From: Capsulimonas corticalis
GTDB lineage: Bacteria > Armatimonadota > Armatimonadia > Armatimonadales > Capsulimonadaceae
Assembly: GCF_003574315.2 (NCBI RefSeq)
Contig: NZ_AP025739.1
Location: forward strand, 2,914,001-2,978,000
Length of the DNA stretch: 64,000 nucleotides
Direction: 5' to 3'
Part shown: positions 1 to 64,000 of the stretch, in pieces
Position numbering within the stretch: position 1 is the stretch's first letter
Layout: every line of letters begins with the position of its first letter
Notes under the pieces: generated by a model
Database searches by the model: none
Told to the model about the DNA's origin: nothing
The model's input: only the letters and a program-made list of their open reading frames with translations
Position numbers and translations under genes: made by a program

Positions 1-25
1 TACTCTTGTTACGTCGAAAATTACT

Positions 26-2149
26 TTGAAGGAAATGGTTCTCCATACGATGCCCTCGACACATTTCGCCCCATTCCTCGCGCTTTGTTTGCTGTCCCTG
101 TCCAGCGTGGCCCAGGCCGCCGGGGAGGAAACCATCAGCGCGCCGAACCTCAAAATTACCGTCAGCGCGGTCGATCCCAGCACATTCCACCTCGTCGCTT
201 TTCCGATAGACGGCGCCGCTCCGCCGGTCAGCCCGTTTGTGGCGGAAACGGCGCCCTGGGCCAGGGCCGCCGTGCGGCGCGGCGCGGGCGGCGCGGTGAC
301 GGTCAAGACGGCGGAGGGAACGCTGGAAGTCCAGGCGGATGGCCGGGTGCGCTTGCTGGACCATCTTGGGCATGCGCTGCTGTCGCCGGGGACGCTGGGG
401 GCGGCCGACGGCGCCGTGACGCTGACGCTGGCGCACGACAAGGCCGAGCGGTTTTATGGGGCAGGCAACGAAAGCCGGAACCATTCGGGCGACCTGACGC
501 ATCCCGCTGGAACGACCGCCGTGGGGAACGGATACACGCGCGTTCCGTTTCTCTGGTCCACCGGCGGCTGGAGCCTGTTTGTCGCCAACAACCTGACGGG
601 CGGCACGTGGCGCGACGACGCCGGGACGCTGACCTGGACGACGCCGGCGCCGTATCTGGATTTGTATTTGAGCGTCGCGCCGAATGGTTACGGTCTGCTG
701 GACGCCTTCTCGCGTCTGACCGGCCGGGCGCCGATCCCGCCGCGCTGGACCTTCGGCTTTATGCAAAGCCGCTGGGGCTATGATGACGCCGCCGACGTGC
801 AGGACAAATGGAGCCAGTTCCGGGATCGAAAGATTCCGGTGGATACCTTTATCTACGATTACGACTGGTTTCAGAACGATTGGGAATTCAATCCGAAGAA
901 GTTCCCCTCGGACATCCTCCCCAAGATGAAACAGCTCGGACTGCATTTTGTGGGGATCCGCAAGCCGCGCGTCACCGGCGCCAATCTGGACTTCGCGCGC
1001 AATCAGGGATGGGTGCTGAGCAGTCCGCTTGGGACCGACCTGCGGTTCGACGTCCCCGCCGCCGGTTACTGGTGGTGGAGCCATCATATTCCGCTCGTGC
1101 AGGCGGGCGCCGACGGCTGGTGGAACGATGAGATCGAACAAAGCGCGGATGAGGGATTCCTGATGGCCCGGACCGAGTGGGAAGGAACGCGCGTGATGAC
1201 GCCGCGCCGTGTCTGGTCCATCAACCGCGCCTGGGCTCCCGGCATGCAGCGCTATGGGGGAACTGTCTGGACCGGCGACATCGATTCCGATTGGTCGACG
1301 CTGCAAAATCAGCCGGGAACGCTGCTGAACTGGAGCATGGCCGGGATGCCGTACATCGCGGAGGACATCGGTGGCTTCCAGAGCACGCCGTCGCCGGAGC
1401 TGTACGCTCGCTGGATCGAGCAAGGCGTCTTCATTCCCATCATGCGCGCCCACGGCACTCTCGGCTCGCCGCGCTGGCCGTGGGCCTTCGGCGCTGACGT
1501 GGAGGCCGCGACCAAGAAAGCTATCGAGCTGCGTTACCGCCTGATTCCGTACTTCTACACGCTGGCCGCGCAGACCGAGGCCACAGGCGCGCCGATCATG
1601 CGTCCGCTCTTTCTGGAGTTCCCGAACGACGAGAAGACACAAAATCTGAAAGACGAATGGATGGTGGGTAATCGCCTGCTGGCCGCGCCGGTCCTGGCCG
1701 AAGGCGGCGCGCGCGACATCACTCTGCCTGCCGGGCGTTGGTACGACTTCAACACCGGCGCCGGCGTGGACGGCGGCCAAATCCAGCACATCCAGGCCGC
1801 GCTGGACACGATCCCGGCGTATGTGCGGGCAGGGACGATCCTGCCGCTCGGCCCGGTGATCCAGTCCACAAGCCTGGGCGCCGAAGATCCCCTGGAAGTG
1901 CGCGTCTACCCCGGCGCGGACGCCTCCTTCACACTTTACGAAGATGACGGAGACACCTACGCCTACCAAACCGGCGCTTCCAGCCGCATCCCCATGCGCT
2001 GGGACGACCGGACAAAGACACTGACCGTCGGCGCCCGCGCCGGATCGTTCCCGGGAATGCTTGTCGCGCGCCATCTCAATGTCGTCCTGCCGGGCGGCGT
2101 CCGCAAAAGCGCCGTCTACACGGGGAGCGCGACGCAGATTCGGTTGTAG
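26..2149 (+). CDS. GH31 family alpha-glycosidase, exported
   Basis: This is a clan GH-D glycosidase that would release alpha-linked glucose or xylose from oligosaccharides. A hydrophobic signal peptide ending near AQAA suggests export. The catalytic barrel carries FIYDYDWF, then GWWNDE with the likely nucleophile Asp368, then WTGDIDSDW with the likely acid/base Asp418. The C-terminal beta domains contain AAPVL and YEDDGDTYAY, typical of GH31. About 700 residues is normal for the family. The start is uncertain: TTG at 26, ATG at 35 and ATG at 50 are all in frame, and the frame stays open to the window edge; ATG 50 gives the cleanest signal peptide. It is followed by a GntR/LacI regulator. Which substrate it prefers cannot be told from sequence. 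Confidence 0.9.
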   Translation: MKEMVLHTMPSTHFAPFLALCLLSLSSVAQAAGEETISAPNLKITVSAVDPSTFHLVAFPIDGAAPPVSPFVAETAPWARAAVRRGAGGAVTVKTAEGTLEVQADGRVRLLDHLGHALLSPGTLGAADGAVTLTLAHDKAERFYGAGNESRNHSGDLTHPAGTTAVGNGYTRVPFLWSTGGWSLFVANNLTGGTWRDDAGTLTWTTPAPYLDLYLSVAPNGYGLLDAFSRLTGRAPIPPRWTFGFMQSRWGYDDAADVQDKWSQFRDRKIPVDTFIYDYDWFQNDWEFNPKKFPSDILPKMKQLGLHFVGIRKPRVTGANLDFARNQGWVLSSPLGTDLRFDVPAAGYWWWSHHIPLVQAGADGWWNDEIEQSADEGFLMARTEWEGTRVMTPRRVWSINRAWAPGMQRYGGTVWTGDIDSDWSTLQNQPGTLLNWSMAGMPYIAEDIGGFQSTPSPELYARWIEQGVFIPIMRAHGTLGSPRWPWAFGADVEAATKKAIELRYRLIPYFYTLAAQTEATGAPIMRPLFLEFPNDEKTQNLKDEWMVGNRLLAAPVLAEGGARDITLPAGRWYDFNTGAGVDGGQIQHIQAALDTIPAYVRAGTILPLGPVIQSTSLGAEDPLEVRVYPGADASFTLYEDDGDTYAYQTGASSRIPMRWDDRTKTLTVGARAGSFPGMLVARHLNVVLPGGVRKSAVYTGSATQIRL

Positions 2150-2198
2150 CGCGGGCAAGAGGCGTCGGCGCTGAGAGGGCACAGATTGCAAGTTCAAA

Positions 2199-2245
2199 AT
2201 GGCGCCAAAAAAATGGCGCCAAAAAAAGCTGACTGGTGATATAAT
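2199..2245 (+). promoter_or_regulatory. Tandem TGGCGCCA palindromes and -10 box before GntR/LacI gene
   Basis: Two copies of ATGGCGCCA lie at 2199-2207 and 2213-2221, 14 bp centre to centre. A perfect TATAAT follows at 2240-2245, only 7 nt before the ATG at 2253. No good -35 is visible; the second palindrome covers its place. The layout suggests autoregulation by the downstream protein, which is inference. The same palindrome pair occurs at 60312-60341. Confidence 0.6.
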
Positions 2246-2252
2246 ATCAACA

Positions 2253-3425
2253 ATGACACCACTAGAGACGGCGATGTTTGCGCCATCCTTGAAGAATCCG
2301 ACGAACTCCGTGGTGAGCGCCCTACGCGATCAGATCCAATCGGGGAACTACAAGGCGGGAGACTGGCTCCCTTCCGAACGGTCGCTCGCCGAAGGGCTCG
2401 GCGTGGATCGGCGCGTGATCCGCACCGCGATTCAGCAGTTGGTCGAGAGCGGCCTGATCGTCCGCCGGCCGCACTGCCGACCGATCATCGGGCCGATCAG
2501 CGACGACACGCCGAAAAACGCCGCCGCCGAGCCCGAAGCGTCTCACTCCTACTCGAAGATCATCGCGCTGCTGATGTGGCACGGCAACGATCAGTTCGAG
2601 CGGACCTTTACCTCGCAGCAGCGCATCTTTTGGGGCATGAATCAGGCGCTCGCGGAGGCTGGATACCACACGGTCTACGTGGAGCTTGGCGGGCGGATTA
2701 CGTCCGACAAGGAAAACGCGGTGCGCGAAGCCGAACACCTGCGCTATATCATCAACCGTGGTTTCGGCGGCGCCATCTTCTATCCCTACGCGTATCGGTA
2801 CAACCGGGAGCTGGTGGAGGAGGTGCGCCGCAAGATCCCCCTCGTCACCATCGACCGGCAGGTCGACGGCGTCGATACCGACTATGTCGGGGTGGATAAC
2901 TACGGGGCGATGTACGAGACGGTCACGCATCTGGTTGAGGCGGGCCATCGCCGGATCGCCTACGTCACGAAGAACGAGCACATCCGCCCGGTTCAGGACC
3001 GCGTGCAGGGGTATATCGACGCCATGCGCGCGGCCGGTCTCAACGAGCTTGTGCTGTGCATTCCCACGGCGGGTTTGGTCCAGCCCTGGACTTCAATCGA
3101 CGCGGTCTTTCGCCTGCCCAAAGACGAGCGCCCCACGGCGGCGGTCGTTTTCAACGACTACTCCGCGGTGGATCTGATGGGGCGGCTGTCCGAGATCGGC
3201 CTTTCCGTGCCGGGCGATGTCGCGCTGACCGGCTTTGACAACATTGCGCTGACCCTTTCCAATGGGGTGGGGCTGACCACGGTCGCGCAGCCCTACGAAG
3301 GGATCGGGCGTAAAGCCGTGGACGTGCTCCTGAACCGTCTGCAAAATCCCTGCGCCCCCACACAATCCGTCGAACTCCCCGCGCAACTGATCGTACGGGA
3401 AAGCAGCAGCGCCCCCGCGCCCTAA
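2253..3425 (+). CDS. GntR/LacI hybrid transcriptional regulator (AraR-like architecture)
   Basis: The N-terminus is a GntR-type winged helix: VSALRDQIQSGNYKAGDWLP, then SERSLAEGLGVDRRVIRTA, then a wing reading SGLIVRR. The remaining 280 residues form a LacI-type periplasmic-binding fold that would bind a sugar effector, with AIFYPYAYRY, VGVDNYGAMYETVTHLVEAG and VALTGFDNIALT. This is the layout of arabinose repressor AraR. The frame is open from 2199, but that would begin inside the palindromes and upstream of the TATAAT, so ATG 2253 is preferred. No Shine-Dalgarno is seen and the transcript may be leaderless. The GH31 gene just upstream is a plausible target. Confidence 0.85.
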   Translation: MTPLETAMFAPSLKNPTNSVVSALRDQIQSGNYKAGDWLPSERSLAEGLGVDRRVIRTAIQQLVESGLIVRRPHCRPIIGPISDDTPKNAAAEPEASHSYSKIIALLMWHGNDQFERTFTSQQRIFWGMNQALAEAGYHTVYVELGGRITSDKENAVREAEHLRYIINRGFGGAIFYPYAYRYNRELVEEVRRKIPLVTIDRQVDGVDTDYVGVDNYGAMYETVTHLVEAGHRRIAYVTKNEHIRPVQDRVQGYIDAMRAAGLNELVLCIPTAGLVQPWTSIDAVFRLPKDERPTAAVVFNDYSAVDLMGRLSEIGLSVPGDVALTGFDNIALTLSNGVGLTTVAQPYEGIGRKAVDVLLNRLQNPCAPTQSVELPAQLIVRESSSAPAP

Positions 3426-3487
3426 CCGCCGCCGCCAATCGCGGATGAGCGATCTTCGATGGGCCAGCCACGACCGATGGGACGGAC

Positions 3488-4771
3488 ATGAGCATTCTGA
3501 ACGACGAGAACTTCCTGGATGCGATCGCGGAGATCGACAGCGTTCTGCCTCGCTCCCTCTGGGCCAAGCTGGACGACATCGCGGGATACCTCGCGCTGAT
3601 CGGCGCGAACGACGAGGCGTTTGTTGTCTGGCGGCTTGCGTACTCCGGACTGCTGCCTGTTCCCGAACAGTTTCGAGACCAAGCCGACTGCCTCGTGACT
3701 TCGTTTTGCTTTCACGGACGATATCCCGACCTGGCCGGAGAATACCACCAATCTCAGGGCGCCGGCATCCGATCTTTGGAAGAGCGCGTGCGGCGCCGTG
3801 ATTTGAGGGCGTATCAGATGCTTCTGATGTGGAAGTACGCCACCCCGCTGTTCTTCCGCCCGCTCGCCCATCTCCGCGCCGGTCTGGATAAGGCGAGGCC
3901 CACGGGAGGCGAGCGCACATCGTCCTCGGAGCTGGAGGCTCTGCCGAAGTTCGACGCCTTTATCGAGGCTCCCGGGAAGTTCGGGCATTCTCTGATCGAT
4001 GTCCATCTGATTTACGCCGATATCGCGCATCGGCGCGGAATGGCCGATGTGGCGCTCGCGCAGCTTCGCGCCTGGAAGCAGTGCGCGACCTGGCTCAATA
4101 CATCGCTGCACGGCGTGCTGTCCCTGACATCCACGGCGCAATTGGCGTATGGCGGCGCGCTGGCGTCGACTTCCGCGATAGACCCCGGAGAGCGGCGCGC
4201 GACGGTCGGAGAGATGCTTTGCCGGTGGGTCGATCGGATCGAAACTCCTGAGGACAGTTTTGAATATCCCCAGGCTCTGGAGAAGTCCGTGTTCTACAGC
4301 ACGCTCTCCTTTGAGCCCGGCGACGACGAGCGATACGAGCCGGAATGGGAGCTGAACCTCTGGACCGGCGCGGCGCCGCCCGTTCCCGCGCCCGGAGAGC
4401 CGTACCCGAGCCTCGTCGCGCTCGCCGGTTTGTCCAGCGGGTACTCGACGATCCGTATCGAGTATCCCAGCCAGCTTCCGGAGGATCTGACGACGGGGAA
4501 TGTGGTGGCGTTTCCGCTGCGGGTGCTTCCGAATGAAACCGATGGAACCGCGACGGGACGCAAAGGAACGCTCTTCCCCAACTCCGTCACCAGCGCCAAA
4601 GACGATGTGGGATTCCAGACGCCGCCCGGGGAATATGATGTATTAGCGCGGCTGAGCGCCGAAGAGGAGCAGGAAACAAGCCTCTACAAATGGGACGTCC
4701 TGCTGTCGCTCTTTCCACGCGGGACGATCGCTCAGCACGGCGTTCTTCATTGGACATCGCGCGCGGAGTAG
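3488..4771 (+). CDS. Uncharacterised protein, possible ComJ-like C-terminal domain
   Basis: I do not recognise the full-length protein (427 residues). It has no signal peptide or membrane segment, so it is probably cytoplasmic. Residues 1-260 look alpha-helical and repeat-like, with many Leu/Ala and paired Trp/Tyr. The last 130 residues look like a beta-sandwich (YSTIRIEYPSQLP, VAFPLRVLPNE, FQTPPGEYDVLARL, YKWDVLLSLFPRG) and recall the ComJ/NIN nuclease-inhibitor fold, but that is a weak motif-level resemblance. The gene follows the regulator by 62 bp and is likely co-transcribed or independent. The start at ATG 3488 is the first in frame. Confidence 0.6.
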   Translation: MSILNDENFLDAIAEIDSVLPRSLWAKLDDIAGYLALIGANDEAFVVWRLAYSGLLPVPEQFRDQADCLVTSFCFHGRYPDLAGEYHQSQGAGIRSLEERVRRRDLRAYQMLLMWKYATPLFFRPLAHLRAGLDKARPTGGERTSSSELEALPKFDAFIEAPGKFGHSLIDVHLIYADIAHRRGMADVALAQLRAWKQCATWLNTSLHGVLSLTSTAQLAYGGALASTSAIDPGERRATVGEMLCRWVDRIETPEDSFEYPQALEKSVFYSTLSFEPGDDERYEPEWELNLWTGAAPPVPAPGEPYPSLVALAGLSSGYSTIRIEYPSQLPEDLTTGNVVAFPLRVLPNETDGTATGRKGTLFPNSVTSAKDDVGFQTPPGEYDVLARLSAEEEQETSLYKWDVLLSLFPRGTIAQHGVLHWTSRAE

Positions 4772-4789
4772 CATTCTGGCGCGCCACGG

Positions 4790-5053
4790 TCAATCTTCAT
4801 AAAAACACTCGCGCTGGGCGGCCTCGCCCGAGAGCGTTACGCCGGCGCGGACTCCGGTAATTCGAAGCTTTTCTTCCCAGGCATGCTGCGCGGCCTCGCG
4901 CCGCGCCTCAATGGCGTTGTTTTCCCGCGTGAGACGCTGCAGCCCCTCCTCCAATAGCTGATCCACCAACTGCTGGGGGCTGACATTGCGTGTCCGCGCT
5001 TCCTGAATGACTCGATCCTCGTGACGCCGCGTTACCGAAACCGTGGAATTCAT
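4790..5053 (-). CDS. Ribbon-helix-helix antitoxin-like protein, solitary
   Basis: An 87-residue protein starting MNSTVSVTRRHEDRVIQEA, followed by a helix-turn-helix-like QQLVDQLLEEGLQRL. This resembles the N-terminal ribbon-helix-helix of CopG/Arc DNA-binding antitoxins. The rest is charged and helical. The start at 5053 is chosen because GAGGTG sits 4 nt upstream; the longer open frame to 5173 lacks a ribosome site. No toxin gene adjoins it: the convergent gene at 3488 ends 18 bp away and the next gene faces the other way. It may be an orphan regulator. The family call is from pattern only. Confidence 0.55.
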   Translation of the reverse strand: MNSTVSVTRRHEDRVIQEARTRNVSPQQLVDQLLEEGLQRLTRENNAIEARREAAQHAWEEKLRITGVRAGVTLSGEAAQRECFYED

Positions 5054-5204
5054 ATCACACCTCAGAGGGGATATACCACGATTTGAAGCGCGCCTGCTAT
5101 GATATTTTCCCTTTGCTACAAAGCTCATCAAGCGGCGGGCCGTCAAATGAGTGTTCGCCCGTATTATTTTCAAAATAAATGGAGCCTTTTTTATCGCAAA
5201 TGTG

Positions 5205-5231
5205 TGGTACCATTAAAATGAAATGGATCCA
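5205..5231 (+). promoter_or_regulatory. Paired TGG-NN-CCA palindromes flanking a -10 (TAAAAT)
   Basis: TGGTACCA lies at 5205-5212 and TGGATCCA at 5224-5231, the latter inside a 14-bp palindrome AAATGGATCCATTT. A TAAAAT box at 5214-5219 lies between them. The centres are 19 bp apart, close to two helical turns, which suits a dimer-of-dimers repressor covering the promoter of the esterase gene at 5270. The half-site TGG...CCA matches the palindromes at 2199 and 60312, with a different central dinucleotide. Confidence 0.5.
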
Positions 5232-5269
5232 TTTTGAGGGAGGCGTGAGCGCGCAATACGGAATCACCG

Positions 5270-6751
5270 ATGACAAAAAATACGATTTTACGAACCTTAT
5301 GCGTGGGGCTGATGATTGCCGGCATGAGTGACGGCGTCCATGCGCAGGAGGCGGCCCGCGTGGACATGAAGCCGCTCTTGCACCCGCTGTTTTCCGACAA
5401 CGCGGTGCTGCAGCGTGACCGTCCGGTCCCCATTTGGGGCTGGACGGAGCCGCAAGGGCAGGTTGTCGTCCAATTGGACGGAGATAAACAGCAAACGGCG
5501 CGCGCGGGGAGCGACGGCCGCTGGATGGTCTCTCTCGCGCCGCACGCGGCGGGCGGCCCGCACCTGCTCAGTGTGATGGGCTCGGGGGCGGGCGAAGTCG
5601 CCACGCGCCAGAATGTGATGTTTGGCGATGTCTGGCTGTGCGGCGGGCAGTCGAACATGGCGTACGATCTGTACGGCGCCAATAACCCCGAGGCCGAAAT
5701 CGCCGCCGCCAATTATCCTAATATCCGATTGCTGCAAGTCCCCAATGCGATCAAAGCTACTTCTATACAGACCTTTGAAACCACCGGGGCATGGCAGGTC
5801 TGCTCGCCGCAAACCGTGGCCCGCTTTTCGGCGGTCGGTTACTTCTTCGGACGCAAACTCCACCACGACCTGAACGTTCCCATCGGCCTGATCGACGACT
5901 CCTGGAGCGGGACGCCCGGGCAATCCTGGGTGAGCGGGCCGGCGCTGGCCGCGATGTCCGATTTCAAGCCGGCGGTGGACGCGCTGAAACAAAGTGAAAG
6001 CGCAGCGGGAACGCCGCCGCATCTCGACAATCCCAACGCGCCCGAAGTGCTCTTCAACGGCAAGATCGCTCCGCTGCTGCCCGTCCAAATCAAAGGCGTC
6101 ATCTGGTATCAGGGCGAATCCAACGCCGATACGGCGGCTGAAGCCGAGCAATATCGGACGCTGCTGCCGGTTCTCGTGAACGATTGGCGCGCGCACTTCG
6201 GCGCGCGGACGCCGTTCCATATCGTGCAGTTGTCCAGTTTCAAGGCTCCGGACGATGCCCCCAGCGACGATCCGTGGCCCCATTTGCGGGAAGCGCAGCT
6301 CCAGACTGCGCAGCGTCTCCCCCATACGCATCTGGTCGTGGTGATCGATCTCGGTGAAGAGAAAAACGTTCATTTTCGCAACAAGCAAGAGGCCGGCTTG
6401 CGGCTGGCGATGAGCGCTCTGGATCATACGTACGGCGTCAAAGTCGACAGCAGCGGTCCAGCGCTGCGTGGCGCGAAGGTGGTGAAGGGGGCTGTTGAGC
6501 TGACGTTCGATCACGCGCAGGGGCTGAATTTGAAAGGGGACGAAAGCCGCGTCTTCGCCGTCGCGGACGCCGATCGCAAGTTTCACTGGGCGACGCCGCA
6601 AATCGACGGAAACAAGGTAACGCTCCGCAGTGTGGACGTTCCGTCGCCGGTTTATGCGCGATTCGCATGGTCGAACAATCCGCGCGCCGCGCTTTACAAC
6701 GCCGCCGGCTTGCCCGCCTCGCCATTTCGCACCGATCCCGACGCCAAATAA
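5270..6751 (+). CDS. Exported sialate O-acetylesterase-like SGNH esterase (SASA family)
   Basis: A 493-residue carbohydrate O-acetylesterase. A signal peptide (about residues 1-26, ending HAQ) is followed by an N-terminal beta domain with HPLFSDNAVLQRDRPVPIWGW, a hallmark of the SASA family. The nucleophile block is LCGGQSNMAYD. Later blocks are GVIWYQGESNAD and the C-terminal VIDLGEEKNVHFRNKQEAG, where the catalytic His is expected in the usual D-IHP-K position; here it reads KNVHF. It would remove acetyl groups from plant polysaccharides such as xylan, or from acidic sugars. The gene heads a run of three exported SGNH-type enzymes on the same strand. No strong ribosome site precedes ATG 5270. 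Confidence 0.88.
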   Translation: MTKNTILRTLCVGLMIAGMSDGVHAQEAARVDMKPLLHPLFSDNAVLQRDRPVPIWGWTEPQGQVVVQLDGDKQQTARAGSDGRWMVSLAPHAAGGPHLLSVMGSGAGEVATRQNVMFGDVWLCGGQSNMAYDLYGANNPEAEIAAANYPNIRLLQVPNAIKATSIQTFETTGAWQVCSPQTVARFSAVGYFFGRKLHHDLNVPIGLIDDSWSGTPGQSWVSGPALAAMSDFKPAVDALKQSESAAGTPPHLDNPNAPEVLFNGKIAPLLPVQIKGVIWYQGESNADTAAEAEQYRTLLPVLVNDWRAHFGARTPFHIVQLSSFKAPDDAPSDDPWPHLREAQLQTAQRLPHTHLVVVIDLGEEKNVHFRNKQEAGLRLAMSALDHTYGVKVDSSGPALRGAKVVKGAVELTFDHAQGLNLKGDESRVFAVADADRKFHWATPQIDGNKVTLRSVDVPSPVYARFAWSNNPRAALYNAAGLPASPFRTDPDAK

Positions 6752-6892
6752 TGGGCGCCGGGTTCGCCGCCAATGTCACAAGATGATACTCGTTCGCACG
6801 CTTTACCGGTTGACATCAGGAGCCCGCCATGGTAATTTATTACTAATTTCCAGCCGAAACGGCGTCCAAGAACAAAAGGTAAATGAGAACAG

Positions 6893-7693
6893 ATGAACAA
6901 ATTTCACGCGAAGTCCCGTAATCTCTTGACCTTCGCGCTGGCGGTGAACGCCCTGGTTGTCGGCGGCGTGATGCTCGGTCCCGGGGGCGGCAATACGGCT
7001 CTGGCGGACGCGGCGCCGAATTTTACTCCCATCCCCGCCAATGAGGGCTCGGCTCCGGAGATCAACGCGTTTCTGACGGCCGATCAAAAACAAATGCCGC
7101 CCAGCGGCGCGGTGCTGTTTTTGGGCAGTTCGAGTATTCGGCTGTGGACGACGCTGGCGCAGGATTTTCCGGAGATCCCGGTCATCAATCGCGGGTTCGG
7201 CGGTTCGCTGATTCAGGACAGCACGCACTACGCCGATCGGATCGCGATCCCGTATAAGCCGAAGATGATCGTCTTTTTCGCGGGAACCAACGACCTGGCC
7301 TATGGCGGCAAGAATCCCCAGCAGGTCCTTCAGGACTACAAGGACTTTGTCGCCAAGATCCACGCGGCGCTGCCGGATACCCGGATCGTCTATCTCTCCA
7401 TCAATCCCACCGTGGCGCGCTGGAAGCAAGAAGCCGATATCCTGGAAACGAACCACCTCATTGAAGAGTTCACCCTGGCGACCGGCTCCAAGACCGAGAA
7501 GCTGAACTTTATCAATTCTCACTCGCAGATCCTGACCCCCGACGGCCAGCCGCAGCCCAGCTTGCTGCGATCGGACGGTCTGCACTTCAACACCGAAGGC
7601 TATAAAGTGTGGACATCCATCATCAAGCCGCGAATTTTAGCCCTGGCCGATATGGAGGGCGTACAGCGCCTTCCCGCTTCCAAACCGCAGTAA
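6893..7693 (+). CDS. Exported GDSL/SGNH-family hydrolase
   Basis: A 266-residue secreted SGNH hydrolase. The signal peptide covers about the first 38 residues (LTFALAVNALVVGGVML, cleaved near ALA). Block I is VLFLGSSSIRLW with the nucleophile Ser, the oxyanion Gly block reads NRGFGGS, block III is FAGTNDLAYGG and the C-terminal catalytic pair is DGLHFNTEGY. This composition matches the PAF-acetylhydrolase-like group of lipases/acylesterases. The stop codon at 7693 directly abuts the ATG of the next hydrolase, so the two are almost certainly co-transcribed and may act on related acyl or acetyl esters. Confidence 0.85.
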   Translation: MNKFHAKSRNLLTFALAVNALVVGGVMLGPGGGNTALADAAPNFTPIPANEGSAPEINAFLTADQKQMPPSGAVLFLGSSSIRLWTTLAQDFPEIPVINRGFGGSLIQDSTHYADRIAIPYKPKMIVFFAGTNDLAYGGKNPQQVLQDYKDFVAKIHAALPDTRIVYLSINPTVARWKQEADILETNHLIEEFTLATGSKTEKLNFINSHSQILTPDGQPQPSLLRSDGLHFNTEGYKVWTSIIKPRILALADMEGVQRLPASKPQ

Positions 7694-8440
7694 ATGCGTA
7701 GAAACAGTGTTATGTTCAAATTCAATCTTCTGGCCCTTTCGGTCGCCGCCTCCGCCGTCTCGCTGATCTCAGCGCAGGGCGTCACGAACGCGCAAGCCGC
7801 GCCGGCGCAGGTCGTCTGCAACGGCGACAGCCTGACGTTCGGCTCGCATGCGTCGAAGGGAGAGGGGACAGCGACGGGAACGACCTATCCGGGCGTGCTC
7901 GCCGCGCGGCTTGGCGAAAGCTGGAGGGTGACCAACGTGGGGCTTCCCGGCTGGCCGACTGAGGGGATCAGCAACGACGCGAAGGCCCACGTCGATCCGC
8001 TCTTCGATCCCAGCTTGAAGGAAAATGTGCTGATCATCATGGGCGGCACCAACAACATGGGGATCTATCACGAGGACGGAGCGGCGGCGTTCGCCCATGT
8101 GGAGGCGTACTGCCGGGCGCGCAAGGCCGCGCATCCCTGGAAGATCCTGGTCGTCACGCTCCCGATGGCCGCGTATCCGTCCTATGCGAAGGACTTTGAA
8201 GCCAAGGCGATCCAGTACGATCTCCTGGTGCGCCGCAACTGGCGGCAGTTCGCCGACGGGATTGTCGACCTTCAAGCCGATCCACGCCTTGGCGCGCGGG
8301 GCTCCGAATACAACACCCTCTACTTTGGCGCGGACCACACGCATCTGACCGACGCCGGCTACCAGCTCGTGGGCGAGGCTGCGGCAAAAGCCGTCACAAA
8401 GATCGCCGGCCGCCCGGCAAGAGAAGCGCAGCATCCTTGA
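7694..8440 (+). CDS. Exported SGNH hydrolase, arylesterase-like
   Basis: A 248-residue SGNH hydrolase with a signal peptide ending near AQAA. The nucleophile block VVCNGDSLTFG is a textbook GDSL motif. Further blocks are NVGLPGWPTEG, IIMGGTNNMG and the catalytic ADHTHLTDAGYQ. The arrangement resembles TesA/acyl-CoA thioesterase I and acetylxylan esterases of this clan. ATG 7694 follows the previous stop with no gap; ATG 7712 is an alternative giving a tighter signal peptide. Translational coupling with the upstream hydrolase is likely. Confidence 0.85.
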   Translation: MRRNSVMFKFNLLALSVAASAVSLISAQGVTNAQAAPAQVVCNGDSLTFGSHASKGEGTATGTTYPGVLAARLGESWRVTNVGLPGWPTEGISNDAKAHVDPLFDPSLKENVLIIMGGTNNMGIYHEDGAAAFAHVEAYCRARKAAHPWKILVVTLPMAAYPSYAKDFEAKAIQYDLLVRRNWRQFADGIVDLQADPRLGARGSEYNTLYFGADHTHLTDAGYQLVGEAAAKAVTKIAGRPAREAQHP

Positions 8441-8597
8441 GGTTTTGCGCCGTGATTGCATCGCGCTTTTTGAATAACATGTTCTTTTTGATGCTGCGTC
8501 ACATAAACGTTTGAACTCATAGCACACTTCAAAAATAATATGCCGTTGTTCAAGCGGCTCGCATCAGTCGGCGCTCTTCCGTTTCTCTCGGAAGATA

Positions 8598-10259
8598 TTA
8601 CTTCCCCTTGGGCGCCGGCGGCGCTGTCGAAAGATCTGCTGCTGTCAGAATGTGCGGGGTGACGAAGACGACGAGTTCGGTTTTGACCTGGCTGTCGTTT
8701 TTGGATCGGAACAGGTTGCCGATGAGGGGCAGGTCGCCCAGGAGCGGGATCTTGGTGCGGGTGGTCTGTTCTTGGTCCAGGCTCAGGCCGCCGATGGCGA
8801 TGGTTTCGCCGTCTTTAACGCGGACGGTGGTGTCGGCGCGTCGCGTGGACAGGACGGGGAGGCCGGTCTGTAAATCCAGTTCGGTGATGTTGGAGACCTC
8901 GGGAGCGACGTGGATGGTGATCTCGCCATTGCCTCCGGTGAGCGGGGTGACGGAGAGCTTGACGCCGACGTCGACAGGCTGAATGCGGGTCTGGGTCTGC
9001 CCGGACTGGTTGAACTGGGTCAGGATGAAGCGCTGGGCGCCGATGAAGATGTTCGCCGTGCGGCCGTTGACGGCGGCCATGCGGGGACGGGCGCGGACCC
9101 GCGCCTTGCCTTTGAGCTCTAAGGCGCTCAGGCTGGCCTCGAAATCGACCGGCAGCTTTCCGAAGGTGTTGTAGGTGATGACGCCGTTCGGAACGTCAAT
9201 GCTGTCGAAGATCGCGCTCTGCTGATTTGTCAGATTGAGACCGACATTGAGGTTCTTGGTGTCCGTGAACTCGACGGCGATTGCCTCGATGGAGATTTCG
9301 GGGGAGGGGATATCCACCTTGTTCAGGTCGGCCCCGATCTTCGCCAGCATCTGCGACGGCGCCGTCACCACGACGGCGTTCTGCTCGGAGTTGACGTGCG
9401 CGTAGGAGTACAGGAAGTTCGGCAGCAGGCCGGACGCGATGCCCGCCTGCGTGTTCTGCATCCGATAGGACTGCGTGCCGGACAGATGGTATGTGGCGAG
9501 GTCCGTCGGAACGCCCTCGCTCATCATGTAGATTCCGCCGATGCGCGAGATGGCCAGACCGTAGGCGGTCGCGATGGTCTGGAGCGCGGCGGTGGGATCG
9601 ATATCCTGGAGATTGATGCTGACCTTGCGGTCCACGGCGTCATCCACGGCGATCGAGAATCCCGTCGTCTGCGCGATTGCGCTCATGAACTGATGGATGT
9701 CCGCGCCGACGGCGCGCAGCGTCAGCTTGCCGTTTTTGAATCGGACGCGTGTGGACGTATCCGTCGCGCCGCTCTGCGCGCCGCCATCCTCCGCCGCTCC
9801 GCCTTTGACGCGCCCGGAGCGCTCGACCGTCCGGTCGGACTGGACGGTAATCAGAACGCCTTCGCCGTCATCCATCTTCGTCACCGACGCCTGAGTGTTG
9901 ATCAGATTGCTGACGACGAGGCTAAGCCCAATGCCGTTTTTAGCGCCCGGCGCCGTCGAAAGCTGGGCGTAGGAGATCGGGTAGAGCTTGCTCGTGAAGA
10001 AGTTTTTGCCGATGCCGTTACGGGCGTCGGGAAACGAAAACTCCATGCGCGCGCCGTACACGGTTCCCCCATTGTCGTTGCCCACAATGCGCATTTGCAG
10101 GATCCCATCCGCCTTCACCTTGATCTGCACGCCGTTGGAGAGCGGAGAAAAGGTGAGGCTGGTGATGGTTGTATAAGACTGCCCGCCTTGCGATTTGCCC
10201 GCCATGGGCAGAAGCAAGGTCGCGAGCAGGAGAAATATGGCTAATCGAAAAAATCGCAT
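8598..10259 (-). CDS. Secretin-like protein with AMIN-type N-terminus (third gene of the operon)
   Basis: A 553-residue exported protein. After a signal peptide (residues 1-25) comes an AMIN-like beta region (TTITSLTFSPLSNGVQIKVK). Next is an STN/N0-like domain (FSIAVDDAVDRKVSINLQDI), then a short N1-like domain with AHVNSEQNAVVVTAPSQ. The C-terminal secretin domain has GKARVRARPRMAAVNGRTA and the signature RTKIPLLGDLPLIGNLF. PilQ and GspD have this order, but at under 560 residues this copy is shorter than most. It would sit in an outer membrane as a pore or as a non-pore homologue. AAGGA lies 6 nt before ATG 10259. It lies 56 bp after the second secretin gene of the operon. Confidence 0.87.
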   Translation of the reverse strand: MRFFRLAIFLLLATLLLPMAGKSQGGQSYTTITSLTFSPLSNGVQIKVKADGILQMRIVGNDNGGTVYGARMEFSFPDARNGIGKNFFTSKLYPISYAQLSTAPGAKNGIGLSLVVSNLINTQASVTKMDDGEGVLITVQSDRTVERSGRVKGGAAEDGGAQSGATDTSTRVRFKNGKLTLRAVGADIHQFMSAIAQTTGFSIAVDDAVDRKVSINLQDIDPTAALQTIATAYGLAISRIGGIYMMSEGVPTDLATYHLSGTQSYRMQNTQAGIASGLLPNFLYSYAHVNSEQNAVVVTAPSQMLAKIGADLNKVDIPSPEISIEAIAVEFTDTKNLNVGLNLTNQQSAIFDSIDVPNGVITYNTFGKLPVDFEASLSALELKGKARVRARPRMAAVNGRTANIFIGAQRFILTQFNQSGQTQTRIQPVDVGVKLSVTPLTGGNGEITIHVAPEVSNITELDLQTGLPVLSTRRADTTVRVKDGETIAIGGLSLDQEQTTRTKIPLLGDLPLIGNLFRSKNDSQVKTELVVFVTPHILTAADLSTAPPAPKGK

Positions 10260-10315
10260 AGTGCGTCCTTGTCGTCAAATACTGATGCTGCTGGCGGCTC
10301 TATTCCCGCTTCGGG

Positions 10316-12046
10316 TCACTCCCGCCGCGCTGTCACCAGCAGGATAAATTGTGTCCGTTCCCGGGTTGAGTGGCGCGCGCCGAAGAGCGCGCCTAAAATT
10401 GGGATGCGCGCCAGCGGAGACAGACGTTTTTGGGTGTCTGAGTCCAGATTGACGTCGAGGCCGGACACGATCAACGTGTCGCCGGGGCGCAGCTGTACGC
10501 GTGTGTCAAATTCGCGCGTGCCGATGGTCGGCAGTCCGGTGCCTGGCTCGATCGCGTCGACGGTCGAAAATTTCGGCGTCAATCGCAGCAGGACCCGGTC
10601 GTCGGATTCCACCGTTGGGCGGACGCTCAGGGTTGTCCCGATCTGAAGCTTGATCGCGGTGGGCTGCTGCCCCTGCCAGGTGGACTGCAAAACCTGGATG
10701 TATCGGCTCTGGCCCAAAAACAAGGTCGCCTGCGCGCCGGAGGCGGCCAGGATGTTGGGCTTGGACGCCAGCCGGGCGCGGCCTTTGCGCGCGAGCGCGG
10801 TCGCGACGGCGCTGAACGCCTTGACTTGATCGGGCTTCAGGATCAAATCAAACTCGCCGGCTTCTCCGTCCACGGCGAGGGACTGCGATGAAAGCGTGCG
10901 TGTCGCCCGCAAGGCGTAATCGGCGTCCGCCGTCGAGGTGAACTCCCAGGCGGTCGCTTCCACGCGCACCTGGGGCCGGGGCAGATCCACCACCGTGAGG
11001 TCCCGGCGCAGCTTTGCGACGAGGGCGGGGGAGCCGGTGACGACCAGGGCGTTGTGTTCGATATCGGCGCGCACGAACGGCAGCAGGAAGTCCGGGAACA
11101 GCAGACGCGCGTCGGCGGGCGCCAGATAGCGCAGCGGCAGGATCTCGGTGACGGCCGACGCTTCTCCGCGCCCGATCACCCAGCCGCCGCCTTCCTCCGC
11201 GCCGCGCGGCGATGCGTTTACCCCGTAACTGGTCGCCAGCGCTCCCATCAGCTCCTCGGCCGAGCAGCTGGGAAGGAACATCGAGATGTCCGTATTCGCG
11301 GCGTCCGTCTGCGTGATCAAGGGCAGCGCGGGCTGCTGCTGTGAAACCGCGTTCGCGAGGTCCGCCAGGCGCGCGTGCAGGGCGCTGACTCGCAGGCGTC
11401 CCCGCGCCCCCGCCACGGGGGTGACGCTTAGGGCGTGCTTCTGATCGGCGGCCGGCGAGCGCGCCAGCGGCGTCCCATGCGCGCCGCCGTTGCGGTCCGT
11501 GATGACGGTCACGACGATCGAGCGCCGGTCCGGGCCTCGTTTGACCTCGACTTCGCGCGGTCCCAGCACCGCCGGCGTCGGGTCTTCCCAGTCGCCCACA
11601 TCGTATTGGCGCAGAGTCACCGGGACATAGAAGCGCAGGACGATGTCCACTTTGAGCTGGTTCGGATCGTCATACCAGATGCCGTACGGCGAACCCAGCG
11701 GCTCGGTTCCCAGCGAGACCTGCGCCGAGTCGACGGGGTACTGTCCCAGCTCCACGAACGACGGGACGCGCGCCCGGGCGTTGAGCAGCCGCAGCTTGAA
11801 TGAAGTGGTCGCCTGCGAGTTGCCCGCGTTGCCGTCCGGCGTGAACGTGGCGGCGTCGAACCCGTACTGCACCACGCCGTCGGTTTGGATCGTGATCTTG
11901 ACCGCGTTCGGCAGCACCTCGGACCGGATGCTGGTGACGTTATAAAACGACTTCGCCAGCTCCGCCCGCGCCGCCGTTCCGGCTATCATGAAGAACAGGG
12001 CGCAAACGGCGAGAAGCGTCGATATGTTGGGTCGTCGCGGCGTCAA
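10316..12046 (-). CDS. Secretin-like protein with AMIN-type N-terminus, divergent (second gene)
   Basis: A 576-residue exported secretin homologue with a signal peptide (LLAVCALFFMIAGTAARA). The AMIN-like region reads NVTSIRSEVLPNAVKITIQ, close in pattern to that of the third copy. An N0/N1 region contains ADIEHNALVVTGSPALV. The secretin domain has GRARLASKPNILAASGAQA and ends SPLARIPILGALFGARHS, a degraded form of the usual signature. It starts at TTG 12046, which overlaps the TGA of the upstream secretin gene (TTGA), so translation is probably coupled. It is the most divergent of the three and may have a specialised role. Confidence 0.82.
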   Translation of the reverse strand: MTPRRPNISTLLAVCALFFMIAGTAARAELAKSFYNVTSIRSEVLPNAVKITIQTDGVVQYGFDAATFTPDGNAGNSQATTSFKLRLLNARARVPSFVELGQYPVDSAQVSLGTEPLGSPYGIWYDDPNQLKVDIVLRFYVPVTLRQYDVGDWEDPTPAVLGPREVEVKRGPDRRSIVVTVITDRNGGAHGTPLARSPAADQKHALSVTPVAGARGRLRVSALHARLADLANAVSQQQPALPLITQTDAANTDISMFLPSCSAEELMGALATSYGVNASPRGAEEGGGWVIGRGEASAVTEILPLRYLAPADARLLFPDFLLPFVRADIEHNALVVTGSPALVAKLRRDLTVVDLPRPQVRVEATAWEFTSTADADYALRATRTLSSQSLAVDGEAGEFDLILKPDQVKAFSAVATALARKGRARLASKPNILAASGAQATLFLGQSRYIQVLQSTWQGQQPTAIKLQIGTTLSVRPTVESDDRVLLRLTPKFSTVDAIEPGTGLPTIGTREFDTRVQLRPGDTLIVSGLDVNLDSDTQKRLSPLARIPILGALFGARHSTRERTQFILLVTARRE

Positions 12047-13446
12047 TGAGCGGCCTTATCCGTGGCGGCGGGAATCGCCGGAACGGCGTCCCCCATCTCT
12101 TTTTGCAGATCGATCGGCTGCTGAGAAACCCCATTGTCGAGAAAACGCTGCTTGACCGCCTTTTCCTCCGCATCCGGAAGATGCCCCGTGTCCGAGAGCA
12201 GGCGCGGCGTGATCAGCAGCATCAGCTCGGTTTGCGATGTCGTCACATTTTTGGTTTGGAAGAAGAGCGGACCGATCAGCGGGATGTCGCCCAGAAACGG
12301 GACTTTGGTGTGGACATCGCGCGTCTCCTGCTGGGTGAGGCCGCCGATGACGATCGTTTGGCCGTCGTTGACGCGCACCGCGGTATTCGCGGTCCGCGTT
12401 CCTTTTTCCGGTAGGTGGGTAATCGGATCCAGCGCCGAGAGCGTGGACACCTCGGCGTCCACGTCCACCAAAATCTGGCCCTGTCCGCCAGTGTAAGGCG
12501 TGATGTTCAGGCGCACGCCGGCGTCGATATTGTTGCGCTCGCCGCCGCCGCTGTCGATTGGAGTGGCGAGGTAGCGCTGCGTGCCGACGAAGACGCTGGC
12601 TCGGCGTCCGGACAGCGTGGCGATGTGGGGATTCGCCCGGACCTTCGCCAGCCCCTTTTCCTGCAGCGCCGTGAGCGTGGCGCTGAATGAGGTCGGCAGG
12701 TTGGTCACGCTTTTGAACAAAACGCTTCCCGCGCCCGGATCGATGGCGATCCCCCGGCTCGCGTTCTGCCAATTTGTCGTCAATCCCAGCTGGTCGGCGC
12801 TGGTCTTGGTGACTTCGACGAGCAGCAAGTCCACGACGATCTGCGAGGCGGGGATATCGAACTGCGCGATATCGCCTCGAAACTTTTGCAGCACCTCGGT
12901 GGGCGCCGAGAGAATGACGCTGTTCTGCTCGGAGTTGACCTTAACATAGTCCTGCAAAAAGACCGGCAGCAGGTTGCGGGCGTTGTTGGCGTCTACATAC
13001 TTTGTCTGCACGGAGGCGATGTCCGAGAGCAAATAAGAAGACGGCGACCTGGGGATCCCTTCGGAGATCATGATGACCCCGTCCACCGTGGCCGACGAGA
13101 GGCCGTAGGCGCTGACGATATCCTCCACCACCTCGCGCGCGGGCCGATCGATGATATTGATCGTCAGCCGCCGGGAGACAGTGTCGTCGATCACCAGCGG
13201 CAGGTTGGTCTTCGCCGCGAGCGCCGTGAAGAGCTCCTGGGCGTCGACGCCGACGGCGGACACGGTCACCCGGTCCGCCGTTCCCGTGACGGAGTACGAT
13301 CCGCGTTTCGGCAGCGGATCCCCGGCTGTGGGGGACGAGCCATCGTCCGGGGATTGCGCCCGGACCGGCGCGACCGGGTGCAGCAGCGAGAAAGCGACGC
13401 CGGCGGCGGCGAGAGAACGGAAGAATGGCGAAATTCGAAAACGCAA
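12043..13446 (-). CDS. Secretin-like protein, first gene of the three-secretin operon
   Basis: A 467-residue exported protein with a signal peptide ending near VRAQ. It lacks the AMIN-like region and begins with an STN/N0-like domain (LPLVIDDTVSRRLTINIIDR). The N1-like part has VNSEQNSVILSAPTEV. The secretin domain reads GLAKVRANPHIATLSGRRA, then TKVPFLGDIPLIGPLFF. A C-terminal tail of about 45 charged residues follows the secretin domain. The start appears to be TTG 13446, the first usable codon before the signal peptide, with a weak GAGAAAG upstream. No GspE/PilB ATPase, platform or pilotin gene is nearby. Confidence 0.85.
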   Translation of the reverse strand: MRFRISPFFRSLAAAGVAFSLLHPVAPVRAQSPDDGSSPTAGDPLPKRGSYSVTGTADRVTVSAVGVDAQELFTALAAKTNLPLVIDDTVSRRLTINIIDRPAREVVEDIVSAYGLSSATVDGVIMISEGIPRSPSSYLLSDIASVQTKYVDANNARNLLPVFLQDYVKVNSEQNSVILSAPTEVLQKFRGDIAQFDIPASQIVVDLLLVEVTKTSADQLGLTTNWQNASRGIAIDPGAGSVLFKSVTNLPTSFSATLTALQEKGLAKVRANPHIATLSGRRASVFVGTQRYLATPIDSGGGERNNIDAGVRLNITPYTGGQGQILVDVDAEVSTLSALDPITHLPEKGTRTANTAVRVNDGQTIVIGGLTQQETRDVHTKVPFLGDIPLIGPLFFQTKNVTTSQTELMLLITPRLLSDTGHLPDAEEKAVKQRFLDNGVSQQPIDLQKEMGDAVPAIPAATDKAAH

Positions 13447-13803
13447 CGGAATATCTTTCTCAGCGAGGCAAAGTGTTCGAAATGCTTGGGCGCCCGCTAT
13501 TGGACCTTTCCCCTATCGAAATGTTTCGCCGATTTTGATTCTGTGAGCGCGCGTACGCGGGAGGAAATTTATTCGAAGAATCGCAATAATACGGCTCGGT
13601 TTCATAATTTCTTCATAAAATCCGTTCATAAAATTATGGCGCCTGATAATGAACATCCGTAAATAATCAGCGTCAAATTTCTTGGCTCTCCGGACCTCGG
13701 ATCCTGCTTGCGGGAGATCGTGACACCGCGCAGGCATTGAAGCGACAATCGCTGTCTTCGCCCCTGAGGCGATAGCCGGCGTCTTAAAGTGAAGGGGACA
13801 CAT
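13447..13803. other. AT-rich divergent intergenic region
   Basis: These 357 bases separate the leftward secretin operon from the rightward sulfotransferases. The middle part (13560-13680) is markedly AT-rich, with a repeated TTCATAAAAT at about 13605-13635 and a near-match to the TGGCGCCA palindrome at 13637. It must hold the promoters of both units, but I cannot assign a confident -35/-10 pair. No gene is seen. Confidence 0.4.
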
Positions 13804-14718
13804 ATGAATGGCGTTGATAACAAAGAAAACAAAGATAACGACGACTGTTTGATATTCCTGCACATTCCCAAAGCCGCCGGCACGACGTTTGCTCAGATCC
13901 TTCAGCAGCGTTATCCCGGCGGTTCACTGGAGTGGCTCGGCAGTGAAGGCGCGATGTCGGCCGATGAGGCCTTTGAGGCGCTGAGCTCCACGCGCAAGGC
14001 GGAGGTCGGCGCCGTGATGGGGCATATCAATTTCGGCGGGCATCGATTGCTTCCCAAACCCGCCCGCTACGTGACATTCATGCGCCATCCCGTCGATCGC
14101 ATTGTCTCCCACTACTACCACGTCCTACGCAATCCGCAGCACTACCTCCACGACGAAGTCCGTTCGAAGAAAATGGACCTTGCGGCGTACGCCGCAAGCG
14201 ATCTCTCCCTGGAGCTCGAAAACGATCAGACCCGAATGATCGCCGGCAACGGGGTGTATGAATCGGACGCGGAGATGCTGGAGACGGCTTACCGCAACAT
14301 CGACCAGCACTTCGCCTGCATCGGCGTCACCGAGCGGTTCGCGGAGTCGGTCCTGCTGATCTCGCACCTGCGCGGATGGAGCATTCCCTACTACCAGGAC
14401 GTGAATATCGGGGCGAACAAGCCGCGCAACAGCGCTGTCTCCGATGAGGTCATCGCGATCATCGAAGGCCGTAACCACTGTGATATGGAGCTGTATCGCT
14501 ACGCGCAAACGCGTTTGACCGAACAGCTCGACGCATCCATGCCCGATTGGAAGACCCAGACCGAGCGCTTCTTGTGGCGAAACCATCAGTACGCCCGGGT
14601 CGCCCAGGCAAAGAACCTGATCCGCCGAGGCGTCGGCGCCAGCATCCGCCTGTTGAAAGGCGGGATGCACACACAGTCCGCATTGCAGCCGCAATCGACA
14701 ATGAACACGCTGCTGTGA
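13804..14718 (+). CDS. Sulfotransferase family protein (Sulfotransfer_2-like), copy A
   Basis: A 304-residue cytosolic enzyme that would transfer sulfate from PAPS to a glycan or other acceptor. The 5-prime phosphosulfate loop is IFLHIPKAAGTTF near the N-terminus, and the 3-prime phosphate motif is FMRHPVDRIVSHYYHVLR at about residues 94-111. Heparan-sulfate 2-O-type enzymes share both. The start is ATG 13804, with GAAGGGG 5 nt upstream; a GTG at 13789 also lies in frame. A close paralogue follows after 252 bp. No PAPS-synthesis gene (cysD/N/C) lies in the window. Confidence 0.85.
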   Translation: MNGVDNKENKDNDDCLIFLHIPKAAGTTFAQILQQRYPGGSLEWLGSEGAMSADEAFEALSSTRKAEVGAVMGHINFGGHRLLPKPARYVTFMRHPVDRIVSHYYHVLRNPQHYLHDEVRSKKMDLAAYAASDLSLELENDQTRMIAGNGVYESDAEMLETAYRNIDQHFACIGVTERFAESVLLISHLRGWSIPYYQDVNIGANKPRNSAVSDEVIAIIEGRNHCDMELYRYAQTRLTEQLDASMPDWKTQTERFLWRNHQYARVAQAKNLIRRGVGASIRLLKGGMHTQSALQPQSTMNTLL

Positions 14719-14749
14719 CAATTTCGGTCCGATTACCGTTCGATTCGAC

Positions 14750-14781
14750 AAAACTCCAGGCCAAGCGCGGTCTGGAGTTTT
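14750..14781 (+). terminator. Bidirectional Rho-independent terminator
   Basis: AAAACTCCAG at 14750-14759 pairs with CTGGAGTTTT at 14772-14781, leaving a 12-nt loop. The A-run and T-run on the two flanks allow termination from either side, most usefully after sulfotransferase copy A. Confidence 0.75.
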
Positions 14782-14970
14782 GTTGCTATTGTTGTGATGA
14801 GAATCAGAAGTTTATTATATCTTCATTGTTTTGCGGTAGAAATGGATTGAGGCTGGGAACATTATGACTTCCTAATCTGAGAAAAATTAGATCGTGCGAA
14901 CGTTCTCCTCTAGTGCATCGCTGATATTCTCAAGTTACGGCTGTGAGTTTTTAGAGCTCAGGGATTTGAT

Positions 14971-15900
14971 ATGAGCTCCCGGCGACCAACTATGAATATA
15001 AAAGGCGACAACGCTAAAGACGACTGTGTGATATTTCTCCACATCCCGAAAAGCGCGGGAACGACCTTCGGGCAAATTCTTCAGCATTGCTATGGAAAAG
15101 CCGGGATGGAATGGATCGTTTCTCAGGGCAGCGTCCCTCTTGAAACGACGATCCAGAATCTGAGTGTCGATCGCAAACGGAAAATTTCCGCACTGGTTGG
15201 TCATTTCGACTACGGCGTACATCGTCTTCTTCCTAAGCCGGCGCACTACGTGACTTTTGTGCGCCACCCTGTCGACCGCATTCTCTCGCACTACTACTAT
15301 GTTCTTCGTACGCCACACCACTACCTCCATCAGCAGATCATTTCCGGGCGCATTGACCTGGCGGCCTACGTTTCTGGAAATATTACTGAAGAGCTGGAAA
15401 ATGGTCAAACACGAATGATCGCGGGGCGTGGTATCAATTGTTCTGACGCCGAAATGCTGCGGAAGGCCCTGGACAATATCGACCGGCATTTCAGCTGTGT
15501 CGGCACCGCCGAGCGGTTTGTCGATTCTCTATTGCTGATGGCGCATCAGAATGGTTGGGCTCACCCTTATTTCCGAGACGCCAATGTGGGAAGCAATAAG
15601 CCTCTGCGCACTGAGATTTCCAATGAAGTCATTCGAGTGATCGAATCGCGGAACGCCGTCGATATGGAGCTTTATCACTTCGCGCAGCAACGGTTGGAAC
15701 AGCAGCTTCAAGCGACGCTTCCGGACTGGGAATCTCGAAAGCGACGTTTTCTGATTGGAAACCGACAGTACGCGCACGCTGCGAATCTGCGCAGTAATCT
15801 CAGTAAATGTTTCAGCGTTTGCCGGCCTAAGCCCACTGAGGACGTGCGAATCAAGAGCAAGCAGCCCCATCGTTCCTCCAGCCCTGACATCCTGCTGTAA
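14971..15900 (+). CDS. Sulfotransferase family protein, copy B
   Basis: A 309-residue paralogue of the preceding gene, aligning along its length: IFLHIPKSAGTTFGQILQ for the PAPS loop and FVRHPVDRILSHYYYVLR for the 3-prime phosphate motif, then NGQTRMIAG and NVGSNKPLR in both. AGGGA 6 nt before ATG 14971 supports that start. A terminator lies between the copies, so they are probably separately transcribed. The C-terminal 40 residues differ most from copy A, and base composition is slightly lower in GC than in copy A, suggesting older divergence or a different history. The acceptor is unknown. Confidence 0.84.
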   Translation: MSSRRPTMNIKGDNAKDDCVIFLHIPKSAGTTFGQILQHCYGKAGMEWIVSQGSVPLETTIQNLSVDRKRKISALVGHFDYGVHRLLPKPAHYVTFVRHPVDRILSHYYYVLRTPHHYLHQQIISGRIDLAAYVSGNITEELENGQTRMIAGRGINCSDAEMLRKALDNIDRHFSCVGTAERFVDSLLLMAHQNGWAHPYFRDANVGSNKPLRTEISNEVIRVIESRNAVDMELYHFAQQRLEQQLQATLPDWESRKRRFLIGNRQYAHAANLRSNLSKCFSVCRPKPTEDVRIKSKQPHRSSSPDILL

Positions 15901-15913
15901 ACTCTTCTCGTAT

Positions 15914-16777
15914 TTACACGAACTCGCCGACTTCTTTTCCGGTAATTTTCCCCCGATATTGCGAGGGGCTATGTCCCACACAGCGCTTGAACGCCGTGCT
16001 GAATGCGAAGGGGTTTTCGTAGCCGACGCGGGCGGCGATCTCTTCAATGGTGTACGATTCGGCGGCGAGCAGGGCGGCGGCCTGGCGCATGCGCAGCTCG
16101 GCGACATAGCGCATCGGGCTGCGGTCGATCTCCTTGTGGCAGAGGCGGCGCAGGTGCTCCAGGCTCATGCCGGCGCGATCGGCGAGCTCCTCCACGGACC
16201 AAGGGTAGGCGAGGTCGAGCCCAACCACGCTCCAGAGAGGCTGAAGGCGCCCGCTCGGCGCGATGGCCCGCTGTGCGTAGGCGTGGGTCAGGGACGCCCA
16301 GTCGCGCAGCAGCGCCGGCTCCGCCTGGCCCATGGTCTCGCGGTGGAGGTTTTGTATCGCGGAGGAGATCGGCCCCACATCCACGGGAGCCACCAATGGT
16401 TTTTCGATCCCCAGCGTGGGCGCGTGCTTGAACTCGGTCGTATAGATCACCCAGCAAACACGCCAGGGACGGCCGGGGATCGCGCGGTACCCATGCGGAG
16501 CGCGCGCCGGCGTGAAAAAGGCGTTGCCGGCCTCAAACGGCCGCCAATCGCCGTCCATCCAGATTTCCCCCTCGCCCTCAATGCCGACGAGCAGCTGAGT
16601 CATCGTTGGATCGGGGCGCTCAAAATGAAAGTAAGGCCCGGCCTGCGTGGTGCCGACGAGGGCGATCCCGTACATTCGCAGCGGGGGGCATTCCTGATAG
16701 CTGACCAGCCATTCCTGTGTTTCCGCGCCGACGATGTGCTTTTCGCAAAGGATTTGGTTGATTTCAAGCATGGACAT
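15914..16777 (-). CDS. AraC-family regulator with N-terminal cupin domain
   Basis: A 287-residue regulator. Residues 1-150 form an arabinose-binding-type cupin (YFHFERPDPTMTQLLVGIEG, WRPFEAGNAFFTPARAPHGY). The C-terminal 100 residues form a double HTH: WSVEELADRAGMSLEHLRRL, then YTIEEIAARVGYENPFAFS, ending in the family pattern FKRCVGHSPSQYR. A longer open frame exists upstream, but ATG 16777 has GGAGT 4 nt before it and lies just after the -10. It is divergent from the GH2 gene with only 79 bp between, so it very likely activates that gene in response to a sugar. Confidence 0.88.
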   Translation of the reverse strand: MSMLEINQILCEKHIVGAETQEWLVSYQECPPLRMYGIALVGTTQAGPYFHFERPDPTMTQLLVGIEGEGEIWMDGDWRPFEAGNAFFTPARAPHGYRAIPGRPWRVCWVIYTTEFKHAPTLGIEKPLVAPVDVGPISSAIQNLHRETMGQAEPALLRDWASLTHAYAQRAIAPSGRLQPLWSVVGLDLAYPWSVEELADRAGMSLEHLRRLCHKEIDRSPMRYVAELRMRQAAALLAAESYTIEEIAARVGYENPFAFSTAFKRCVGHSPSQYRGKITGKEVGEFV

Positions 16778-16856
16778 TGTTACTCCGTCAATGTTATTAT
16801 AATCCCCAGAATGCAGTTTTACGAGCAACACAGAGTTGTTTTGACGAAGGAGCGCA
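16778..16856. promoter_or_regulatory. Divergent promoter with a shared self-complementary -10
   Basis: ATTATAAT at 16796-16803 is its own reverse complement, so it contains a TATAAT hexamer on each strand: 16798-16803 for the GH2 gene and 16796-16801 for the AraC gene. No strong -35 is visible on either side, as expected for an activator-dependent promoter. AAGGAG precedes the GH2 start codon by 4 nt. Confidence 0.55.
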
Positions 16857-18686
16857 ATGATGAGTATCCCACGCGCGGAATATCCGCGTCCGCAGTTTGT
16901 CCGGTCGGAATGGCTCAGCCTGAACGGCGAATGGGAGTTTGAGATCGACAACGGCGACAGCGGTCTGGACCGCGGCCTGCGGGAGCGTGCGCTGGAGCAG
17001 CGGATCACGGTCCCGTTCTGTCCGGAATCGCCGCTTTCCGGCGTCGATCACAAGGATTTCATGCTGGCCGTATGGTATCGCCGCGTCGTGACGCTTCCGA
17101 GCGAATGGAGCGGCAAGCGCGTTCTGCTCCACTTCCAGGCCGTGGATTACGACACCACCGTTTGGGCGAACGGCGTCGAAGTTGGCCGGCATCGCGGCGG
17201 CTTCTCGCCGTTTAGCTGCGACCTCAACGGCGTAGCCGCGCCGGGCGAGACCGTCACCATCGTCGTCCGCGCCCGCGACGACTACCGCACGGCGCAGCCG
17301 CGCGGCAAGCAGGCCACGAAGTACGCTCCTTACGCCTGTCTGTACACGCGCACCACCGGCATCTGGCAGTCCGTCTGGCTGGAGCCCGTCGCCGATGTTT
17401 CCCTGAAGCGCCCGCGCATCACGCCCGATGTGGCGAACAGCACGCTTCGGATCCAGCAGCAGATCACGAATAACCGGCCCGGCTACCGTGTCCGCGCCAG
17501 CGTCAGCGACGGCGACGGCGTTATCGCTCAGGCCGAGTGCCGCGCCGATCTGGACCTCGCCGTCAACCTGGACCTGCGCATCCCGGAAGACCGCCTTCGT
17601 CTCTGGGGACCGGAAGATCCCTTCCTTTACGATCTGACTCTGGAGATCCTGGACGCCTCGGGCGCCGTGGTCGATCGCGCGGAGAGCTACGCCGGCATGC
17701 GCAGCGTCGCGATCGATGGTCTGAAGGTTAAGCTTAACGGCAAGGTCGTCTTCCAGCGGCTTATTCTGGACCAGGGCTACTATCCCGACGGCGTGATGAC
17801 CGCGCCGACGGAGGACGCGCTGATCGCCGATATCCAGATGTCGCTCGACGCCGGGTTTAACGGCGCCCGGCTGCATCAAAAAGTCTTCGAGGAGCGGTTC
17901 CTCTACCACGCCGACCGGATGGGGTATCTGGTGTGGGGTGAATTCGCCGACTGGGGCTGCGGCGGCTTTGGCCCGAGCCACGACCATCAGCAGATGGGCA
18001 TTACCTACGCGACTCAGTGGCTGGAGGTTCTGGAGCGCGACTACTCGCACCCGAGCATCATCGGCTGGTGCCCGCTCAACGAGACTTGGCAGAATATCAG
18101 CGACACGATCACGACCCTCGACGACGCCACTCGCGCCATGTTCCTGGCGACCAAGGCGATGGACACAAGCCGCCCCGTTCTGGATACCTCGGGCTACTCG
18201 CACCGCGTGCGGGAGGCCGATATCTACGACGCCCACGACTACATCATGGAAGGCTTCGAAGAGGGACTCGCGACCCGCATCGAGCGATACTCGAAAGTGG
18301 GCGAAGGCGTCGTCTACATCAACTTCAACAGCGACAAAGGGCAGCAGCCCAACTCCGTTCCATACAACGGCCAGCCGTACTTTGTCAGCGAGTTCGGCGG
18401 CTTCCGCTGGAATCCGAAGGAAGTCTCCACGGACTTCGAACAGCGCGACGCCAGCTGGGGCTACGGCTCGGACCCCGAGTCCCTGGAAAATCTGCACCAT
18501 CGCTTTGAAAAGACCTGCGATCTCTATCTCCTCAACGAGAATATGTTCGCCTACTGCTACACGCAGCTGACGGACATCTACCCTGAGGAAAACGGCATCT
18601 ACACCTTCGACCGCAAGCCCAAGTTCGATATCGCGCGTATCCACGCGATTCAGACCAAAAAGGCCGCGATCGAATCCGCCGAATAA
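16857..18686 (+). CDS. GH2 family glycoside hydrolase (beta-galactosidase/glucuronidase type)
   Basis: A 609-residue retaining beta-glycosidase with no signal peptide, so probably intracellular. The sugar-binding jelly-roll domain has LNGEWEFEIDNG and YDTTVWANGVEVGRHRGGFSPF, followed by an Ig-like domain. The TIM barrel carries the acid/base Glu409 in WCPLNETW and the nucleophile Glu512 in VSEFGGF. At about 600 residues it is the short GH2 form, without the extra C-terminal domains of LacZ. The start ATG 16857 follows AAGGAG. The divergent AraC gene is its likely regulator. The exact glycone (galactose, glucuronate, arabinose) is not decided by these motifs. Confidence 0.88.
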   Translation: MMSIPRAEYPRPQFVRSEWLSLNGEWEFEIDNGDSGLDRGLRERALEQRITVPFCPESPLSGVDHKDFMLAVWYRRVVTLPSEWSGKRVLLHFQAVDYDTTVWANGVEVGRHRGGFSPFSCDLNGVAAPGETVTIVVRARDDYRTAQPRGKQATKYAPYACLYTRTTGIWQSVWLEPVADVSLKRPRITPDVANSTLRIQQQITNNRPGYRVRASVSDGDGVIAQAECRADLDLAVNLDLRIPEDRLRLWGPEDPFLYDLTLEILDASGAVVDRAESYAGMRSVAIDGLKVKLNGKVVFQRLILDQGYYPDGVMTAPTEDALIADIQMSLDAGFNGARLHQKVFEERFLYHADRMGYLVWGEFADWGCGGFGPSHDHQQMGITYATQWLEVLERDYSHPSIIGWCPLNETWQNISDTITTLDDATRAMFLATKAMDTSRPVLDTSGYSHRVREADIYDAHDYIMEGFEEGLATRIERYSKVGEGVVYINFNSDKGQQPNSVPYNGQPYFVSEFGGFRWNPKEVSTDFEQRDASWGYGSDPESLENLHHRFEKTCDLYLLNENMFAYCYTQLTDIYPEENGIYTFDRKPKFDIARIHAIQTKKAAIESAE

Positions 18687-18698
18687 CATTGCCCAACG

Positions 18699-18738
18699 AA
18701 AAATCGCCGCCGGCCTGTACAGGCCGGCGGCGATTTTT
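18699..18738. terminator. Bidirectional terminator, perfect 40-bp palindrome
   Basis: AAAAATCGCCGCCGGCCTGT and its exact complement form a 20-bp stem with almost no loop, ending in TTTTT on both strands. It separates the convergent GH2 and metallo-beta-lactamase-fold genes. Confidence 0.9.
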
Positions 18739-18780
18739 GATTCTGGTTTTGATGCTAGGGCGAAGACTTCCGTCGAGGCT

Positions 18781-19740
18781 TCAGGCGCGCAAACGCCGCT
18801 TCAATCCTTCATACACATCCTGGGTGAACATATCGCCGGAGAGCACGACGCCGCCCCATTTCGCGTCAAGATCGCGGGTGGGCTTGGCGGCGATGACCTG
18901 ATCGAGCGTCTTGCGCGCGCTCACCATCGGCTGGATCCGCCCGCGCACCGTCGCGAGCATGTCTCGGGCGCTCTGGACTTCCGCGCGCGTGGCGAGCGGG
19001 CCGTGTCCCGGGATGATTTTCGTGTGCGCGTCGGAGAGCGAGAGCACGTGGTCCAGTCCCGCGATCATGCCGCCGATCCAGCCGCCGCTGTTATAATCGA
19101 TAAAGGGGTAGAAGCCATTGAAGAAGAGATCGGCGGCGTGGACGACATTGGCGCCGGGCAGATGGATAATGCTGTCGCTGTCGGTGTGCGCGGGCGCGAC
19201 ATGCCGAATCCGCACTTCTTCCGATCCGGCCGAGATCGTTTTGGCGACGGTGAATGTTTCGACGGGCCAGGCGATCTTTGGCTGGGCGGGGAACTTCGCG
19301 TGCAGCAGGTCGATCGCTTCGGGGCGGGAAAGGCGGCGGCGCACGTTTTCATGCCCGATGATGTGCGCGCCCTTGCCGGCCATATACGCATTGCCGCCGG
19401 TATGATCGAAGTGCCAGTGCGAGTTGATGAGCGTGGTGACGGGATGGGGGCTGACGCTCGCGATGGCCTTAGCGATATCCTGCGATCGTGTGGGAACGCC
19501 GCTATCGACGATCGTCGTCTTGGCGTCGCCGACGAGGATCAGGATGTTTCCGCCCAGGCCCGCGAGTAAATAGAGGTTTTTGGAAATCGGCTGAAGTTTC
19601 GCTTCGTTATGGTCGAAGTCGATGACGGGCGGAATATGTGGGCCGGGCGCGGCTTGGGACCGGGGCGCATCAAGGCCTCCCAGCGCCAAAGCGCCGGCGA
19701 GACCAACAGCGCCGCGCAGCAGTTCACGTCGATTCATCAT
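18781..19740 (-). CDS. Tat-exported metallo-beta-lactamase-fold hydrolase
   Basis: A 319-residue protein. The N-terminus NRRELLRGAVGLAGALALGG is a twin-arginine signal, so the enzyme is exported folded, probably with its metals. The metal site is SHWHFDHTGG (HxHxDH), followed by downstream ligands in APAHTDSD and PGHGPLAT and by an Asp in VVHAADLFFNG. Overall it resembles quinoprotein relay system or QuiP/SoxH-like members of the superfamily rather than a true beta-lactamase. The start at 19740 has AGGAG 8 nt upstream. It is a single-gene unit between a bidirectional terminator and a long leader. Confidence 0.87.
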   Translation of the reverse strand: MMNRRELLRGAVGLAGALALGGLDAPRSQAAPGPHIPPVIDFDHNEAKLQPISKNLYLLAGLGGNILILVGDAKTTIVDSGVPTRSQDIAKAIASVSPHPVTTLINSHWHFDHTGGNAYMAGKGAHIIGHENVRRRLSRPEAIDLLHAKFPAQPKIAWPVETFTVAKTISAGSEEVRIRHVAPAHTDSDSIIHLPGANVVHAADLFFNGFYPFIDYNSGGWIGGMIAGLDHVLSLSDAHTKIIPGHGPLATRAEVQSARDMLATVRGRIQPMVSARKTLDQVIAAKPTRDLDAKWGGVVLSGDMFTQDVYEGLKRRLRA

Positions 19741-20059
19741 GCGGTGATCTCCTCGGTGGGAATGTGTGTCTGACGCGCACACAGCCGCCAGAGCCTTTCG
19801 GCCCTGGCGGCTGCTTCGGAGCTAAGCCTTTACAGGCTGCCCGCTCCGGAGGCAACGGTACTGTACATTTCAGCCTCCCTTCTTGTGTTGTAGAGCGCTC
19901 TCAAATTTTCTATCGCCGCCGCGCTCTCCTACGCTAAAGCCGCGCGAAAAAATCTTTTTTGCGCTCCGTGTGTCTTCATCCAGACTTCATCCTCGCGCTT
20001 TACAATAGGAACGTGAGAGCAATGCTCTCCGGCGATATCGATCGAGAGGAAATTGGGAA
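19741..20059. other. Intergenic region with a hairpin and a weak promoter
   Basis: A strong hairpin lies at about 19785-19813: AGCCGCCAG pairs with CTGGCGGCT, with a small inner GCC/GGC stem. It has no T-run, so it is more likely part of the leader of the leftward gene than a terminator. At the right end, TACAAT at 20001-20006 is a plausible -10 for the DUF5666 gene. Nothing coding is seen. Confidence 0.4.
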
Positions 20060-20488
20060 ATGCAAATACTATTGCGGCAAAAGCAATCTTGGGGACTGCT
20101 CAGCGCATTCACGCTGCTGGCGGTTTGCGTGGCGCCGGCGCTGGCGCAGCGGCAAGGGCCGCCTCCGCCGCCGGGGGGCAAGGGGGCGTTTGGAAAGATC
20201 AGCGCGGTCAGCAGCAGTTCGATCACGGTGAAGAACCGTGAGGGGACGGCGACGACGTTCACCATTGCTTCGTTGGCGACCTTCAAGCTGGACGGCAAAA
20301 CGGCGGCGGTCTCCGATCTCGCGGCCGGTCAGTTCGCCGCCGTCACCAGCACGGATGGAACGACGACCACGGCGATTGATGCGCGCACCAAGATGGGGCC
20401 GCCACCCGGAGGCGGCGGTCCCGGCGGACCTCCGCCGGATGGGGGACAGGGCGGACCTCCGCCGGACGGTCCGCCTCCGGGAGAGTAA
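20060..20488 (+). CDS. Exported DUF5666-like protein with Pro/Gly-rich tail
   Basis: A 142-residue protein. A signal peptide (LLSAFTLLAVCVAPALAQ) is followed by a proline-rich linker and one small beta-barrel repeat: GAFGKISAVSSSSITVKNRE ... FTIASLATFKLDGKTAAVSD. That pattern matches DUF5666, a domain often found in exported proteins of unknown function. The last 30 residues are low-complexity Pro/Gly/Asp. The start ATG 20060 lies downstream of GAGGAAATTGGGAA. It is convergent with the sigma factor gene. Confidence 0.7.
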   Translation: MQILLRQKQSWGLLSAFTLLAVCVAPALAQRQGPPPPPGGKGAFGKISAVSSSSITVKNREGTATTFTIASLATFKLDGKTAAVSDLAAGQFAAVTSTDGTTTTAIDARTKMGPPPGGGGPGGPPPDGGQGGPPPDGPPPGE

Positions 20489-20509
20489 TCCGCACAAAAC
20501 GCAAACAAG

Positions 20510-20550
20510 AAAAACAGCCTGCATCCGCGGCGTGGCGCGAATGCAGGCTG
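20510..20550 (-). terminator. Rho-independent terminator of the sigma factor gene
   Basis: CAGCCTGCAT at 20515-20524 pairs with ATGCAGGCTG at 20541-20550, with an inner CGCG/CGCG stem. Read leftward, the hairpin is followed by TTTTT (20514-20510). Confidence 0.8.
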
Positions 20551-20590
20551 TGCTGCGTGCCGGTCATGGAGTTGTCTGGAGCGGCGTCGA

Positions 20591-21118
20591 TCATCCGGCG
20601 GTGCTCCATTCCTGATACTGACGCTGGATCTGCTTGACGTGGTACGCGACATTGGCGCTGGAGCATCCCAGTTCATCGCCGGCTTCGCGCCAGGTCATCC
20701 CGCGCAGCAGAGACTTCAGGACCGCCTGCTGGGTGGGCTTGAGCGCGCCGGTAAAGGCGCGGATGCTCAGATCCGTCTGGACATCGTTCCAGTCCATGGA
20801 CGAGGGCAGGGCGGCGACCTGTTCGTCTTCCAGCAGTTCGCAGCGGCGCCGACGCCAGCGCTTAACCGCGTCGAGCAGCCGCCAGCGGGCGTGCTTGAGC
20901 AGATACTGATCGGGATCCCCGATCGAGACGTCGATGTTTGTCAGCGCGTCGAGCAGTCCGACCCAGGCTTCCTGGAGCAGATCGTCGGCGTTTTCGTTGG
21001 TGCAGCGGGCGTAGTGCGCAGCCATCTTGGACATGCGCGGGCGGAGTCGGGCGACAAGCGCCTCACGGGCTTCGCGGTCGCCGTAGCGAGCGCGGTCATA
21101 GGAATAACTGGAAACCAA
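20591..21118 (-). CDS. Sigma-70 family RNA polymerase sigma factor
   Basis: A 175-residue two-domain sigma factor. Region 2 reads ENADDLLQEAWVGLLDALTN, followed by the region 2.3-2.4 segment DQYLLKHARWRLLDAVKRWRRRR. Region 4 is LKPTQQAVLKSLLRGMTWREAGDELGCSSANVAYHVKQIQ, a helix-turn-helix. The size fits ECF-like or SigH-like alternative sigma factors. No anti-sigma gene adjoins it. The frame opens at TTG 21130, but TTG 21118 has GGAGAAG 3-6 nt upstream and is preferred; there is no ATG. A short ORF and a promoter lie upstream at 21265-21458. Confidence 0.85.
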   Translation of the reverse strand: MVSSYSYDRARYGDREAREALVARLRPRMSKMAAHYARCTNENADDLLQEAWVGLLDALTNIDVSIGDPDQYLLKHARWRLLDAVKRWRRRRCELLEDEQVAALPSSMDWNDVQTDLSIRAFTGALKPTQQAVLKSLLRGMTWREAGDELGCSSANVAYHVKQIQRQYQEWSTAG

Positions 21119-21264
21119 AATCTTCTCCAAATAACAGTAAACAAGAGATAGCCTGATCGTGGAAACTCCACGGGCTGGGCGGTTGGCTCTCGTCGGCGCT
21201 ATCTGGAAAAACCGGCTTCAGGCGGGGACCGTGACAAACTTACTGTCGCGGACAGGGGAGCAGG

Positions 21265-21375
21265 TTATGCAGACGGCAGCCGAAACGAGGCGACCGATGT
21301 GTATCCGGTCGGCGGTACAGTGAGTACCCAGACCTGGATGCTTGCAAAGGAATGTTTAATATTTGCGAACTTCAC
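21265..21375 (-). CDS. Candidate 36-residue small protein upstream of the sigma factor
   Basis: An open frame starts at GTG 21375 with a strong AAAGGAG 8 nt upstream and stops at 21265. It encodes MKFANIKHSFASIQVWVLTV and 16 more residues. A TATAAT on the leftward strand at 21453-21458 could transcribe it. It could be a leader peptide of the sigma factor mRNA, 150 nt downstream, or a real small protein. I recognise no family. Support comes only from the ribosome site and the -10, so it is tentative. Confidence 0.35.
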   Translation of the reverse strand: MKFANIKHSFASIQVWVLTVPPTGYTSVASFRLPSA

Positions 21376-21481
21376 GGGTGCGGCTCCTTTCGGTAGTTTG
21401 GGTGCGGCGGTGTTCCGGAAAGTCTCGTGACGTCTTCCCGGGCCGTACAGTTATTATATCGATTGCTTTGCGAATTTTGCT

Positions 21482-21525
21482 AAAGACGCGCGAAAATAAA
21501 TTTAAATTTATTTTCGCGCGTCTTT
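21482..21525. terminator. Bidirectional terminator, perfect 44-bp palindrome
   Basis: AAAGACGCGCGAAAATAAAT and its complement form a 22-bp stem with T-runs on both sides (TCTTTTTT to the right). It ends the leftward GH51 transcript just 6 bp after the stop codon. Confidence 0.9.
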
Positions 21526-21531
21526 TTTGCT

Positions 21532-23028
21532 TTATTCCGCAGAGAAAACGGCGCTCAGGACCGAGTGCGGCGGCAGTATGATCCGCCATCCCGACTCGGC
21601 GTCGCCTTCGACGGCGTGCGGCGCGGGGACGATGCTGTTTGGCGTCTCGGGGCCGTTCGCGGCGCGCGGATCGTTGGCGGTCAGGATCTGCGCGGATGGG
21701 ACGGCGGCGTTCGACAGGCCCGGCAGTACAATGGTCGCGGACTCGGACAGATGCCGGTTGACCAGGGTAATGGCGAGTGAGCCGTTCGCCGCGCGGGACG
21801 CCGTCGCGCTGACGGCCGGGGCGCCGTCCGGCGTGGTGACGGGAGATTGGACTTCCACCGGGAGCGCCTGGGCGCCGATATGCGGCGCGTGCATGCGCAG
21901 AACGTGGTAAGTCGGCGTCACCCACATCCGCGCGCCTTCCGTCATCACGGGCGCGTGCAGGACATTGACGATCTGCGCAAGGTTCGCGAGCGTCAGGATA
22001 TTGCACTGGCGATGGAAGCCTTCCAACGCCACGGCGGCCGCGAGGGCGTCGCGCAATGTGCCGGCCTGCTCGTAGGTGATCGGCTCGCGCGGCGTGGCGC
22101 CGCCCTGGTCGCCCCAGAAGCGCGCTTCGGGGTGCCAGACGCCCCATTCGTCGAGCGCGACGCCGACCTTATGATCCTCGCCGAACTCGGCCCGGATAAT
22201 CTTTTCGGTGCGCGTGATGAACTCCTCCGTGGCGGCGGCTTCGGCGATTAGCGCGTAGTATTGCTCGTCGCTGAAGCCCGTTTCCGGACCGCCCTTGAGC
22301 CAGTACTGATGGATGGAGATGTGCTGGACGAGCGAGGGAATCCGTTTCAGGATTTTGACCAGCGTCTTATTCCACTCGTCCTCCTGCCCGCACGCCACCA
22401 TCTCGATGTCGGGGGCGACATGCTGGAGCATCGTCGCATACCGGATATATTCCTTCGCGTAAGTCTCGGCGTCGTAATTCCCGCCGCAGCCCCAGTTCTC
22501 ATTGCCGACGCCCCAGAGCTTTACGCCGTACGGCTTTTCGGCCCCGTTCGCCGCCCGCTCGCGCGCAAGCGTCGTGTCGACGGCGCTGTTGCAGTACTCC
22601 ACCCAGTCGCATAGCTCCTGCGGCGTCCCGCTGCCCATATTGCCGGCCAGATACGGCTCCGCGCCGATCCGGGCGCAGAAGGTCAAAAACTCATCCGTGC
22701 CGAGGCTGTTGTCGTCCTGCACCTGAAGACCGCAGGAGAGGCCAAGCCGAACGGGACGCGATTCGGACGGGCCAACGCCGTCGCGCCAGTGGTAATGGTC
22801 GGCGTAGCATCCGCCCGGCCAGCGCAGCATGGGAACCGGCATCGCCGCGAGCGCTTCGAGCACATCGGCGCGCACGCCGTTCTCATGCGGCATCGCGTCG
22901 CAATCCGCGCCGACCCACAAGCCGTCGTAACAGCAGCGGCCAAGATGCTCGGCGAAGTGGCCGTAAAGACGAGGGGAGATCGTCCCGATGGGAGAATCGA
23001 CTTGGATAGCAATAGTAACGTTGTTCAC
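21532..23028 (-). CDS. GH51 alpha-L-arabinofuranosidase
   Basis: A 498-residue intracellular enzyme that cuts terminal alpha-L-arabinofuranose from arabinoxylan or arabinan fragments. The N-terminus has ISPRLYGHFAEHLGRCCYDG and LRWPGGCYADHYHW, both diagnostic of GH51. The acid/base is Glu177 in GVGNENWGCGG and the nucleophile is the Glu in ALDEWGVWHPE. The C-terminal beta-sandwich is intact and the length is normal. The start is GTG 23028, with AAGGAAA 6 nt before it. A MITE-like repeat lies between it and the TlpA-like gene upstream. Confidence 0.93.
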   Translation of the reverse strand: MNNVTIAIQVDSPIGTISPRLYGHFAEHLGRCCYDGLWVGADCDAMPHENGVRADVLEALAAMPVPMLRWPGGCYADHYHWRDGVGPSESRPVRLGLSCGLQVQDDNSLGTDEFLTFCARIGAEPYLAGNMGSGTPQELCDWVEYCNSAVDTTLARERAANGAEKPYGVKLWGVGNENWGCGGNYDAETYAKEYIRYATMLQHVAPDIEMVACGQEDEWNKTLVKILKRIPSLVQHISIHQYWLKGGPETGFSDEQYYALIAEAAATEEFITRTEKIIRAEFGEDHKVGVALDEWGVWHPEARFWGDQGGATPREPITYEQAGTLRDALAAAVALEGFHRQCNILTLANLAQIVNVLHAPVMTEGARMWVTPTYHVLRMHAPHIGAQALPVEVQSPVTTPDGAPAVSATASRAANGSLAITLVNRHLSESATIVLPGLSNAAVPSAQILTANDPRAANGPETPNSIVPAPHAVEGDAESGWRIILPPHSVLSAVFSAE

Positions 23029-23074
23029 GAGTTTTCCTTGGTTAATCGTTTAGATTTATGCGTGGTAATGGAAG

Positions 23075-23222
23075 GAGGCCCTCACCCCCCGGCCCCCTCT
23101 CCCAATTTTGGGAGAGGGGGAGTCAGAGGGAGTTTTTTATTTGGATCAAAGATCCAAAATCTTACTCCTAACCCTCTCCTAAGATTGGGAGAGGGTGGCC
23201 CGAAGGGCCGGGTGAGGGCCTC
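23075..23222. repeat. MITE-like dispersed repeat, copy 1
   Basis: A 148-bp element bounded by inverted ends: GAGGCCCTCACCC on the left and GGGTGAGGGCCTC on the right. Inside are a CTCTCCCAATTTTGGGAGAG palindrome, a TTTGGATCAAAGATCCAAA palindrome and a second CTCTCC...GGAGAG stem. Copy 2 is at 57078-57244. It has no coding capacity. Confidence 0.85.
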
Positions 23223-23228
23223 TGGCGA

Positions 23229-23759
23229 TTACGCCTTTTCGGCGAGCAGTTTCTTGATCATGACGCTCAGGCCGGCTTCTTCGCCTTCGCCGTAACCGGC
23301 CTGGCTCCAGCGGACATAGCCCTTCTTGTCGATCAGGAACATGGCGGGGATGCCGCTGACGTTGTACTTCTGCGCCGCCTTCATGTTGCTGGCGGGAGTG
23401 GCGGAGATGGTGTAGGTGACGCCGGCGGTCTTCATAAACGGCTTGACCTGGTCGAGGGTGTTCGGATCGTCGATGCTGACGCCGATGACTTTCAGACCTT
23501 TGGCCGCGAACTTCTTGTGCAGCGACTGGAGCGTCGGCGTCGCCATTCGGCAGGGGCCGCACCAGGTGGCCCAGAAGTCCATCAGAACGACTTTGCCGCG
23601 CAGCGACTGCATGCTCAGCGGGGCGCCGCTGATGGTGCGCGTGGTGAAGGCCGGGGCCTTGGTCCCGGCCGGCAGGACGGCGTCCTGGGCGCGGCCCGGG
23701 CCGCCGATCGCCAGCGCGCCGAAGGCGAGGATCAGCCCCGCGAGTGTGGTATGTCGCAT
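23229..23759 (-). CDS. TlpA-like thiol-disulfide oxidoreductase, exported
   Basis: A 176-residue thioredoxin-fold protein. The signal peptide is LAGLILAFGALAIGGPGRA. The AhpC/TSA-Redoxin fold follows, with VVLMDFWATWCGPCRMATPT carrying the CxxC redox pair and GIPAMFLIDKKGYVRW with the conserved cis-Pro. It would reduce or isomerise disulfides outside the cytoplasm, for example during cytochrome maturation, but no ccm genes are nearby. The start ATG 23759 has AAGGAG 10 nt upstream; a longer frame to 23861 lacks support. Confidence 0.9.
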   Translation of the reverse strand: MRHTTLAGLILAFGALAIGGPGRAQDAVLPAGTKAPAFTTRTISGAPLSMQSLRGKVVLMDFWATWCGPCRMATPTLQSLHKKFAAKGLKVIGVSIDDPNTLDQVKPFMKTAGVTYTISATPASNMKAAQKYNVSGIPAMFLIDKKGYVRWSQAGYGEGEEAGLSVMIKKLLAEKA

Positions 23760-24084
23760 CGTTGTCGTGCTCCTTGATCGCCGGGCGATCGTTTCAGGCT
23801 TGCGAAATTCTAATATTGCGATGGCGTCCGGACGTACAATTTTCGCTGTCGCAGGGTACAATCAGGGCGTTCTCATCTCACGGATAGAGATGAACCTCAT
23901 TATCCACAAAAAAGCCCCAAATATCTCATCGCCCATCGAGGCAACTTCGGCCACACCGAGCAGAAACATCGCGGACAGAAACGGCGGATACTCGTGTCGG
24001 AGCGCACGGGATTATTTGACGCGTCTTCATTCGCCAATGTTCCTCTGACTAAACTCTCAATTCAATGGTTAAGGAACGTTTGAT
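23760..24084. other. Divergent intergenic region, no gene seen
   Basis: These 325 bases lie between the leftward TlpA-like gene and the rightward membrane SBP gene. I find no convincing reading frame, terminator or promoter pair. AAGGA at about 24071 is the ribosome site of the next gene. Confidence 0.4.
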
Positions 24085-25221
24085 ATGCGTGAACGCTCCA
24101 TCTATATCGGCATCGTCGTGATGCTTTTGGCCGCCTTCGCCATCGGCGGATGGCGCTCCCGCCACGCCAGCACCTTAAGCGGAGTCGGCGAGGACGTTGT
24201 CAATTTGACGCTGCTGACCACGGAAGACAAAGCAAGCTGGGTGCGCGCCGAGGTCTACGGATTCAATTACGAGAACAGTAAAAAATATCATGTGACGTTC
24301 GCCTACGCCGATGCGCGTTCGGCAATGCAGTCGATCCTGAACGGCGGGAGCAAGCCCGTTCTGTGGAGCCCGGACAATCCCATGTGGGTCGCCCAGGCCT
24401 CAAACGCCTGGCGCGAGCGGCGCGGGACGCCGCTGGTGGATCTTCAGGATCCTTCCAGTTATCGAGTCTTTCTGCGCACCCCGGTCGTCTTCCTGACGAC
24501 CCGGGACAAAGCGCCTTATCTGCGCGAGAAGCTTGGCGGCGGCGATCCCTGGCGCAGCGTCTACGATCTGAGCATGGGACGGCGCGAGGCGCCGTGGGGC
24601 AGCGTCCATTTCGCCCACGCCGATCCCCTGGTCTCGAACGCTGGCATGCTGACGCTGGGGATGATGCTCAATGAATACGCCCGCGAGAGCCACGGCTCCG
24701 GCGACATGGTCCAAACCGCGAGCCGTCCGGAGTTCGGCGCGTACCTTTCGGATCTGGAGCGCGGCTTGAAGTACGATCCAAGCTGCGCCGCCGGTTCCTA
24801 TGCGCTGGTGGAGGACTATTTAAAAAACGCCAACGGGCGCGATTTTATCACGGCGTATGAGAGCGTCGCGCTCGGGGCCGCCGCGAAAACCCCCAATCTC
24901 GCCGTCGTCTATCCCAACCCAACCCTGGAAGCCCAGCAATCGATGTGCGTGCTGAGCGCCCCCTGGGTGACGCCCGCGCAGCGCGCCGGCGCGCAGGCGT
25001 TCATGGCCTATGTCCGGCGCGACCAGGCGCTGCGCGACGGCCTCAAGTACAACATGCGTCCCGATACGGCGAGTGAAGACCTCTCGCTCGCCCCCAAGCT
25101 CCGCGCGCACGCCGCGCAGGGCTTCCAGGTCAACTACAGCGCGGAGGATGTTCCTCCCTACGGCGCGCTCAACATCGCCGCCGCGCAGTGGGGGAGCCAC
25201 GCGCGCACGGCCTCCCGCTGA
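24085..25221 (+). CDS. Membrane-anchored extracellular solute-binding-like protein (SBP_bac_11 type)
   Basis: A 378-residue protein with one N-terminal membrane segment (YIGIVVMLLAAFAIGGW) and no further hydrophobic span. The rest has a type II periplasmic-binding fold: DVVNLTLLTTEDKASWV, SMQSILNGGSKPVLWSPDNPMW, then WGSVHFAHADPLVSNAGMLT, which is the phosphate-contact-like segment of this group. Such domains occur fused or next to VWA domains in TelA/YceG-type stress operons; here no VWA or TelA gene is present. It is followed after 48 bp by a two-TM coiled-coil protein, probably in the same operon. AAGGA lies 9 nt before the ATG. Confidence 0.7.
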   Translation: MRERSIYIGIVVMLLAAFAIGGWRSRHASTLSGVGEDVVNLTLLTTEDKASWVRAEVYGFNYENSKKYHVTFAYADARSAMQSILNGGSKPVLWSPDNPMWVAQASNAWRERRGTPLVDLQDPSSYRVFLRTPVVFLTTRDKAPYLREKLGGGDPWRSVYDLSMGRREAPWGSVHFAHADPLVSNAGMLTLGMMLNEYARESHGSGDMVQTASRPEFGAYLSDLERGLKYDPSCAAGSYALVEDYLKNANGRDFITAYESVALGAAAKTPNLAVVYPNPTLEAQQSMCVLSAPWVTPAQRAGAQAFMAYVRRDQALRDGLKYNMRPDTASEDLSLAPKLRAHAAQGFQVNYSAEDVPPYGALNIAAAQWGSHARTASR

Positions 25222-25269
25222 GGCTCGTTCCGCGCTTGGCCCTCACTGCTTCCAGGATATGAGAGACCG

Positions 25270-26310
25270 ATGACACCACAACAAACCGAAAAACTCAATG
25301 CGGCCCTCCGCAGTCCCTATAATCTGCTCGGCCTTAGCGTGGGCGTCGCGCTGACGGCCGTCTTTCTCGATGTCCGCCCGATCGTTGTTGCGCTTGCGAT
25401 TGAAGCGGTCTACCTTATTGTTAGCTTCGCGCGTCCCGCGAAATCGCCGTCCGCGCGGACAAAGCCCCAGCCCGTTTCGTCGCCCATCGCCGAGCCAAGC
25501 GCGCCGGCGCCAACCATCGCTTCGGCGGCTTCATCCAGCGCCGCGTACGAGCCGGCGGCCATCGTGCGCGATATGCCCGAGGTGAGAACTCCGATGGGGA
25601 TGAGCATGAATGTCCCGCGCGACGCCGCGCTGCCGCGCCTGCGCCGAGAGCTGCAAGCACGCTACGAGGGGCTGGAAGGGGCGCTGCAAATGGTGAAGCT
25701 CGTGACCGACCCCGCTTCGCCCGCCGGCAAGGAGATTCCGGCGCAGCTGAGCATCCTGCTCGACAAATACTTATTCTTCGCCTTGCAGGAAGAGCGCCTG
25801 CGCGACACGCTGGAAGCCCTGCGCGACGAAGCCCGCCGCCTTGGCGACTCCGGCGGCCTGCTTCCCCGCACCATCGACGGCAAGGCCAAGCCCGGCGGGG
25901 CGCATCTGCATCTATCCTCCGACGCTTTGCCCGTCGCTCCCGACGATCAATGGATGCAGCAGGTCATCCGCGAGGCTCACGAATACTACGAGCGCGAACT
26001 CGCTGATCTGGCCTGGCGCCGCGAGCAGACCTTCGATCCGGCGGCGATCGCCGCCCTGGAGCGCCGCAGCCATATCATCCTGCGCCGCAATAAATATGTC
26101 GATAAAGTCGGAAAGATGCTGAAGAACGTGACCTACACGCTCCAGCTTATCGCCAAGCGCTTCGAAGTCACCACCACGGAGCTCAACGAACGCGCCCCCG
26201 AGCGCATTCTGTCCGACATCAAGGCGATCGTGCTGCAAGCCGAATCGATGACGCGCACCGTGGAAGATCTGGAGCCGTTTGAGGAACTGGAAGAGGCGCG
26301 CGTGGCCTAG
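25270..26310 (+). CDS. Two-TM protein with long coiled-coil C-terminus, function unknown
   Basis: A 346-residue protein. Two adjacent membrane segments lie at residues 15-55 (LLGLSVGVALTAVFLD and IVVALAIEAVYLIVSF). They are followed by an Ala/Pro/Ser-rich linker of about 60 residues and then about 220 residues of charged helix (RLRRELQARYEGLEGALQMV, LERRSHIILRRNKYVDKVGK). The layout, a membrane hairpin plus cytoplasmic coiled coil, recalls XpaC-like partners of TelA, but I see no diagnostic motif, so that is only a hint. The start ATG 25270 follows GAGAGACCG. The likely partner is the upstream solute-binding-like protein. Confidence 0.65.
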   Translation: MTPQQTEKLNAALRSPYNLLGLSVGVALTAVFLDVRPIVVALAIEAVYLIVSFARPAKSPSARTKPQPVSSPIAEPSAPAPTIASAASSSAAYEPAAIVRDMPEVRTPMGMSMNVPRDAALPRLRRELQARYEGLEGALQMVKLVTDPASPAGKEIPAQLSILLDKYLFFALQEERLRDTLEALRDEARRLGDSGGLLPRTIDGKAKPGGAHLHLSSDALPVAPDDQWMQQVIREAHEYYERELADLAWRREQTFDPAAIAALERRSHIILRRNKYVDKVGKMLKNVTYTLQLIAKRFEVTTTELNERAPERILSDIKAIVLQAESMTRTVEDLEPFEELEEARVA

Positions 26311-26322
26311 TGGAAACCGCTT

Positions 26323-26365
26323 GAGCGAAGATGATATGGGTGTCATCTTCGCTCAGCCTGTTTTT
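26323..26365 (+). terminator. Rho-independent terminator
   Basis: GAGCGAAGATGA at 26323-26334 pairs with TCATCTTCGCTC at 26343-26354, and a TTTTT run follows at 26361. It ends the SBP/coiled-coil operon. Confidence 0.85.
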
Positions 26366-26366
26366 G

Positions 26367-26888
26367 CTAACCGGCGTTCTTTGCGCCGTCGATCACCGTG
26401 ATCCTGGTGACGCCACGCACCCATCGCCCCGGCTTCACATCGTCGGGCGCAATCAACCCCGCCGCCCCGCCTTCCGCTGTAAGCGGCTTGCCGTCCTCAT
26501 CCAGCGCGATCCAGACTGCTTTGTTCCCCAATTCGGGCAGCATCTCGGGCAGGCTGAAATCCACCGTATACCCATGAAACCCCTGAACGGCGACAACAAA
26601 TTGCAGGCGATGGTTTTTGATGTGTGGGTTAAAGCTCGGCTCCGCCGCCTGAATCAGCGCGAGCAGCGGAATGCAGTTCGCCGTATGCGCCACTCCCTTG
26701 AGCGTATAATGCACAATCACCGGCGGCGCTCCCGCCTTGCCGTCACTTAGCTGCGCATTCGTCCAATCCGCCGGTTTTGCGACATCGCCCCCAATATGCA
26801 AAATCGGCTCAGAGGCGGCGTGCAGCGCCGGAGCGACAGTTACGGCGAGCACGGCGACAGTCAATAAGTTTCGCATCACGTTTCTCAT
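26367..26888 (-). CDS. Exported molybdopterin-domain-like protein
   Basis: A 173-residue protein with a signal peptide (LLTVAVLAVTVAPALHAAS). The mature part resembles a short oxidoreductase molybdopterin-binding domain (sulfite-oxidase fold): LHIGGDVAKPADWTNAQL, CIPLLALIQAAEPSFNPHIK, FVVAVQGFHGYTVDFSLPE, then GLIAPDDVKPGRWVRGVTRI. The usual Moco-ligating Cys position appears occupied by a Cys in TANCIPLL, but at this length the domain is minimal and may not hold cofactor. ATG 26888 or ATG 26876 could be the start. A MOSC protein, also Moco-related, lies 0.7 kb away. Confidence 0.65.
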   Translation of the reverse strand: MRNVMRNLLTVAVLAVTVAPALHAASEPILHIGGDVAKPADWTNAQLSDGKAGAPPVIVHYTLKGVAHTANCIPLLALIQAAEPSFNPHIKNHRLQFVVAVQGFHGYTVDFSLPEMLPELGNKAVWIALDEDGKPLTAEGGAAGLIAPDDVKPGRWVRGVTRITVIDGAKNAG

Positions 26889-26930
26889 ATCATTTTGGTT
26901 GCGACGGGCTTTTTTCGACAATGAAGTCAG

Positions 26931-27244
26931 TCATGGTTGCTTTTTTCGACTTGCGTCATTTGCGAGCAGCGTTTCGATAAGACTTCTATCTGCGCGGAAA
27001 GTTGTGTTCCGTAAAAGTGTAATTGCTTGCGGCAAATCGATTAATCCGCGCGACGCCGCTTTGTCCAAAATGCCTAATGTTCCAATAACAGTTAACTGAA
27101 GATGTGAGGCGGCGCTCCTGCTTGCCGGAGTTCGGCGTGAACCGCTCCAGGAAGAATGATTCGGCCATACAATTGTTCGAGAACCGTGATGTGCTGAATG
27201 AGAAGTAGGTAATTGATTGGGCCTGTGTCGGAAATAACGATCAT
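26931..27244 (-). pseudogene. Broken DUF3368 PIN-type toxin gene, internal deletion and frameshift
   Basis: An ATG at 27244 overlaps the antitoxin stop (ATGA), the normal arrangement for UPF0175-DUF3368 pairs. The first 50 codons read MIVISDTGPINYLLLIQHIT and ILPGAVHAELRQAGAPP, the PIN-like N-terminus of DUF3368, and then hit TAA at 27092-27094. In another frame, starting near 27092, the C-terminal part continues: TVIGTLGILDKAASRGLIDL and FRADRSLIETLLA, stopping at 26931. About 45-50 middle residues of the family, including expected acidic active-site positions, are missing. The toxin is therefore almost certainly inactive. The pieces are too short to stand out as ordinary genes. Confidence 0.82.
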
Positions 27245-27504
27245 TGATGCTCTAATTTTTCACTGTTAGCGCGGTCTTGATCTAGGTCTAACTGAGAATA
27301 ATGCAGTACAGCTTCATGCGACTTCAAGAACGCTTCGGTTTCCCAAAAATTGAAACTGAGCAGTTCCCCCACTTGCCCACGCGTCAAGACCTCTTGACGG
27401 TACCCTTCCACGGCGACAGCCTCTAACACACGGCGTGGGAGTTCCCCCCATTCGGTTTGCAAATGCTGTTCGATATTTTGAGGAAGCTCGATGGTTATAG
27501 ACAT
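27241..27504 (-). CDS. UPF0175 family antitoxin
   Basis: An 87-residue protein with the UPF0175 pattern: MSITIELPQNIEQHLQTEWG, then LEAVAVEGYRQEVLTRGQVG, then LLSFNFWETEAFLKSHEAV. UPF0175 proteins are antitoxin-like partners of PIN-domain DUF3368 toxins. GAGGTG lies 4 nt before ATG 27504, so it is likely still translated. Its toxin partner is the pseudogene that overlaps its stop codon. An intact antitoxin with a dead toxin is consistent with a decaying or captured TA module. Confidence 0.85.
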   Translation of the reverse strand: MSITIELPQNIEQHLQTEWGELPRRVLEAVAVEGYRQEVLTRGQVGELLSFNFWETEAFLKSHEAVLHYSQLDLDQDRANSEKLEHQ

Positions 27505-27571
27505 GGTTCACCTCGCAAGCGATTCAAAATATCTTAGCATAAATTGAGAGATTCGCATTGATGGGCGCTTT

Positions 27572-28348
27572 TTAGAGCCGAATGCTGTCGTCGATGCGGA
27601 TGGTTTTTCCGGTCTCGGATTCGGGGGCGCGGGTGTTGATGGCGAGGCGGTAGAAGTGGTTGAAGCGTGCGCGGTTGGCCCAGGCGGGGAGGGTGGCTTC
27701 GCGGCGTTCGCGGAAGGTTTGGGAGAATTCGGGGATCGCTTCGCCGGTTTGCGGGTCGCGGGGCGGGACGACGCAGCGCTGGCAGGGGTTGATCCCGTGG
27801 AAGAGGACGTCGCCGATCTGGAAGGGAACGATCGTTTCGGGATCGCCAAAGAGCTGGTCCTCCCAAAAGGGCGGGACGCCGCCGATTTCCAGGTTGGCGC
27901 GGAAACGAACGCGCGCGCTTTCCACGCTGAGGCCGGGGAACCAGGAGGCGACCTCTTCCAGGGTCGCGGTGCTGATGACGGTGGGGCCGAGCGCGTTTTT
28001 GTCGTCGGGGAAGCCGCCTCCGGCGTCGCGCCGAAGGGAAACGGGCTGATCGAAGTAATCGCTCAGCCAGGCGTCCATCGCCGCGCAGTCGTCGGGCCAC
28101 TGGAAACATCGGGATTCGCCGGTCGAACGGATCGCGATTCGCAGCTCGCCCGTCGTGGGATGAAAGGCCGCCGTCAGGCCATGCACACGCGGCGAGCGCT
28201 TGCCGTTGACAAACTTCTCCTCGGCGTCGAAAATGCCGAACTCGCGGTCGTGTCGGAGCGCGCCGGTCGGCAGGATCGTCGCCTCCGTGACTTCCATCGG
28301 GTCCAGAGATTTGATGGGATAGAGAAGAATACGGGCGAGATAAGGCAT
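27572..28348 (-). CDS. MOSC domain protein with N-terminal beta-barrel
   Basis: A 258-residue protein. The N-terminal MOSC beta-barrel domain has LARILLYPIKSLDPMEVTEA and HDREFGIFDAEEKFVNG. The C-terminal MOSC domain has FRANLEIGGVPPFWED, GDVLFHGINPCQRCVVPPRD and a conserved Cys expected to bind the molybdenum cofactor. This is the architecture of YcbX/YiiM and mitochondrial mARC, which reduce N-hydroxylated compounds. No ferredoxin domain is attached. The start ATG 28348 gives the standard N-terminus. It is transcribed in line with the UPF0175 gene but likely independent. Confidence 0.87.
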   Translation of the reverse strand: MPYLARILLYPIKSLDPMEVTEATILPTGALRHDREFGIFDAEEKFVNGKRSPRVHGLTAAFHPTTGELRIAIRSTGESRCFQWPDDCAAMDAWLSDYFDQPVSLRRDAGGGFPDDKNALGPTVISTATLEEVASWFPGLSVESARVRFRANLEIGGVPPFWEDQLFGDPETIVPFQIGDVLFHGINPCQRCVVPPRDPQTGEAIPEFSQTFRERREATLPAWANRARFNHFYRLAINTRAPESETGKTIRIDDSIRL

Positions 28349-28404
28349 AAAGCACTCCGTGGCTGGAGAAATCCCCTCCCGTTTTTCGGGAGGGAACCTT
28401 TGGT

Positions 28405-29853
28405 TTAGGAAACCGCCATTGCCTCCTCAGACGGGGCGGTGAAGCGAGCGTGTGTTTCCTCGATGTCGCGCTCGATCTCGATGACCGTTTGCGGTGAGCG
28501 CATCCGCAGGGTCAGGAACCAGGCCGCTCCGGTGAGGAAGTAGGCCAGGAAGATGTACGGGAAGTAATTGATCGGAGCCGGCGGAACCGGGTAAACGCTG
28601 CCGACCGCCGGGACAAGCAGCAATATCAGCGTGACCACCGAGAGGGCGATATTTCCCGCCGTCAGCGTTCCCTCTTTTTTCAAATAAAACGGCGCGGCGA
28701 CCGTAATAAAGAAGTAGGAGAACAGGAACCCGAACGCGCCGAAGGTCCCCGCCCAGCTGAAGACATCCAGCACCGAGCCGTGGAAGCCGTAGATCGTGGC
28801 GACGATCGCGAACATCAGCACGGCCATGACGGTGACGGCGACATGGGGCGTCTGATACTTATCGTGCGAGCGGCCGACGGAGGCGTGGAAGACTCCGTGG
28901 CGTCCCATCGGATAGAGAATACGCGCGCCGGCGTTCATGCAGGAAAGGGCGAGCGAGAAGAAACTCGCCATCGCGCCAAGCGAGATCGGCGCCTTCAGCC
29001 AGCCGACTCCGTTCAGGTCCGCCAGGGTGTTCAAGGGCGCCGTGAGCTGATCCAGCGTCATCTTGTAGCCGCGCACGCCGTAGACTTCCATGTAGCTGAC
29101 CAGGATGAAGAAGATCCCGGTCGCCAGCAGGCTCCAGATGACGGCGCGCGGGATGGTTTTGAGCGGATTCTTCGTCTCCTCGCCGAAGGCGGTCGCGCAT
29201 TCGAAGCCGACCAGGCTAAAGATCGCGATAACAACACCCAGGCCCAGACTAAATGGCTTCGTGCCGCTCAGTGTGAGCTGCGCGTGGTCCACGGGCGCCC
29301 CGTGTTTGAACAGAACGATAAATGTCAGCGCCAGGATCAATGCGACCGAGACGCCTTCCAGAACCAGCATCAAGATGGTGGAGACCTGGATATCCTTGAT
29401 GGAGATGTACCAGGCCGCCAGGGCGCAGGCGGCGAACAAAAGCGTCAGCGGGACATGGACGTGCATCAGGCCAAGCAGGATGCTGGCGAAGTTGGTGAAG
29501 CCGGTCAGGCCGGCGATGCCGATGAAGAGATACGCCCAGATCAGGCACCAGCCGGCGATGCCGCCGGCGGTCGGACCAAGGCCGCGCGATGTATAGGCGT
29601 ACATGGATCCCGCCGAGGTGGACCGGCGGGCGAAGTGGTTGAGATTGAACGCGACGAAGAGCAGCATCACGGTTCCGAACAGATACGCCAGCCAGCTCTC
29701 CTCGCCGGCGCTGCCGAACATGACCGGAACGATCAGCGCGGCGGTCATGGTCGGCGAAATCAGCGCAATCGCCTGCGCCCACACCTCCCAGAAATTGAGA
29801 CAGTTCGCGCGCAGACGGGGGCCGTCCTGCGCGGGCATCACATTGGTCGCCAT
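28405..29853 (-). CDS. APC-superfamily amino acid permease
   Basis: A 482-residue membrane transporter with about 12 hydrophobic segments. The N-terminal core has ALISPTMTAALIVPVMFGSAG and SAGSMYAYTSRGLGPTAGGIAGW, which matches the APC unwound-helix motif. Later comes GFECATAFGEETKNPLKTIP, the family signature loop. It would import an amino acid or polyamine by proton or substrate exchange. GGAGGA lies 8 nt before ATG 29853. The XRE-cupin regulator gene immediately upstream on the same strand is the probable controller, as commonly seen for PuuR-like regulators beside amine permeases. Confidence 0.88.
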   Translation of the reverse strand: MATNVMPAQDGPRLRANCLNFWEVWAQAIALISPTMTAALIVPVMFGSAGEESWLAYLFGTVMLLFVAFNLNHFARRSTSAGSMYAYTSRGLGPTAGGIAGWCLIWAYLFIGIAGLTGFTNFASILLGLMHVHVPLTLLFAACALAAWYISIKDIQVSTILMLVLEGVSVALILALTFIVLFKHGAPVDHAQLTLSGTKPFSLGLGVVIAIFSLVGFECATAFGEETKNPLKTIPRAVIWSLLATGIFFILVSYMEVYGVRGYKMTLDQLTAPLNTLADLNGVGWLKAPISLGAMASFFSLALSCMNAGARILYPMGRHGVFHASVGRSHDKYQTPHVAVTVMAVLMFAIVATIYGFHGSVLDVFSWAGTFGAFGFLFSYFFITVAAPFYLKKEGTLTAGNIALSVVTLILLLVPAVGSVYPVPPAPINYFPYIFLAYFLTGAAWFLTLRMRSPQTVIEIERDIEETHARFTAPSEEAMAVS

Positions 29854-29967
29854 GGTCGAATTCCTCCAAGAACGTCTGTCGATTCCAGTAAGGACGAGAC
29901 AGCGGTGTCGTCGGCGGGACCAGCGGCAATGACTGGCGAGATACGTGAGTTAGTGAGTGCGAGAGCG

Positions 29968-30564
29968 TTACAGGTAGCTGTCGAGCAGCATCTTCGGGGC
30001 CGCGCAGGCCACCAGGATGATCTCCGCCTCGCCGCCGCCCTCGGCGGCGAGGCGGTGGGGCGCGCGAGCGTTGAAGTGGGCGGCGTCGCCGGGGTGAAGC
30101 ACGAGCGTTTCGCCCGCCAGGGTGAGGCGCAGGACGCCCGACAGCACGTACAGCCATTCCTCGCCATCGTGCTGATACATCTCGTCGCCCTCGCGGTCGG
30201 CGGGAACGATCACGCGGATCGGCTGCATGTTGGCGGCGCGTCCGGTTTGGGAGAGAGGGATATATTGGAGGCGGTTGCCCTGGTGGATGGCGGCTTCGCC
30301 GGCGCGGACGATGGAGTAATCGGACTTTGTCTCCGGCGGGCCGAACAGCGCCGCCAGCGGCATCCGGTGCGCCTGCGCCAGCGACAGCAGCGCGGCGATC
30401 GACGGCTGCCGGTCGCCGTCCTCAAGGCGTGAGAGATAGGACTTGCTCAGATCCGCGCGCTGGGCCAGCTCATCGAGCGTCCACCCCCGCTGCGTCCGCA
30501 GCGCGCGCAGGCGCGCTCCCAGCGAGACCAGCTCGCTCCGTGTGGCGTTTTCATCCAATGGCAT
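29968..30564 (-). CDS. XRE-family regulator with C-terminal cupin
   Basis: A 198-residue regulator. Residues 10-70 form the HTH: LGARLRALRTQRGWTLDELA, then QRADLSKSYLSRLEDGDRQP. Residues 110-195 form a small cupin barrel (HDGEEWLYVLSGVLRLTL, LHPGDAAHFNARAPHRLAAE) that would sense a small ligand. The type resembles PuuR/HipB-like repressors of polyamine or amino acid genes. ATG 30564 lies exactly where the consensus promoter would start transcription, so the mRNA is probably leaderless. It precedes the APC permease by 114 bp on the same strand. Confidence 0.87.
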   Translation of the reverse strand: MPLDENATRSELVSLGARLRALRTQRGWTLDELAQRADLSKSYLSRLEDGDRQPSIAALLSLAQAHRMPLAALFGPPETKSDYSIVRAGEAAIHQGNRLQYIPLSQTGRAANMQPIRVIVPADREGDEMYQHDGEEWLYVLSGVLRLTLAGETLVLHPGDAAHFNARAPHRLAAEGGGEAEIILVACAAPKMLLDSYL

Positions 30565-30570
30565 GACGCC

Positions 30571-30599
30571 AGTATACTACGGAGTTGCCTGAGAGTCAA
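30571..30599 (-). promoter_or_regulatory. Sigma-70 promoter of the XRE-cupin gene
   Basis: Leftward TTGACT (30599-30594), a 17-bp spacer, then TATACT (30576-30571). The -10 ends 6 nt before the ATG, placing the predicted +1 at the A of the start codon. Confidence 0.75.
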
Positions 30600-30615
30600 T
30601 AGGTGTTGCCTGATT

Positions 30616-31521
30616 TTATTGCTTGACGGCTCCCGAGGTAATTCCGGCGATGAACTGCTTCTGGAAGAAGAGAAACGCGAGGACGAGCGGGAGGGTGGTG
30701 AGCAGCCCGCCGGCCATCAGCATGCCGTAGGGCTGGGTGTTTTCGCCGTTGAGCAGATAGATGACGAGCGGCAGGGTGTACATCGCCTTGGTGCGCAGCA
30801 CGATGAACGCCCACATCAGATTATTCCAGGAGCCGATCAACTGCATGATACCCAGCGCGGCCAGCGCGGGGCGCGCGACGGGGACGACGATGCGCCAGTA
30901 GATGCCGAACTCGCTGCACCCGTCGATCCGCGCGGCGTTGATCAAATCGTCCGGCACGTTGGCGATCATATACTGGCGCATCCAGAAGATGCCGAACGCC
31001 CCCACGATCCCCGGAATGATCAGCGCCGCATAGGAGTCGATCCAGTGCAGCCGCACCAGGATCATATATGAGGGAATTAGCGTGACGGCGCCGGGAATAA
31101 GCATCGTCCCGAGGACAAAGTTATACAGGCGGTCGCGCCCGGGGGCGAGCGGGTACTTGGCGAAGGCGTAGCCCGCGAGCGAGCAGAGAAACACGGAGAA
31201 GAAGACGTTCGCGCCGGAGACGATCACCGAGTTTACGAAGGCGCGCGGCAGATTCGTCTTGTGGAAAAGATCCACGAAGTTTTGCAGCGTCCCCGGCTGC
31301 GGGATCCATTGCGGCGGCATCGCGAACATCTGGCCCTGCGTCTTGAAGGCGGAGATGACGAGCCAGTAGAACGGGAAGATGAAGATCAGCGCGAAGATCG
31401 TCAGGACCGCGTAGATCGCGCCGCGCTCCAGGTTTTGCCGCCATTTGCGCGTCGAGACGGCGGCTTTTGGCTGTGTTCGCGCCGGAGCCGTCGCGCTCTG
31501 CTGTGTTTGTGTCGGGGTCAT
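30616..31521 (-). CDS. Carbohydrate ABC transporter permease (MalG type)
   Basis: A 301-residue inner-membrane permease with six hydrophobic segments. The EAA loop reads INAARIDGCSEFGIYWRIVVPVARPALA, contact site for the ATPase; the fold is MalG/CUT1. It ends LFFQKQFIAGITSGAVKQ, the normal MalG tail. The ATG at 31521 overlaps the stop of the partner permease (ATGA), so they are translationally coupled; a longer frame upstream is not used. No ATPase gene is in this cluster, so a shared MsmX/UgpC-like ATPase elsewhere is expected. Confidence 0.92.
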   Translation of the reverse strand: MTPTQTQQSATAPARTQPKAAVSTRKWRQNLERGAIYAVLTIFALIFIFPFYWLVISAFKTQGQMFAMPPQWIPQPGTLQNFVDLFHKTNLPRAFVNSVIVSGANVFFSVFLCSLAGYAFAKYPLAPGRDRLYNFVLGTMLIPGAVTLIPSYMILVRLHWIDSYAALIIPGIVGAFGIFWMRQYMIANVPDDLINAARIDGCSEFGIYWRIVVPVARPALAALGIMQLIGSWNNLMWAFIVLRTKAMYTLPLVIYLLNGENTQPYGMLMAGGLLTTLPLVLAFLFFQKQFIAGITSGAVKQ

Positions 31522-32435
31522 CGCAGTCCGGCCTCCACATTTTTTCGATTCATGCGGTTCATCAGCATCGTCGCGAGGACGACGATCAGCGCCACGGAGT
31601 AGGCGACGCACGACGCGTATCCCAGCCGGAAGTCATCGAACGAGATCTGGAACAGATACATGCCGAAGTTCGTGGATGACGAACCCGGTCCGCCGTTGGT
31701 CATGACAAAGATCTCATCGAACATATACAGCGTCCCGAGCAGCGAGAGCAGACCGCAGAACGCCAGCGTCGGCTTGAGCAGGGGCAGGGTGATGTGAATC
31801 ATCTGCTGGATCTTGCTCGCGCCGTCCAGCTCCGCCGCCTCGTAATAATCGCCGGGGATCCCTTGCAGGCCCGCCAGCATCAGGACCATGTTATATCCGG
31901 TCCAGCGCCAGACGACTAGAATGGCGATGGCGGCTTTGGACCAGCCTTCGCTTTCCAGCCAGGGGATCGGGGTCAGATGCAAAAACGGAAACAGATGCTG
32001 GAGCGCGTAGTTCAGCACCCCATGCTCCGAGCTGAAGATCAGCTGGAAGACAAAGGCGATCACCGCCATCGGCGTCACGCACGGGATGAAGAACGCGGCC
32101 CGGTAAAGCGATTTGAACTTCAGCCACGGCGCGTTGAGCAATTGCGCGAAGACGAACGCCAGGATCATCATCGGCGGCACATAGAGCAGGCCAATGACGA
32201 CCGTGTTGCTGAGCGCCGTCCAGAGCTGATCGTCATGCGCCATCTTCTGGAAGTTCGACAGTCCCGCCCAGTGGATCTGCGTCAGGCCATCCCATTTGAC
32301 GAAGCTCAAATACAGCGAAAAGAGCAATGGGTAAAGCCCGAAGACGGCGAAGATCAAGAAGAAGGGGGCAATAAAGAGATAAAAGTGACGATGCCGCCAA
32401 AGACTGAGGGACGGCTTCGGTGTTTCGGTGGTCAT
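31518..32435 (-). CDS. Carbohydrate ABC transporter permease (MalF type)
   Basis: A 305-residue permease with six hydrophobic segments (FYLFIAPFFLIFAVFGLYPL first). The EAA loop is YEAAELDGASKIQQMIHITLPLLKPTL. Its shape is that of CUT1 family sugar permeases such as MalF/UgpA without the long periplasmic loop. Its ATG 32435 overlaps the stop of the binding-protein gene (ATGA), and its own stop overlaps the MalG-type gene, giving a tightly coupled three-gene operon. Confidence 0.92.
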   Translation of the reverse strand: MTTETPKPSLSLWRHRHFYLFIAPFFLIFAVFGLYPLLFSLYLSFVKWDGLTQIHWAGLSNFQKMAHDDQLWTALSNTVVIGLLYVPPMMILAFVFAQLLNAPWLKFKSLYRAAFFIPCVTPMAVIAFVFQLIFSSEHGVLNYALQHLFPFLHLTPIPWLESEGWSKAAIAILVVWRWTGYNMVLMLAGLQGIPGDYYEAAELDGASKIQQMIHITLPLLKPTLAFCGLLSLLGTLYMFDEIFVMTNGGPGSSSTNFGMYLFQISFDDFRLGYASCVAYSVALIVVLATMLMNRMNRKNVEAGLR

Positions 32436-33823
32436 GGTGTTTTTCCAGAAGCGACGGCGACAGGGGCGATCGGGCGGTCAAGCGCGCGGCTCATGCGCTG
32501 GGCGAGCGGTCCCAGAATGTCTTGATCGGGCGCGCCATTGGAGTACCACTGGCTGAGCGCCTGCGTGATATAGCGGTTCGCCTGGCCGTAGTCGCCGGTC
32601 CGGTTCAGCGGGTTCATTTTGTCCACATCGGTGGCGAAGAGGCGTCCGACCGGCTGGCCGCCGAAGAACTTGTCCGGCTCATCCATCGCTTTGTCTTGCA
32701 GCGCCGGCAGCAGTCCCGGATAGATTCCCTTTTCGTACATGCCGAGCTGCCCCTCGGTCGTGCAGAGCGCGTATTCGATATAGGCCCAGGCCGCCGCCTT
32801 GTTTTTGCACTGCTTGGGGATCGCCAGCACGGACCCGCCCATGCTCGACACATATGGGCCGCCCGGCGTGATGGACGGCAGGCGGAACACGCCCCACTGC
32901 GCTTTCGGCCCCGGGTAGCTCTCGACCATCCCCTTCATCGTCGCCTCCAGCCAGACGGCGTTCACATAAGTCGCCAGCGAGTCGCTGTTGAAGCCGGCGA
33001 GATACTCGGGGCCAAAGGGCTGAATATTCGCGCTGATCCCGGAATGGACGATTTTGCTAATGACCTCCAGCGCCTGCCGGGACTGCGGGGTGTCCACCGC
33101 GATCCGTCCCCGATCGTCGAACATCTGCCCGCCGCTCTGCTGGATCAGCATCTCGTACATATTCGAGAGCGCCGTCGATCCCATCGAGAGCATCTTCGTG
33201 CGCCCGCCCGATTTCTTAAGAATCACCTGCCCGGCGGCAATATAATCGTCCCAGGTGTGGATCGTCGACGGGTCCACCCCATACTTCGCGAAGAGATCTT
33301 TCTTATAGTAAACGGCGCACGGTCCGATGTCCCAGGGAATGGCGTACACGCGCCCATTCATCACGCAATCGTTCCAAACAGACTTCGGAAAAAGCGCCTG
33401 ATACTTTTGCGCCACCTGCGTCAGATCCTCAAACTGCTCCGTCGCAATATAATGCGGCGCATCGTAGCGCTGGAGCTGCGTCACATCCGGCGCCCCGACA
33501 CCCGCCGACAGCGAAAGCATCAGCCGCGTCACCATCCGCGCGCCCGTCACGATCTTGACATGCACATGCGGATCGCGCTTCTGAAACCCGGGATTGATCG
33601 CCTCCAAGCTATCCGAAGCCGGACTCCAGCTCCAAACGACAACATCGCCCCGCACCCGATTTGCCGGCAGCGCGGCCAGCGGCGCGCTCACCGCCGGAGG
33701 AATGCTCGTAAAAGAATGAATGGCTCCAACGACCGCCGCGCCGCCAAGCGCGACCGCCGCCAGCCAGGTCAAAGATTTTTGAAGTGAATACATGGTTTTG
33801 AGAATGCTAGTTCGCTCTAGCAC
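32432..33823 (-). CDS. Carbohydrate ABC transporter substrate-binding protein
   Basis: A 463-residue exported binding protein (family 1, MalE-like). The N-terminus holds one hydrophobic segment (LTWLAAVALGGAAVVGAI); no lipobox Cys is seen. The mature protein has VVVWSWSPASDSLEAINPGF, APDVTQLQRYDAPHYIATEQ, YAIPWDIGPCAVYYKKDLF and GGSVLAIPKQCKNKAAAWAY, the standard landmarks. It would capture an oligosaccharide and pass it to the two permeases. GTG 33823 is preferred because AAGGA lies 8 nt upstream; ATG 33793 is the alternative. The gene is driven by a consensus promoter with an adjoining palindrome. Confidence 0.9.
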   Translation of the reverse strand: MLERTSILKTMYSLQKSLTWLAAVALGGAAVVGAIHSFTSIPPAVSAPLAALPANRVRGDVVVWSWSPASDSLEAINPGFQKRDPHVHVKIVTGARMVTRLMLSLSAGVGAPDVTQLQRYDAPHYIATEQFEDLTQVAQKYQALFPKSVWNDCVMNGRVYAIPWDIGPCAVYYKKDLFAKYGVDPSTIHTWDDYIAAGQVILKKSGGRTKMLSMGSTALSNMYEMLIQQSGGQMFDDRGRIAVDTPQSRQALEVISKIVHSGISANIQPFGPEYLAGFNSDSLATYVNAVWLEATMKGMVESYPGPKAQWGVFRLPSITPGGPYVSSMGGSVLAIPKQCKNKAAAWAYIEYALCTTEGQLGMYEKGIYPGLLPALQDKAMDEPDKFFGGQPVGRLFATDVDKMNPLNRTGDYGQANRYITQALSQWYSNGAPDQDILGPLAQRMSRALDRPIAPVAVASGKTP

Positions 33824-33905
33824 TCTGCATTTCCTTCATGCCGACCAAATTTAGTGCTCTTACAAGAATGATAGATTGCAAGTAGCGCCTCAAGTATTAG
33901 TTAAG

Positions 33906-33962
33906 TGACCCGGGTCAATAGATCGCACTCCTAATTATAAGTGAAACGCGCACGCCTGTCAA
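33906..33962 (-). promoter_or_regulatory. Consensus promoter plus palindromic operator for the ABC importer operon
   Basis: Leftward TTGACA (33962-33957), a 17-bp spacer and TATAAT (33939-33934) form a perfect sigma-70 promoter. Just downstream, TGACCCGGGTCA (33917-33906) is a perfect 12-bp palindrome at about +10 to +22, a typical repressor site. The regulator is not identified. Confidence 0.8.
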
Positions 33963-34011
33963 GGCATACCTTAGTCTGCTGAAAATGGAGATGGGGGTCT
34001 TTGTACGGAGC

Positions 34012-34055
34012 AATGAAACACCCGCGCAAGCAATCGCGTGCGCAGGCGTTTCATT
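34012..34055 (-). terminator. Long imperfect hairpin, possible terminator of the GH27 gene
   Basis: AATGAAACACCCGCGCA (34012-34028) pairs with TGCGCAGGCGTTTCATT (34039-34055) with a few mismatches. It lies 130 nt beyond the GH27 stop and has only a short T-run, so its role is uncertain. A further inverted pair (GAGTAGGGTTTT at about 34074 and AAAACCTACTC at about 34150) flanks GGCATGCC, perhaps another palindromic repeat. Confidence 0.45.
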
Positions 34056-34184
34056 TGTGGTGAGGACGCATTTGAGTAGGGTTTTGTTTGGCAATTTTCC
34101 CCGAGTGGCATGCCACCCGATAACACGATGCTGGCGATACGAAATACAGAAAACCTACTCCAATGAGCACTGAAGTCCGTAGCG

Positions 34185-36182
34185 CTAATCCATCTTTTTC
34201 GGTTTGCCGACTTTGATCAGGACGGCGCTGTGGGCGGGGACGCTGACTGTGTAGCCGTGGGTGAGGGCGCCGATGTCTTTGCGCCGCCAGAGGTCGCGGA
34301 TGGGCTGTTTGCCGGTGAGGCCGAGCTGCGCCCAGGTGACGGTGATATCGGCGGCCAGGGAGCCGGTGTTGACGAGGCCGACGGCCTGGGTTCCGTCCCA
34401 CAAGGGACGCGCCCAGATCTGCGCGCCGTTGTTATTGGCGATGCGACCGGCGGGTTTGCCGAGGGGATCCTGGTTGACGTCGAGCACTTCGTCGTTGGTG
34501 AGCAGCGCTTTGGTGAACGGGTCGAGTTGGGTCAGGTCGCAGCCGATCAGGAGCGGGGAGGAGAGCAGGCTCCAGACCGTGATGTGCAGGATCTGCTCGT
34601 TGGGCTTGAGCTTGGTCGGGTGGGTCTGCGCGCTCCAGCCGAGCCGACCGACGACCAGCATGTCCGTGTCGTTCCAGTGGCCGGGGCCGGCGTATTTCTC
34701 ATGGCCGGATTCGCCGCTGAACGTGCCGTACATGATGCGCCATGTGTCGTTGATGTCGCCGGTGGTGCGCCAACTGTTGGCGTGGACGCTCGCGCCCCAG
34801 GTCCAGACATCGCCCATGCCGTACTGGCAGAGGCTGTAGAAGATATCGCGGTTTGTCTTGTAAAGCGCGTCGCCCATGATGCGATAGGGCGCGATATACT
34901 TTTCCTGGCCGTCTCCGGTCGCGATATCCCCGTAGGAGCACCAGTCGTACTTGAGATAGTCGACGCCCCACGCGGCGTAGGTGTTCGCGTCCTGCTGTTC
35001 GTGCTGGTAGCTGCCGGTATAGTGTCCGCAAGTCTGCGGGCCGGGCGAGGAGTAAACGCCGAGTTTCAAGCCTTTGGCGTGGACATAATCGGCCATGCCC
35101 TTCATATCCGGAAACTTCTCGTTGGAGAGGATATTCCCGGCGGCGTCGCGGCCCGCCTCCCAGGAATCGTCGATGTTGATGTACTGGAAGCCGTGCGCGG
35201 CGAGGCCGCTGCTCACCATCTCGTCCGCCGCCGCCTTGACTTTATCGGCGTCCACGGAGGTCGCCCAGACGTTCCAGGAGTTCCAGCCCATCGGCGGCGT
35301 CAGGCCCAGCGGGTGATCGCCGCCGACGATCGTCAGCGACCGGCTCGATTTCCCCTTCGCTCCGTGGACCGTGAGACGAACTTTGGTCGTTCCGGCGGCT
35401 TTGAGCGAGCCGGAGATAATGCCGGTCGCGCTGTCCAATGTCAGGCCGGCGGGGAGGTTCTTTGCGTCAAATGTGAGCGGTCCGTCACCAGTGGCGGGGA
35501 TGCGAAACAGAAATGGGTTGCCGGGAGTGGCGCCGACGATGCGCGGGCCGTGGATCGCGGGAAGAGGCGACTCTTCCATGGAGATCGGCGGCGGGGCGTC
35601 ATTGCCGACGGTGTCCGCGAGGAGGACGGGTTTATGCGCCGCGCCGGGTTTCAGCGTCAGCAGCGCGCCGGCCCAGTCGGCGTGGTCGAACGTGATGCCG
35701 TCGCCGCCATCCCCCACGATCAGCGTCAGCTTTTGCGCGCCGGTCAGCGCGCAGGTTAAGTGGATCGGCGCACCGCCGCCGCGCATCACCTCGGTTTGCG
35801 CGACCAGCTTGCCATCCGCCAGCACGCGGAACTGCGCGGAGCCCTCCTTCGCGGTTTCGTCGTCTACCCCGACCATTGCCTCAAACTGGACGCCTTCGCC
35901 ATGCAGATCGATGACGATCTGGCTTCCGGCGTGCGTGCCGACGCCGTGGGCGTAAGAAATGCCGCCGAGCTTGATCGGGTTGCCGTCGACGGATTTTCCG
36001 GCGTGCGCGGCGCCGTAATCCTGCCAGACATTGCTGAGGTCCAGCGAATCGAGCCACAGCGCGTCCGGAGGAGCGGCCTGCGCCATCAGCGCCGCATTGT
36101 CCTGGGCGTAACCGGGGAGAGCGAGCGCGGAGGCGGCGAGAGCGATCCCCGCTCGGAAACAGTTACCGTAAACGTTTTTCAT
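34185..36182 (-). CDS. Exported NPCBM-GH27 alpha-galactosidase
   Basis: A 665-residue secreted enzyme. After a signal peptide (ASALALPGYAQ) comes an NPCBM carbohydrate-binding domain at about residues 40-175 (WQDYGAAHAGKSVDGNPIKL, GVGTHAGSQIVIDLHG). Then follows an Ig-like domain (LTFDAKNLPAGLTLDSATGI). The GH27 catalytic barrel starts at PPMGWNSWNVW. The nucleophile is Asp413 in YLKYDWCSYGD and the acid/base is Asp476 in WRTTGDINDTW. A C-terminal beta domain completes it. It would remove alpha-galactose or beta-arabinopyranose side groups. The importer operon upstream in genome order but separately promoted may take up its products. Confidence 0.93.
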   Translation of the reverse strand: MKNVYGNCFRAGIALAASALALPGYAQDNAALMAQAAPPDALWLDSLDLSNVWQDYGAAHAGKSVDGNPIKLGGISYAHGVGTHAGSQIVIDLHGEGVQFEAMVGVDDETAKEGSAQFRVLADGKLVAQTEVMRGGGAPIHLTCALTGAQKLTLIVGDGGDGITFDHADWAGALLTLKPGAAHKPVLLADTVGNDAPPPISMEESPLPAIHGPRIVGATPGNPFLFRIPATGDGPLTFDAKNLPAGLTLDSATGIISGSLKAAGTTKVRLTVHGAKGKSSRSLTIVGGDHPLGLTPPMGWNSWNVWATSVDADKVKAAADEMVSSGLAAHGFQYINIDDSWEAGRDAAGNILSNEKFPDMKGMADYVHAKGLKLGVYSSPGPQTCGHYTGSYQHEQQDANTYAAWGVDYLKYDWCSYGDIATGDGQEKYIAPYRIMGDALYKTNRDIFYSLCQYGMGDVWTWGASVHANSWRTTGDINDTWRIMYGTFSGESGHEKYAGPGHWNDTDMLVVGRLGWSAQTHPTKLKPNEQILHITVWSLLSSPLLIGCDLTQLDPFTKALLTNDEVLDVNQDPLGKPAGRIANNNGAQIWARPLWDGTQAVGLVNTGSLAADITVTWAQLGLTGKQPIRDLWRRKDIGALTHGYTVSVPAHSAVLIKVGKPKKMD

Positions 36183-36278
36183 AGTCCCGAAGGATACGCG
36201 TACCGATAGGAAGGTTCCTCTCTGGGGAAGACGAATGTCAGTATTGTGGCGCCAATCCGCGCATTTCGGACACGTGGA

Positions 36279-36737
36279 TTAGTGCGCCGCGCCCACCCAG
36301 ATCAGCCGTCCATACTCTTCCGTCAGCCAGCGGCGGTCCGCTGGGACTCCTTTCAGCGCGCGGTTCACGGCCTGTTCGAACTCCATTTCATCCATATCGC
36401 CCGCGCCGCCCGCGTAATCTGCGCTCACCGCCTGCGCGCCCGCATAAAGGATCACTTCAAACTCGATCGCGCCCGAAGCCGCGTCGCGCCACGCGCGCCC
36501 GACAAACGCGCCGAGAGGCCCGCCGTCCGAGATCTGCTCCTGAAACGCATAGCGCCATCCTTCGGGATGGTTGGCCGGCGTTGCGAAGAAGTGCAGCTCC
36601 TCCACATTCGTTTCCGGGTCGGCGCCCACGCGTACGTATGCGCCGTCCCCTAGCAGCCTCGGGTCCTTGCGCACCCGCGTCAAAATCCGTCGCCACTCTT
36701 CGTCCGGCAGTTTCCACTGCGATGTTTCTTGTTCCAC
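36279..36737 (-). CDS. Uncharacterised cytoplasmic protein, 152 residues
   Basis: I do not recognise this protein. It is acidic and lacks signal or membrane segments. Readable stretches are WKLPDEEWRRILTRVRKDPR, EELHFFATPANHPEGWRYAF and GAFVGRAWRDAASGAIEFEV. GTG 36737 is a plausible start; the frame is open to 36785 but would then overlap the divergent gene's leader further. The coding frame is kept clear of stops and shows the GC-rich third positions of its neighbours, which supports it as real. It is divergent from the 136-residue gene at 36855. Confidence 0.55.
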   Translation of the reverse strand: MEQETSQWKLPDEEWRRILTRVRKDPRLLGDGAYVRVGADPETNVEELHFFATPANHPEGWRYAFQEQISDGGPLGAFVGRAWRDAASGAIEFEVILYAGAQAVSADYAGGAGDMDEMEFEQAVNRALKGVPADRRWLTEEYGRLIWVGAAH

Positions 36738-36854
36738 AACGCCATTGTACCTGCTATCCCGTCGACAAAAAACGAAGTCGAACAAATGTTTGGCATCGCT
36801 CGCGCCGGGTTAAAATCTCAGTATCAAGATTGGCCGGGTTTGGAGGAATGGATA

Positions 36855-37265
36855 ATGGCGACAACACAACGAAACAATACTGCTCTGGACGAGCTGCGCA
36901 AGAGCGACGTGATGGCGCATCTGCTGGATTCGCTGGACGCGGGCAAGGACATCGGCCACTACGGCCGTCTGGTCTTCGCGATGGTGGCGTGGCGTTTCCT
37001 GCCGGAAGACGACGTCGTGCGCCTCTTGCAGCAAGACAACGACTTCAACGAAGCCGACGCCCGCGCGCTTTATCTCCAGGTAAAGAGCCACGACTACAGC
37101 CCACCCAAGCGTGAAAAGCTGCTGGACTACCAGGCGAAGCAAGACTTCCCCATCATCCCTAACCCGGACGATCCCGACTCCGGCAACCTCTATCGCGACC
37201 TGCAATTCCCAGACCAAGTCTACGAGCACATCAGCGAGTACTATGAGGAAAAAGCCGGCGCATAA
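36855..37265 (+). CDS. Uncharacterised cytoplasmic protein, 136 residues
   Basis: A mostly helical, charged protein of unknown function. It begins MATTQRNNTALDELRKSDVM, with HLLDSLDAGKDIGHYGRLVF and an alpha-rich core, then a Pro/Asp-rich stretch FPIIPNPDDPDSGNLYRDLQ and ends QVYEHISEYYEEKAGA. GGAGGA lies 7 nt before ATG 36855, a strong ribosome site, and the longer frame from 36729 has none. There are no membrane segments. I recognise no family. Confidence 0.65.
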   Translation: MATTQRNNTALDELRKSDVMAHLLDSLDAGKDIGHYGRLVFAMVAWRFLPEDDVVRLLQQDNDFNEADARALYLQVKSHDYSPPKREKLLDYQAKQDFPIIPNPDDPDSGNLYRDLQFPDQVYEHISEYYEEKAGA

Positions 37266-37298
37266 CTCTCACGACGGCGGCCGCGCAAGCGTCCGCCG

Positions 37299-38117
37299 TC
37301 ACCACGTCTTCGCCCAATCCGGCGCGGCGATCGGCTCAAATTTCGAATCATTGAAGTCCGCGAGTTCAATCGCTGCATCAATGCTATTCTTTTCTGGCTC
37401 ACACGCAAATACCTTGCCGTCACGCGTCAACACCAAACGCTCGCGCTGGTCGATATCCGCCCAGTCCGCGCGTTCGAGGAGATGGATTTGCGAACCCATG
37501 CTGATGCTGTAAATGAGGTTGCCCGCCGACTGTTTTCTTTTCAAATTGTATGTCGCGGAAGAATGCTGCTTTTCGTGGCTTCCATCCCGCGCATTTAAAA
37601 TCCATCCATCGCGTTCCAGCGTCCGGGATCGGAGCGATGCATGCGGTTTGTTTTCGATCACGACGAACCGCCAATCATTTGGGAATCGGCCTTTGCCTGG
37701 CTTAAAGATAGGAGCAACTGGAAGCGGCAAAGATTCGCGTGAAAGAGTGTTATTCGCGAGAAAATAGCCTGGCGTCCCCGACTTCCATCCGTTCCAAACC
37801 GCCAGCGCCGTGAAATAAGGCGGTTTGCACACCACGCCGTAATAATATCCAATCTTGGCGTCTTGCCGATATTTGCCATCGTGCTTGGTGGCAAGATAGA
37901 TAAATTTCGTTCCGTCCGGCGAGAGATCGCTCCAATTCTCATAGACGCGTCCCTTGAACCATTGCCCCTGCTCAAACGTATCGTCCTGGGTATTCCATTT
38001 GATGAGCTGGACTTGTTTGGAGGGGCCTCGCCTCAAAAGCACCCCGATGGGCGCTTCGGAGGCGAGGAACCCATGCAGACGGCATGGGGGCGGCGCGGTG
38101 CGGTTAATCTTGTCCAT
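37299..38117 (-). CDS. Uncharacterised protein, possible beta-propeller-like fold
   Basis: A 272-residue protein with no signal peptide. It contains beta-rich stretches with repeated aromatic turns, such as YENWSDLSPDGTKFIYLATK, WFKGR, TALAVWNGWKSGTPGYF and RDGWILNARDG. SPDGTKFIYLA is the kind of strand-turn seen in TolB-like propeller blades, so a partial propeller is possible. Proteins like this are described only as hypothetical as far as I know. The start ATG 38117 has no clear ribosome site. A hairpin with a T-run lies 25 nt upstream on the same strand. Confidence 0.6.
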   Translation of the reverse strand: MDKINRTAPPPCRLHGFLASEAPIGVLLRRGPSKQVQLIKWNTQDDTFEQGQWFKGRVYENWSDLSPDGTKFIYLATKHDGKYRQDAKIGYYYGVVCKPPYFTALAVWNGWKSGTPGYFLANNTLSRESLPLPVAPIFKPGKGRFPNDWRFVVIENKPHASLRSRTLERDGWILNARDGSHEKQHSSATYNLKRKQSAGNLIYSISMGSQIHLLERADWADIDQRERLVLTRDGKVFACEPEKNSIDAAIELADFNDSKFEPIAAPDWAKTW

Positions 38118-38141
38118 GGAGAGAGTCTAGCACGGCGGCGC

Positions 38142-38171
38142 AAAAAAAGCCGGGCGCATGCGCGTCCGGCT
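38142..38171 (-). terminator. Hairpin with T-run just upstream of the 37299-38117 gene
   Basis: AGCCGG pairs with CCGGCT around a CGCATGCG core (38148-38171). Read leftward it is followed by TTTTTTT (38148-38142), a normal terminator. It lies between divergent genes, only 25 nt before the leftward start codon, so it could be an attenuator or a barrier to upstream transcription. Confidence 0.6.
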
Positions 38172-38292
38172 AAGGAGATTGTTCAGATCTGGTTTTATAA
38201 TCGGAATAAAACCTGGTAATCTTTAGAGGGATTTTCGGTGAAGTTTCAGCGGGGCGAGCGAACTGGAATATTCAGTCAAAGGAGACAGATTC

Positions 38293-38637
38293 ATGGACGA
38301 ATTGAACGAACAGATCCGCGAGCTGATCGCGATTGCGCGGCAATGGGATAAAGATGAAGCGTTTGCGTATTGGGCGGATCAATGGCTCTCGGGAGACGAT
38401 CAAAGCGCGGGATCGGCGCAGCGGATGAATACAATGCTGCGTGAGCGCATCGATCCCGCTGCCGTGTACACGACGGGGTCTTCCGATTTCTTCGCCAACG
38501 CCGCCGTCGCCGCGACCGACGCCGTGATGCTCCTGCATACGGATTTGCCTCTGGAGGATAAGCATTCGACAATCGAGGCCCTTCTGAACAACACCCGGCT
38601 GTCGATTGACGATTACCAAAAAACGCTCGACTGCTGA
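38293..38637 (+). CDS. Uncharacterised small helical protein, 114 residues
   Basis: A soluble, acidic, helical protein of unknown function. It reads MDELNEQIRELIAIARQWDK, then FAYWADQWLSGDDQSAGSAQ, then DLPLEDKHSTIEALLNNTRL. AAAGGAG lies 8 nt before ATG 38293, a strong ribosome site. It has no partner gene that I can identify; the next gene, DUF1559 no. 1, is 112 bp away on the same strand and has its own ribosome site. Confidence 0.65.
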   Translation: MDELNEQIRELIAIARQWDKDEAFAYWADQWLSGDDQSAGSAQRMNTMLRERIDPAAVYTTGSSDFFANAAVAATDAVMLLHTDLPLEDKHSTIEALLNNTRLSIDDYQKTLDC

Positions 38638-38749
38638 TCTGCTGCACGGAATACAACGCCATCATCATGGATCTTGCCGTGGTTCGAGCGTGTTCTTTGC
38701 TCTTGCGGACAAAGGTTTTGATGAGACCTGATACGAAAGGGCAAGACAG

Positions 38750-39592
38750 ATGAATATCTCGAAGACTCAAAGGTTCGGATTTACGCTGATTGAACTGCTT
38801 GTCGTAATTGCAATCATCTCGATCATCGCCGCGATTCTCTTTCCCGTATTCGCCAAGGCGCGGGAAAAGGCGCGCCAGACCGCGTGTACGAGTAACCTCA
38901 AGCAATTGGGGATCGCCACGATGCAGTATGCGCAGGACAACGACGAAGCGCTCATCCCCGGATGCTATGAGGGGCCTCAGGCATGGGGCGGCCGGATTTA
39001 CCCCTATGTCAAAAGCACGGGCGCGTATGGCTGCCTCGATGACTCGACGGCGCATGTCGCGGGCGCGCCGGCGGTTTCCTATGGAATGAACCAGGATCTG
39101 GTGACGGGAGCGTCGTTTTCCAAGGCGGTGACGCTGGCGGGGCTCAATGCGCCGTCGAGCACGGTGCTGCTGTTCGAGGTAAGCGGAACCCCGGTCGATG
39201 TGACTAACGATCGGGAGTCGACCGTGGATCTTCACTTCGGCGGTCCGCCCAGCGGTTATATCTCGGCCTGTGGAGACGGTTATCAGGAGCTCCATTCGCG
39301 CTGGGGCGGTCCGGATACGACGACCACTCCGCCCACCGATGTTCATCTCGCCACCGGAAATTCACTCGGCGGGCGCGTGGGATACGGCGGTCCGGGGCGC
39401 CATACCGAAGGAGCTGTCTGGCTCGCCGCCGACGGGCACGCCAAATGGCTGCGGCCGTCGCAGATCTCGACGGGACCGACGGCCAAAAGCGCGGCGGACG
39501 CGCAGGATCAGGCGGGATCGGAAGCCGCCGGGACGTCCAATCTGACGTTCTCCGGCGGCGCGCACGCGAGCCTGACGTTCAGCCCTATATAG
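38750..39592 (+). CDS. DUF1559 family pilin-like protein no. 1
   Basis: A 280-residue protein. The N-terminus [20 protein letters not shown] is a type IV pilin/pseudopilin class III signal, cut before Phe and N-methylated by a prepilin peptidase. Next comes [20 protein letters not shown], then the DUF1559 body ([20 protein letters not shown]). The C-terminal motif is [18 protein letters not shown], matching H-x9-DG. Such proteins are presumed to be surface or pilus-like components. AAGGG lies 9 nt before ATG 38750. Unlike the other two copies it has no small lipoprotein gene downstream; instead a repeat island follows. Confidence 0.92.
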
Positions 39593-40036
39593 AAGGAATT
39601 CCTGGCCTGTTCAGGATAATTGGATCTAAATTTTCGGTCCATTCAGAGCGCCCGGCGATTAAAATTGCGGCTAGTACCGTGTTAAGTTGATTTCTAGCAC
39701 TTTGTGCAAGCGCCTGGCGAATGAATTCGCGGCTAAAAGTACGGTCACCCGCCTGCGCGGGTTCAGAAGTCCGCGAAGGCGGACGGCCGTTTTTGTAGGC
39801 GCGAATTCATTCGCCGGCTTCTGACGAGCAAACGCTATAAATCAACTTAACACGATACTAGAAGTGCACGATGTGCCCCTCCGGGCACTCCAGAAACTTG
39901 GCGATTGCGTTTCTTTTCTGGAGTCGGCGGAGGCCGACATCGTGTACTTCTAGCCGCGATTTTAATCGCCAGGCTTGATCGCTGACGCGAATGTGAAATA
40001 TCGATGCGATTGCCCGGTGGGCTCGGTCGCAAGCGG
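39593..40036. repeat. Nested inverted-repeat island
   Basis: Three inverted pairs sit one inside another. Outer: GGCGATTAAAATTGCGGCTA at 39654-39674 against 39950-39970 (one mismatch). Middle: CCGTGTTAAGTTGATTT at 39677-39693 against 39839-39856, flanked by TAGTA. Inner: GGCGAATGAATTCGC at 39716-39730 against 39801-39815. Inside the inner pair are two small hairpins (CCCGCCTGCGCGGG and GTCCGCGAAGGCGGAC), and a fourth pair, GCACGATGTGC and CACGATGTCGG-type, lies to the right at 39864 and 39930. The whole looks like palindromic repeats inserted in one another. No coding capacity. Confidence 0.75.
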
Positions 40037-40065
40037 TTGACAGCCCCATCCCCGTGTGCTAAACT
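40037..40065 (+). promoter_or_regulatory. Sigma-70 promoter of the cell-wall block
   Basis: TTGACA at 40037-40042, a 17-bp spacer and TAAACT at 40060-40065. Predicted +1 is about 40072, which rules out the GTG at 40056 as start of the FemAB gene. Confidence 0.75.
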
Positions 40066-40109
40066 ACTTCGGATTCGAACCCCTGTTTTTGAACTGGAGC
40101 GCCATTCGC

Positions 40110-41261
40110 TTGACTGTACCCGCCACCCCTGTTTCCTCCTCCGCGCGCGCCGCCGTGACGGTGCGTGAATTGAACCTGCCCACGGATCGGGATCTGTGGA
40201 ACACCTTCGTCGGCTTCGTTCCGGAAGGCGATGTTTTGCAGGCCTGGGAGTGGGGCGGAGTGAAGAGCGCGGACTGGAGCCCGATCCGCTATGGCGTCTT
40301 TCGCGGCGGGGAAATCGCCGGCGGCGCGGCGATCCTCTGCCGCAAGCTCCCCGTGGTCGGCAACTTCTTCTACGCTCCGCGCGGCCCGCTGCTGAAGGAT
40401 TGGACCGACACCGAAGCGCTCAAAGCGCTGCTCGCGGCGATCAAGGAGCGTGGGAAGAAGGAAGGCGCGGCGTTCCTCAAGATCGATCCCGCCGTCCCGA
40501 TCGAGCGCGAGGATGTGGCGGCGCTGCTGGCGGCGCAGGGCTTCGCCCCGCCGCCGGACGCCGATCCGCAGGGCTTTGGCGGCACCCAGCCGCGCTGCGT
40601 GATGCAGCTGGACCTCGCGGGGCGCACGCTGGAGCAGATCCTGGCCGCCTGTAAGTCTCAGACACGCCGCAATATCAAGCTTTCGACCGAAAAACACGGC
40701 GTACGATTGGTTGAGAACCCGACGCGCGACGATCTCAAGATCTTCAACGATCTGATGAAGACGACGGGCGAGCGCGACGGCTTTCGCCCGCGCGGCCTGG
40801 GATACTTCGAGACCCTGTGGGACAACCTGGTCTCAGCGGGCCTCGCCAAGCTCTTTCTCACCGAATACGAAGGCGAGAAGCTTTCGGGCGCCTTGTGCTT
40901 TATCATCGGCGATAAATCCTGGTACGTCTACGGCGCATCGTCCAACGAGCACCGCAACGTGATGCCCAACTACGCCATGCAGTGGGCGATGATCCGCTGG
41001 GCCAAAGACCAGGGCTGTACGTGGTACGACTTCCGAGGCGTCAGTCCCCGCCGACGCCAGGAAGGCGAATCGTCGGCGGAATTGGAAAAGGAAGATCACC
41101 TGCAAGGTCTCAATCGATTCAAAGAGGGCTTCGGCACACGCTATGTCGAGTACCTCGGCGAATTCGATCTGGTGTATAAGCCGATCGCCTACTGGGCTTA
41201 TACAAACGGCAAGCCGACCGCACAGCGCTGGGTGCGGAAGCTGAAGGGCGGCGGGAAATAA
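40110..41261 (+). CDS. FemAB-family peptidyl (aminoacyl-tRNA) transferase-like protein
   Basis: A 383-residue double-GNAT protein. FemX/FemA enzymes add amino acids from tRNA to the peptidoglycan precursor to build cross-bridges. Motifs seen: DVLQAWEWGGVKSADWSPIR (binding-site tryptophans), FFYAPRGPLLKDW, CKSQTRRNIKLSTEKHGVRL, SGALCFIIGDKSWYVYGASS and MQWAMIRWAKDQGCTWYDFRG, the family C-terminal signature. Start: TTG 40110 has GGAG 10 nt upstream and lies after the promoter; GTG 40155 is the alternative. It heads a set with two M14 peptidases and alanine racemase, supporting a role in cell-wall structure. Confidence 0.87.
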   Translation: MTVPATPVSSSARAAVTVRELNLPTDRDLWNTFVGFVPEGDVLQAWEWGGVKSADWSPIRYGVFRGGEIAGGAAILCRKLPVVGNFFYAPRGPLLKDWTDTEALKALLAAIKERGKKEGAAFLKIDPAVPIEREDVAALLAAQGFAPPPDADPQGFGGTQPRCVMQLDLAGRTLEQILAACKSQTRRNIKLSTEKHGVRLVENPTRDDLKIFNDLMKTTGERDGFRPRGLGYFETLWDNLVSAGLAKLFLTEYEGEKLSGALCFIIGDKSWYVYGASSNEHRNVMPNYAMQWAMIRWAKDQGCTWYDFRGVSPRRRQEGESSAELEKEDHLQGLNRFKEGFGTRYVEYLGEFDLVYKPIAYWAYTNGKPTAQRWVRKLKGGGK

Positions 41262-41377
41262 TCCGCCGCGATGACGGCTGAAAAAAACTGGTAATTCTGC
41301 CGATAATCAACGTGAGGTGTTCAAGGAAGAGCCACTCCATGCAACGGACTTGTATTCCCGTGGAAGGAGAACGCGCA

Positions 41378-42412
41378 ATGCCTCGATTTCGTGCGACGAT
41401 TGTCGCTGCTATTTTATTTTTGCCAATTATCCCCTCGGCCGCACGCGCCGAAAAGGACCTGGCCCGCCCGCCCGGGACCACGCGCTATCAGCCGATGGTC
41501 GCCGAGCTCAAATCGCTGCTGGCGTACGACCATGCGCAGGGCGCGGGGCGGATGGGGCTGAGTTCGCTGGGGACATCCGTACAGGGGCGCTCGCTTTGGA
41601 TGGTGACGCTGCGGGACCCTTCGGTGGATCTGTCGCAGACGAAGAAGGTCTTTTATCTCTGCCGCCAGCATGGGCACGAACCCGCAAGCACCGAGGCGGC
41701 GCTGAGCTTTGCGGCGAAGCTGGTGAAGGCGGGGCCGGACGACCCATTGGCGGAGACGCTGAAGCATGTCACGGTGTATCTTGTGCCGATGGCGAACCCC
41801 GACGGATCGGAGAAGTTTCTGCGGCATAACGCGCGCGATGTCGATCTCAACCGGGACTGGCTGAAGCGCACGCAGCCGGAGACGCGGGCGATTTACAAAG
41901 CCGTCTACCGCCTGCATCCCGACCTGATGACCGACCAGCACGAGCTGTATCCGAGCGACTCGCGCGGCGATTTTACCGAGACGGTGGGGCCGCTTGGACG
42001 CGCTGCTCCGCGTATCGCCGATTTCTGCCTGGAGACACAGCAGATCGTGCAGCTTTCGATGGCGTCGGAAGGATTTCAGACGCGCAGCTGCGTAATCGAC
42101 GATGGGCATCCGGCGCGCCTCGCGCACCGGTATGAGAACGTCAAAGGCGGTGTGCCGACGATCTTGTTCGAGACGAATCGCTCCGAAGGGAGCGGACGCA
42201 GCGTCACGGCCCGCGCCGAGGCGCACGAGCATTTTATGACGGTCATTCTCCGGGATCTGGCCGGTGAGCGCGATCAGCTGCTTTCGGAAGCGGAGGCGCG
42301 CGGCTTCACCATTCCGGCGGCGCTGGGCGCGCCCGCTCCGGCGGCGAGCGTGACGCCGGCGGCTCCTCCGGCCGCCGATTTGGGAGACGAGAGCGAGAAA
42401 GAGGGGCCGTGA
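41378..42412 (+). CDS. Exported M14 zinc carboxypeptidase, first copy
   Basis: A 344-residue exported peptidase of the M14 family. The signal peptide is ATIVAAILFLPIIPSAARA. The zinc site is RQHGHEPAS (HxxE), with the third ligand His in TDQHELYPS. The substrate-binding stretch is LVPMANPDGSEKFLRHNARDVDLNRDW and the catalytic Glu is in ILFETNRSEG. In this setting it may cut peptidoglycan peptides, as MpaA and gamma-D-glutamyl-DAP peptidases do. The C-terminus is an Ala/Pro-rich tail. AAGGAG lies 10 nt before ATG 41378. Its stop overlaps the alanine racemase start (GTGA). Confidence 0.88.
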   Translation: MPRFRATIVAAILFLPIIPSAARAEKDLARPPGTTRYQPMVAELKSLLAYDHAQGAGRMGLSSLGTSVQGRSLWMVTLRDPSVDLSQTKKVFYLCRQHGHEPASTEAALSFAAKLVKAGPDDPLAETLKHVTVYLVPMANPDGSEKFLRHNARDVDLNRDWLKRTQPETRAIYKAVYRLHPDLMTDQHELYPSDSRGDFTETVGPLGRAAPRIADFCLETQQIVQLSMASEGFQTRSCVIDDGHPARLAHRYENVKGGVPTILFETNRSEGSGRSVTARAEAHEHFMTVILRDLAGERDQLLSEAEARGFTIPAALGAPAPAASVTPAAPPAADLGDESEKEGP

Positions 42413-43566
42413 CGGACGACGAATTATCGCTCCCAAGCGACGAGTTAACGCCAACGAGCTGGGTTGCGGTGAGCCGGGGCGCGCTGACGCATAACGCGCA
42501 GGCGTTATTGAAACTGCTGGAGACGGCGGAGCCGGCGCCGCGATTGATCGCGGTCGTGAAAGCGAACGCCTACGGGCACGGCGCTCCCCAAACGGCGCGC
42601 GTGCTGAGCGAGGCGGGAATCGACTTCTTCGCGGTCACCACCCCCGAAGAAGCGCTGGAACTGCGCCTTGCGGGAATTGCCGCCGAGATCCTCGCCTTCG
42701 CCCCGCCGATCCCCGATCAGGTGAAGACGCTCGTCGCGCAGGGGATCGTTTTGACGGTTTGTGACCTGGATGGTTTGGCGGCGATCTCCAAAGCCGCCGC
42801 GTCGGCCGGGAAATCCGCGAAGGTCCATTTGAAGGTCGATACGGGGATGGGGCGGCTGGGCGTGCTGCCGGCAAACGCCGTCAAGCTGGCGCGCGCGATC
42901 GCGGACGATCCGAACGTGACCCTCGGCGGCGTTTACACACACTTTGGACGGGCGCTGGAGAAAGATGAAGCGCCGACGCGCAAGCAGCTCGCCGTCTTCC
43001 TGTCCGTGCTCCAGGATTTGAAAGGGGCGGGGATCGATTCGGGCTTGCGACACTGCGCCAACTCGGCGGGCGTTTTACTGGGACCGGATTACTGGATGGA
43101 CGCCGTGCGGCCCGGGACTCTTCTCTATGGGCAGTACCCGGCGGCGTCGCTCCCGAAGCGCCTGGAGCTTCGGGATTCGTGGAAGCTGAAAACGCGCATC
43201 GTCTCCGTGCGCGATGTCCCCGCTGGAACCCCCGTGGGGTACGGCGGCGAATTCGTGACGGCGCGCGCGACGCGTCTTGCGGTGCTGCCGATCGGTTACG
43301 CGGATGGCTTCACCGTCGTTCCCGGGAGTGTGACGTCCGGCGCGCGCGGCCTCAAAGCGCTGCTGCGCGGCCTGATGAAGCGCGGAGCCCAGAATACCGT
43401 GACGATCTGTGGCAAGCGCGTTCCCGTAGTCGGGCGCGTCGCGATGCAGATCTGTTCGGTCGATGTGACCGATCTGGGGGAAGTCGCGGTGGGCGACGAA
43501 GTGACGGTTCCTGCTCGCCGCGTGACGAGCAGCGCGCGGCTGCCGCGCCGTTTTGAAGACGGATGA
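42409..43566 (+). CDS. alr: Alanine racemase
   Basis: A 385-residue fold-type III PLP enzyme that interconverts L- and D-alanine for peptidoglycan. The PLP lysine is Lys51 in LIAVVKANAYGHG. The C-terminal beta domain carries GTLLYGQYP and RVAMQICSVDVTDL, the region next to the active-site Tyr. Length and order are normal for Alr. It starts at GTG 42409, overlapping the stop of the M14 gene by 4 nt, so translation is coupled. Together with FemAB and two M14 peptidases it forms a wall-related operon. Confidence 0.93.
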   Translation: MTDDELSLPSDELTPTSWVAVSRGALTHNAQALLKLLETAEPAPRLIAVVKANAYGHGAPQTARVLSEAGIDFFAVTTPEEALELRLAGIAAEILAFAPPIPDQVKTLVAQGIVLTVCDLDGLAAISKAAASAGKSAKVHLKVDTGMGRLGVLPANAVKLARAIADDPNVTLGGVYTHFGRALEKDEAPTRKQLAVFLSVLQDLKGAGIDSGLRHCANSAGVLLGPDYWMDAVRPGTLLYGQYPAASLPKRLELRDSWKLKTRIVSVRDVPAGTPVGYGGEFVTARATRLAVLPIGYADGFTVVPGSVTSGARGLKALLRGLMKRGAQNTVTICGKRVPVVGRVAMQICSVDVTDLGEVAVGDEVTVPARRVTSSARLPRRFEDG

Positions 43567-43584
43567 GCGCAAATTTTTAGAGCG

Positions 43585-44979
43585 ATGAACGTCAAAAAGT
43601 GCTGGAAATTGGGAGCCCTGCTGCTAGCGGCGGGGACGGCGCAGCTTCCGTCGGCCGCGGCTCCCAAAGACCCCGTCACTGCGCCGATGACAAAGCCTAT
43701 CGCCTCGCGGGTGACATCGTATGTGCGGATGACATCGGAGCTGCGCGCGGACGCCGCCGCCAGCCCGCTGCTGACGCTTGCGTCCATCGGCAAATCCACA
43801 CACGGCAAAACGCTCTGGCTGATGCGCGCCGGCGAACCGGCCGTCGCCTCGGAGAAGACCGTTCGGGTGCTGTTCCTCTGCCGCCAGCATGGCGACGAGC
43901 CCGCCAGCACCGAAGCTGTCCTCGGTCTTTTAAGCCGCCTTGCGCATGGCAAAGAACCCGAGCTGCGCGCGCAGCTTCGTCAGACGACGTTTTATTTTGT
44001 CCCGATGGTCAATCCGGATGGCGCCGACGCCAACACGCGCCGCAACGGGGTAGGGGCGGACCTGAACCGCGACTGGGGCGCGTTCGCGCAGCCGGAGACG
44101 CGCGCCGTCCACGACGTCGCTCAGAAGCTCAGCCCGCATGTGGTGATCGACGCGCATAACTGGGACGGCGACGATCCCTACAACGCCAACTGCATTGAGG
44201 CGGACCGCGACCGCGAAAGCGAGATCGCCGGCGCCGCGCGCGAAACCCAGTCCGCCGCCGCGATGGCGCTTTCACGCCTCGGATTTCAAATCAACGCGAC
44301 CGCGTACGGGCCGCAGGCCGATCCGCGTCTTGCCCATCGCTACTTCACATCCCAGAATTTGGTGTCGCTGCTCGTCGAAACGCACTCGGGCGATCCGGGC
44401 GATGTGAGCGACTTCGTGCGCCGCCAGGGTGTCTATGTCGGACTGATCCATGCGCTGGGGGATAATCTGTCGGCGAGCGGGACGCTGGCGCGGCTCGACG
44501 GGCTGGAGAATAGAGACGATTCGCGCGAAGCCCAGGCGGGCGTTGCCGACCGAAAAATCTTCGCGGTGAGCAAGACGGCGGCGGCTCCTGTCGCCGGCCG
44601 GCCGGCGCGGCGGGCGCCACGCTGGCTTCCCGTGGTTCTGGCCTTCGCCGTCGCGCTGTGGGCGCTGTTCCAGGGACGAGCCGTGCTGGATTCGGAGCCG
44701 CCCGCGCCTCGGTACCGGTTCTGCCGCAAGTCCTGGCTGCGGAATGTCCCCGGCAGCCGCGTCGCCGCCGTGGCGGGCATTCGGCCGGCGGCGGCGCGCG
44801 GCGCCCTCCGTTCGGCGTATACCGTGAACGCCTCGAACGCCTTGCCCGCGCGCCGGGAGCTTACGCCGGATCTTTCGGAGCGGCGACGTGATAGTTCGAC
44901 GCCACGGACACGAGGGTTTGCTCGGGCCAGCGCAGCGCCGTCAGACGACCTCCATGCGCGGCTCCTGTGTCTACGTTGA
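43585..44979 (+). CDS. Exported M14 zinc carboxypeptidase, second copy, with C-terminal TM segment
   Basis: A 464-residue relative of the first M14 peptidase. The signal peptide is LGALLLAAGTAQLPSAAA. Zinc site: RQHGDEPAS, third ligand His in VIDAHNWDGDDPYN, catalytic Glu in SLLVETHSGDPG; LNRDWGAFAQPETRA also matches. Unlike copy one it has a membrane segment near residues 351-367 (WLPVVLAFAVALWALFQG), which would anchor it. The last 38 codons overlap the convergent metallophosphatase gene by 119 nt and are Arg/Ser-rich, so the natural C-terminus might be shorter after a frameshift; the sequence does not decide. Confidence 0.85.
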   Translation: MNVKKCWKLGALLLAAGTAQLPSAAAPKDPVTAPMTKPIASRVTSYVRMTSELRADAAASPLLTLASIGKSTHGKTLWLMRAGEPAVASEKTVRVLFLCRQHGDEPASTEAVLGLLSRLAHGKEPELRAQLRQTTFYFVPMVNPDGADANTRRNGVGADLNRDWGAFAQPETRAVHDVAQKLSPHVVIDAHNWDGDDPYNANCIEADRDRESEIAGAARETQSAAAMALSRLGFQINATAYGPQADPRLAHRYFTSQNLVSLLVETHSGDPGDVSDFVRRQGVYVGLIHALGDNLSASGTLARLDGLENRDDSREAQAGVADRKIFAVSKTAAAPVAGRPARRAPRWLPVVLAFAVALWALFQGRAVLDSEPPAPRYRFCRKSWLRNVPGSRVAAVAGIRPAAARGALRSAYTVNASNALPARRELTPDLSERRRDSSTPRTRGFARASAAPSDDLHARLLCLR

Positions 44980-45583
44980 CAGTGTTGTAACGGATCTCGG
45001 CGCGCTCCTGCGGCGTGTGCCCGTAGACGATAAACGCCGATCCCCGGTAGTCCGCCGCCCAGTCGCGGCGGATCGTCTTACCTTCCGGACTCTTGCCAAT
45101 CGCATCTCCATAAAGAATAAAGCGCTGGACCTCCGGATCATCCTCATGGCCGATCATCTTTTCCTCGATCCCCGCATGCGCGACGATCAACTGTCCCCCG
45201 TCGAGAATCCGATATAAAGGCGCGTCGGCGAGCAGAGCCCGGATGTCGTCCTTAAACTGAGCGCTGTCCGTCTGACTTTCAATCTGTCGGATCGTCTCGT
45301 CCAGCCCCGTCCGGCCCGGCTCCATCGCCTCGCCTCGCAGCCACTTCGCGAGAATGACATCATGATTTCCCATCACCATCTGGGCTTGCTTACGCCGCCA
45401 TCGGTCGATCGCAAAGCGCAGCACACCCGCCGTATCGGGGCCTCGGTTGATCAGATCTCCCACGAATACCAGCGTGCGTCCTTCAGGATGCTCGCCGACG
45501 GCGTTATAGCCCAGAGCGGCCGTCAATCGCGTCAATGCGTCCAAACAGCCGTGGACATCGCCGATGATATCGTACTTTTCCAG
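44861..45583 (-). CDS. Metallophosphatase (PrpE/ApaH-like), CTG start likely
   Basis: A 240-residue calcineurin-like phosphatase. Motif I, YDIIGDVHGC, is encoded at about 45545-45575 and can be read only from CTG 45583 (codon cag on the top strand), which has AAGGAG 7 nt upstream; the frame has TAA just before and no ATG, GTG or TTG between. Later motifs are VFVGDLINRGPDT (GDxxDRG-like), MVMGNHDV (GNHD), AHAG and VYGHTPQERAE. This is the diadenosine tetraphosphatase / Ser-Thr phosphatase branch. Beginning at the inner TTG 45544 would delete motif I and kill the enzyme. Confidence 0.85.
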   Translation of the reverse strand: MEKYDIIGDVHGCLDALTRLTAALGYNAVGEHPEGRTLVFVGDLINRGPDTAGVLRFAIDRWRRKQAQMVMGNHDVILAKWLRGEAMEPGRTGLDETIRQIESQTDSAQFKDDIRALLADAPLYRILDGGQLIVAHAGIEEKMIGHEDDPEVQRFILYGDAIGKSPEGKTIRRDWAADYRGSAFIVYGHTPQERAEIRYNTVNVDTGAAHGGRLTALRWPEQTLVSVASNYHVAAPKDPA

Positions 45584-45709
45584 GGAACTTCTCCTTTATT
45601 TTTGTCGCCTATCCAGAAGTATGGAAGAATGTGGGTAGTTCGTAATTATACCAGGATAACGCCGCCGGCAAAAAGATTCTGTCCGGTAAGCCGGCGACGG
45701 AGAAGAAGG

Positions 45710-47719
45710 ATGGCGGAGATGAAAAAGAAAATCGCGCTGGCCGCGCTGTCGGCGGTCGTGGCGCTGGCGGGAGCGCAGGGCTGCGCGGACGCAGGGAAAC
45801 TGAGCACGTCATATATTGACCCGGACCAGATCACAAAGGTGCCGTTCGGATCGCATTCGCACTGGGCGCAGCCGTGGCGCGCCTACTCCGCGACGCTGCC
45901 GGCTTCCGTGTTTTTGAATGGAGTCGGCGTCAATTTCAATGTGATCCATGAAGATCCGCAGCTGATCGCCAAAATGCTGGCGACGCACGGCGTGCGCAGC
46001 GCTCGTCTCGAAATTGGGTGGGGATCGCTGAGTTACGATGACGAAACCAAGCTGGTTCCCGCACAGGAGAAGCGACTCACGGTGCTGCTGACGGCGCTCA
46101 AAGATAACGGCATCCGACCGCTGATTCTTCTGAACGCGCACCAGGGCGGGCCATGCCCCAATATTATCGTGAATCGCGTTGTCGCCGCCGACGCTCATAC
46201 CGGCGATACGACGGTGCGTCTGAAGGATACCAGTGGTCTCAAGGTTGGATACAGCGGCCTGAGTTATCTGGTCGGCTATATTCTCGCGGACCAGATCATC
46301 ACGAAGATCGATGGCGATACGGTGACGCTGGCTAAGCCGCTGCCAAAGGATTTGACCGCCGGGGCCACGGTGCAGGTGGGGACGCTAAAGTATCGCCCCT
46401 TTTCCAAGCCCGGAACGGACGATTACGATGCGACAATCGCGGGCTGGCAAAAATATGTCGGCGTGGTCGCCCAATATGTCGCCGGCGTTCTGGGCACAAC
46501 AGGGTCCAAGGACAAAGGCTTCGATATGGAGATCTGGAACGAGCTGACGTTTGGTAACCAGTTTCTCACGATCAACAACTACTATCCGGGCAAATATCAG
46601 GACTATAATCCGCAATCGATCTACACGAACCTGGTGAAAGCGACAGCGGATTACGTCGATGATCACGCTTCCCAATTCAGCGGCGTGGAGTTCGGCGACG
46701 GATTCGCGAACACCATCCCCTGGCCCGCCGCTTCGGATGAACCGTCGCGTATTTGGGCGATCGACAAGCACCCTTATCCATCGCGCAAGACCTACCCCAA
46801 GGATAACGCGAAGGGCTTCACCCTGAACGCCAAGTATGAACAGGACTCCTACGCCCCTTCCTACACCGCGCTGTTCCCAGAGTACAACGGGACGTTTATT
46901 CAAACGGAGAGCGCGATCCGTGATATGGCCCCGATCAAGAACATGGTCGGGAGGAGCGCGCACGGCGCGTTAAGCCGTCAGGTGAACGGGAAGACGAAGC
47001 CGATGTCGGTGTGGCTCACCGAGGGAAACACGGCGCCCGGCGTGGACAGCCCCAGCACTCCGGTCGATCAGATCCTGCGGATCAAAGCGAAATCGGCGCT
47101 TCGCTTCTACACGTTCTTTTTGAATAAGGGGGCGACCAAGGTCGATCTCTACGCCGCGATGTCCGCGAATCGAACGCTTGGCGATCGAGAAGTGGGACTG
47201 ATCCAGACGAACTTTGTCGATTATGCCTTGAAGAAGGACGCGACGTATCCTGACGACGATTCTTCTTATACGTCGCCAACGCTGGCGTCGCTTGGCCGGC
47301 TGACGGCTAAGATGAAGAGTGGGCTCGACCCGAATTTGACCGCACAGTCGATCTCGCTGACGGATATTTCCGATACGCACGATCACACCCAGTTTACCGG
47401 CGATGGAACTCCGGAGCATCCCAATCTCTACGACCGGGATGTCTTTGCGTTCCTGCCGTTTCAGGTGAATAGCCATCGGTTTGTGATCCCGTACTATGTG
47501 ATGACGCGCGACATTCTCAAACCGCTCGATCCCGAGAAGTTCACGCTGACCCTGGACGGCTTTTCCGGCAAGAAAGCCGCGATCACTGTGTACGATCCGA
47601 TTAACGATAAGACCGTGCCTGTTTCGGTGGACAGCTCCAGCGGCCAGGGCGCCAAGGTCACGGTGACCGCCGCCGACTATCCTTACTTGCTGATCATCGA
47701 CGATCCGACGCTGAAGTAA
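45710..47719 (+). CDS. Clan GH-A-like glycoside hydrolase, exported
   Basis: A 669-residue exported protein. The N-terminus has a signal-like segment (KIALAALSAVVALAGAQGC), and the Cys may be lipidated, although the -3 residue is unusual. The TIM barrel includes GVRSARLEIGWGSLSY, then EIWNELTFGN with the likely acid/base Glu in NE, and VWLTEGNTAPG with a likely nucleophile Glu. An inserted beta region (about residues 155-220) interrupts the barrel before the acid/base. C-terminal beta domains follow. The pattern is that of GH39/GH5-like members of clan GH-A, but I cannot place it in one family. ATG 45710 follows GGAGAAGAAGG; ATG 45719 is close. Confidence 0.75.
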   Translation: MAEMKKKIALAALSAVVALAGAQGCADAGKLSTSYIDPDQITKVPFGSHSHWAQPWRAYSATLPASVFLNGVGVNFNVIHEDPQLIAKMLATHGVRSARLEIGWGSLSYDDETKLVPAQEKRLTVLLTALKDNGIRPLILLNAHQGGPCPNIIVNRVVAADAHTGDTTVRLKDTSGLKVGYSGLSYLVGYILADQIITKIDGDTVTLAKPLPKDLTAGATVQVGTLKYRPFSKPGTDDYDATIAGWQKYVGVVAQYVAGVLGTTGSKDKGFDMEIWNELTFGNQFLTINNYYPGKYQDYNPQSIYTNLVKATADYVDDHASQFSGVEFGDGFANTIPWPAASDEPSRIWAIDKHPYPSRKTYPKDNAKGFTLNAKYEQDSYAPSYTALFPEYNGTFIQTESAIRDMAPIKNMVGRSAHGALSRQVNGKTKPMSVWLTEGNTAPGVDSPSTPVDQILRIKAKSALRFYTFFLNKGATKVDLYAAMSANRTLGDREVGLIQTNFVDYALKKDATYPDDDSSYTSPTLASLGRLTAKMKSGLDPNLTAQSISLTDISDTHDHTQFTGDGTPEHPNLYDRDVFAFLPFQVNSHRFVIPYYVMTRDILKPLDPEKFTLTLDGFSGKKAAITVYDPINDKTVPVSVDSSSGQGAKVTVTAADYPYLLIIDDPTLK

Positions 47720-48785
47720 GCGAAGCCGTCTTTAGCGCCGGACTTCGCGCGCCCTTAACCGTAAACGGGCGCTCGAAGATCCAATAAAACACAAATGCCG
47801 CCGCCACGACGATGGGAAGCTCCAAGATTCCCACGACCGTGGCGGCGGTTTCTGTTCCGGATATGGGGGCGAAGTGGTGGATCACCGCCAGGACCGGCGC
47901 GTGGATCAAATAAATGCTGTAGGAGAAGGAGCCGAGTCCCGCCAGCCATGTTCTAGAAAGTATCCGCCGGCAGCGCTCGCCGCCGGGTACGGCGCAGGCA
48001 ATCAAAACGGCGACGGTCATCAGGGAGATGGGAAGGTCGACAATATCTCGGATCGTCTCATATCGTTCCGCGCCAAGCGCGGTGAGCGATACGCCCATCG
48101 CCACGGCGATGAGTCCGGCGAAGATCGGCCACCGAGTTTGATTTCGGATCGAGCGTGAGAGTGTCTCCTGGGAATATGCAATGAACGCGCCCGCCGCACC
48201 GATCGCGAAATCCCCGTAATAGTGCATCGACGGCGACTTGAGCGGCGACCAGTGTTCTGCGGCGAGAGAAAGCAGCAGAGCTCCCGCCGCCATTTTGATT
48301 GGCCCCCACCGCAGCGCCGCCCACGCCAGAACGGGGAAGATCAGATAGATGTGCCACTCGACGGCGACCGACCAGAGCGGCGCCGATATCGCATAGGGGA
48401 ACGGCCCAAAATCGTGCGTCAGGAACAGGTGCTCCGCGAAGGAGCGCGGGAAATCCCGCGCCGGCGGCGCCTGTGCGGCCAGCGGCGCGGCGGCGATGCA
48501 CAGCGCGAACGCCGCGTAATAAGGCGGCAGGATGCGTCGCCCTCGCCGGATGAAAAAGGCGATTATCCCGCCTTTCTGGTCGCCGGAGCGTGCGACGGGC
48601 AGCATCAAGCAAAAACCGGAGAGTACGATGAATACCGTCACCGCCGCATGCGCGTACGAAAATATCGCCAGGCGCTGCTCCGAAAGCCCATGCGCGCACA
48701 TGACGTAAATGGCGGCGATGGCGCGAAGGCCGTCGAGATGGTCCAATCGGTTTTCTGGCGCGTGATCTGCGGCATTTCTCTCCAT
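47694..48785 (-). CDS. Acyltransferase 3 family membrane protein (OafA/NodX-like)
   Basis: A 363-residue protein with ten or so membrane helices that would transfer acetyl or succinyl groups to cell-surface sugars. Conserved landmarks are LDHLDGLRAIAAIYVMCAHG at the N-terminus with the essential His, FIVLSGFCLMLPVARSGDQK, then FIRRGRRILPPYYAAF with the R-R motif, and APLWSVAVEWHIYLIFPVL. The C-terminus overlaps the end of the convergent glycosidase gene by 26 bp. The start is ATG 48785. Confidence 0.9.
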   Translation of the reverse strand: MERNAADHAPENRLDHLDGLRAIAAIYVMCAHGLSEQRLAIFSYAHAAVTVFIVLSGFCLMLPVARSGDQKGGIIAFFIRRGRRILPPYYAAFALCIAAAPLAAQAPPARDFPRSFAEHLFLTHDFGPFPYAISAPLWSVAVEWHIYLIFPVLAWAALRWGPIKMAAGALLLSLAAEHWSPLKSPSMHYYGDFAIGAAGAFIAYSQETLSRSIRNQTRWPIFAGLIAVAMGVSLTALGAERYETIRDIVDLPISLMTVAVLIACAVPGGERCRRILSRTWLAGLGSFSYSIYLIHAPVLAVIHHFAPISGTETAATVVGILELPIVVAAAFVFYWIFERPFTVKGARSPALKTASLTSASDRR

Positions 48786-48862
48786 AATTTCATTCTATGG
48801 CGAATTGAAGATTTTCTTTAGCGAAACGTTTCTATCGGCGTCTCGGAAATTGCGAATCTCAC

Positions 48863-48891
48863 TTGTATTTTCCCGCGCCGCGCGTTAGAAT
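48863..48891 (+). promoter_or_regulatory. Probable promoter of the GH42 gene
   Basis: TTGTAT at 48863-48868, a 17-bp spacer and TAGAAT at 48886-48891. The match is moderate. It lies inside the extended open frame of the GH42 gene and argues for the ATG at 48950 as start. Confidence 0.5.
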
Positions 48892-48949
48892 AGACCGGCG
48901 GCTCCACGCCGCGACGGCTTTTATTCCAACGATCGAAGGATATCCCTGC

Positions 48950-50959
48950 ATGACGAGCGACATCTTCTTCCCACGTATTCTCCATGGCGGCGACTATAAC
49001 CCGGAACAGTGGCCCGAAGAGGTCTGGAGCGAGGATGTCCGCTTGATGCGGCTTGCGCATGTGAATGTCGCGACGCTGCCGGTCTTTGGCTGGGTCAGCT
49101 TGCAGCCCGAGGAAGACACGTACACGTTCGAATGGCTGGACCGCGTGATCGAAAAGCTCACGGCCGGCGGCGTCGGCCTGTGCCTGGCGACTGCGACGGC
49201 TTCCGTGCCGGCCTGGATGGACCAGAAGTATCCCGACATTCTGCGCGTGGATGTCCACGGCGTCCAGCAGCGCCATGGCAATCGCCACACCTTTTGCCCT
49301 AACTCCCCGAACTTCCGGCGGCTTTCCACGAACCTCGCGCGGCGCATGGCGGAGCGTTACGGCAGTCATCCTGGCCTGCTCGTCTGGCACGTGAGCAACG
49401 AGTACGGCAATACCTGCTACTGCGATCAATGCGCGGCGGCCTTCCGTCTCTGGCTTCAGGATCGCTACGGCAGCCTGGAAGAGACGAACCGGCGCTGGAA
49501 CACGACATTCTGGGGCCATACCTATACCGATTGGTCTCAGATCGAGCCGCCGACCACGAACGGCGAGCGCTCGATGCAGTCGCTGCTCATCGATTACGAT
49601 CGCTTCCAATCGGAGAGCCTGCTCAATTGCTACAAGGCGGAGCGCGATGTCTTGAAAGCGATCACGCCGCACATTCCCGTCACCACGAATCTGATGGGGC
49701 CGTGCAAGCCAACGGACTATCACAAATGGGCGAAGGAGATGGACCTGATCTCCTGGGATTCGTATCCGCAGCGCGGCGCCACACCCGCCGACATCGCGTT
49801 CAATCATAGCCTGATGCGCGGCTGTAAAGAGGGACTGCCCTGGATGCTGATGGAGCAAACGCCGTCGCAGCAGAACTGGCAGCCGTATAACGCCCTGAAG
49901 CGCCCTGGCGTGATGCGTCTCTGGTCGTATCAGGCGATGGCGCACGGGGCGAACGCCGTGATGTACTTCCAGTGGCGGCGTTCGCGGGGCGCGTGCGAGA
50001 AGTACCACGGCGCCGTCGTGGAGCATGCGGGCCGCTCCGACGCGCGCGTTTTTCAGGAGGTCGCGACTCTGGGCGCGGAGCTGGAAGCTCTGGGAGCGAA
50101 CACGCTCGGCGCACGGGTGCAGTCCGCCGCCGCCGTGCTGTTCGATTGGGATAATTGGTGGGCGGTCGAGTACTCCAGCGGTCCGAGCGTCGATTTGAAA
50201 TACATCGCGCAGACGCAAAGTTATTACGCCGCGCTGCACGACCTGGGCATTGTCGCCGACATCGTCTCGCCCGAAGCCGATCTTTCCCAATACAAACTCA
50301 TCGTCGCCCCCGTGCTGTATATGGTGAAGCCGGGCGTCGCCGAGCGCCTGGAGGCATATGTCCAGGCGGGCGGCGTCCTTGTCACGACTTACTTCAGCGG
50401 CATTGTCGACGAGACCGATCTCGTGACGCTGGGCGGCTATCCGGGACCGCTGCGCAAGCTGCTAGGCATTTGGGCGGAGGAGATCGATGTGCTCTCCCCC
50501 CAGGAAAGCAACACGATCCGGTTCGAAGCAGACAGCTCGATTTCGGATTGCGGCATGCTCTGCGATCTGATCCACAGCGAAGGCGCGACAGTTCTCGCTC
50601 GGTACGAGCGCGATTTCTACGCCGGGATGCCCGCTGTCACCGTGAACGAGTTCGGCTCTGGAAAAGCCTACTATCTGGCGACGGCGCTTGCCGCCTCCGG
50701 TTTGCGCGCGTTCCTTCAGACGGTGCTGGGCGAAGCGCAAATCCAGCTCCCGCTCGGCGCCCGTCCACCGTCGGGCGTCGAAGTCACCGAACTGAGCCTG
50801 CCGTCGGGCGAAGCTTTCGTTTATGTCCTGAACCACAACAACGCCGGAGTTTCCGTGGCGCTGCCGGCGGGAACGTTCCAGGAGCTGATTACCGGCGAAG
50901 AGACGCAAGGCGTTCTAGAGCTGACGCCGTACGGCGTGGCGATTTTACAGGAGATTTAG
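48950..50959 (+). CDS. GH42 beta-galactosidase
   Basis: A 669-residue intracellular enzyme that removes terminal beta-galactose, also alpha-L-arabinopyranose in some members. N-terminus: ILHGGDYNPEQWPEEVWSED, the GH42 hallmark. A four-Cys zinc cluster lies at NTCYCDQCAAAF with earlier and later Cys. Acid/base is Glu151 in HVSNEYGNTC and nucleophile Glu302 in WMLMEQTPSQQNWQPYN. The C-terminal trimerisation and beta domains are complete. AAGGA lies 10 nt before ATG 48950; the longer frame to 48863 includes the promoter and is rejected. The convergent acyltransferase and the GH52 gene flank it. Confidence 0.93.
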   Translation: MTSDIFFPRILHGGDYNPEQWPEEVWSEDVRLMRLAHVNVATLPVFGWVSLQPEEDTYTFEWLDRVIEKLTAGGVGLCLATATASVPAWMDQKYPDILRVDVHGVQQRHGNRHTFCPNSPNFRRLSTNLARRMAERYGSHPGLLVWHVSNEYGNTCYCDQCAAAFRLWLQDRYGSLEETNRRWNTTFWGHTYTDWSQIEPPTTNGERSMQSLLIDYDRFQSESLLNCYKAERDVLKAITPHIPVTTNLMGPCKPTDYHKWAKEMDLISWDSYPQRGATPADIAFNHSLMRGCKEGLPWMLMEQTPSQQNWQPYNALKRPGVMRLWSYQAMAHGANAVMYFQWRRSRGACEKYHGAVVEHAGRSDARVFQEVATLGAELEALGANTLGARVQSAAAVLFDWDNWWAVEYSSGPSVDLKYIAQTQSYYAALHDLGIVADIVSPEADLSQYKLIVAPVLYMVKPGVAERLEAYVQAGGVLVTTYFSGIVDETDLVTLGGYPGPLRKLLGIWAEEIDVLSPQESNTIRFEADSSISDCGMLCDLIHSEGATVLARYERDFYAGMPAVTVNEFGSGKAYYLATALAASGLRAFLQTVLGEAQIQLPLGARPPSGVEVTELSLPSGEAFVYVLNHNNAGVSVALPAGTFQELITGEETQGVLELTPYGVAILQEI

Positions 50960-51035
50960 GCGTGTTTTGGGATGAACTCATAGAGTAGGCTTTTGCCTAC
51001 CGGGCAATGAATTACCCGGCTGTGGGCGCTTCGCG

Positions 51036-51109
51036 CCGACCGTCCGTGCCGGATGGAAGAGCTAGAAAACGTGATCGACAGCTCTCTTCCGTCCGGCACG
51101 GACGGTCGG
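51036..51109. repeat. Long inverted repeat / hairpin after GH42
   Basis: CCGACCGTCCGTGCCGGATG plus eight more bases (51036-51063) pairs with the complementary arm at 51080-51109, with one mismatch and a 2-nt indel and a 16-nt loop. Two smaller palindromes lie to the left (GTAGGCTTTTGCCTAC, CCGGGCAATGAATTACCCGG) and one to the right (ACGTACTTCAGTGCGT). It may act as a terminator, but there is no T-run. It looks like a mobile palindromic repeat. Confidence 0.65.
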
Positions 51110-51164
51110 TTGCGGAGCAACCCCCAGCCACGTACTTCAGTGCGTGGTCTCCATGCGCTCGCCA

Positions 51165-51328
51165 TCATTCCCCTCGCGGCCGAAGCACCAGCAGCGTGAC
51201 GCTCTGGGCGGGAACGGTCAATTGGACTCTGCCCGGATTGGCCGGGATGCTGGCGAGGCGCTCAATCGATGGCGCAGCGGCGCTCAGGCGCCACACCTGC
51301 GCGCCGCCGCCCGCCACGCTTCATGTGA
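51165..51328 (-). pseudogene. C-terminal remnant of a glycosidase, in frame after the GH52 stop
   Basis: Directly after the GH52 stop codon TAA (51331-51329), the same frame stays open for about 54 codons to a TGA at 51165. It reads AQVWRLSAAAPSIERLASIP, then GRVQLTVPAQSVTLLVLRPR. Such an ending (a last beta strand with VPAQSVTLLVL) is typical of the C-terminal beta domain of GH39/GH44/GH51-like enzymes. GH52 proteins normally end as this one does (ILWLSEE), so the tail is not part of GH52. The likeliest reading is the 3-prime stump of a deleted glycosidase gene. There is no start codon with a ribosome site. Confidence 0.55.
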
Positions 51329-53434
51329 TTATTCTTCGCTGAGCCAGAGGATCGCGGTGACGCCGCGCGGGTAGTATCGGCTTCCCAGCGCGCGTCCCGA
51401 AACCATCTGATCGCTCCAGGCCCAGTAGCTGAGTTCGGGATCCAGAAGCCATTCGACATGCGCGGCGTCGGCGTTCGCCGTCACCATCGCGTGATCGATC
51501 CCAAGCACGGCCCGCGCGACGTGCTGCGCCAAATAGATCTTGCTCAGCCAGGAGTTATTGCTGGTCGAGGAAAGCTTCCAGCCTCCATCTGGGAACAAGC
51601 AAACGCCGGGTTTGAGGACGTTCTGGAAATGTGTCTTCAGAGCGCCGAGGAGATTTCCGAAGCGTCCTTCTGGATCGAGGGCGTCGCGGTCGCCATGGAA
51701 GTGGGGAAACACAAGTCCTTCGATGGCGGAGAGGATGCGGGCCGTGTTGCCTTCGCCGATCACTGCCGGGATGCAGCAGCCTTCCAGGGATTGCGCGATC
51801 GTGCGCGCGCAAAGATCGGCCTGCCGTCCCGATGTCCGCGCGAGGTCCGCGCGGCCCTGCGCCGCGAACAAGCGCTCCAGAGCGACATACGACGCCCATG
51901 TCTTGACGCCCATGTAGACGTTATTGCGCGCCTGCCCGAGCGACTTGTCCAGGCTGTCATAGGTCGTGATCTCGGCGCCGTGATCCGTGCGGCTGCTGTC
52001 GAGGCCCATCAGTCCATTGCGCTGCTCCGGATCCGGGTGATCGCGGTTCAGCAGGCTTTGCAGGCACTCTTCAAAGATGGAAAGACGGCGCGCAAGCCAC
52101 GGCTGATCGTCGGTATATGCGACATAGGTCGTGGCGCAGCAGAGCCAGTTGACGAGCTGCTCGTGCGTCATATGCGAAAAGCAGCCGTCGAGCCCCGTCT
52201 TCTCGTAGCACGAGTGGCCGGGACGGGAGAAGACATTCGCCACCCCCATATCGTGCGTGAAGCTAAGTCCGCCGGGATACAGGGCCGTGTCGCCCGGGAA
52301 ATGGACTTCGTCCCGGTAGCTGTAGGTCTCGATGAACTGATCCAGAACGTTGCGCACGGCCCAGGGATTCATCTTCAATTCGAAGAAGAGATGGTCGACG
52401 GTCAGATCGAACGTGTTGATCATTCGATACTCGCCCTCATTGACCACCCAGAGCGCCTCGCCGTCGCGATCCAGCATCTCGGTGCTGGCGCAGTACCCTC
52501 GAATGGCGTGCGCCAGCATAAAACGCTGATCTTCGGAAAGCCGGCTGTGGGCGAGGAGATCGTCCGACGCCTTCGACGCGGCCAGGATCTCCGGCGCGGC
52601 GCCAAGCGCATACGCGGCGACATCCTCAATCCGGTCAAACAGACGCGTGTAATAGTACGAGCAGTCGATGCCCGATGTGACGATCCCCCCGCGATAGAAA
52701 CAGACAGCGAACTCGAATGTCCGCCGCTCGCCGGCGGGGACATCCATCAACAGCGCCCCCGCGACGCCCAGGCCGAAATCGAGATTCTCCGAGCGTTCTT
52801 CGAGAATGTCCGTGAGACGAAACCCCAGTCCGCACCGCACGTCCGCGTCTTGTGTGGCGATCGCGAGATGTCGTCCCTGGCCGACGCCGCGAACGCCGTC
52901 CGCTTTTCCGTCCCCCAGCACGCGCATGGCGGAGTAGGGATCGTCGCCCTGAAACCCGAAAAAGGCGCGTCGGGAGTGAGCGCCGCGCGTGTTGTCCACC
53001 GTCAGCTCGCACAGGACCGCCGGGACGAGCGCGCGCCGCAGGTCTTCCCGCTCCGCCAATTCCGGATCGGGGATCGACCGCACGGGGGAATGAATCCGAA
53101 ACGTCAGATCGCCCGCGCTCCAGGTGTCCGTTCCCAGCTGAAACTCTCTGCGGATCCCGCCGCGCTCAAACGAACGCAGCTGCGCCGCGCTTGCGAGCGG
53201 CGCGTGCAGCCCCGCCTCATAACGCTCACTCTCGCTTCGGGCGGACACTTCCTCGTAAAACGGGAGCAGTTCATAGCGCAGCGGCTCTTCACTCTCCAGT
53301 CCAATGTAGATATTCTGGTTCGCCGGCCGGCCAAGCTCCAGCCCCAGACCGCCCGACGCGCCCGGAAAGCCCAGCGTGAAGCTGGCGAAAGCGCCGATAG
53401 GCGCATGATGCGTATTGAAAAAGATATTTTGCAT
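51329..53434 (-). CDS. GH52 beta-xylosidase
   Basis: A 701-residue intracellular xylosidase matching the well-known Geobacillus enzymes almost end to end. N-terminus: NIFFNTHHAPIGAFASFTLG. Then KAGD-type WSAGDLTFRIHSPV, ARRAFFGF-like HSRRAFFGFQGDDPY and FAVCFYRGGIVTSGID. The nucleophile Glu335 lies in WVVNEGEYRMINTFDLTVDH, the same residue number as in Geobacillus XynB; the acid-base Asp region is MGLDSSRTDHGAEITTYDSL. It ends YYPRGVTAILWLSEE. GH52 is a small family. The promoter and a half-operator are shared in style with the divergent DUF1559 gene. Confidence 0.95.
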   Translation of the reverse strand: MQNIFFNTHHAPIGAFASFTLGFPGASGGLGLELGRPANQNIYIGLESEEPLRYELLPFYEEVSARSESERYEAGLHAPLASAAQLRSFERGGIRREFQLGTDTWSAGDLTFRIHSPVRSIPDPELAEREDLRRALVPAVLCELTVDNTRGAHSRRAFFGFQGDDPYSAMRVLGDGKADGVRGVGQGRHLAIATQDADVRCGLGFRLTDILEERSENLDFGLGVAGALLMDVPAGERRTFEFAVCFYRGGIVTSGIDCSYYYTRLFDRIEDVAAYALGAAPEILAASKASDDLLAHSRLSEDQRFMLAHAIRGYCASTEMLDRDGEALWVVNEGEYRMINTFDLTVDHLFFELKMNPWAVRNVLDQFIETYSYRDEVHFPGDTALYPGGLSFTHDMGVANVFSRPGHSCYEKTGLDGCFSHMTHEQLVNWLCCATTYVAYTDDQPWLARRLSIFEECLQSLLNRDHPDPEQRNGLMGLDSSRTDHGAEITTYDSLDKSLGQARNNVYMGVKTWASYVALERLFAAQGRADLARTSGRQADLCARTIAQSLEGCCIPAVIGEGNTARILSAIEGLVFPHFHGDRDALDPEGRFGNLLGALKTHFQNVLKPGVCLFPDGGWKLSSTSNNSWLSKIYLAQHVARAVLGIDHAMVTANADAAHVEWLLDPELSYWAWSDQMVSGRALGSRYYPRGVTAILWLSEE

Positions 53435-53455
53435 GGTGGCTCTAAGTGCGTTTTT

Positions 53456-53504
53456 GTTAACGTTATATCGCTGTTATTATATCAGCCCCTTCGCCATTTG
53501 GCAA
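53456..53504 (-). promoter_or_regulatory. GH52 promoter with half-operator at the transcription start
   Basis: Leftward TTGCCA (53504-53499), a 17-bp spacer and TATAAT (53481-53476). At about +1 to +14 lies GATATAACGTTAAC (53469-53456), which matches 13 of 14 bases of the left part of the 22-bp palindrome at 53599-53620. The right half is degraded here. Confidence 0.7.
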
Positions 53505-53563
53505 CCACCAAATATCACGCGCGGAAGGCCGCAGTGTTCTCTTTGCCTCGGTAATAATTTTTG

Positions 53564-53620
53564 TTGACACAACGGCGAGACCGTTGTATAATGACCTTGA
53601 TATACCGTTAACGGTATATC
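53564..53620 (+). promoter_or_regulatory. Consensus promoter with two palindromes before DUF1559 no. 2
   Basis: TTGACA (53564-53569), a 17-bp spacer and TATAAT (53587-53592). Between the boxes ACAACGG and CCGTTGT (53569-53587) form a perfect inverted repeat with a 5-bp gap. At +1 begins a perfect 22-bp palindrome (53599-53620) whose left half is GATATACCGTT. Two regulators, or one regulator at two sites, could act here; the 22-mer looks like a LacI-family operator. LacI genes lie 1.3 and 2.4 kb downstream. Confidence 0.8.
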
Positions 53621-53689
53621 AGCCAGTCATCATTTCCCTTGACGAAGGCCGCCTGGGAGCGTCCTCGTGCTTCAAATGGAGGAACGAAT

Positions 53690-54598
53690 ATGTTTCGCAA
53701 ACACAACACCAAAACGAATTCAGGATTTACTCTCATCGAGCTTCTCGTTGTTATTGCCATCATTGCAATATTGGCAGCGATCCTTTTCCCGGTTTTTGCG
53801 CAGGCTCGCGAAAAAGCGCGCGCCATTGCGTGCCTGTCGAATATGAAGCAGCTTGGTCTGGGCGTAATGCAATACACGCAGGACAACGACGAAGGCCTGC
53901 CCAGCGGCACGAACGGATACGGCGGCGGCTCGGGGTGGGCCGGCCAGCTTTATACATATGTGAAGAGCAAAGGCGTCTTCCACTGCCCGAATGACTCGAC
54001 CGCTCCCGGGACGGCGGGCAGTCAACCCGGCGCTCCATCCTCCTATGGCCTTAACTCGAACTTTTCTTATGGCACGGCCTACTCTGGCTGCGCCGGGCCT
54101 CACGGATTCTGGACGCTTCCTAAGCTCAACGCGCCAGCGAAAACGGTGATGATTTTTGAGGTCCAGGGCAGTCAGAACTACGATGTCTCCACGGAGGTCG
54201 ATCCCAGCAATCCTAACAATACGCTCAATGGCTGCGGCGGTTCGCCCGCAGGCAATGGGACCGGTCAGCCCGGTTACAGCCTCTCGGCGCTGTCGGGGTA
54301 TGGTTCGCCGACCTTCGCCACCGGTTACACGAATGGGATCAACGCCTCCAGCGTCACGGGCGGGCTTGCGACTTACAACAATCAGCCGGCGGGTCGGCAT
54401 CAGGGCGGCGCCAACTATATGTTCGCGGACGGTCATGCGAAGTACTTGCTGCCGAGCAAAGTCTCGGCTGGCGTGAACAACTTCAATGGAGAAAACGCGA
54501 AGCAGGATTACAGCGATAACCATAATCCCTTGGCGGCGGGCACGAGCGGCGCCTTCGCGGACGGTTCGCAGCCGGCGGCGACTTACAGCTTGATCTGA
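53690..54598 (+). CDS. DUF1559 family pilin-like protein no. 2
   Basis: A 302-residue pseudopilin-like protein. The class III signal is [20 protein letters not shown], followed by [20 protein letters not shown] and [20 protein letters not shown]. The body is Gly/Asn/Ser-rich. The C-terminus carries [18 protein letters not shown] (H-x9-DG). GGAGG lies 7 nt before ATG 53690. It is driven by a consensus promoter overlapped by a 22-bp palindrome and is followed after 30 bp by a small lipoprotein gene, so its synthesis appears to respond to sugar-type signals. Confidence 0.93.
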
Positions 54599-54628
54599 CG
54601 CCGAGCAATGCCGAGAAATATAGGAGCG

Positions 54629-54844
54629 ATGATGACACGAATTCGGGCAATATCATACGCTGCCGCGATCGTTGTGCTGGGCGTCCTTCCAATCGCGGGA
54701 TGCGGCGGCCGGACGGCGACGGGCAGCGCGCCGGCGGCTGCTACTCCGCAAAGCGAAGCTCAGACGCAGGCGGCGAAGTGGGATGCGCAGGCGGCCAATT
54801 TGAGGGCGGCGCAGCAGGCCCAGCAAAATGGGGCGCCGCGCTGA
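54629..54844 (+). CDS. Small lipoprotein paired with DUF1559 no. 2
   Basis: A 71-residue lipoprotein. The signal segment AISYAAAIVVLGVLPIAGCG has a lipobox IAGC. The mature part is short, Ala/Gln-rich and likely helical (AQTQAAKWDAQAANLRAAQQ). AGGAG sits just before ATG 54629 and 5 nt before ATG 54632; either may be the start. A similar small lipoprotein follows DUF1559 no. 3 (61710-61952), so the pairing is probably functional, for instance in assembly or anchoring of the pilin-like product. Confidence 0.75.
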   Translation: MMTRIRAISYAAAIVVLGVLPIAGCGGRTATGSAPAAATPQSEAQTQAAKWDAQAANLRAAQQAQQNGAPR

Positions 54845-54871
54845 AAGTTTGTGCATGATCGACATTTCCGT

Positions 54872-54908
54872 GAACCGATGATGGGATATCCCGTCATCGG
54901 TTCTTTTT
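54872..54908 (+). terminator. Rho-independent terminator after the lipoprotein gene
   Basis: GAACCGATGA pairs with TCATCGGTTC around GGGATATCCC, then TTTTT at 54904-54908. It separates the DUF1559-lipoprotein unit from the LacI genes. Confidence 0.9.
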
Positions 54909-54969
54909 GCACGTAACGCCTGTCTTTGGCCGTATAATAAAAGGATGAATACCGATCGAGTTTCCTTGC

Positions 54970-56019
54970 ATGGCTAAAAAAGGACCGACGATCAAGGATG
55001 TCGCCGCCCATGCCGGGGTCAGCGTGATGGCGGTCTCACGCGTCTGTAATCCGAACGGCGCCGGACAGGTCTCGGAGGCGATGCGTCGCAAGGTGATGGA
55101 GGCGATCGAGACGCTGGGGTATCGCCCGGACACTCTGGCGCAATCGTTGCGCCGGCGCCGGTCCGACACGGTGGGCTTCTATAGTAATTATCATGGGGCG
55201 TTTGTTTCGGATGATGAATTTGGGCGCAGCATCTTCACCGGTCTTCAGGATGCTTCGACGGAGCTTGAGCAGGATCTGCTGATCTTCACGGTCCCTGAGA
55301 CGCCGCAAGCGCCGAGCAAGATCGTGCATGAACTGAGCACGAGCAAAGTGGACGGCGTGATCTTCCTGCCGCGCGCCGGCGACGAGGAGCTGGCGAAACT
55401 GCTGATCGCCTCGCATCAAAATGTGATCGCGATTGGTGAAGCCATTTCCGGAATGACGTCGGTGACCGCGCAGGACATCGACGGCTCGCGTCGTCTTGCC
55501 GAGCACCTGCATTCGCGCGGGCACCGGCATGTGATGTATCGCCAATGCGGGTATGGCCTGGTGTCTGGAGAGCGTAGAGCGGCCTCGTTCCGGGCGGCGG
55601 CGGACGCGCTTGGCATGCAAGTTACGGGGACGCGGACGTCCAGCATCATGGACGATTTGGATGATGAGGAACGCGAGCGGATCCGAACCGCCCAGGACAG
55701 CAATCTGACGGCGATCGTGGGCTGGCGCGACATGTCGGCGGTGAAGGCGGTTGTTTATTGCCGGGAAATCGGCTTGCGAATTCCCACGGAGATGGCGGTC
55801 GCTGGGTTCGACGCCCTTACCCCGTTTCTCTGTCCGCCCGAAATTAATCTGACGACCATTGAAGTCGACTGGGCGCGGATCGCGAAGCGCGCGGTCGGCT
55901 ATGTCGTCAACGGCGGCGATTTTTCCGGGCCTGGCGAGCCCGGGGATGTGGTCGTCCATCGAGACGGCGCAGTGGAAATCGCGATCGATTGTCCGCTCGT
56001 GATCGGCAATACGACGTGA
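54970..56019 (+). CDS. LacI-family transcriptional regulator A
   Basis: A 349-residue regulator. The DNA-binding domain reads TIKDVAAHAGVSVMAVSRVC, followed by the hinge helix region RPDTLAQSLRRRRSD. The effector domain has GFYSNYHGAFVSDDEFGRSI, DGVIFLPRAGDEELAKLL and VAGFDALTPFLCPP. A -10 TATAAT lies at 54933-54938. ATG 54970 is the only sensible start. It is followed by a second LacI gene after 34 bp, so both are probably one transcript. One of them may bind the 22-bp palindrome upstream. Confidence 0.9.
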   Translation: MAKKGPTIKDVAAHAGVSVMAVSRVCNPNGAGQVSEAMRRKVMEAIETLGYRPDTLAQSLRRRRSDTVGFYSNYHGAFVSDDEFGRSIFTGLQDASTELEQDLLIFTVPETPQAPSKIVHELSTSKVDGVIFLPRAGDEELAKLLIASHQNVIAIGEAISGMTSVTAQDIDGSRRLAEHLHSRGHRHVMYRQCGYGLVSGERRAASFRAAADALGMQVTGTRTSSIMDDLDDEERERIRTAQDSNLTAIVGWRDMSAVKAVVYCREIGLRIPTEMAVAGFDALTPFLCPPEINLTTIEVDWARIAKRAVGYVVNGGDFSGPGEPGDVVVHRDGAVEIAIDCPLVIGNTT

Positions 56020-56053
56020 CCTGGGACGGCGCGAGGATAGGATCGAAATCGTG

Positions 56054-57067
56054 ATGGGGAAAAAGGCGCCGACACTCAAGGATGTCGCCCAGAGGGCCGG
56101 CGTCAGCCGGATGGCGGTGTCGGCGGTGATCAACAACATGCAGTCCACGGTGCGCGTGGCGCCGGCGACGCGCGAGCGGATCTTCGAGGCGATGGCCGAG
56201 CTGCGTTATCAGCCGAATGTGACCGCGCGCTCACTGCGCCGGCAGCAGACCGACACGATCGGTTTCTATAACGGGCACGGCTACATCGATATGCGCGATC
56301 CGTTCGCCCCGAGCGTCTTCCAGGGGCTTCAGTCCGCCGCGTCCTCGTTTTCCAATCACTTGCTGCTGTATAATGGTTTTCACTTGAAGGAGCAGGACGC
56401 CGTACGCCATAAGCTGCTGAGCAGCAAGGCCGACGGGGTGGTGATCTGGCCCGCGCCGGGCGATGAGGCCCTGGTGGCGTCGCTCGCGGGAACCGATAAG
56501 CCGCTGATCCAGTTCGCCGAAGCTTATCCCGGCCTGCCGGCCGTCGTCACCGACGATTACCGAGGCGCGCACGCGCTGGCCGCGCATCTAGCCGAGCGCG
56601 GACGCACGAATATCCTGTTCCGTCGCGGCGTCGCGCCATTACGGTCCGAGGTCGATCGGTATCAAGCCTTTGCCGACGCCGCCGGGGAATTCGGTCTTTC
56701 CCTCACCACGACCATGCCGGCGGACCGGTTCGACCACCTGACCGACCAGGAAAAAGAGCTGATCCGGCGCGGCTCGCCCGCCGGCCCATTCTCCGCCGTC
56801 GCCTGCTGGCACGACGCTTCGGCGATGCAGGTGATGCGGCACTGCTTGCGCGAAGGTATCCAGGTTCCGGACGACATCGCCCTCGCCGGCATCGACGGCT
56901 TCGCCTGGCGCGAATTCCCCCCGGAGCGCCCGCTGACGACGGTCGTGATCGACTGGTCGCTCCTCGCCCACCAATGCGTCGAACTGCTGATCGAACGCGT
57001 CCACGGCCGCGAAATCCCCGATCGCACCATTGTTCCGGGACGCCTGCGGATTGGGGCGACGACTTAG
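56054..57067 (+). CDS. LacI-family transcriptional regulator B
   Basis: A 337-residue regulator resembling LacI A: TLKDVAQRAGVSRMAVSAVI for the HTH, then QPNVTARSLRRQQTDTIGFY as hinge. The effector domain has DGVVIWPAPGDEALVASLAG and IALAGIDGFAWREFPPERPL. The similar EFPPE/LCPPE patch suggests A and B arose by duplication. GTG 56051 and ATG 56054 are adjacent starts; AGGA is 11 nt before the ATG. It converges with the GH3 gene across a MITE-like repeat. Confidence 0.9.
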   Translation: MGKKAPTLKDVAQRAGVSRMAVSAVINNMQSTVRVAPATRERIFEAMAELRYQPNVTARSLRRQQTDTIGFYNGHGYIDMRDPFAPSVFQGLQSAASSFSNHLLLYNGFHLKEQDAVRHKLLSSKADGVVIWPAPGDEALVASLAGTDKPLIQFAEAYPGLPAVVTDDYRGAHALAAHLAERGRTNILFRRGVAPLRSEVDRYQAFADAAGEFGLSLTTTMPADRFDHLTDQEKELIRRGSPAGPFSAVACWHDASAMQVMRHCLREGIQVPDDIALAGIDGFAWREFPPERPLTTVVIDWSLLAHQCVELLIERVHGREIPDRTIVPGRLRIGATT

Positions 57068-57077
57068 AAGAAGGAGG

Positions 57078-57244
57078 GGCCCTCACCCCCCTCCACCCGC
57101 AAGCGGGTACCCGGCTCTCCCAAAATTGGGAGAGGGGGAGTCAGAGTTTTAGTGATAAGATCTTTTGGATCAAAGATCCAAAATCTTTCTCTTAACCCTC
57201 TCCTAAGATTGGGAGAGGGTGGCCCGAAGGGCCGGGTGAGGGCC
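57078..57244. repeat. MITE-like dispersed repeat, copy 2
   Basis: A 167-bp relative of the element at 23075-23222, with ends GGCCCTCACCC and GGGTGAGGGCC. Shared interior: CTCTCCCAAAATTGGGAGAG, GGGGGAGTCAGAG, TTTGGATCAAAGATCCAAAA and TAACCCTCTCCTAAGATTGG. It has an extra CACCCGCAAGCGGGTA hairpin near its left end. It lies between convergent genes. Confidence 0.85.
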
Positions 57245-57255
57245 GCCTCCCGATC

Positions 57256-60255
57256 CTACCCCTTCTCCCCAAACACATCGAAGCTGTAGAGCGAGTAGCC
57301 GAACTGGGTCGCGCGCTTCTTGCCCAGCATGCGGACCCATCGCGCCTTGACCGGAGCAAATGAGATGGTTTCTAAGTCCCCCTGGCCTTTCGTGGTGGAG
57401 TAGACGGTTTTCCAGTCCTGGCCGTCGTCGCTGACCTGGATGTCGTAGGCTGACGCGTAGGCGGCTTCCCAAACGATGTTGACGCGCGCGACGGTGGTCG
57501 GCGCGCCCAGGTCCACGGCGATCCATTGCGGATCGGACGGGGCGGAGGACCAGCGGGTGCCGGAATCTCCGTCCACCGCGTATTCGGGCGGGGTGTCTTC
57601 GCCCGACTGTATGGAGGAGGCCAGGACGGGTTTGCCGGTCGCGAGCGATGGCTTGACCATCGGCGGGGCGGGGATTCCCATGCCAGGGACGGACTGCGTC
57701 CAGTCCGAAGTGAGGCGCAGGTCGGTTTTGAGCGGCAGGTCGCGGGAGGAGGCGCCGACTTCGACCTCGTAATTGCCGCCATCGGCCTTCCACTGCTTGC
57801 CGGCGACATCGCAGTACGCCAGATCCCGCGGCGTGAGGGTGAACGTGGCGGTTTTGGTTTCTCCGGGCTGGAGGGCGATCTTAGCGAAGCCCTTGAGCTC
57901 GCGGACGGGCTTGTCGATCTTGGGGCTGGGATCGTGGACGTAAAGCTCGGCGATCTCGGATCCGGCGCGCTGTCCCGTGTTCGTAATATCGGCGGTGACG
58001 GTCACCTGACCGCTGGACGAGAGTTCGGGCGTGGCGATCTTGATATTCGAGTATTTGAACGTCGTGTAGGAGAGACCGTAGCCGAAGGGATAGATCGGCG
58101 CGACCTGTTTTTTGTCGAAATGCCGGTAGCCGACGTAAATCCCCTCGTCGTAATGCACCACGTTCTTGACGCCGGGGAAGTTGCCGAAGTCCGGGTAATC
58201 TTCACGGCGCGCGGCGATGGTGTCGGTCAGCTTGCCGGAGGGGTTGACGTCGCCAAACAGGATCGCCGCCAGCGCGTCGCCGCCTTCTTCGCCGGGCAGC
58301 CAGGCTTCGACAACTCCCGGGACTTTGGGCAGCCAGTCCGCCATCAGCACCGGAGCGCCGTTGTTGAGCACGACGATCGTATTTTTGTTCGCGGCGGCCA
58401 CGGCGTGGACCAGTTCGGCCTGAACGCCATCGAGCGCCATCGACGACCGATCCGAGCCTTCGCCCTCATTCTGCGATCCGACAAAGACAATGGCGACATC
58501 GGATTTCTTCGCGGCCGCGATGGCGTCCGGGAACTGCGCGCCGCCGGGGAGGATCCAGTTCAGACGCAGCAGCGACCCGCCGGCGCCCTGATAGTAGTCC
58601 ACGCGGATATCGTACTGACGGCCCGCGACAAGATCGATCTTGCCGATGACCGGGGCGCCGCCGCTGTCGATCCAGTGATCGATAATGGTCTTGCCGTCGA
58701 TGACCAATCGACAGCCGTCGTCAGCCGCCAGGGCGAAGGTGTAAGATCCTGTCGCCGGCGCCGTCAGCTTCCCGGTCCATCGCACGCTGAACTTCGTCTC
58801 TCCGATCCCTTTGGGGCGCTGAGAGGAATCCCATTGGAATTGGAGCTGTGGATCGGTACGCGTCGCCACCGGCTTGCCTTTCAGCTCGGTATTGTCGAAA
58901 TACTGGCCGCGCAGGCCGTGCTGCTTTGAATCCGTATCGGGGCTCAGCGCGCTTTCGGGAACCACGGCGCTGCCTGAGCCGAGATCGGAGGCCGAGGCGT
59001 AGTTGATTTTGACCCGGTCGCCGGCGCGGTTTACGATGCCCTGATATCCCGAGACGCTGAAGTAAGGCGTGACTGTGGGGCTGCCGCCTGACGCAAACTG
59101 CCAGTTCTTGGCGCGCGGGCCGATCACGGCGATGGATTGCAGCTTGGCGGCGTCCAGAGGCAGGATGCCCCCCTCGTTTTTGAGCAGGACCATGCCCTTC
59201 TCCGCCGCTTCTTTGGCGAGGCGCTGATGTTCGGGAGAATCGACCACGCCGGCGTCGGGCGTGCGAGTCCCGTCGAGCAGGCCGACGCGGATCACCGTGC
59301 GCAGGATGCGCTTCACGGAGTCGTCGATCGCTTCCTGGCGCACCGTTCCGGCGCGCAGCGCTTTGGCGAGTTTATCGTGAGTGACAAGGCCCGGCCCCGG
59401 CATCTCCAGATCGTTTCCGGCGTTGACGACTTCCCCGGTCGCGTGCACGGCGCCCCAGTCGGACATGACCAGACCGTCAAAACCCCATTCGTTTTTCAGA
59501 ATTTCGGTCAGTAGATACCAATTGGCCGTCGCATGGTAGCCGTTGATCCGGTTATAACTGGACATGATCGTCCAGACATGGCCCTCGCGCACGGCGGCCT
59601 CAAATGCGGGCAGGTAGATCTCGCGCAGGGCGCGGTCGCCCACACGGACATCCACTTCGCCGCGGTCCACTTCTTCGTTGTTGCAGGCGAAGTGCTTGAC
59701 GCAGGCTCCGGCCCCCGTGCTCTGCATTCCCAGGATATAGGGAACGACCATCTGCGACGCCAGATACGGGTCCTCGCTCATATACTCCGAGTTGCGGCCG
59801 CCCAGCGGCGACCGGTGGATATTGACCGCCGGCCCCAGCATGACCTCGACCCCCGGTCCTTTGTTCAGCGCCTCCATACCGATGGCCTGACCGACCCGGC
59901 CGATCAGATCCCGGTCCCACGACGACGCGACACAAACGCCGCAGGGGAACGCCGTCGCCGGCCCCGTCGTGTCGTCCGGGCCGCCGCGCACGCCCGAGCC
60001 GGCGTCGGCCATCGCCATTGCCGGGACGCCCAGGCGCAGGATCGGCTGCGTGGTAAAGCCCGTCCCCGTGAGAAAGGAGAGCTTCTCATCCTGAGTCATC
60101 TTGCCGAACAGATCGCTGACCCGCGCCTCCAGCGGCGCGGTCCGGTCTTGGTAGGGGGAGATCGCCTGCGCGTGGGTCAATGTGACCGGAGCCAGGAGAG
60201 CGGCGGCGGCCAGCGTGAATCGTAGGAAGGAGCGTGCGGGAGCAAAAGAAGTCAT
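57256..60255 (-). CDS. Exported GH3 beta-glycosidase with PA14 and F5/8C (CBM32-like) domains
   Basis: A 999-residue secreted enzyme. Signal peptide: FTLAAAALLAPVTLTHAQ. The GH3 N-domain has VPAMAMADAGSGVRGG and KHFACNNEEVDRGEVDVRVG; the nucleophile is Asp266 in GLVMSDWGAVHATGEV. The C-domain is split by a PA14 domain (about 430-575: GLRGQYFDNTELKGKPVATR, YTFALAADDGCRLVIDGKTI). Then come a fibronectin-III-like domain (GSEIAELYVHDPSPKIDKPV) and a C-terminal F5/8 type C carbohydrate-binding domain (YAVDGDSGTRWSSAPSDPQW). It would trim beta-glucosides or xylosides outside the cell. Its promoter lies among the TGGCGCCA palindromes facing LacI C. Confidence 0.93.
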   Translation of the reverse strand: MTSFAPARSFLRFTLAAAALLAPVTLTHAQAISPYQDRTAPLEARVSDLFGKMTQDEKLSFLTGTGFTTQPILRLGVPAMAMADAGSGVRGGPDDTTGPATAFPCGVCVASSWDRDLIGRVGQAIGMEALNKGPGVEVMLGPAVNIHRSPLGGRNSEYMSEDPYLASQMVVPYILGMQSTGAGACVKHFACNNEEVDRGEVDVRVGDRALREIYLPAFEAAVREGHVWTIMSSYNRINGYHATANWYLLTEILKNEWGFDGLVMSDWGAVHATGEVVNAGNDLEMPGPGLVTHDKLAKALRAGTVRQEAIDDSVKRILRTVIRVGLLDGTRTPDAGVVDSPEHQRLAKEAAEKGMVLLKNEGGILPLDAAKLQSIAVIGPRAKNWQFASGGSPTVTPYFSVSGYQGIVNRAGDRVKINYASASDLGSGSAVVPESALSPDTDSKQHGLRGQYFDNTELKGKPVATRTDPQLQFQWDSSQRPKGIGETKFSVRWTGKLTAPATGSYTFALAADDGCRLVIDGKTIIDHWIDSGGAPVIGKIDLVAGRQYDIRVDYYQGAGGSLLRLNWILPGGAQFPDAIAAAKKSDVAIVFVGSQNEGEGSDRSSMALDGVQAELVHAVAAANKNTIVVLNNGAPVLMADWLPKVPGVVEAWLPGEEGGDALAAILFGDVNPSGKLTDTIAARREDYPDFGNFPGVKNVVHYDEGIYVGYRHFDKKQVAPIYPFGYGLSYTTFKYSNIKIATPELSSSGQVTVTADITNTGQRAGSEIAELYVHDPSPKIDKPVRELKGFAKIALQPGETKTATFTLTPRDLAYCDVAGKQWKADGGNYEVEVGASSRDLPLKTDLRLTSDWTQSVPGMGIPAPPMVKPSLATGKPVLASSIQSGEDTPPEYAVDGDSGTRWSSAPSDPQWIAVDLGAPTTVARVNIVWEAAYASAYDIQVSDDGQDWKTVYSTTKGQGDLETISFAPVKARWVRMLGKKRATQFGYSLYSFDVFGEKG

Positions 60256-60311
60256 GTTTCAACGGAGCCTTTCGGAGATATTGGTTCTCTTCGCCATGAT
60301 GCCGGCGTGCG

Positions 60312-60395
60312 ATGGCGCCACGAATGTATATTATGGCGCCATCTTCGGCCAGATGAGCCATCCGTGGCGACACAGAGATAGGAATGAGATATAAT
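60312..60395. promoter_or_regulatory. Paired TGGCGCCA palindromes in the GH3/LacI divergent promoter
   Basis: ATGGCGCCA at 60312-60320 and 60333-60341, 21 bp centre to centre (two helical turns). Between them, leftward, lies an AT-rich ATAATATACA that would be the GH3 -10. Rightward, GCGACA (60367-60372), a 17-bp spacer and TATAAT (60390-60395) serve the LacI gene. The layout fits repression of GH3 by LacI C. The sequence after the rightward -10, AACAGCAATGAC, resembles that before the GntR/LacI gene at 2240-2258. Confidence 0.65.
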
Positions 60396-60427
60396 AACAG
60401 CAATGACGGCAATTATCCCGCCGGTCA

Positions 60428-61453
60428 TTGGAATGGTGGTCGCTGTTGAAATCGGTTCGCGAGGAGAACAATCGGGTCACGCTTAAGGATGTCGCCAAAC
60501 GCGTCGGCGTGAGCTATAACGCCGTGTCGAAAGTCCTCAACCAGACGCGATCGAATACGGCCGTCTCGGAATCCACGCGCGCCCGCATTCTTGAAGTCGC
60601 GGCGGAGATGGGGTATCAGCCCAACATCCTGGCCCGCTCGCTGCTCAATCGCAGGACCAACATCACCGCCCTTTATTTCGATCTTCTGCTGCATACCGAC
60701 GAGCCGTTCACGTCCTCGGTCATCGCCGGCGCGGAGCGCGGCTGCCAGGCGTACGGCCAGTCGCTGCTGCTTTACAGCCGGCGTCCCAACCAGACGGCTC
60801 AGGAAGTCCACCAGCAGCTCGTCAACGGTCTGGTCGACGGCATCGTCCTGGCGGCGTACAGCGACCCGGTGCTGCTCCAGCTCCTCGAAAACGCCCATGT
60901 CCCCGTGGCGGTGTACCCATATCCCACGCTGAGCTTCCCTTCGGTGGCGGCGGACGAAATGGCGGGCGCGCGCGCCGTGATGCAGCATTTGAAGGAGCGC
61001 GGCCATACCGACATCGTCTATCGCGCCTTTCCCTGGATCGAGGAGAGCCGCAGCGCCTGTTTTCGCGCCGCGTCGGAGGCTCTGGGCTTGCGCATGACAA
61101 AAGTCCTCGCCGCGGACGCTTCGGGCAACATCAGCCGCGAGGAGCGCGAGCTGTATCACCGGCCGCGCGCCGATCGTCCCACCGCCGTCGTGTGCTGGAA
61201 CGACGAGTTCGCCTATCGTCTTCTCGACTACCTCGACGACGAGCGTATCCGTGTCCCCGACGACCTCGCCGTCGTCGGCTTTGACGGCTCCTACACCTTC
61301 CCGAAGCCCAAGCGGAAACTGAGCACGGTCTTCGTCCCCTGGAACGACATGGCCTACCACGCCGTTTCCATGGTCACCGAACACGAAGGCCGGCAGTCCA
61401 TGGAAGAGCACCTGACGTTTCCCGTCGAATTGATCGTTGGGCATACGACATAA
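60428..61453 (+). CDS. LacI-family transcriptional regulator C
   Basis: A 341-residue regulator. HTH: VTLKDVAKRVGVSYNAVSKV, hinge YQPNILARSLLNRRTNITAL. The effector domain has DGIVLAAYSDPVLLQLLENA, VAADEMAGARAVMQHLKERG and LAVVGFDGSYTFPKPKRKLS. There is no ATG near the HTH: TTG 60428 and TTG 60446 are the choices, and an ATG at 60403 is out of frame. It is divergent from the GH3 gene, its probable target. The nine residues before VTLKDVA are a little longer than usual. Confidence 0.88.
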   Translation: MEWWSLLKSVREENNRVTLKDVAKRVGVSYNAVSKVLNQTRSNTAVSESTRARILEVAAEMGYQPNILARSLLNRRTNITALYFDLLLHTDEPFTSSVIAGAERGCQAYGQSLLLYSRRPNQTAQEVHQQLVNGLVDGIVLAAYSDPVLLQLLENAHVPVAVYPYPTLSFPSVAADEMAGARAVMQHLKERGHTDIVYRAFPWIEESRSACFRAASEALGLRMTKVLAADASGNISREERELYHRPRADRPTAVVCWNDEFAYRLLDYLDDERIRVPDDLAVVGFDGSYTFPKPKRKLSTVFVPWNDMAYHAVSMVTEHEGRQSMEEHLTFPVELIVGHTT

Positions 61454-61709
61454 GCGGCCTTCGGTCGTCGGCTTCGTCGTGATCCATCCTGCCCGAGCGA
61501 CCTATCCCCGCGCTTCGATTGAACTCGGATCGTTTGCGCGCCTTGGGCGAGGGGGATTGCTGCGGTTGTCGTCACCCAGGCGCGAGGGAGGCGAGTACGC
61601 ATCATATTTCCTGAAATTTCCGATTGGGGCGCGGCGTGAGACGTGTCAGCGGCCGGAAGAAATTCTCTTCCGGCCGCCATATGTTCTCGACGCCAAGGAG
61701 ATGCCGGCG
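61454..61709. other. Convergent intergenic region with hairpin
   Basis: GCGGCCGGAAGA (61649-61660) pairs with TCTTCCGGCCGC (61666-61677) around a 5-nt loop. It has no T-run but lies just after the leftward lipoprotein gene and may end its transcript. The rest shows no convincing frame. Confidence 0.5.
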
Positions 61710-61952
61710 CTAAGGCTTCGTCGGCTGTCCGCTGGACTGTATTTGCGCGATGATCGACGCCTTCTGCTGCTGCGGGATATTAGGATTGTCCTGAATCTGC
61801 TTGATTGCCTTGGCCTTGCCTTCCTCGGCGTTGCCGACGATAGGCGAAGGAGACGTGGGCGCTGGGGCAGATGATTGACACCCGCTTGTGATCATTGCAG
61901 CCAGGATCACAAGCATACCGCATAGAAGCGGAATCCGTTTTTGGAGCGTCAT
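61710..61952 (-). CDS. Small lipoprotein paired with DUF1559 no. 3
   Basis: An 80-residue lipoprotein. The signal segment is IPLLCGMLVILAAMITSGCQ with lipobox TSGC. The mature part starts with a Ser/Pro/Ala linker and continues GNAEEGKAKAIKQIQDNPNI, then QKASIIAQIQSSGQPTKP, a short helix-rich tail. ATG 61952 is chosen because AAGGA lies 6 nt upstream; a longer frame reaches back to 61973 next to the DUF1559 stop. The pairing with DUF1559 matches the pair at 53690-54844, though the two lipoproteins differ in sequence. Confidence 0.75.
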   Translation of the reverse strand: MTLQKRIPLLCGMLVILAAMITSGCQSSAPAPTSPSPIVGNAEEGKAKAIKQIQDNPNIPQQQKASIIAQIQSSGQPTKP

Positions 61953-61963
61953 CGCCATTCCTT

Positions 61964-62875
61964 CTATTGCCATTTGTCACAAGCGCTCGGCCCTGAGTTA
62001 GGAATTCCGTTCTTTGCTTCCGGATACCACGAGGACACTCCGTAAGGTGAATTTTCCTGGGCGGGGCCAAAAATGTATTTGCACCATCCAGAAACGCCGG
62101 CAAAAGTTCCGAGCTTCATGGATTTCACATGTCCGTCACAGAAGACCATGTTGCATGTGCCGGTGTGTCGGAAACGCGGCATCTGGGACGCGAGAGGATA
62201 GATGGCCCATTTGCCTTGGTCGGTGTCTCCGCGCGTCGGAGCGCTGAGATCGAAATTATTGTCCCACCAAGCCCATGCAACTGAAGAAAAACGTACGTCT
62301 GAAAAGTCGCTCGCAGAGCCGTTGGCTCCCATATAACCCTTTTCAACAATAAGCACTTTGTCAGCGGGATTGACAATCTGCGCGAGCGACGCGGAAGGAT
62401 ACTGAACACCGATATTATTTCCCCAAGCGAAATGGCTCATATCACCGCCAATCGCTTCATTCATGCCATATTGACGGGATGCATTCTGGACCGGAAAGTC
62501 AGGACAGTTCCAAACGCCGCCGGTCAACTCGAAGTGTCCTGTATTTGCGCTGGCTACCTGACTGCCGTTCTTTACATAAGGATTCACAACCCACTGCCAG
62601 GTAACAGGGTCGTTTGAACTCGATCCTGAAACTTTAGCCCAGTCTCCCGCATCGGATTCACGCTGAATGAGCGGGTAAATCTCATCGTAGTCCTGGACGT
62701 ATTGCAGCATCGCTAGTCCAAGTTGTTTTTCATTGGAAAGACAGGAAATCTGACGCGCCTTTTCCCGAGCTTTGGCGAAAACCGGGAACAGAATAGCGGC
62801 TAGTATCGCAATGATAGCGATAACTACGAGGAGCTCAATGAGCGTAAATCCACGAGACTGATTGATCTTCAGCAT
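61964..62875 (-). CDS. DUF1559 family pilin-like protein no. 3
   Basis: A 303-residue protein. Class III signal: [20 protein letters not shown], then [20 protein letters not shown] and [20 protein letters not shown]. The C-terminal motif is [19 protein letters not shown] (H-x9-DG). AAAGGA lies 7 nt before ATG 62875; the frame to 62896 has no ribosome site. It is driven by a consensus promoter and followed after 11 bp by the lipoprotein gene. GC content is visibly lower than that of the surrounding genes, especially at third positions, suggesting a different history from the other two copies. Confidence 0.93.
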
Positions 62876-63017
62876 GATGCTATCCTTTCTGGACAACGAC
62901 GAACGGTTAATGAGTACTGGAAAAATGCGTCACAGACGCTGGTTTACGTTGGTTCCTTTTAGACTTTTTGGCTTCAAAGCGCAGAAATCATTCAAAATCA
63001 ATTCAACCTTGAGTTCG

Positions 63018-63046
63018 AGTATATAACATCGAGTTTAATTTGTCAA
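63018..63046 (-). promoter_or_regulatory. Sigma-70 promoter of DUF1559 no. 3 with direct repeats
   Basis: Leftward TTGACA (63046-63041), a 17-bp spacer and TATACT (63023-63018). The hexamer ACTCGA occurs twice, in the spacer and overlapping the -10 (spaced 14 bp), and may bind a regulator. The leader to the ATG is about 135 nt. Confidence 0.75.
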
Positions 63047-63211
63047 GCACCAATTTTTAGGACATTTTCTCTTTGCGTATTCCAATGTGCAAAATACCGG
63101 GAAAATGCCAATTTTGACTGTGTCACGCCGTGAGAATTCGCGCCGTCAAAAGGTTCAATGGGACCATCCCGAGAGATTTTTGGGAATATGGTCGATCGAT
63201 CGCCAAAGGAA

Positions 63212-63241
63212 CAGCCGCTCTCTTTTCAAAGAGAGCGGCTG
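63212..63241 (-). terminator. Hairpin after the thioesterase gene
   Basis: CAGCCGCTCTCTTT pairs with AAAGAGAGCGGCTG around a 2-nt loop. It lies about 50 nt after the leftward thioesterase stop. The following T-run is weak (TTCCTTT). The remaining bases of 62876-63288 show no gene. Confidence 0.65.
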
Positions 63242-63288
63242 TGTGGTTGATATTGTCCGGCGCGCGGGGGAGCGGCCGTCGGTGAAGG

Positions 63289-64000
63289 TTATTCGCTGCG
63301 GGCGCCGAGGCGGAATGCAAACGTGCGCCCGTGTGTGGTGAGAGGGCGCTCAGCGCCGCTGGCTTTGTCCAGGGCGCTGCGGATATGGCCGAGGGTGATG
63401 TGGACGCATGGCTCTTCCAGCAGGGAGAAGTGGGTGCCTGGCGTTTCAATGACATCGATGCACTCCGCCATTCCCTCCCAGCCCAGCAGCTCGTCACGTC
63501 CAGACCGCCGGTACTGGAGATGCGCTCGCAGCAGCAGGAACTCGCCGGCGTAGGGCGTGGGATGGTATTTTGCCCGCGCTCGCTGTTCCGCGCGCTTGAC
63601 TTTCAGGAAGACCTCCGGAAGCTCACGGCTGATCGGATTCTCGTTCGTCCACTTCCAGAGCTGCCCACGGGCCTGGATGAGCTTGCCGACAAGCTTGTGG
63701 GTGCGCGAACGCAGATAGGGCAGGCGATCGCCGGGGCGGCACGCGGAGAGGTTCTCCCGGTGGAACAGGACGGCGTATCGAGCGGCGCGACCGACCCGGC
63801 GCACTTTTGAGCCGGTTTGGCTGCCGGCGTCTTTCAGTCCCGGAGCGAGCGTGTCAAACACAATCAGACTGGCGACTTTCTGTCCCGAGGCGCGCAGCTG
63901 CCGGGCCATCTCGAACGCGACCAGGCCCCCGAAGGACAAGCCGCAAAGATGGTACGGACCTTGCGGCTGCACGGCGCGCATATGCTTGATATAGTAGGCC
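63289..64000 (-). CDS. C-terminal thioesterase domain, probably of an NRPS/PKS (partial)
   Basis: The window shows the last 237 codons; the frame runs open past the right edge. It reads YYIKHMRAVQPQGPYHLCGL then SFGGLVAFEMARQLRASGQK. GLSFGG carries the nucleophile Ser of a type I/II thioesterase. The Asp is expected in SLIVFDTLAPG and the His in VIETPGTHFSLLEEPCV. The order AYYI..MRAVQP..GPYHL matches thioesterase domains that end non-ribosomal peptide or polyketide synthetases. Whether it is a fused domain or a separate protein cannot be seen, since the start lies outside. No other synthetase domain is in the window. Confidence 0.85.
   Translation of the reverse strand, partial: AYYIKHMRAVQPQGPYHLCGLSFGGLVAFEMARQLRASGQKVASLIVFDTLAPGLKDAGSQTGSKVRRVGRAARYAVLFHRENLSACRPGDRLPYLRSRTHKLVGKLIQARGQLWKWTNENPISRELPEVFLKVKRAEQRARAKYHPTPYAGEFLLLRAHLQYRRSGRDELLGWEGMAECIDVIETPGTHFSLLEEPCVHITLGHIRSALDKASGAERPLTTHGRTFAFRLGARSE

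Follow-up and report, generated by a model that had tools for sequence, protein, structure and literature searches.

Introduction

Local repressors of the LacI and GntR families control glycoside hydrolase and sugar transport genes from operators placed at the transcription start, as in regulons of the CcpA, GalR and CelR type. A site that extends from +1 to about +22 is placed where repressors classically act by occlusion. Many LacI operators are centred on CG, and a TTAA centre is unusual for proteins of this family.

The DUF1559 proteins form an expanded family, whose members have been proposed to be solute-binding proteins (PMC2754498, PMC4807772). In R. baltica, salt, cold and heat elicit a response from family members (PMC2754498). 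In Tuwongella they are prepilin-motif proteins whose flanking genes often encode products with a type I or type II signal peptide (PMC8567305), and in P. limnophila they constitute the largest paralog group, two members of which are essential (PMC10632474). Type IV pilins of Ruminococcus rise on cellulose and were proposed to take part in adhesion to cellulose (PMC3672088), and the pili-like fibres of planctomycete crateriform structures bind dextran (PMC5394234). In the literature that we searched, which leaves most subscription journals outside it, no published link was found between DUF1559 and sugar regulators or glycosidase regulons.

Here we report an analysis of the region between divergent GH52 beta-xylosidase and DUF1559 genes in a 64,000-nt stretch of the Capsulimonas corticalis genome (the window), of the sites that resemble its putative operator elsewhere in the genome, and of the pairing of DUF1559 genes with sugar regulators in the phylum. 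In our main reading, which we hold with a probability of about 0.72, GATATACCGTTAAC(GGTATATC) is a xylan-utilisation operator, the DUF1559 gene belongs to its regulon, the repressor is most likely LacI A, and the DUF1559 product would be a regulon-specific pseudopilin.

Results

Promoters and putative operator between the GH52 and DUF1559 genes

The intergenic region contains two strong divergent promoters of the sigma-70 type, where 0.6 would be expected (Table 1). The palindrome TGATATACCGTTAACGGTATATCA starts about 6 nt past the DUF1559 -10 element, which is the predicted +1. The initial annotation had placed a perfect 22-bp palindrome at this point; its position and perfection held, and the length had to be corrected to 24 bp, with one base more on each side. 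Longer perfect gapless palindromes occur at only two places in the window, 18699-18738 (40 bp) and 21482-21525 (44 bp); these have A/T-rich ends and are probably bidirectional terminators. Two further elements noticed at the outset were found as described, namely the recurrence of the left 14 bases at the GH52 +1, where GATATAACGTTAAC lies 6 nt past the -10 element and differs from GATATACCGTTAAC by one change, and the perfect 7-bp inverted repeat in the DUF1559 promoter spacer, possibly a second contact site. A comparable element, ACGGCGCCGT, is carried in the promoter spacer of the sugar importer described below.

Table 1. Features of the GH52-DUF1559 locus (window coordinates) and of the two distant targets (G000, source genome)
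Feature	Position	Strand	Description
GH52 beta-xylosidase	51329-53434	-	PF03512, E 1.5e-174, 581 bits, profile 1-413/413
Half-site GATATAACGTTAAC	53456-53469	-	putative operator at +1 of GH52 transcript
GH52 promoter TTGCCA-17-TATAAT	53476-53504	-	11/12 consensus match, TG before -10; -10 TATAAT at 53476-53481
DUF1559 promoter TTGACA-17-TATAAT	53564-53592	+	12/12 consensus match
Inverted repeat ACAACGG-N5-CCGTTGT	53569-53575/53581-53587		7 bp, fills DUF1559 promoter spacer
Perfect palindrome TGATATACCGTTAACGGTATATCA	53598-53621		24 bp, putative operator, +1 to about +22 of DUF1559 transcript
DUF1559 / SBP_bac_10 prepilin-type protein	53690-54598	+	PF07963, TIGR02532, PF07596, TIGR04294
Putative lipoprotein	54629-54844	+	71 aa, lipobox IAGC; directly 3' of DUF1559
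Intrinsic-terminator-like hairpin and T-run	54872-54908	+	between DUF1559 unit and LacI A; read from sequence
LacI-family regulator A	54970-56019	+	PF00356; candidate repressor
LacI-family regulator B	56051-57067	+	PF00356; 37% identical to A; alternative candidate
GH10 site TTGACA..TATAAT-N8-GATATACCGTTAAC	G000:C1:5390744		about 45 bp before secreted GH10 gene start
GntR-type hybrid regulator	G000:C1:5389223-5390479		divergent from GH10 gene
Importer site TTGACA-17-TATAAT-N6-GATATACCGTCAACAGTAGATC	G000:C1:316831		before ABC solute-binding protein gene
LacI-family fusion regulator	G000:C1:320066-321475 (L171:8067-9476)		after importer

The palindrome might alternatively act as a 5' hairpin in the DUF1559 mRNA, with an effect on stability or attenuation, rather than as a protein-binding operator: a stem of 9 bp closed by a 4-nt loop can form from the first 22 nt, and the leader has a folding energy of -28.6 kcal/mol (z -2.1). 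However, the GH52 copy and that at the GH10 xylanase gene (see below) consist of the left half only, from which no stem can form. Conservation of one half at +1, without a stem at GH52, favours DNA recognition, and we consider the RNA explanation very improbable.

The assignment of the xylosidase rests on a match over the full length of the GH52 profile. The lipoprotein gene is probably co-transcribed with DUF1559, and two LacI-family regulators are encoded near the operator. Small lipobox ORFs follow 18 of 147 DUF1559 genes in the genome at a distance of up to 300 bp and on the same strand, the lipoprotein gene of this locus included, and their products may be functional partners of DUF1559. 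Elsewhere in the window, a second DUF1559 gene (61964-62896, minus strand) adjoins another LacI-family gene, LacI C, near a GH3 gene, with no clear operator seen. The GH3-LacI C intergenic region holds the palindrome TGGCGCCA twice (60313-60320 and 60334-60341, 21 bp apart), possibly an operator of another regulator. The GH52 promoter (53470-53483, minus strand, -10 element and downstream) also has GATATAATAACAGC in common with that of LacI C (60388-60401, plus strand), either by chance or as a common element.

Genome-wide occurrence of the half-site

The exact half-site GATATANCGTTAAC is present in four copies in the 7.645-Mb genome, and the reversed control pattern in none. Three of these copies lie at the GH52-DUF1559 locus, two of them being the halves of the palindrome; the sole exact occurrence outside the locus, in a search of the whole genome, is in the start region of a GH10 xylanase promoter. 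Neither the exact half-site nor the operator was found in 20 related genomes. When the site was required 4-9 bases behind a -10 element (TATAAT-N4-9-GATNTANCG), four sites were obtained genome-wide against none for the control, and all four are upstream of xylan genes or of this DUF1559 gene. The search upstream of other genes that had been suggested with the initial annotation thus yielded the GH10 promoter, with an exact copy, and the promoter of a sugar ABC importer, with one change.

With two mismatches allowed, the genome gave 55 matches against 99 in the reversed control. This lack of excess is what would be expected if the similarity reflected chance or a shared promoter composition without common control; the exact and promoter-placed sites are above their controls (four against none), however, and all four belong to genes of common function, so that we find this explanation hardly credible, even less so than the RNA hairpin. 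As the two-mismatch matches are at control level, they were discarded, and only near-exact, promoter-placed sites were counted. The one-mismatch sites L006, L007 and L008, which have neither an upstream TATAAT nor a fitting gene start, were attributed to chance, and a site at 54885 before LacI A, considered for autoregulation, was rejected since it falls inside the terminator hairpin.

Distant targets in the proposed xylan regulon

The secreted GH10 protein matches PF00331 (E 4.9e-36), and its site is offset by 2 bp relative to the other three. The importer site GATATACCGTCAACAGTAGATC retains both halves, with three mismatches to the palindrome over 22 positions. The importer unit comprises the ABC solute-binding protein gene and two more genes interpreted as encoding permeases, and directly follows an alpha-xylosidase gene (NF007940, 1278 bits against a cut-off of 606) and a GH3 gene whose product is closest to the Xyl3A xylosidase, with a score under the cut-off of that model. 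The element overlapping the predicted start is a perfect palindrome at one promoter, a near-palindrome at one and a half-site at two. Because the GH10 gene and the importer neighbourhood both have functions of the xylan type, the sequence supports a xylan regulon that includes the DUF1559 gene. The suggestion made at first, that xylan use and a pilin-like protein are under common control, gains support at the DNA level from the site at these two promoters. On this sequence evidence the case for the predicted operator and for its sharing is strong, and co-regulation of DUF1559 with the xylan genes is likely.

Candidate repressor and proposed mechanism

The likeliest binder would be LacI A, the regulator nearest to three of the five half-sites, the palindrome included. 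The palindrome is centred on TTAA and lacks the CG of typical operators, so we name LacI A as a candidate binder and present membership of a LacI operon as a candidate assignment. The same regulon and operator might instead be served by LacI B, by the GntR-type hybrid beside GH10 or by the LacI fusion after the importer: each of them neighbours one member of the regulon, LacI B follows LacI A, and the TTAA centre is atypical of LacI operators. On the other side, the strongest, palindromic site has LacI A as its closest regulator, three of the five half-sites adjoin LacI A, and adjacency of regulator and DUF1559 is the rule in the phylum. We regard one of these other binders as a serious contender at somewhat under even odds. 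No ortholog of LacI A was found in 60 relatives (best 39%), so the pair of site and regulator has no counterpart there for comparison. The LacI fusion is unusual in having an extra N-terminal region with a transposase-like helix-turn-helix (HTH_23) and a zinc-ribbon-like CxxC stretch.

Taking LacI A as the most likely repressor, we infer the following scheme for repression, inducer and the role of the DUF1559 protein. A sugar-responsive repressor would cover the transcription start at four promoters and block RNA polymerase, thereby repressing the DUF1559 gene with the small lipoprotein gene, the GH52 beta-xylosidase, the GH10 xylanase and the sugar ABC importer. A xylan breakdown product, e.g. 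xylose or a xylo-oligosaccharide, would release the repressor, and the enzymes, the importer and the pilin-like protein would then be made together. The DUF1559 product would serve as a regulon-specific surface pseudopilin that helps to capture xylan or to export enzymes.

Pairing of DUF1559 genes with sugar regulators in the genome and phylum

The genome encodes about 150 or more DUF1559 genes, 56 LacI and 48 GntR regulator matches. A DUF1559 gene lies within 3 kb of 57 of the 104 regulators, against 10.6 expected from circular shifts (maximum 23 in 2000). Within the same distance, LacI regulators near DUF1559 number 32 of 56 in the source genome (6.2 expected), 52 of 104 in a genome of the same family, G005 (14.9 expected), and 5 of 10 and 11 of 14 in two genomes from other families of the phylum, G039 and G059 (0.8 and 1.3 expected, respectively). 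Most pairs are tandem, with LacI followed by DUF1559 on the same strand (40 in G005, 5 in G039 and 10 in G059). One such LacI-DUF1559 interval (L042, G002) contains a perfect 16-bp CG-centred palindrome, GATGCAACGTTGCATC.

Among 79 other GH52 loci, none of the 63 of firmicute type has a DUF1559-type motif nearby, and one Armatimonadetes locus has such a motif about 3.5 kb away. The GH52-DUF1559 pairing is local to this genome, and with GH52 mostly unlinked to DUF1559 elsewhere, the module consists of regulator and DUF1559, the glycosidase being variable.

Potential operators were surveyed in 2.0 Mb of sequence around the DUF1559 genes of this genome. Strong inverted repeats (score >=10) were found in 10% of the 200-bp DUF1559 upstream regions against 0.1% of shuffles, some of them being terminators of the preceding gene. 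A promoter could be recognised for 93 DUF1559 genes, and in 13 of them the zone just after the -10 element has a palindrome (score >=7; 2.0 expected); the flanking zones of the same genes are also enriched (7 against 1.4 and 4 against 1.0 expected), so that the preference for the zone after -10 is only moderate. DUF1559 upstream regions share motifs with those of their own neighbours more often than with upstream regions from other DUF1559 neighbourhoods (21 cases against 2.3 expected, score >=14), a signal that stems partly from duplicated DNA. Several other DUF1559 promoters have sites with CG centres, as do most of the other clean operators there.

Other putative operators common to DUF1559 and glycosidase genes

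The layout seen at the GH52 locus, with an operator after the DUF1559 -10 element that is repeated at a nearby glycosidase promoter and a sugar regulator adjoining, recurs in the genome. TGTTATCGATAACA is common to the DUF1559 gene at 4851970 and a GH38 mannosidase gene, and TGATTATCACGTGTA to the DUF1559 gene at 5620515 and a GH35 gene. AATTGGTNNNAATGGTAA occurs at four DUF1559 promoters (1940444, 1941294, 1942377 and 6129977) and near or upstream of a GH43 gene (L080:15719-17146), a set that we propose from its sequences as a candidate second regulon. TTATCCCAGGATAA is shared by the DUF1559 gene at 3049984 and its divergent GntR gene, and a GTAAACGTTTACGCA-like site is present at the DUF1559 genes at 4883822 and 4889664 and also near a xylose-isomerase-like gene. 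Most of these shared operators occupy the same place, after the -10 element. A gene sharing an operator with the DUF1559 gene at 1665613 resembled GH16 on visual inspection; Pfam gave no match for it, and it was not retained as GH16.

The DUF1559 protein

The N-terminal prepilin cleavage/methylation motif is recognised above cut-off by both PF07963 and TIGR02532, and the protein also scores above threshold with PF07596 (50.3 bits against 23.3) and with the H-X9-DG motif model TIGR04294 (30.5 against 19). Named pilin and GspG families were matched by the N-terminal helix only and not over the full length (GspG 32.5 bits, cut-off 88.85). The structure model (pLDDT 82) has a long N-terminal helix (residues 15-65) followed by a globular part. 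A fold search of the PDB with this model returned weak or N-terminal-only pilin matches and no carbohydrate-binding fold, and the globular domain had no PDB match at E<=0.001. Across 56 DUF1559 paralogs, almost nothing changes over the first ~65 residues, and residues 120-230 vary; such a pattern would fit a constant part for assembly and a variable part for recognition.

Discussion

The best reading of the shared operators is that the expression of each DUF1559 pseudopilin is tied to that of a particular glycan regulon. Co-regulation could also be real with DUF1559 as a bystander, which rides on mobile or duplicating cassettes of sugar regulators and has a general role not specific to glycans. 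The copy number of the family here, its highly conserved N-terminal part and the reaction of R. baltica members to salt, cold and heat (PMC2754498) agree with such a role. However, the operators coincide with DUF1559 start sites and also occur at glycosidase promoters, and adjacency alone needs neither; we judge the bystander explanation unlikely, if far less so than the hairpin or chance. Extending the reading of regulon-matched expression, we tentatively propose, with more doubt than confidence, that DUF1559 proteins are substrate-matched pseudopilins: every glycan regulon of this phylum, and perhaps also of Planctomycetes, would have its own subunit, which would tip or decorate a surface fibre or secretion pseudopilus and recognise the glycan or its enzymes.

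Few families are as expanded in Planctomycetes as DUF1559, and the same is found here for this phylum. Sugar switches common to DUF1559 and glycosidase genes would supply this orphan family with predicted inducers, glycan by glycan, and their recurrent pairing gives it a testable role in plant polysaccharide use. The make-up of polysaccharide-binding surface fibres in such bacteria becomes directly testable as well.

Comparison with known systems

The xylan regulon proposed here resembles LacI and GntR regulons in its palindrome over +1, its adjacent regulator gene and its scattered targets with one substrate theme. It differs from them in that the best site is at a prepilin-type DUF1559 gene, the palindrome is TTAA-centred and the regulator is only a candidate.

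As in the DUF1559 / SBP_bac_10 paralogs of Planctomycetes, the N-methylation motif is combined with PF07596, and paralogs are very many. The DUF1559 genes of Tuwongella are flanked by signal-peptide genes (PMC8567305), and the one described here by a lipoprotein gene. Reports on Planctomycetes concern solute binding or stress (PMC2754498) and paralogy or essential copies (PMC10632474), whereas the present associations are with candidate LacI operators and glycosidase regulons. The dextran-binding planctomycete fibres are polysaccharide-binding surface fibres in DUF1559-rich bacteria; that they may be linked to DUF1559 is our suggestion and not a claim of PMC5394234.

The Ruminococcus pilins are, unlike DUF1559, ordinary small type IV pilins, for which we found no shared operator reported in PMC3672088, and DUF1559 is set apart from them by its distinct globular domain. 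Common to both cases is a pilin-type protein tied to polysaccharide (PMC3672088), here by predicted operator sharing.
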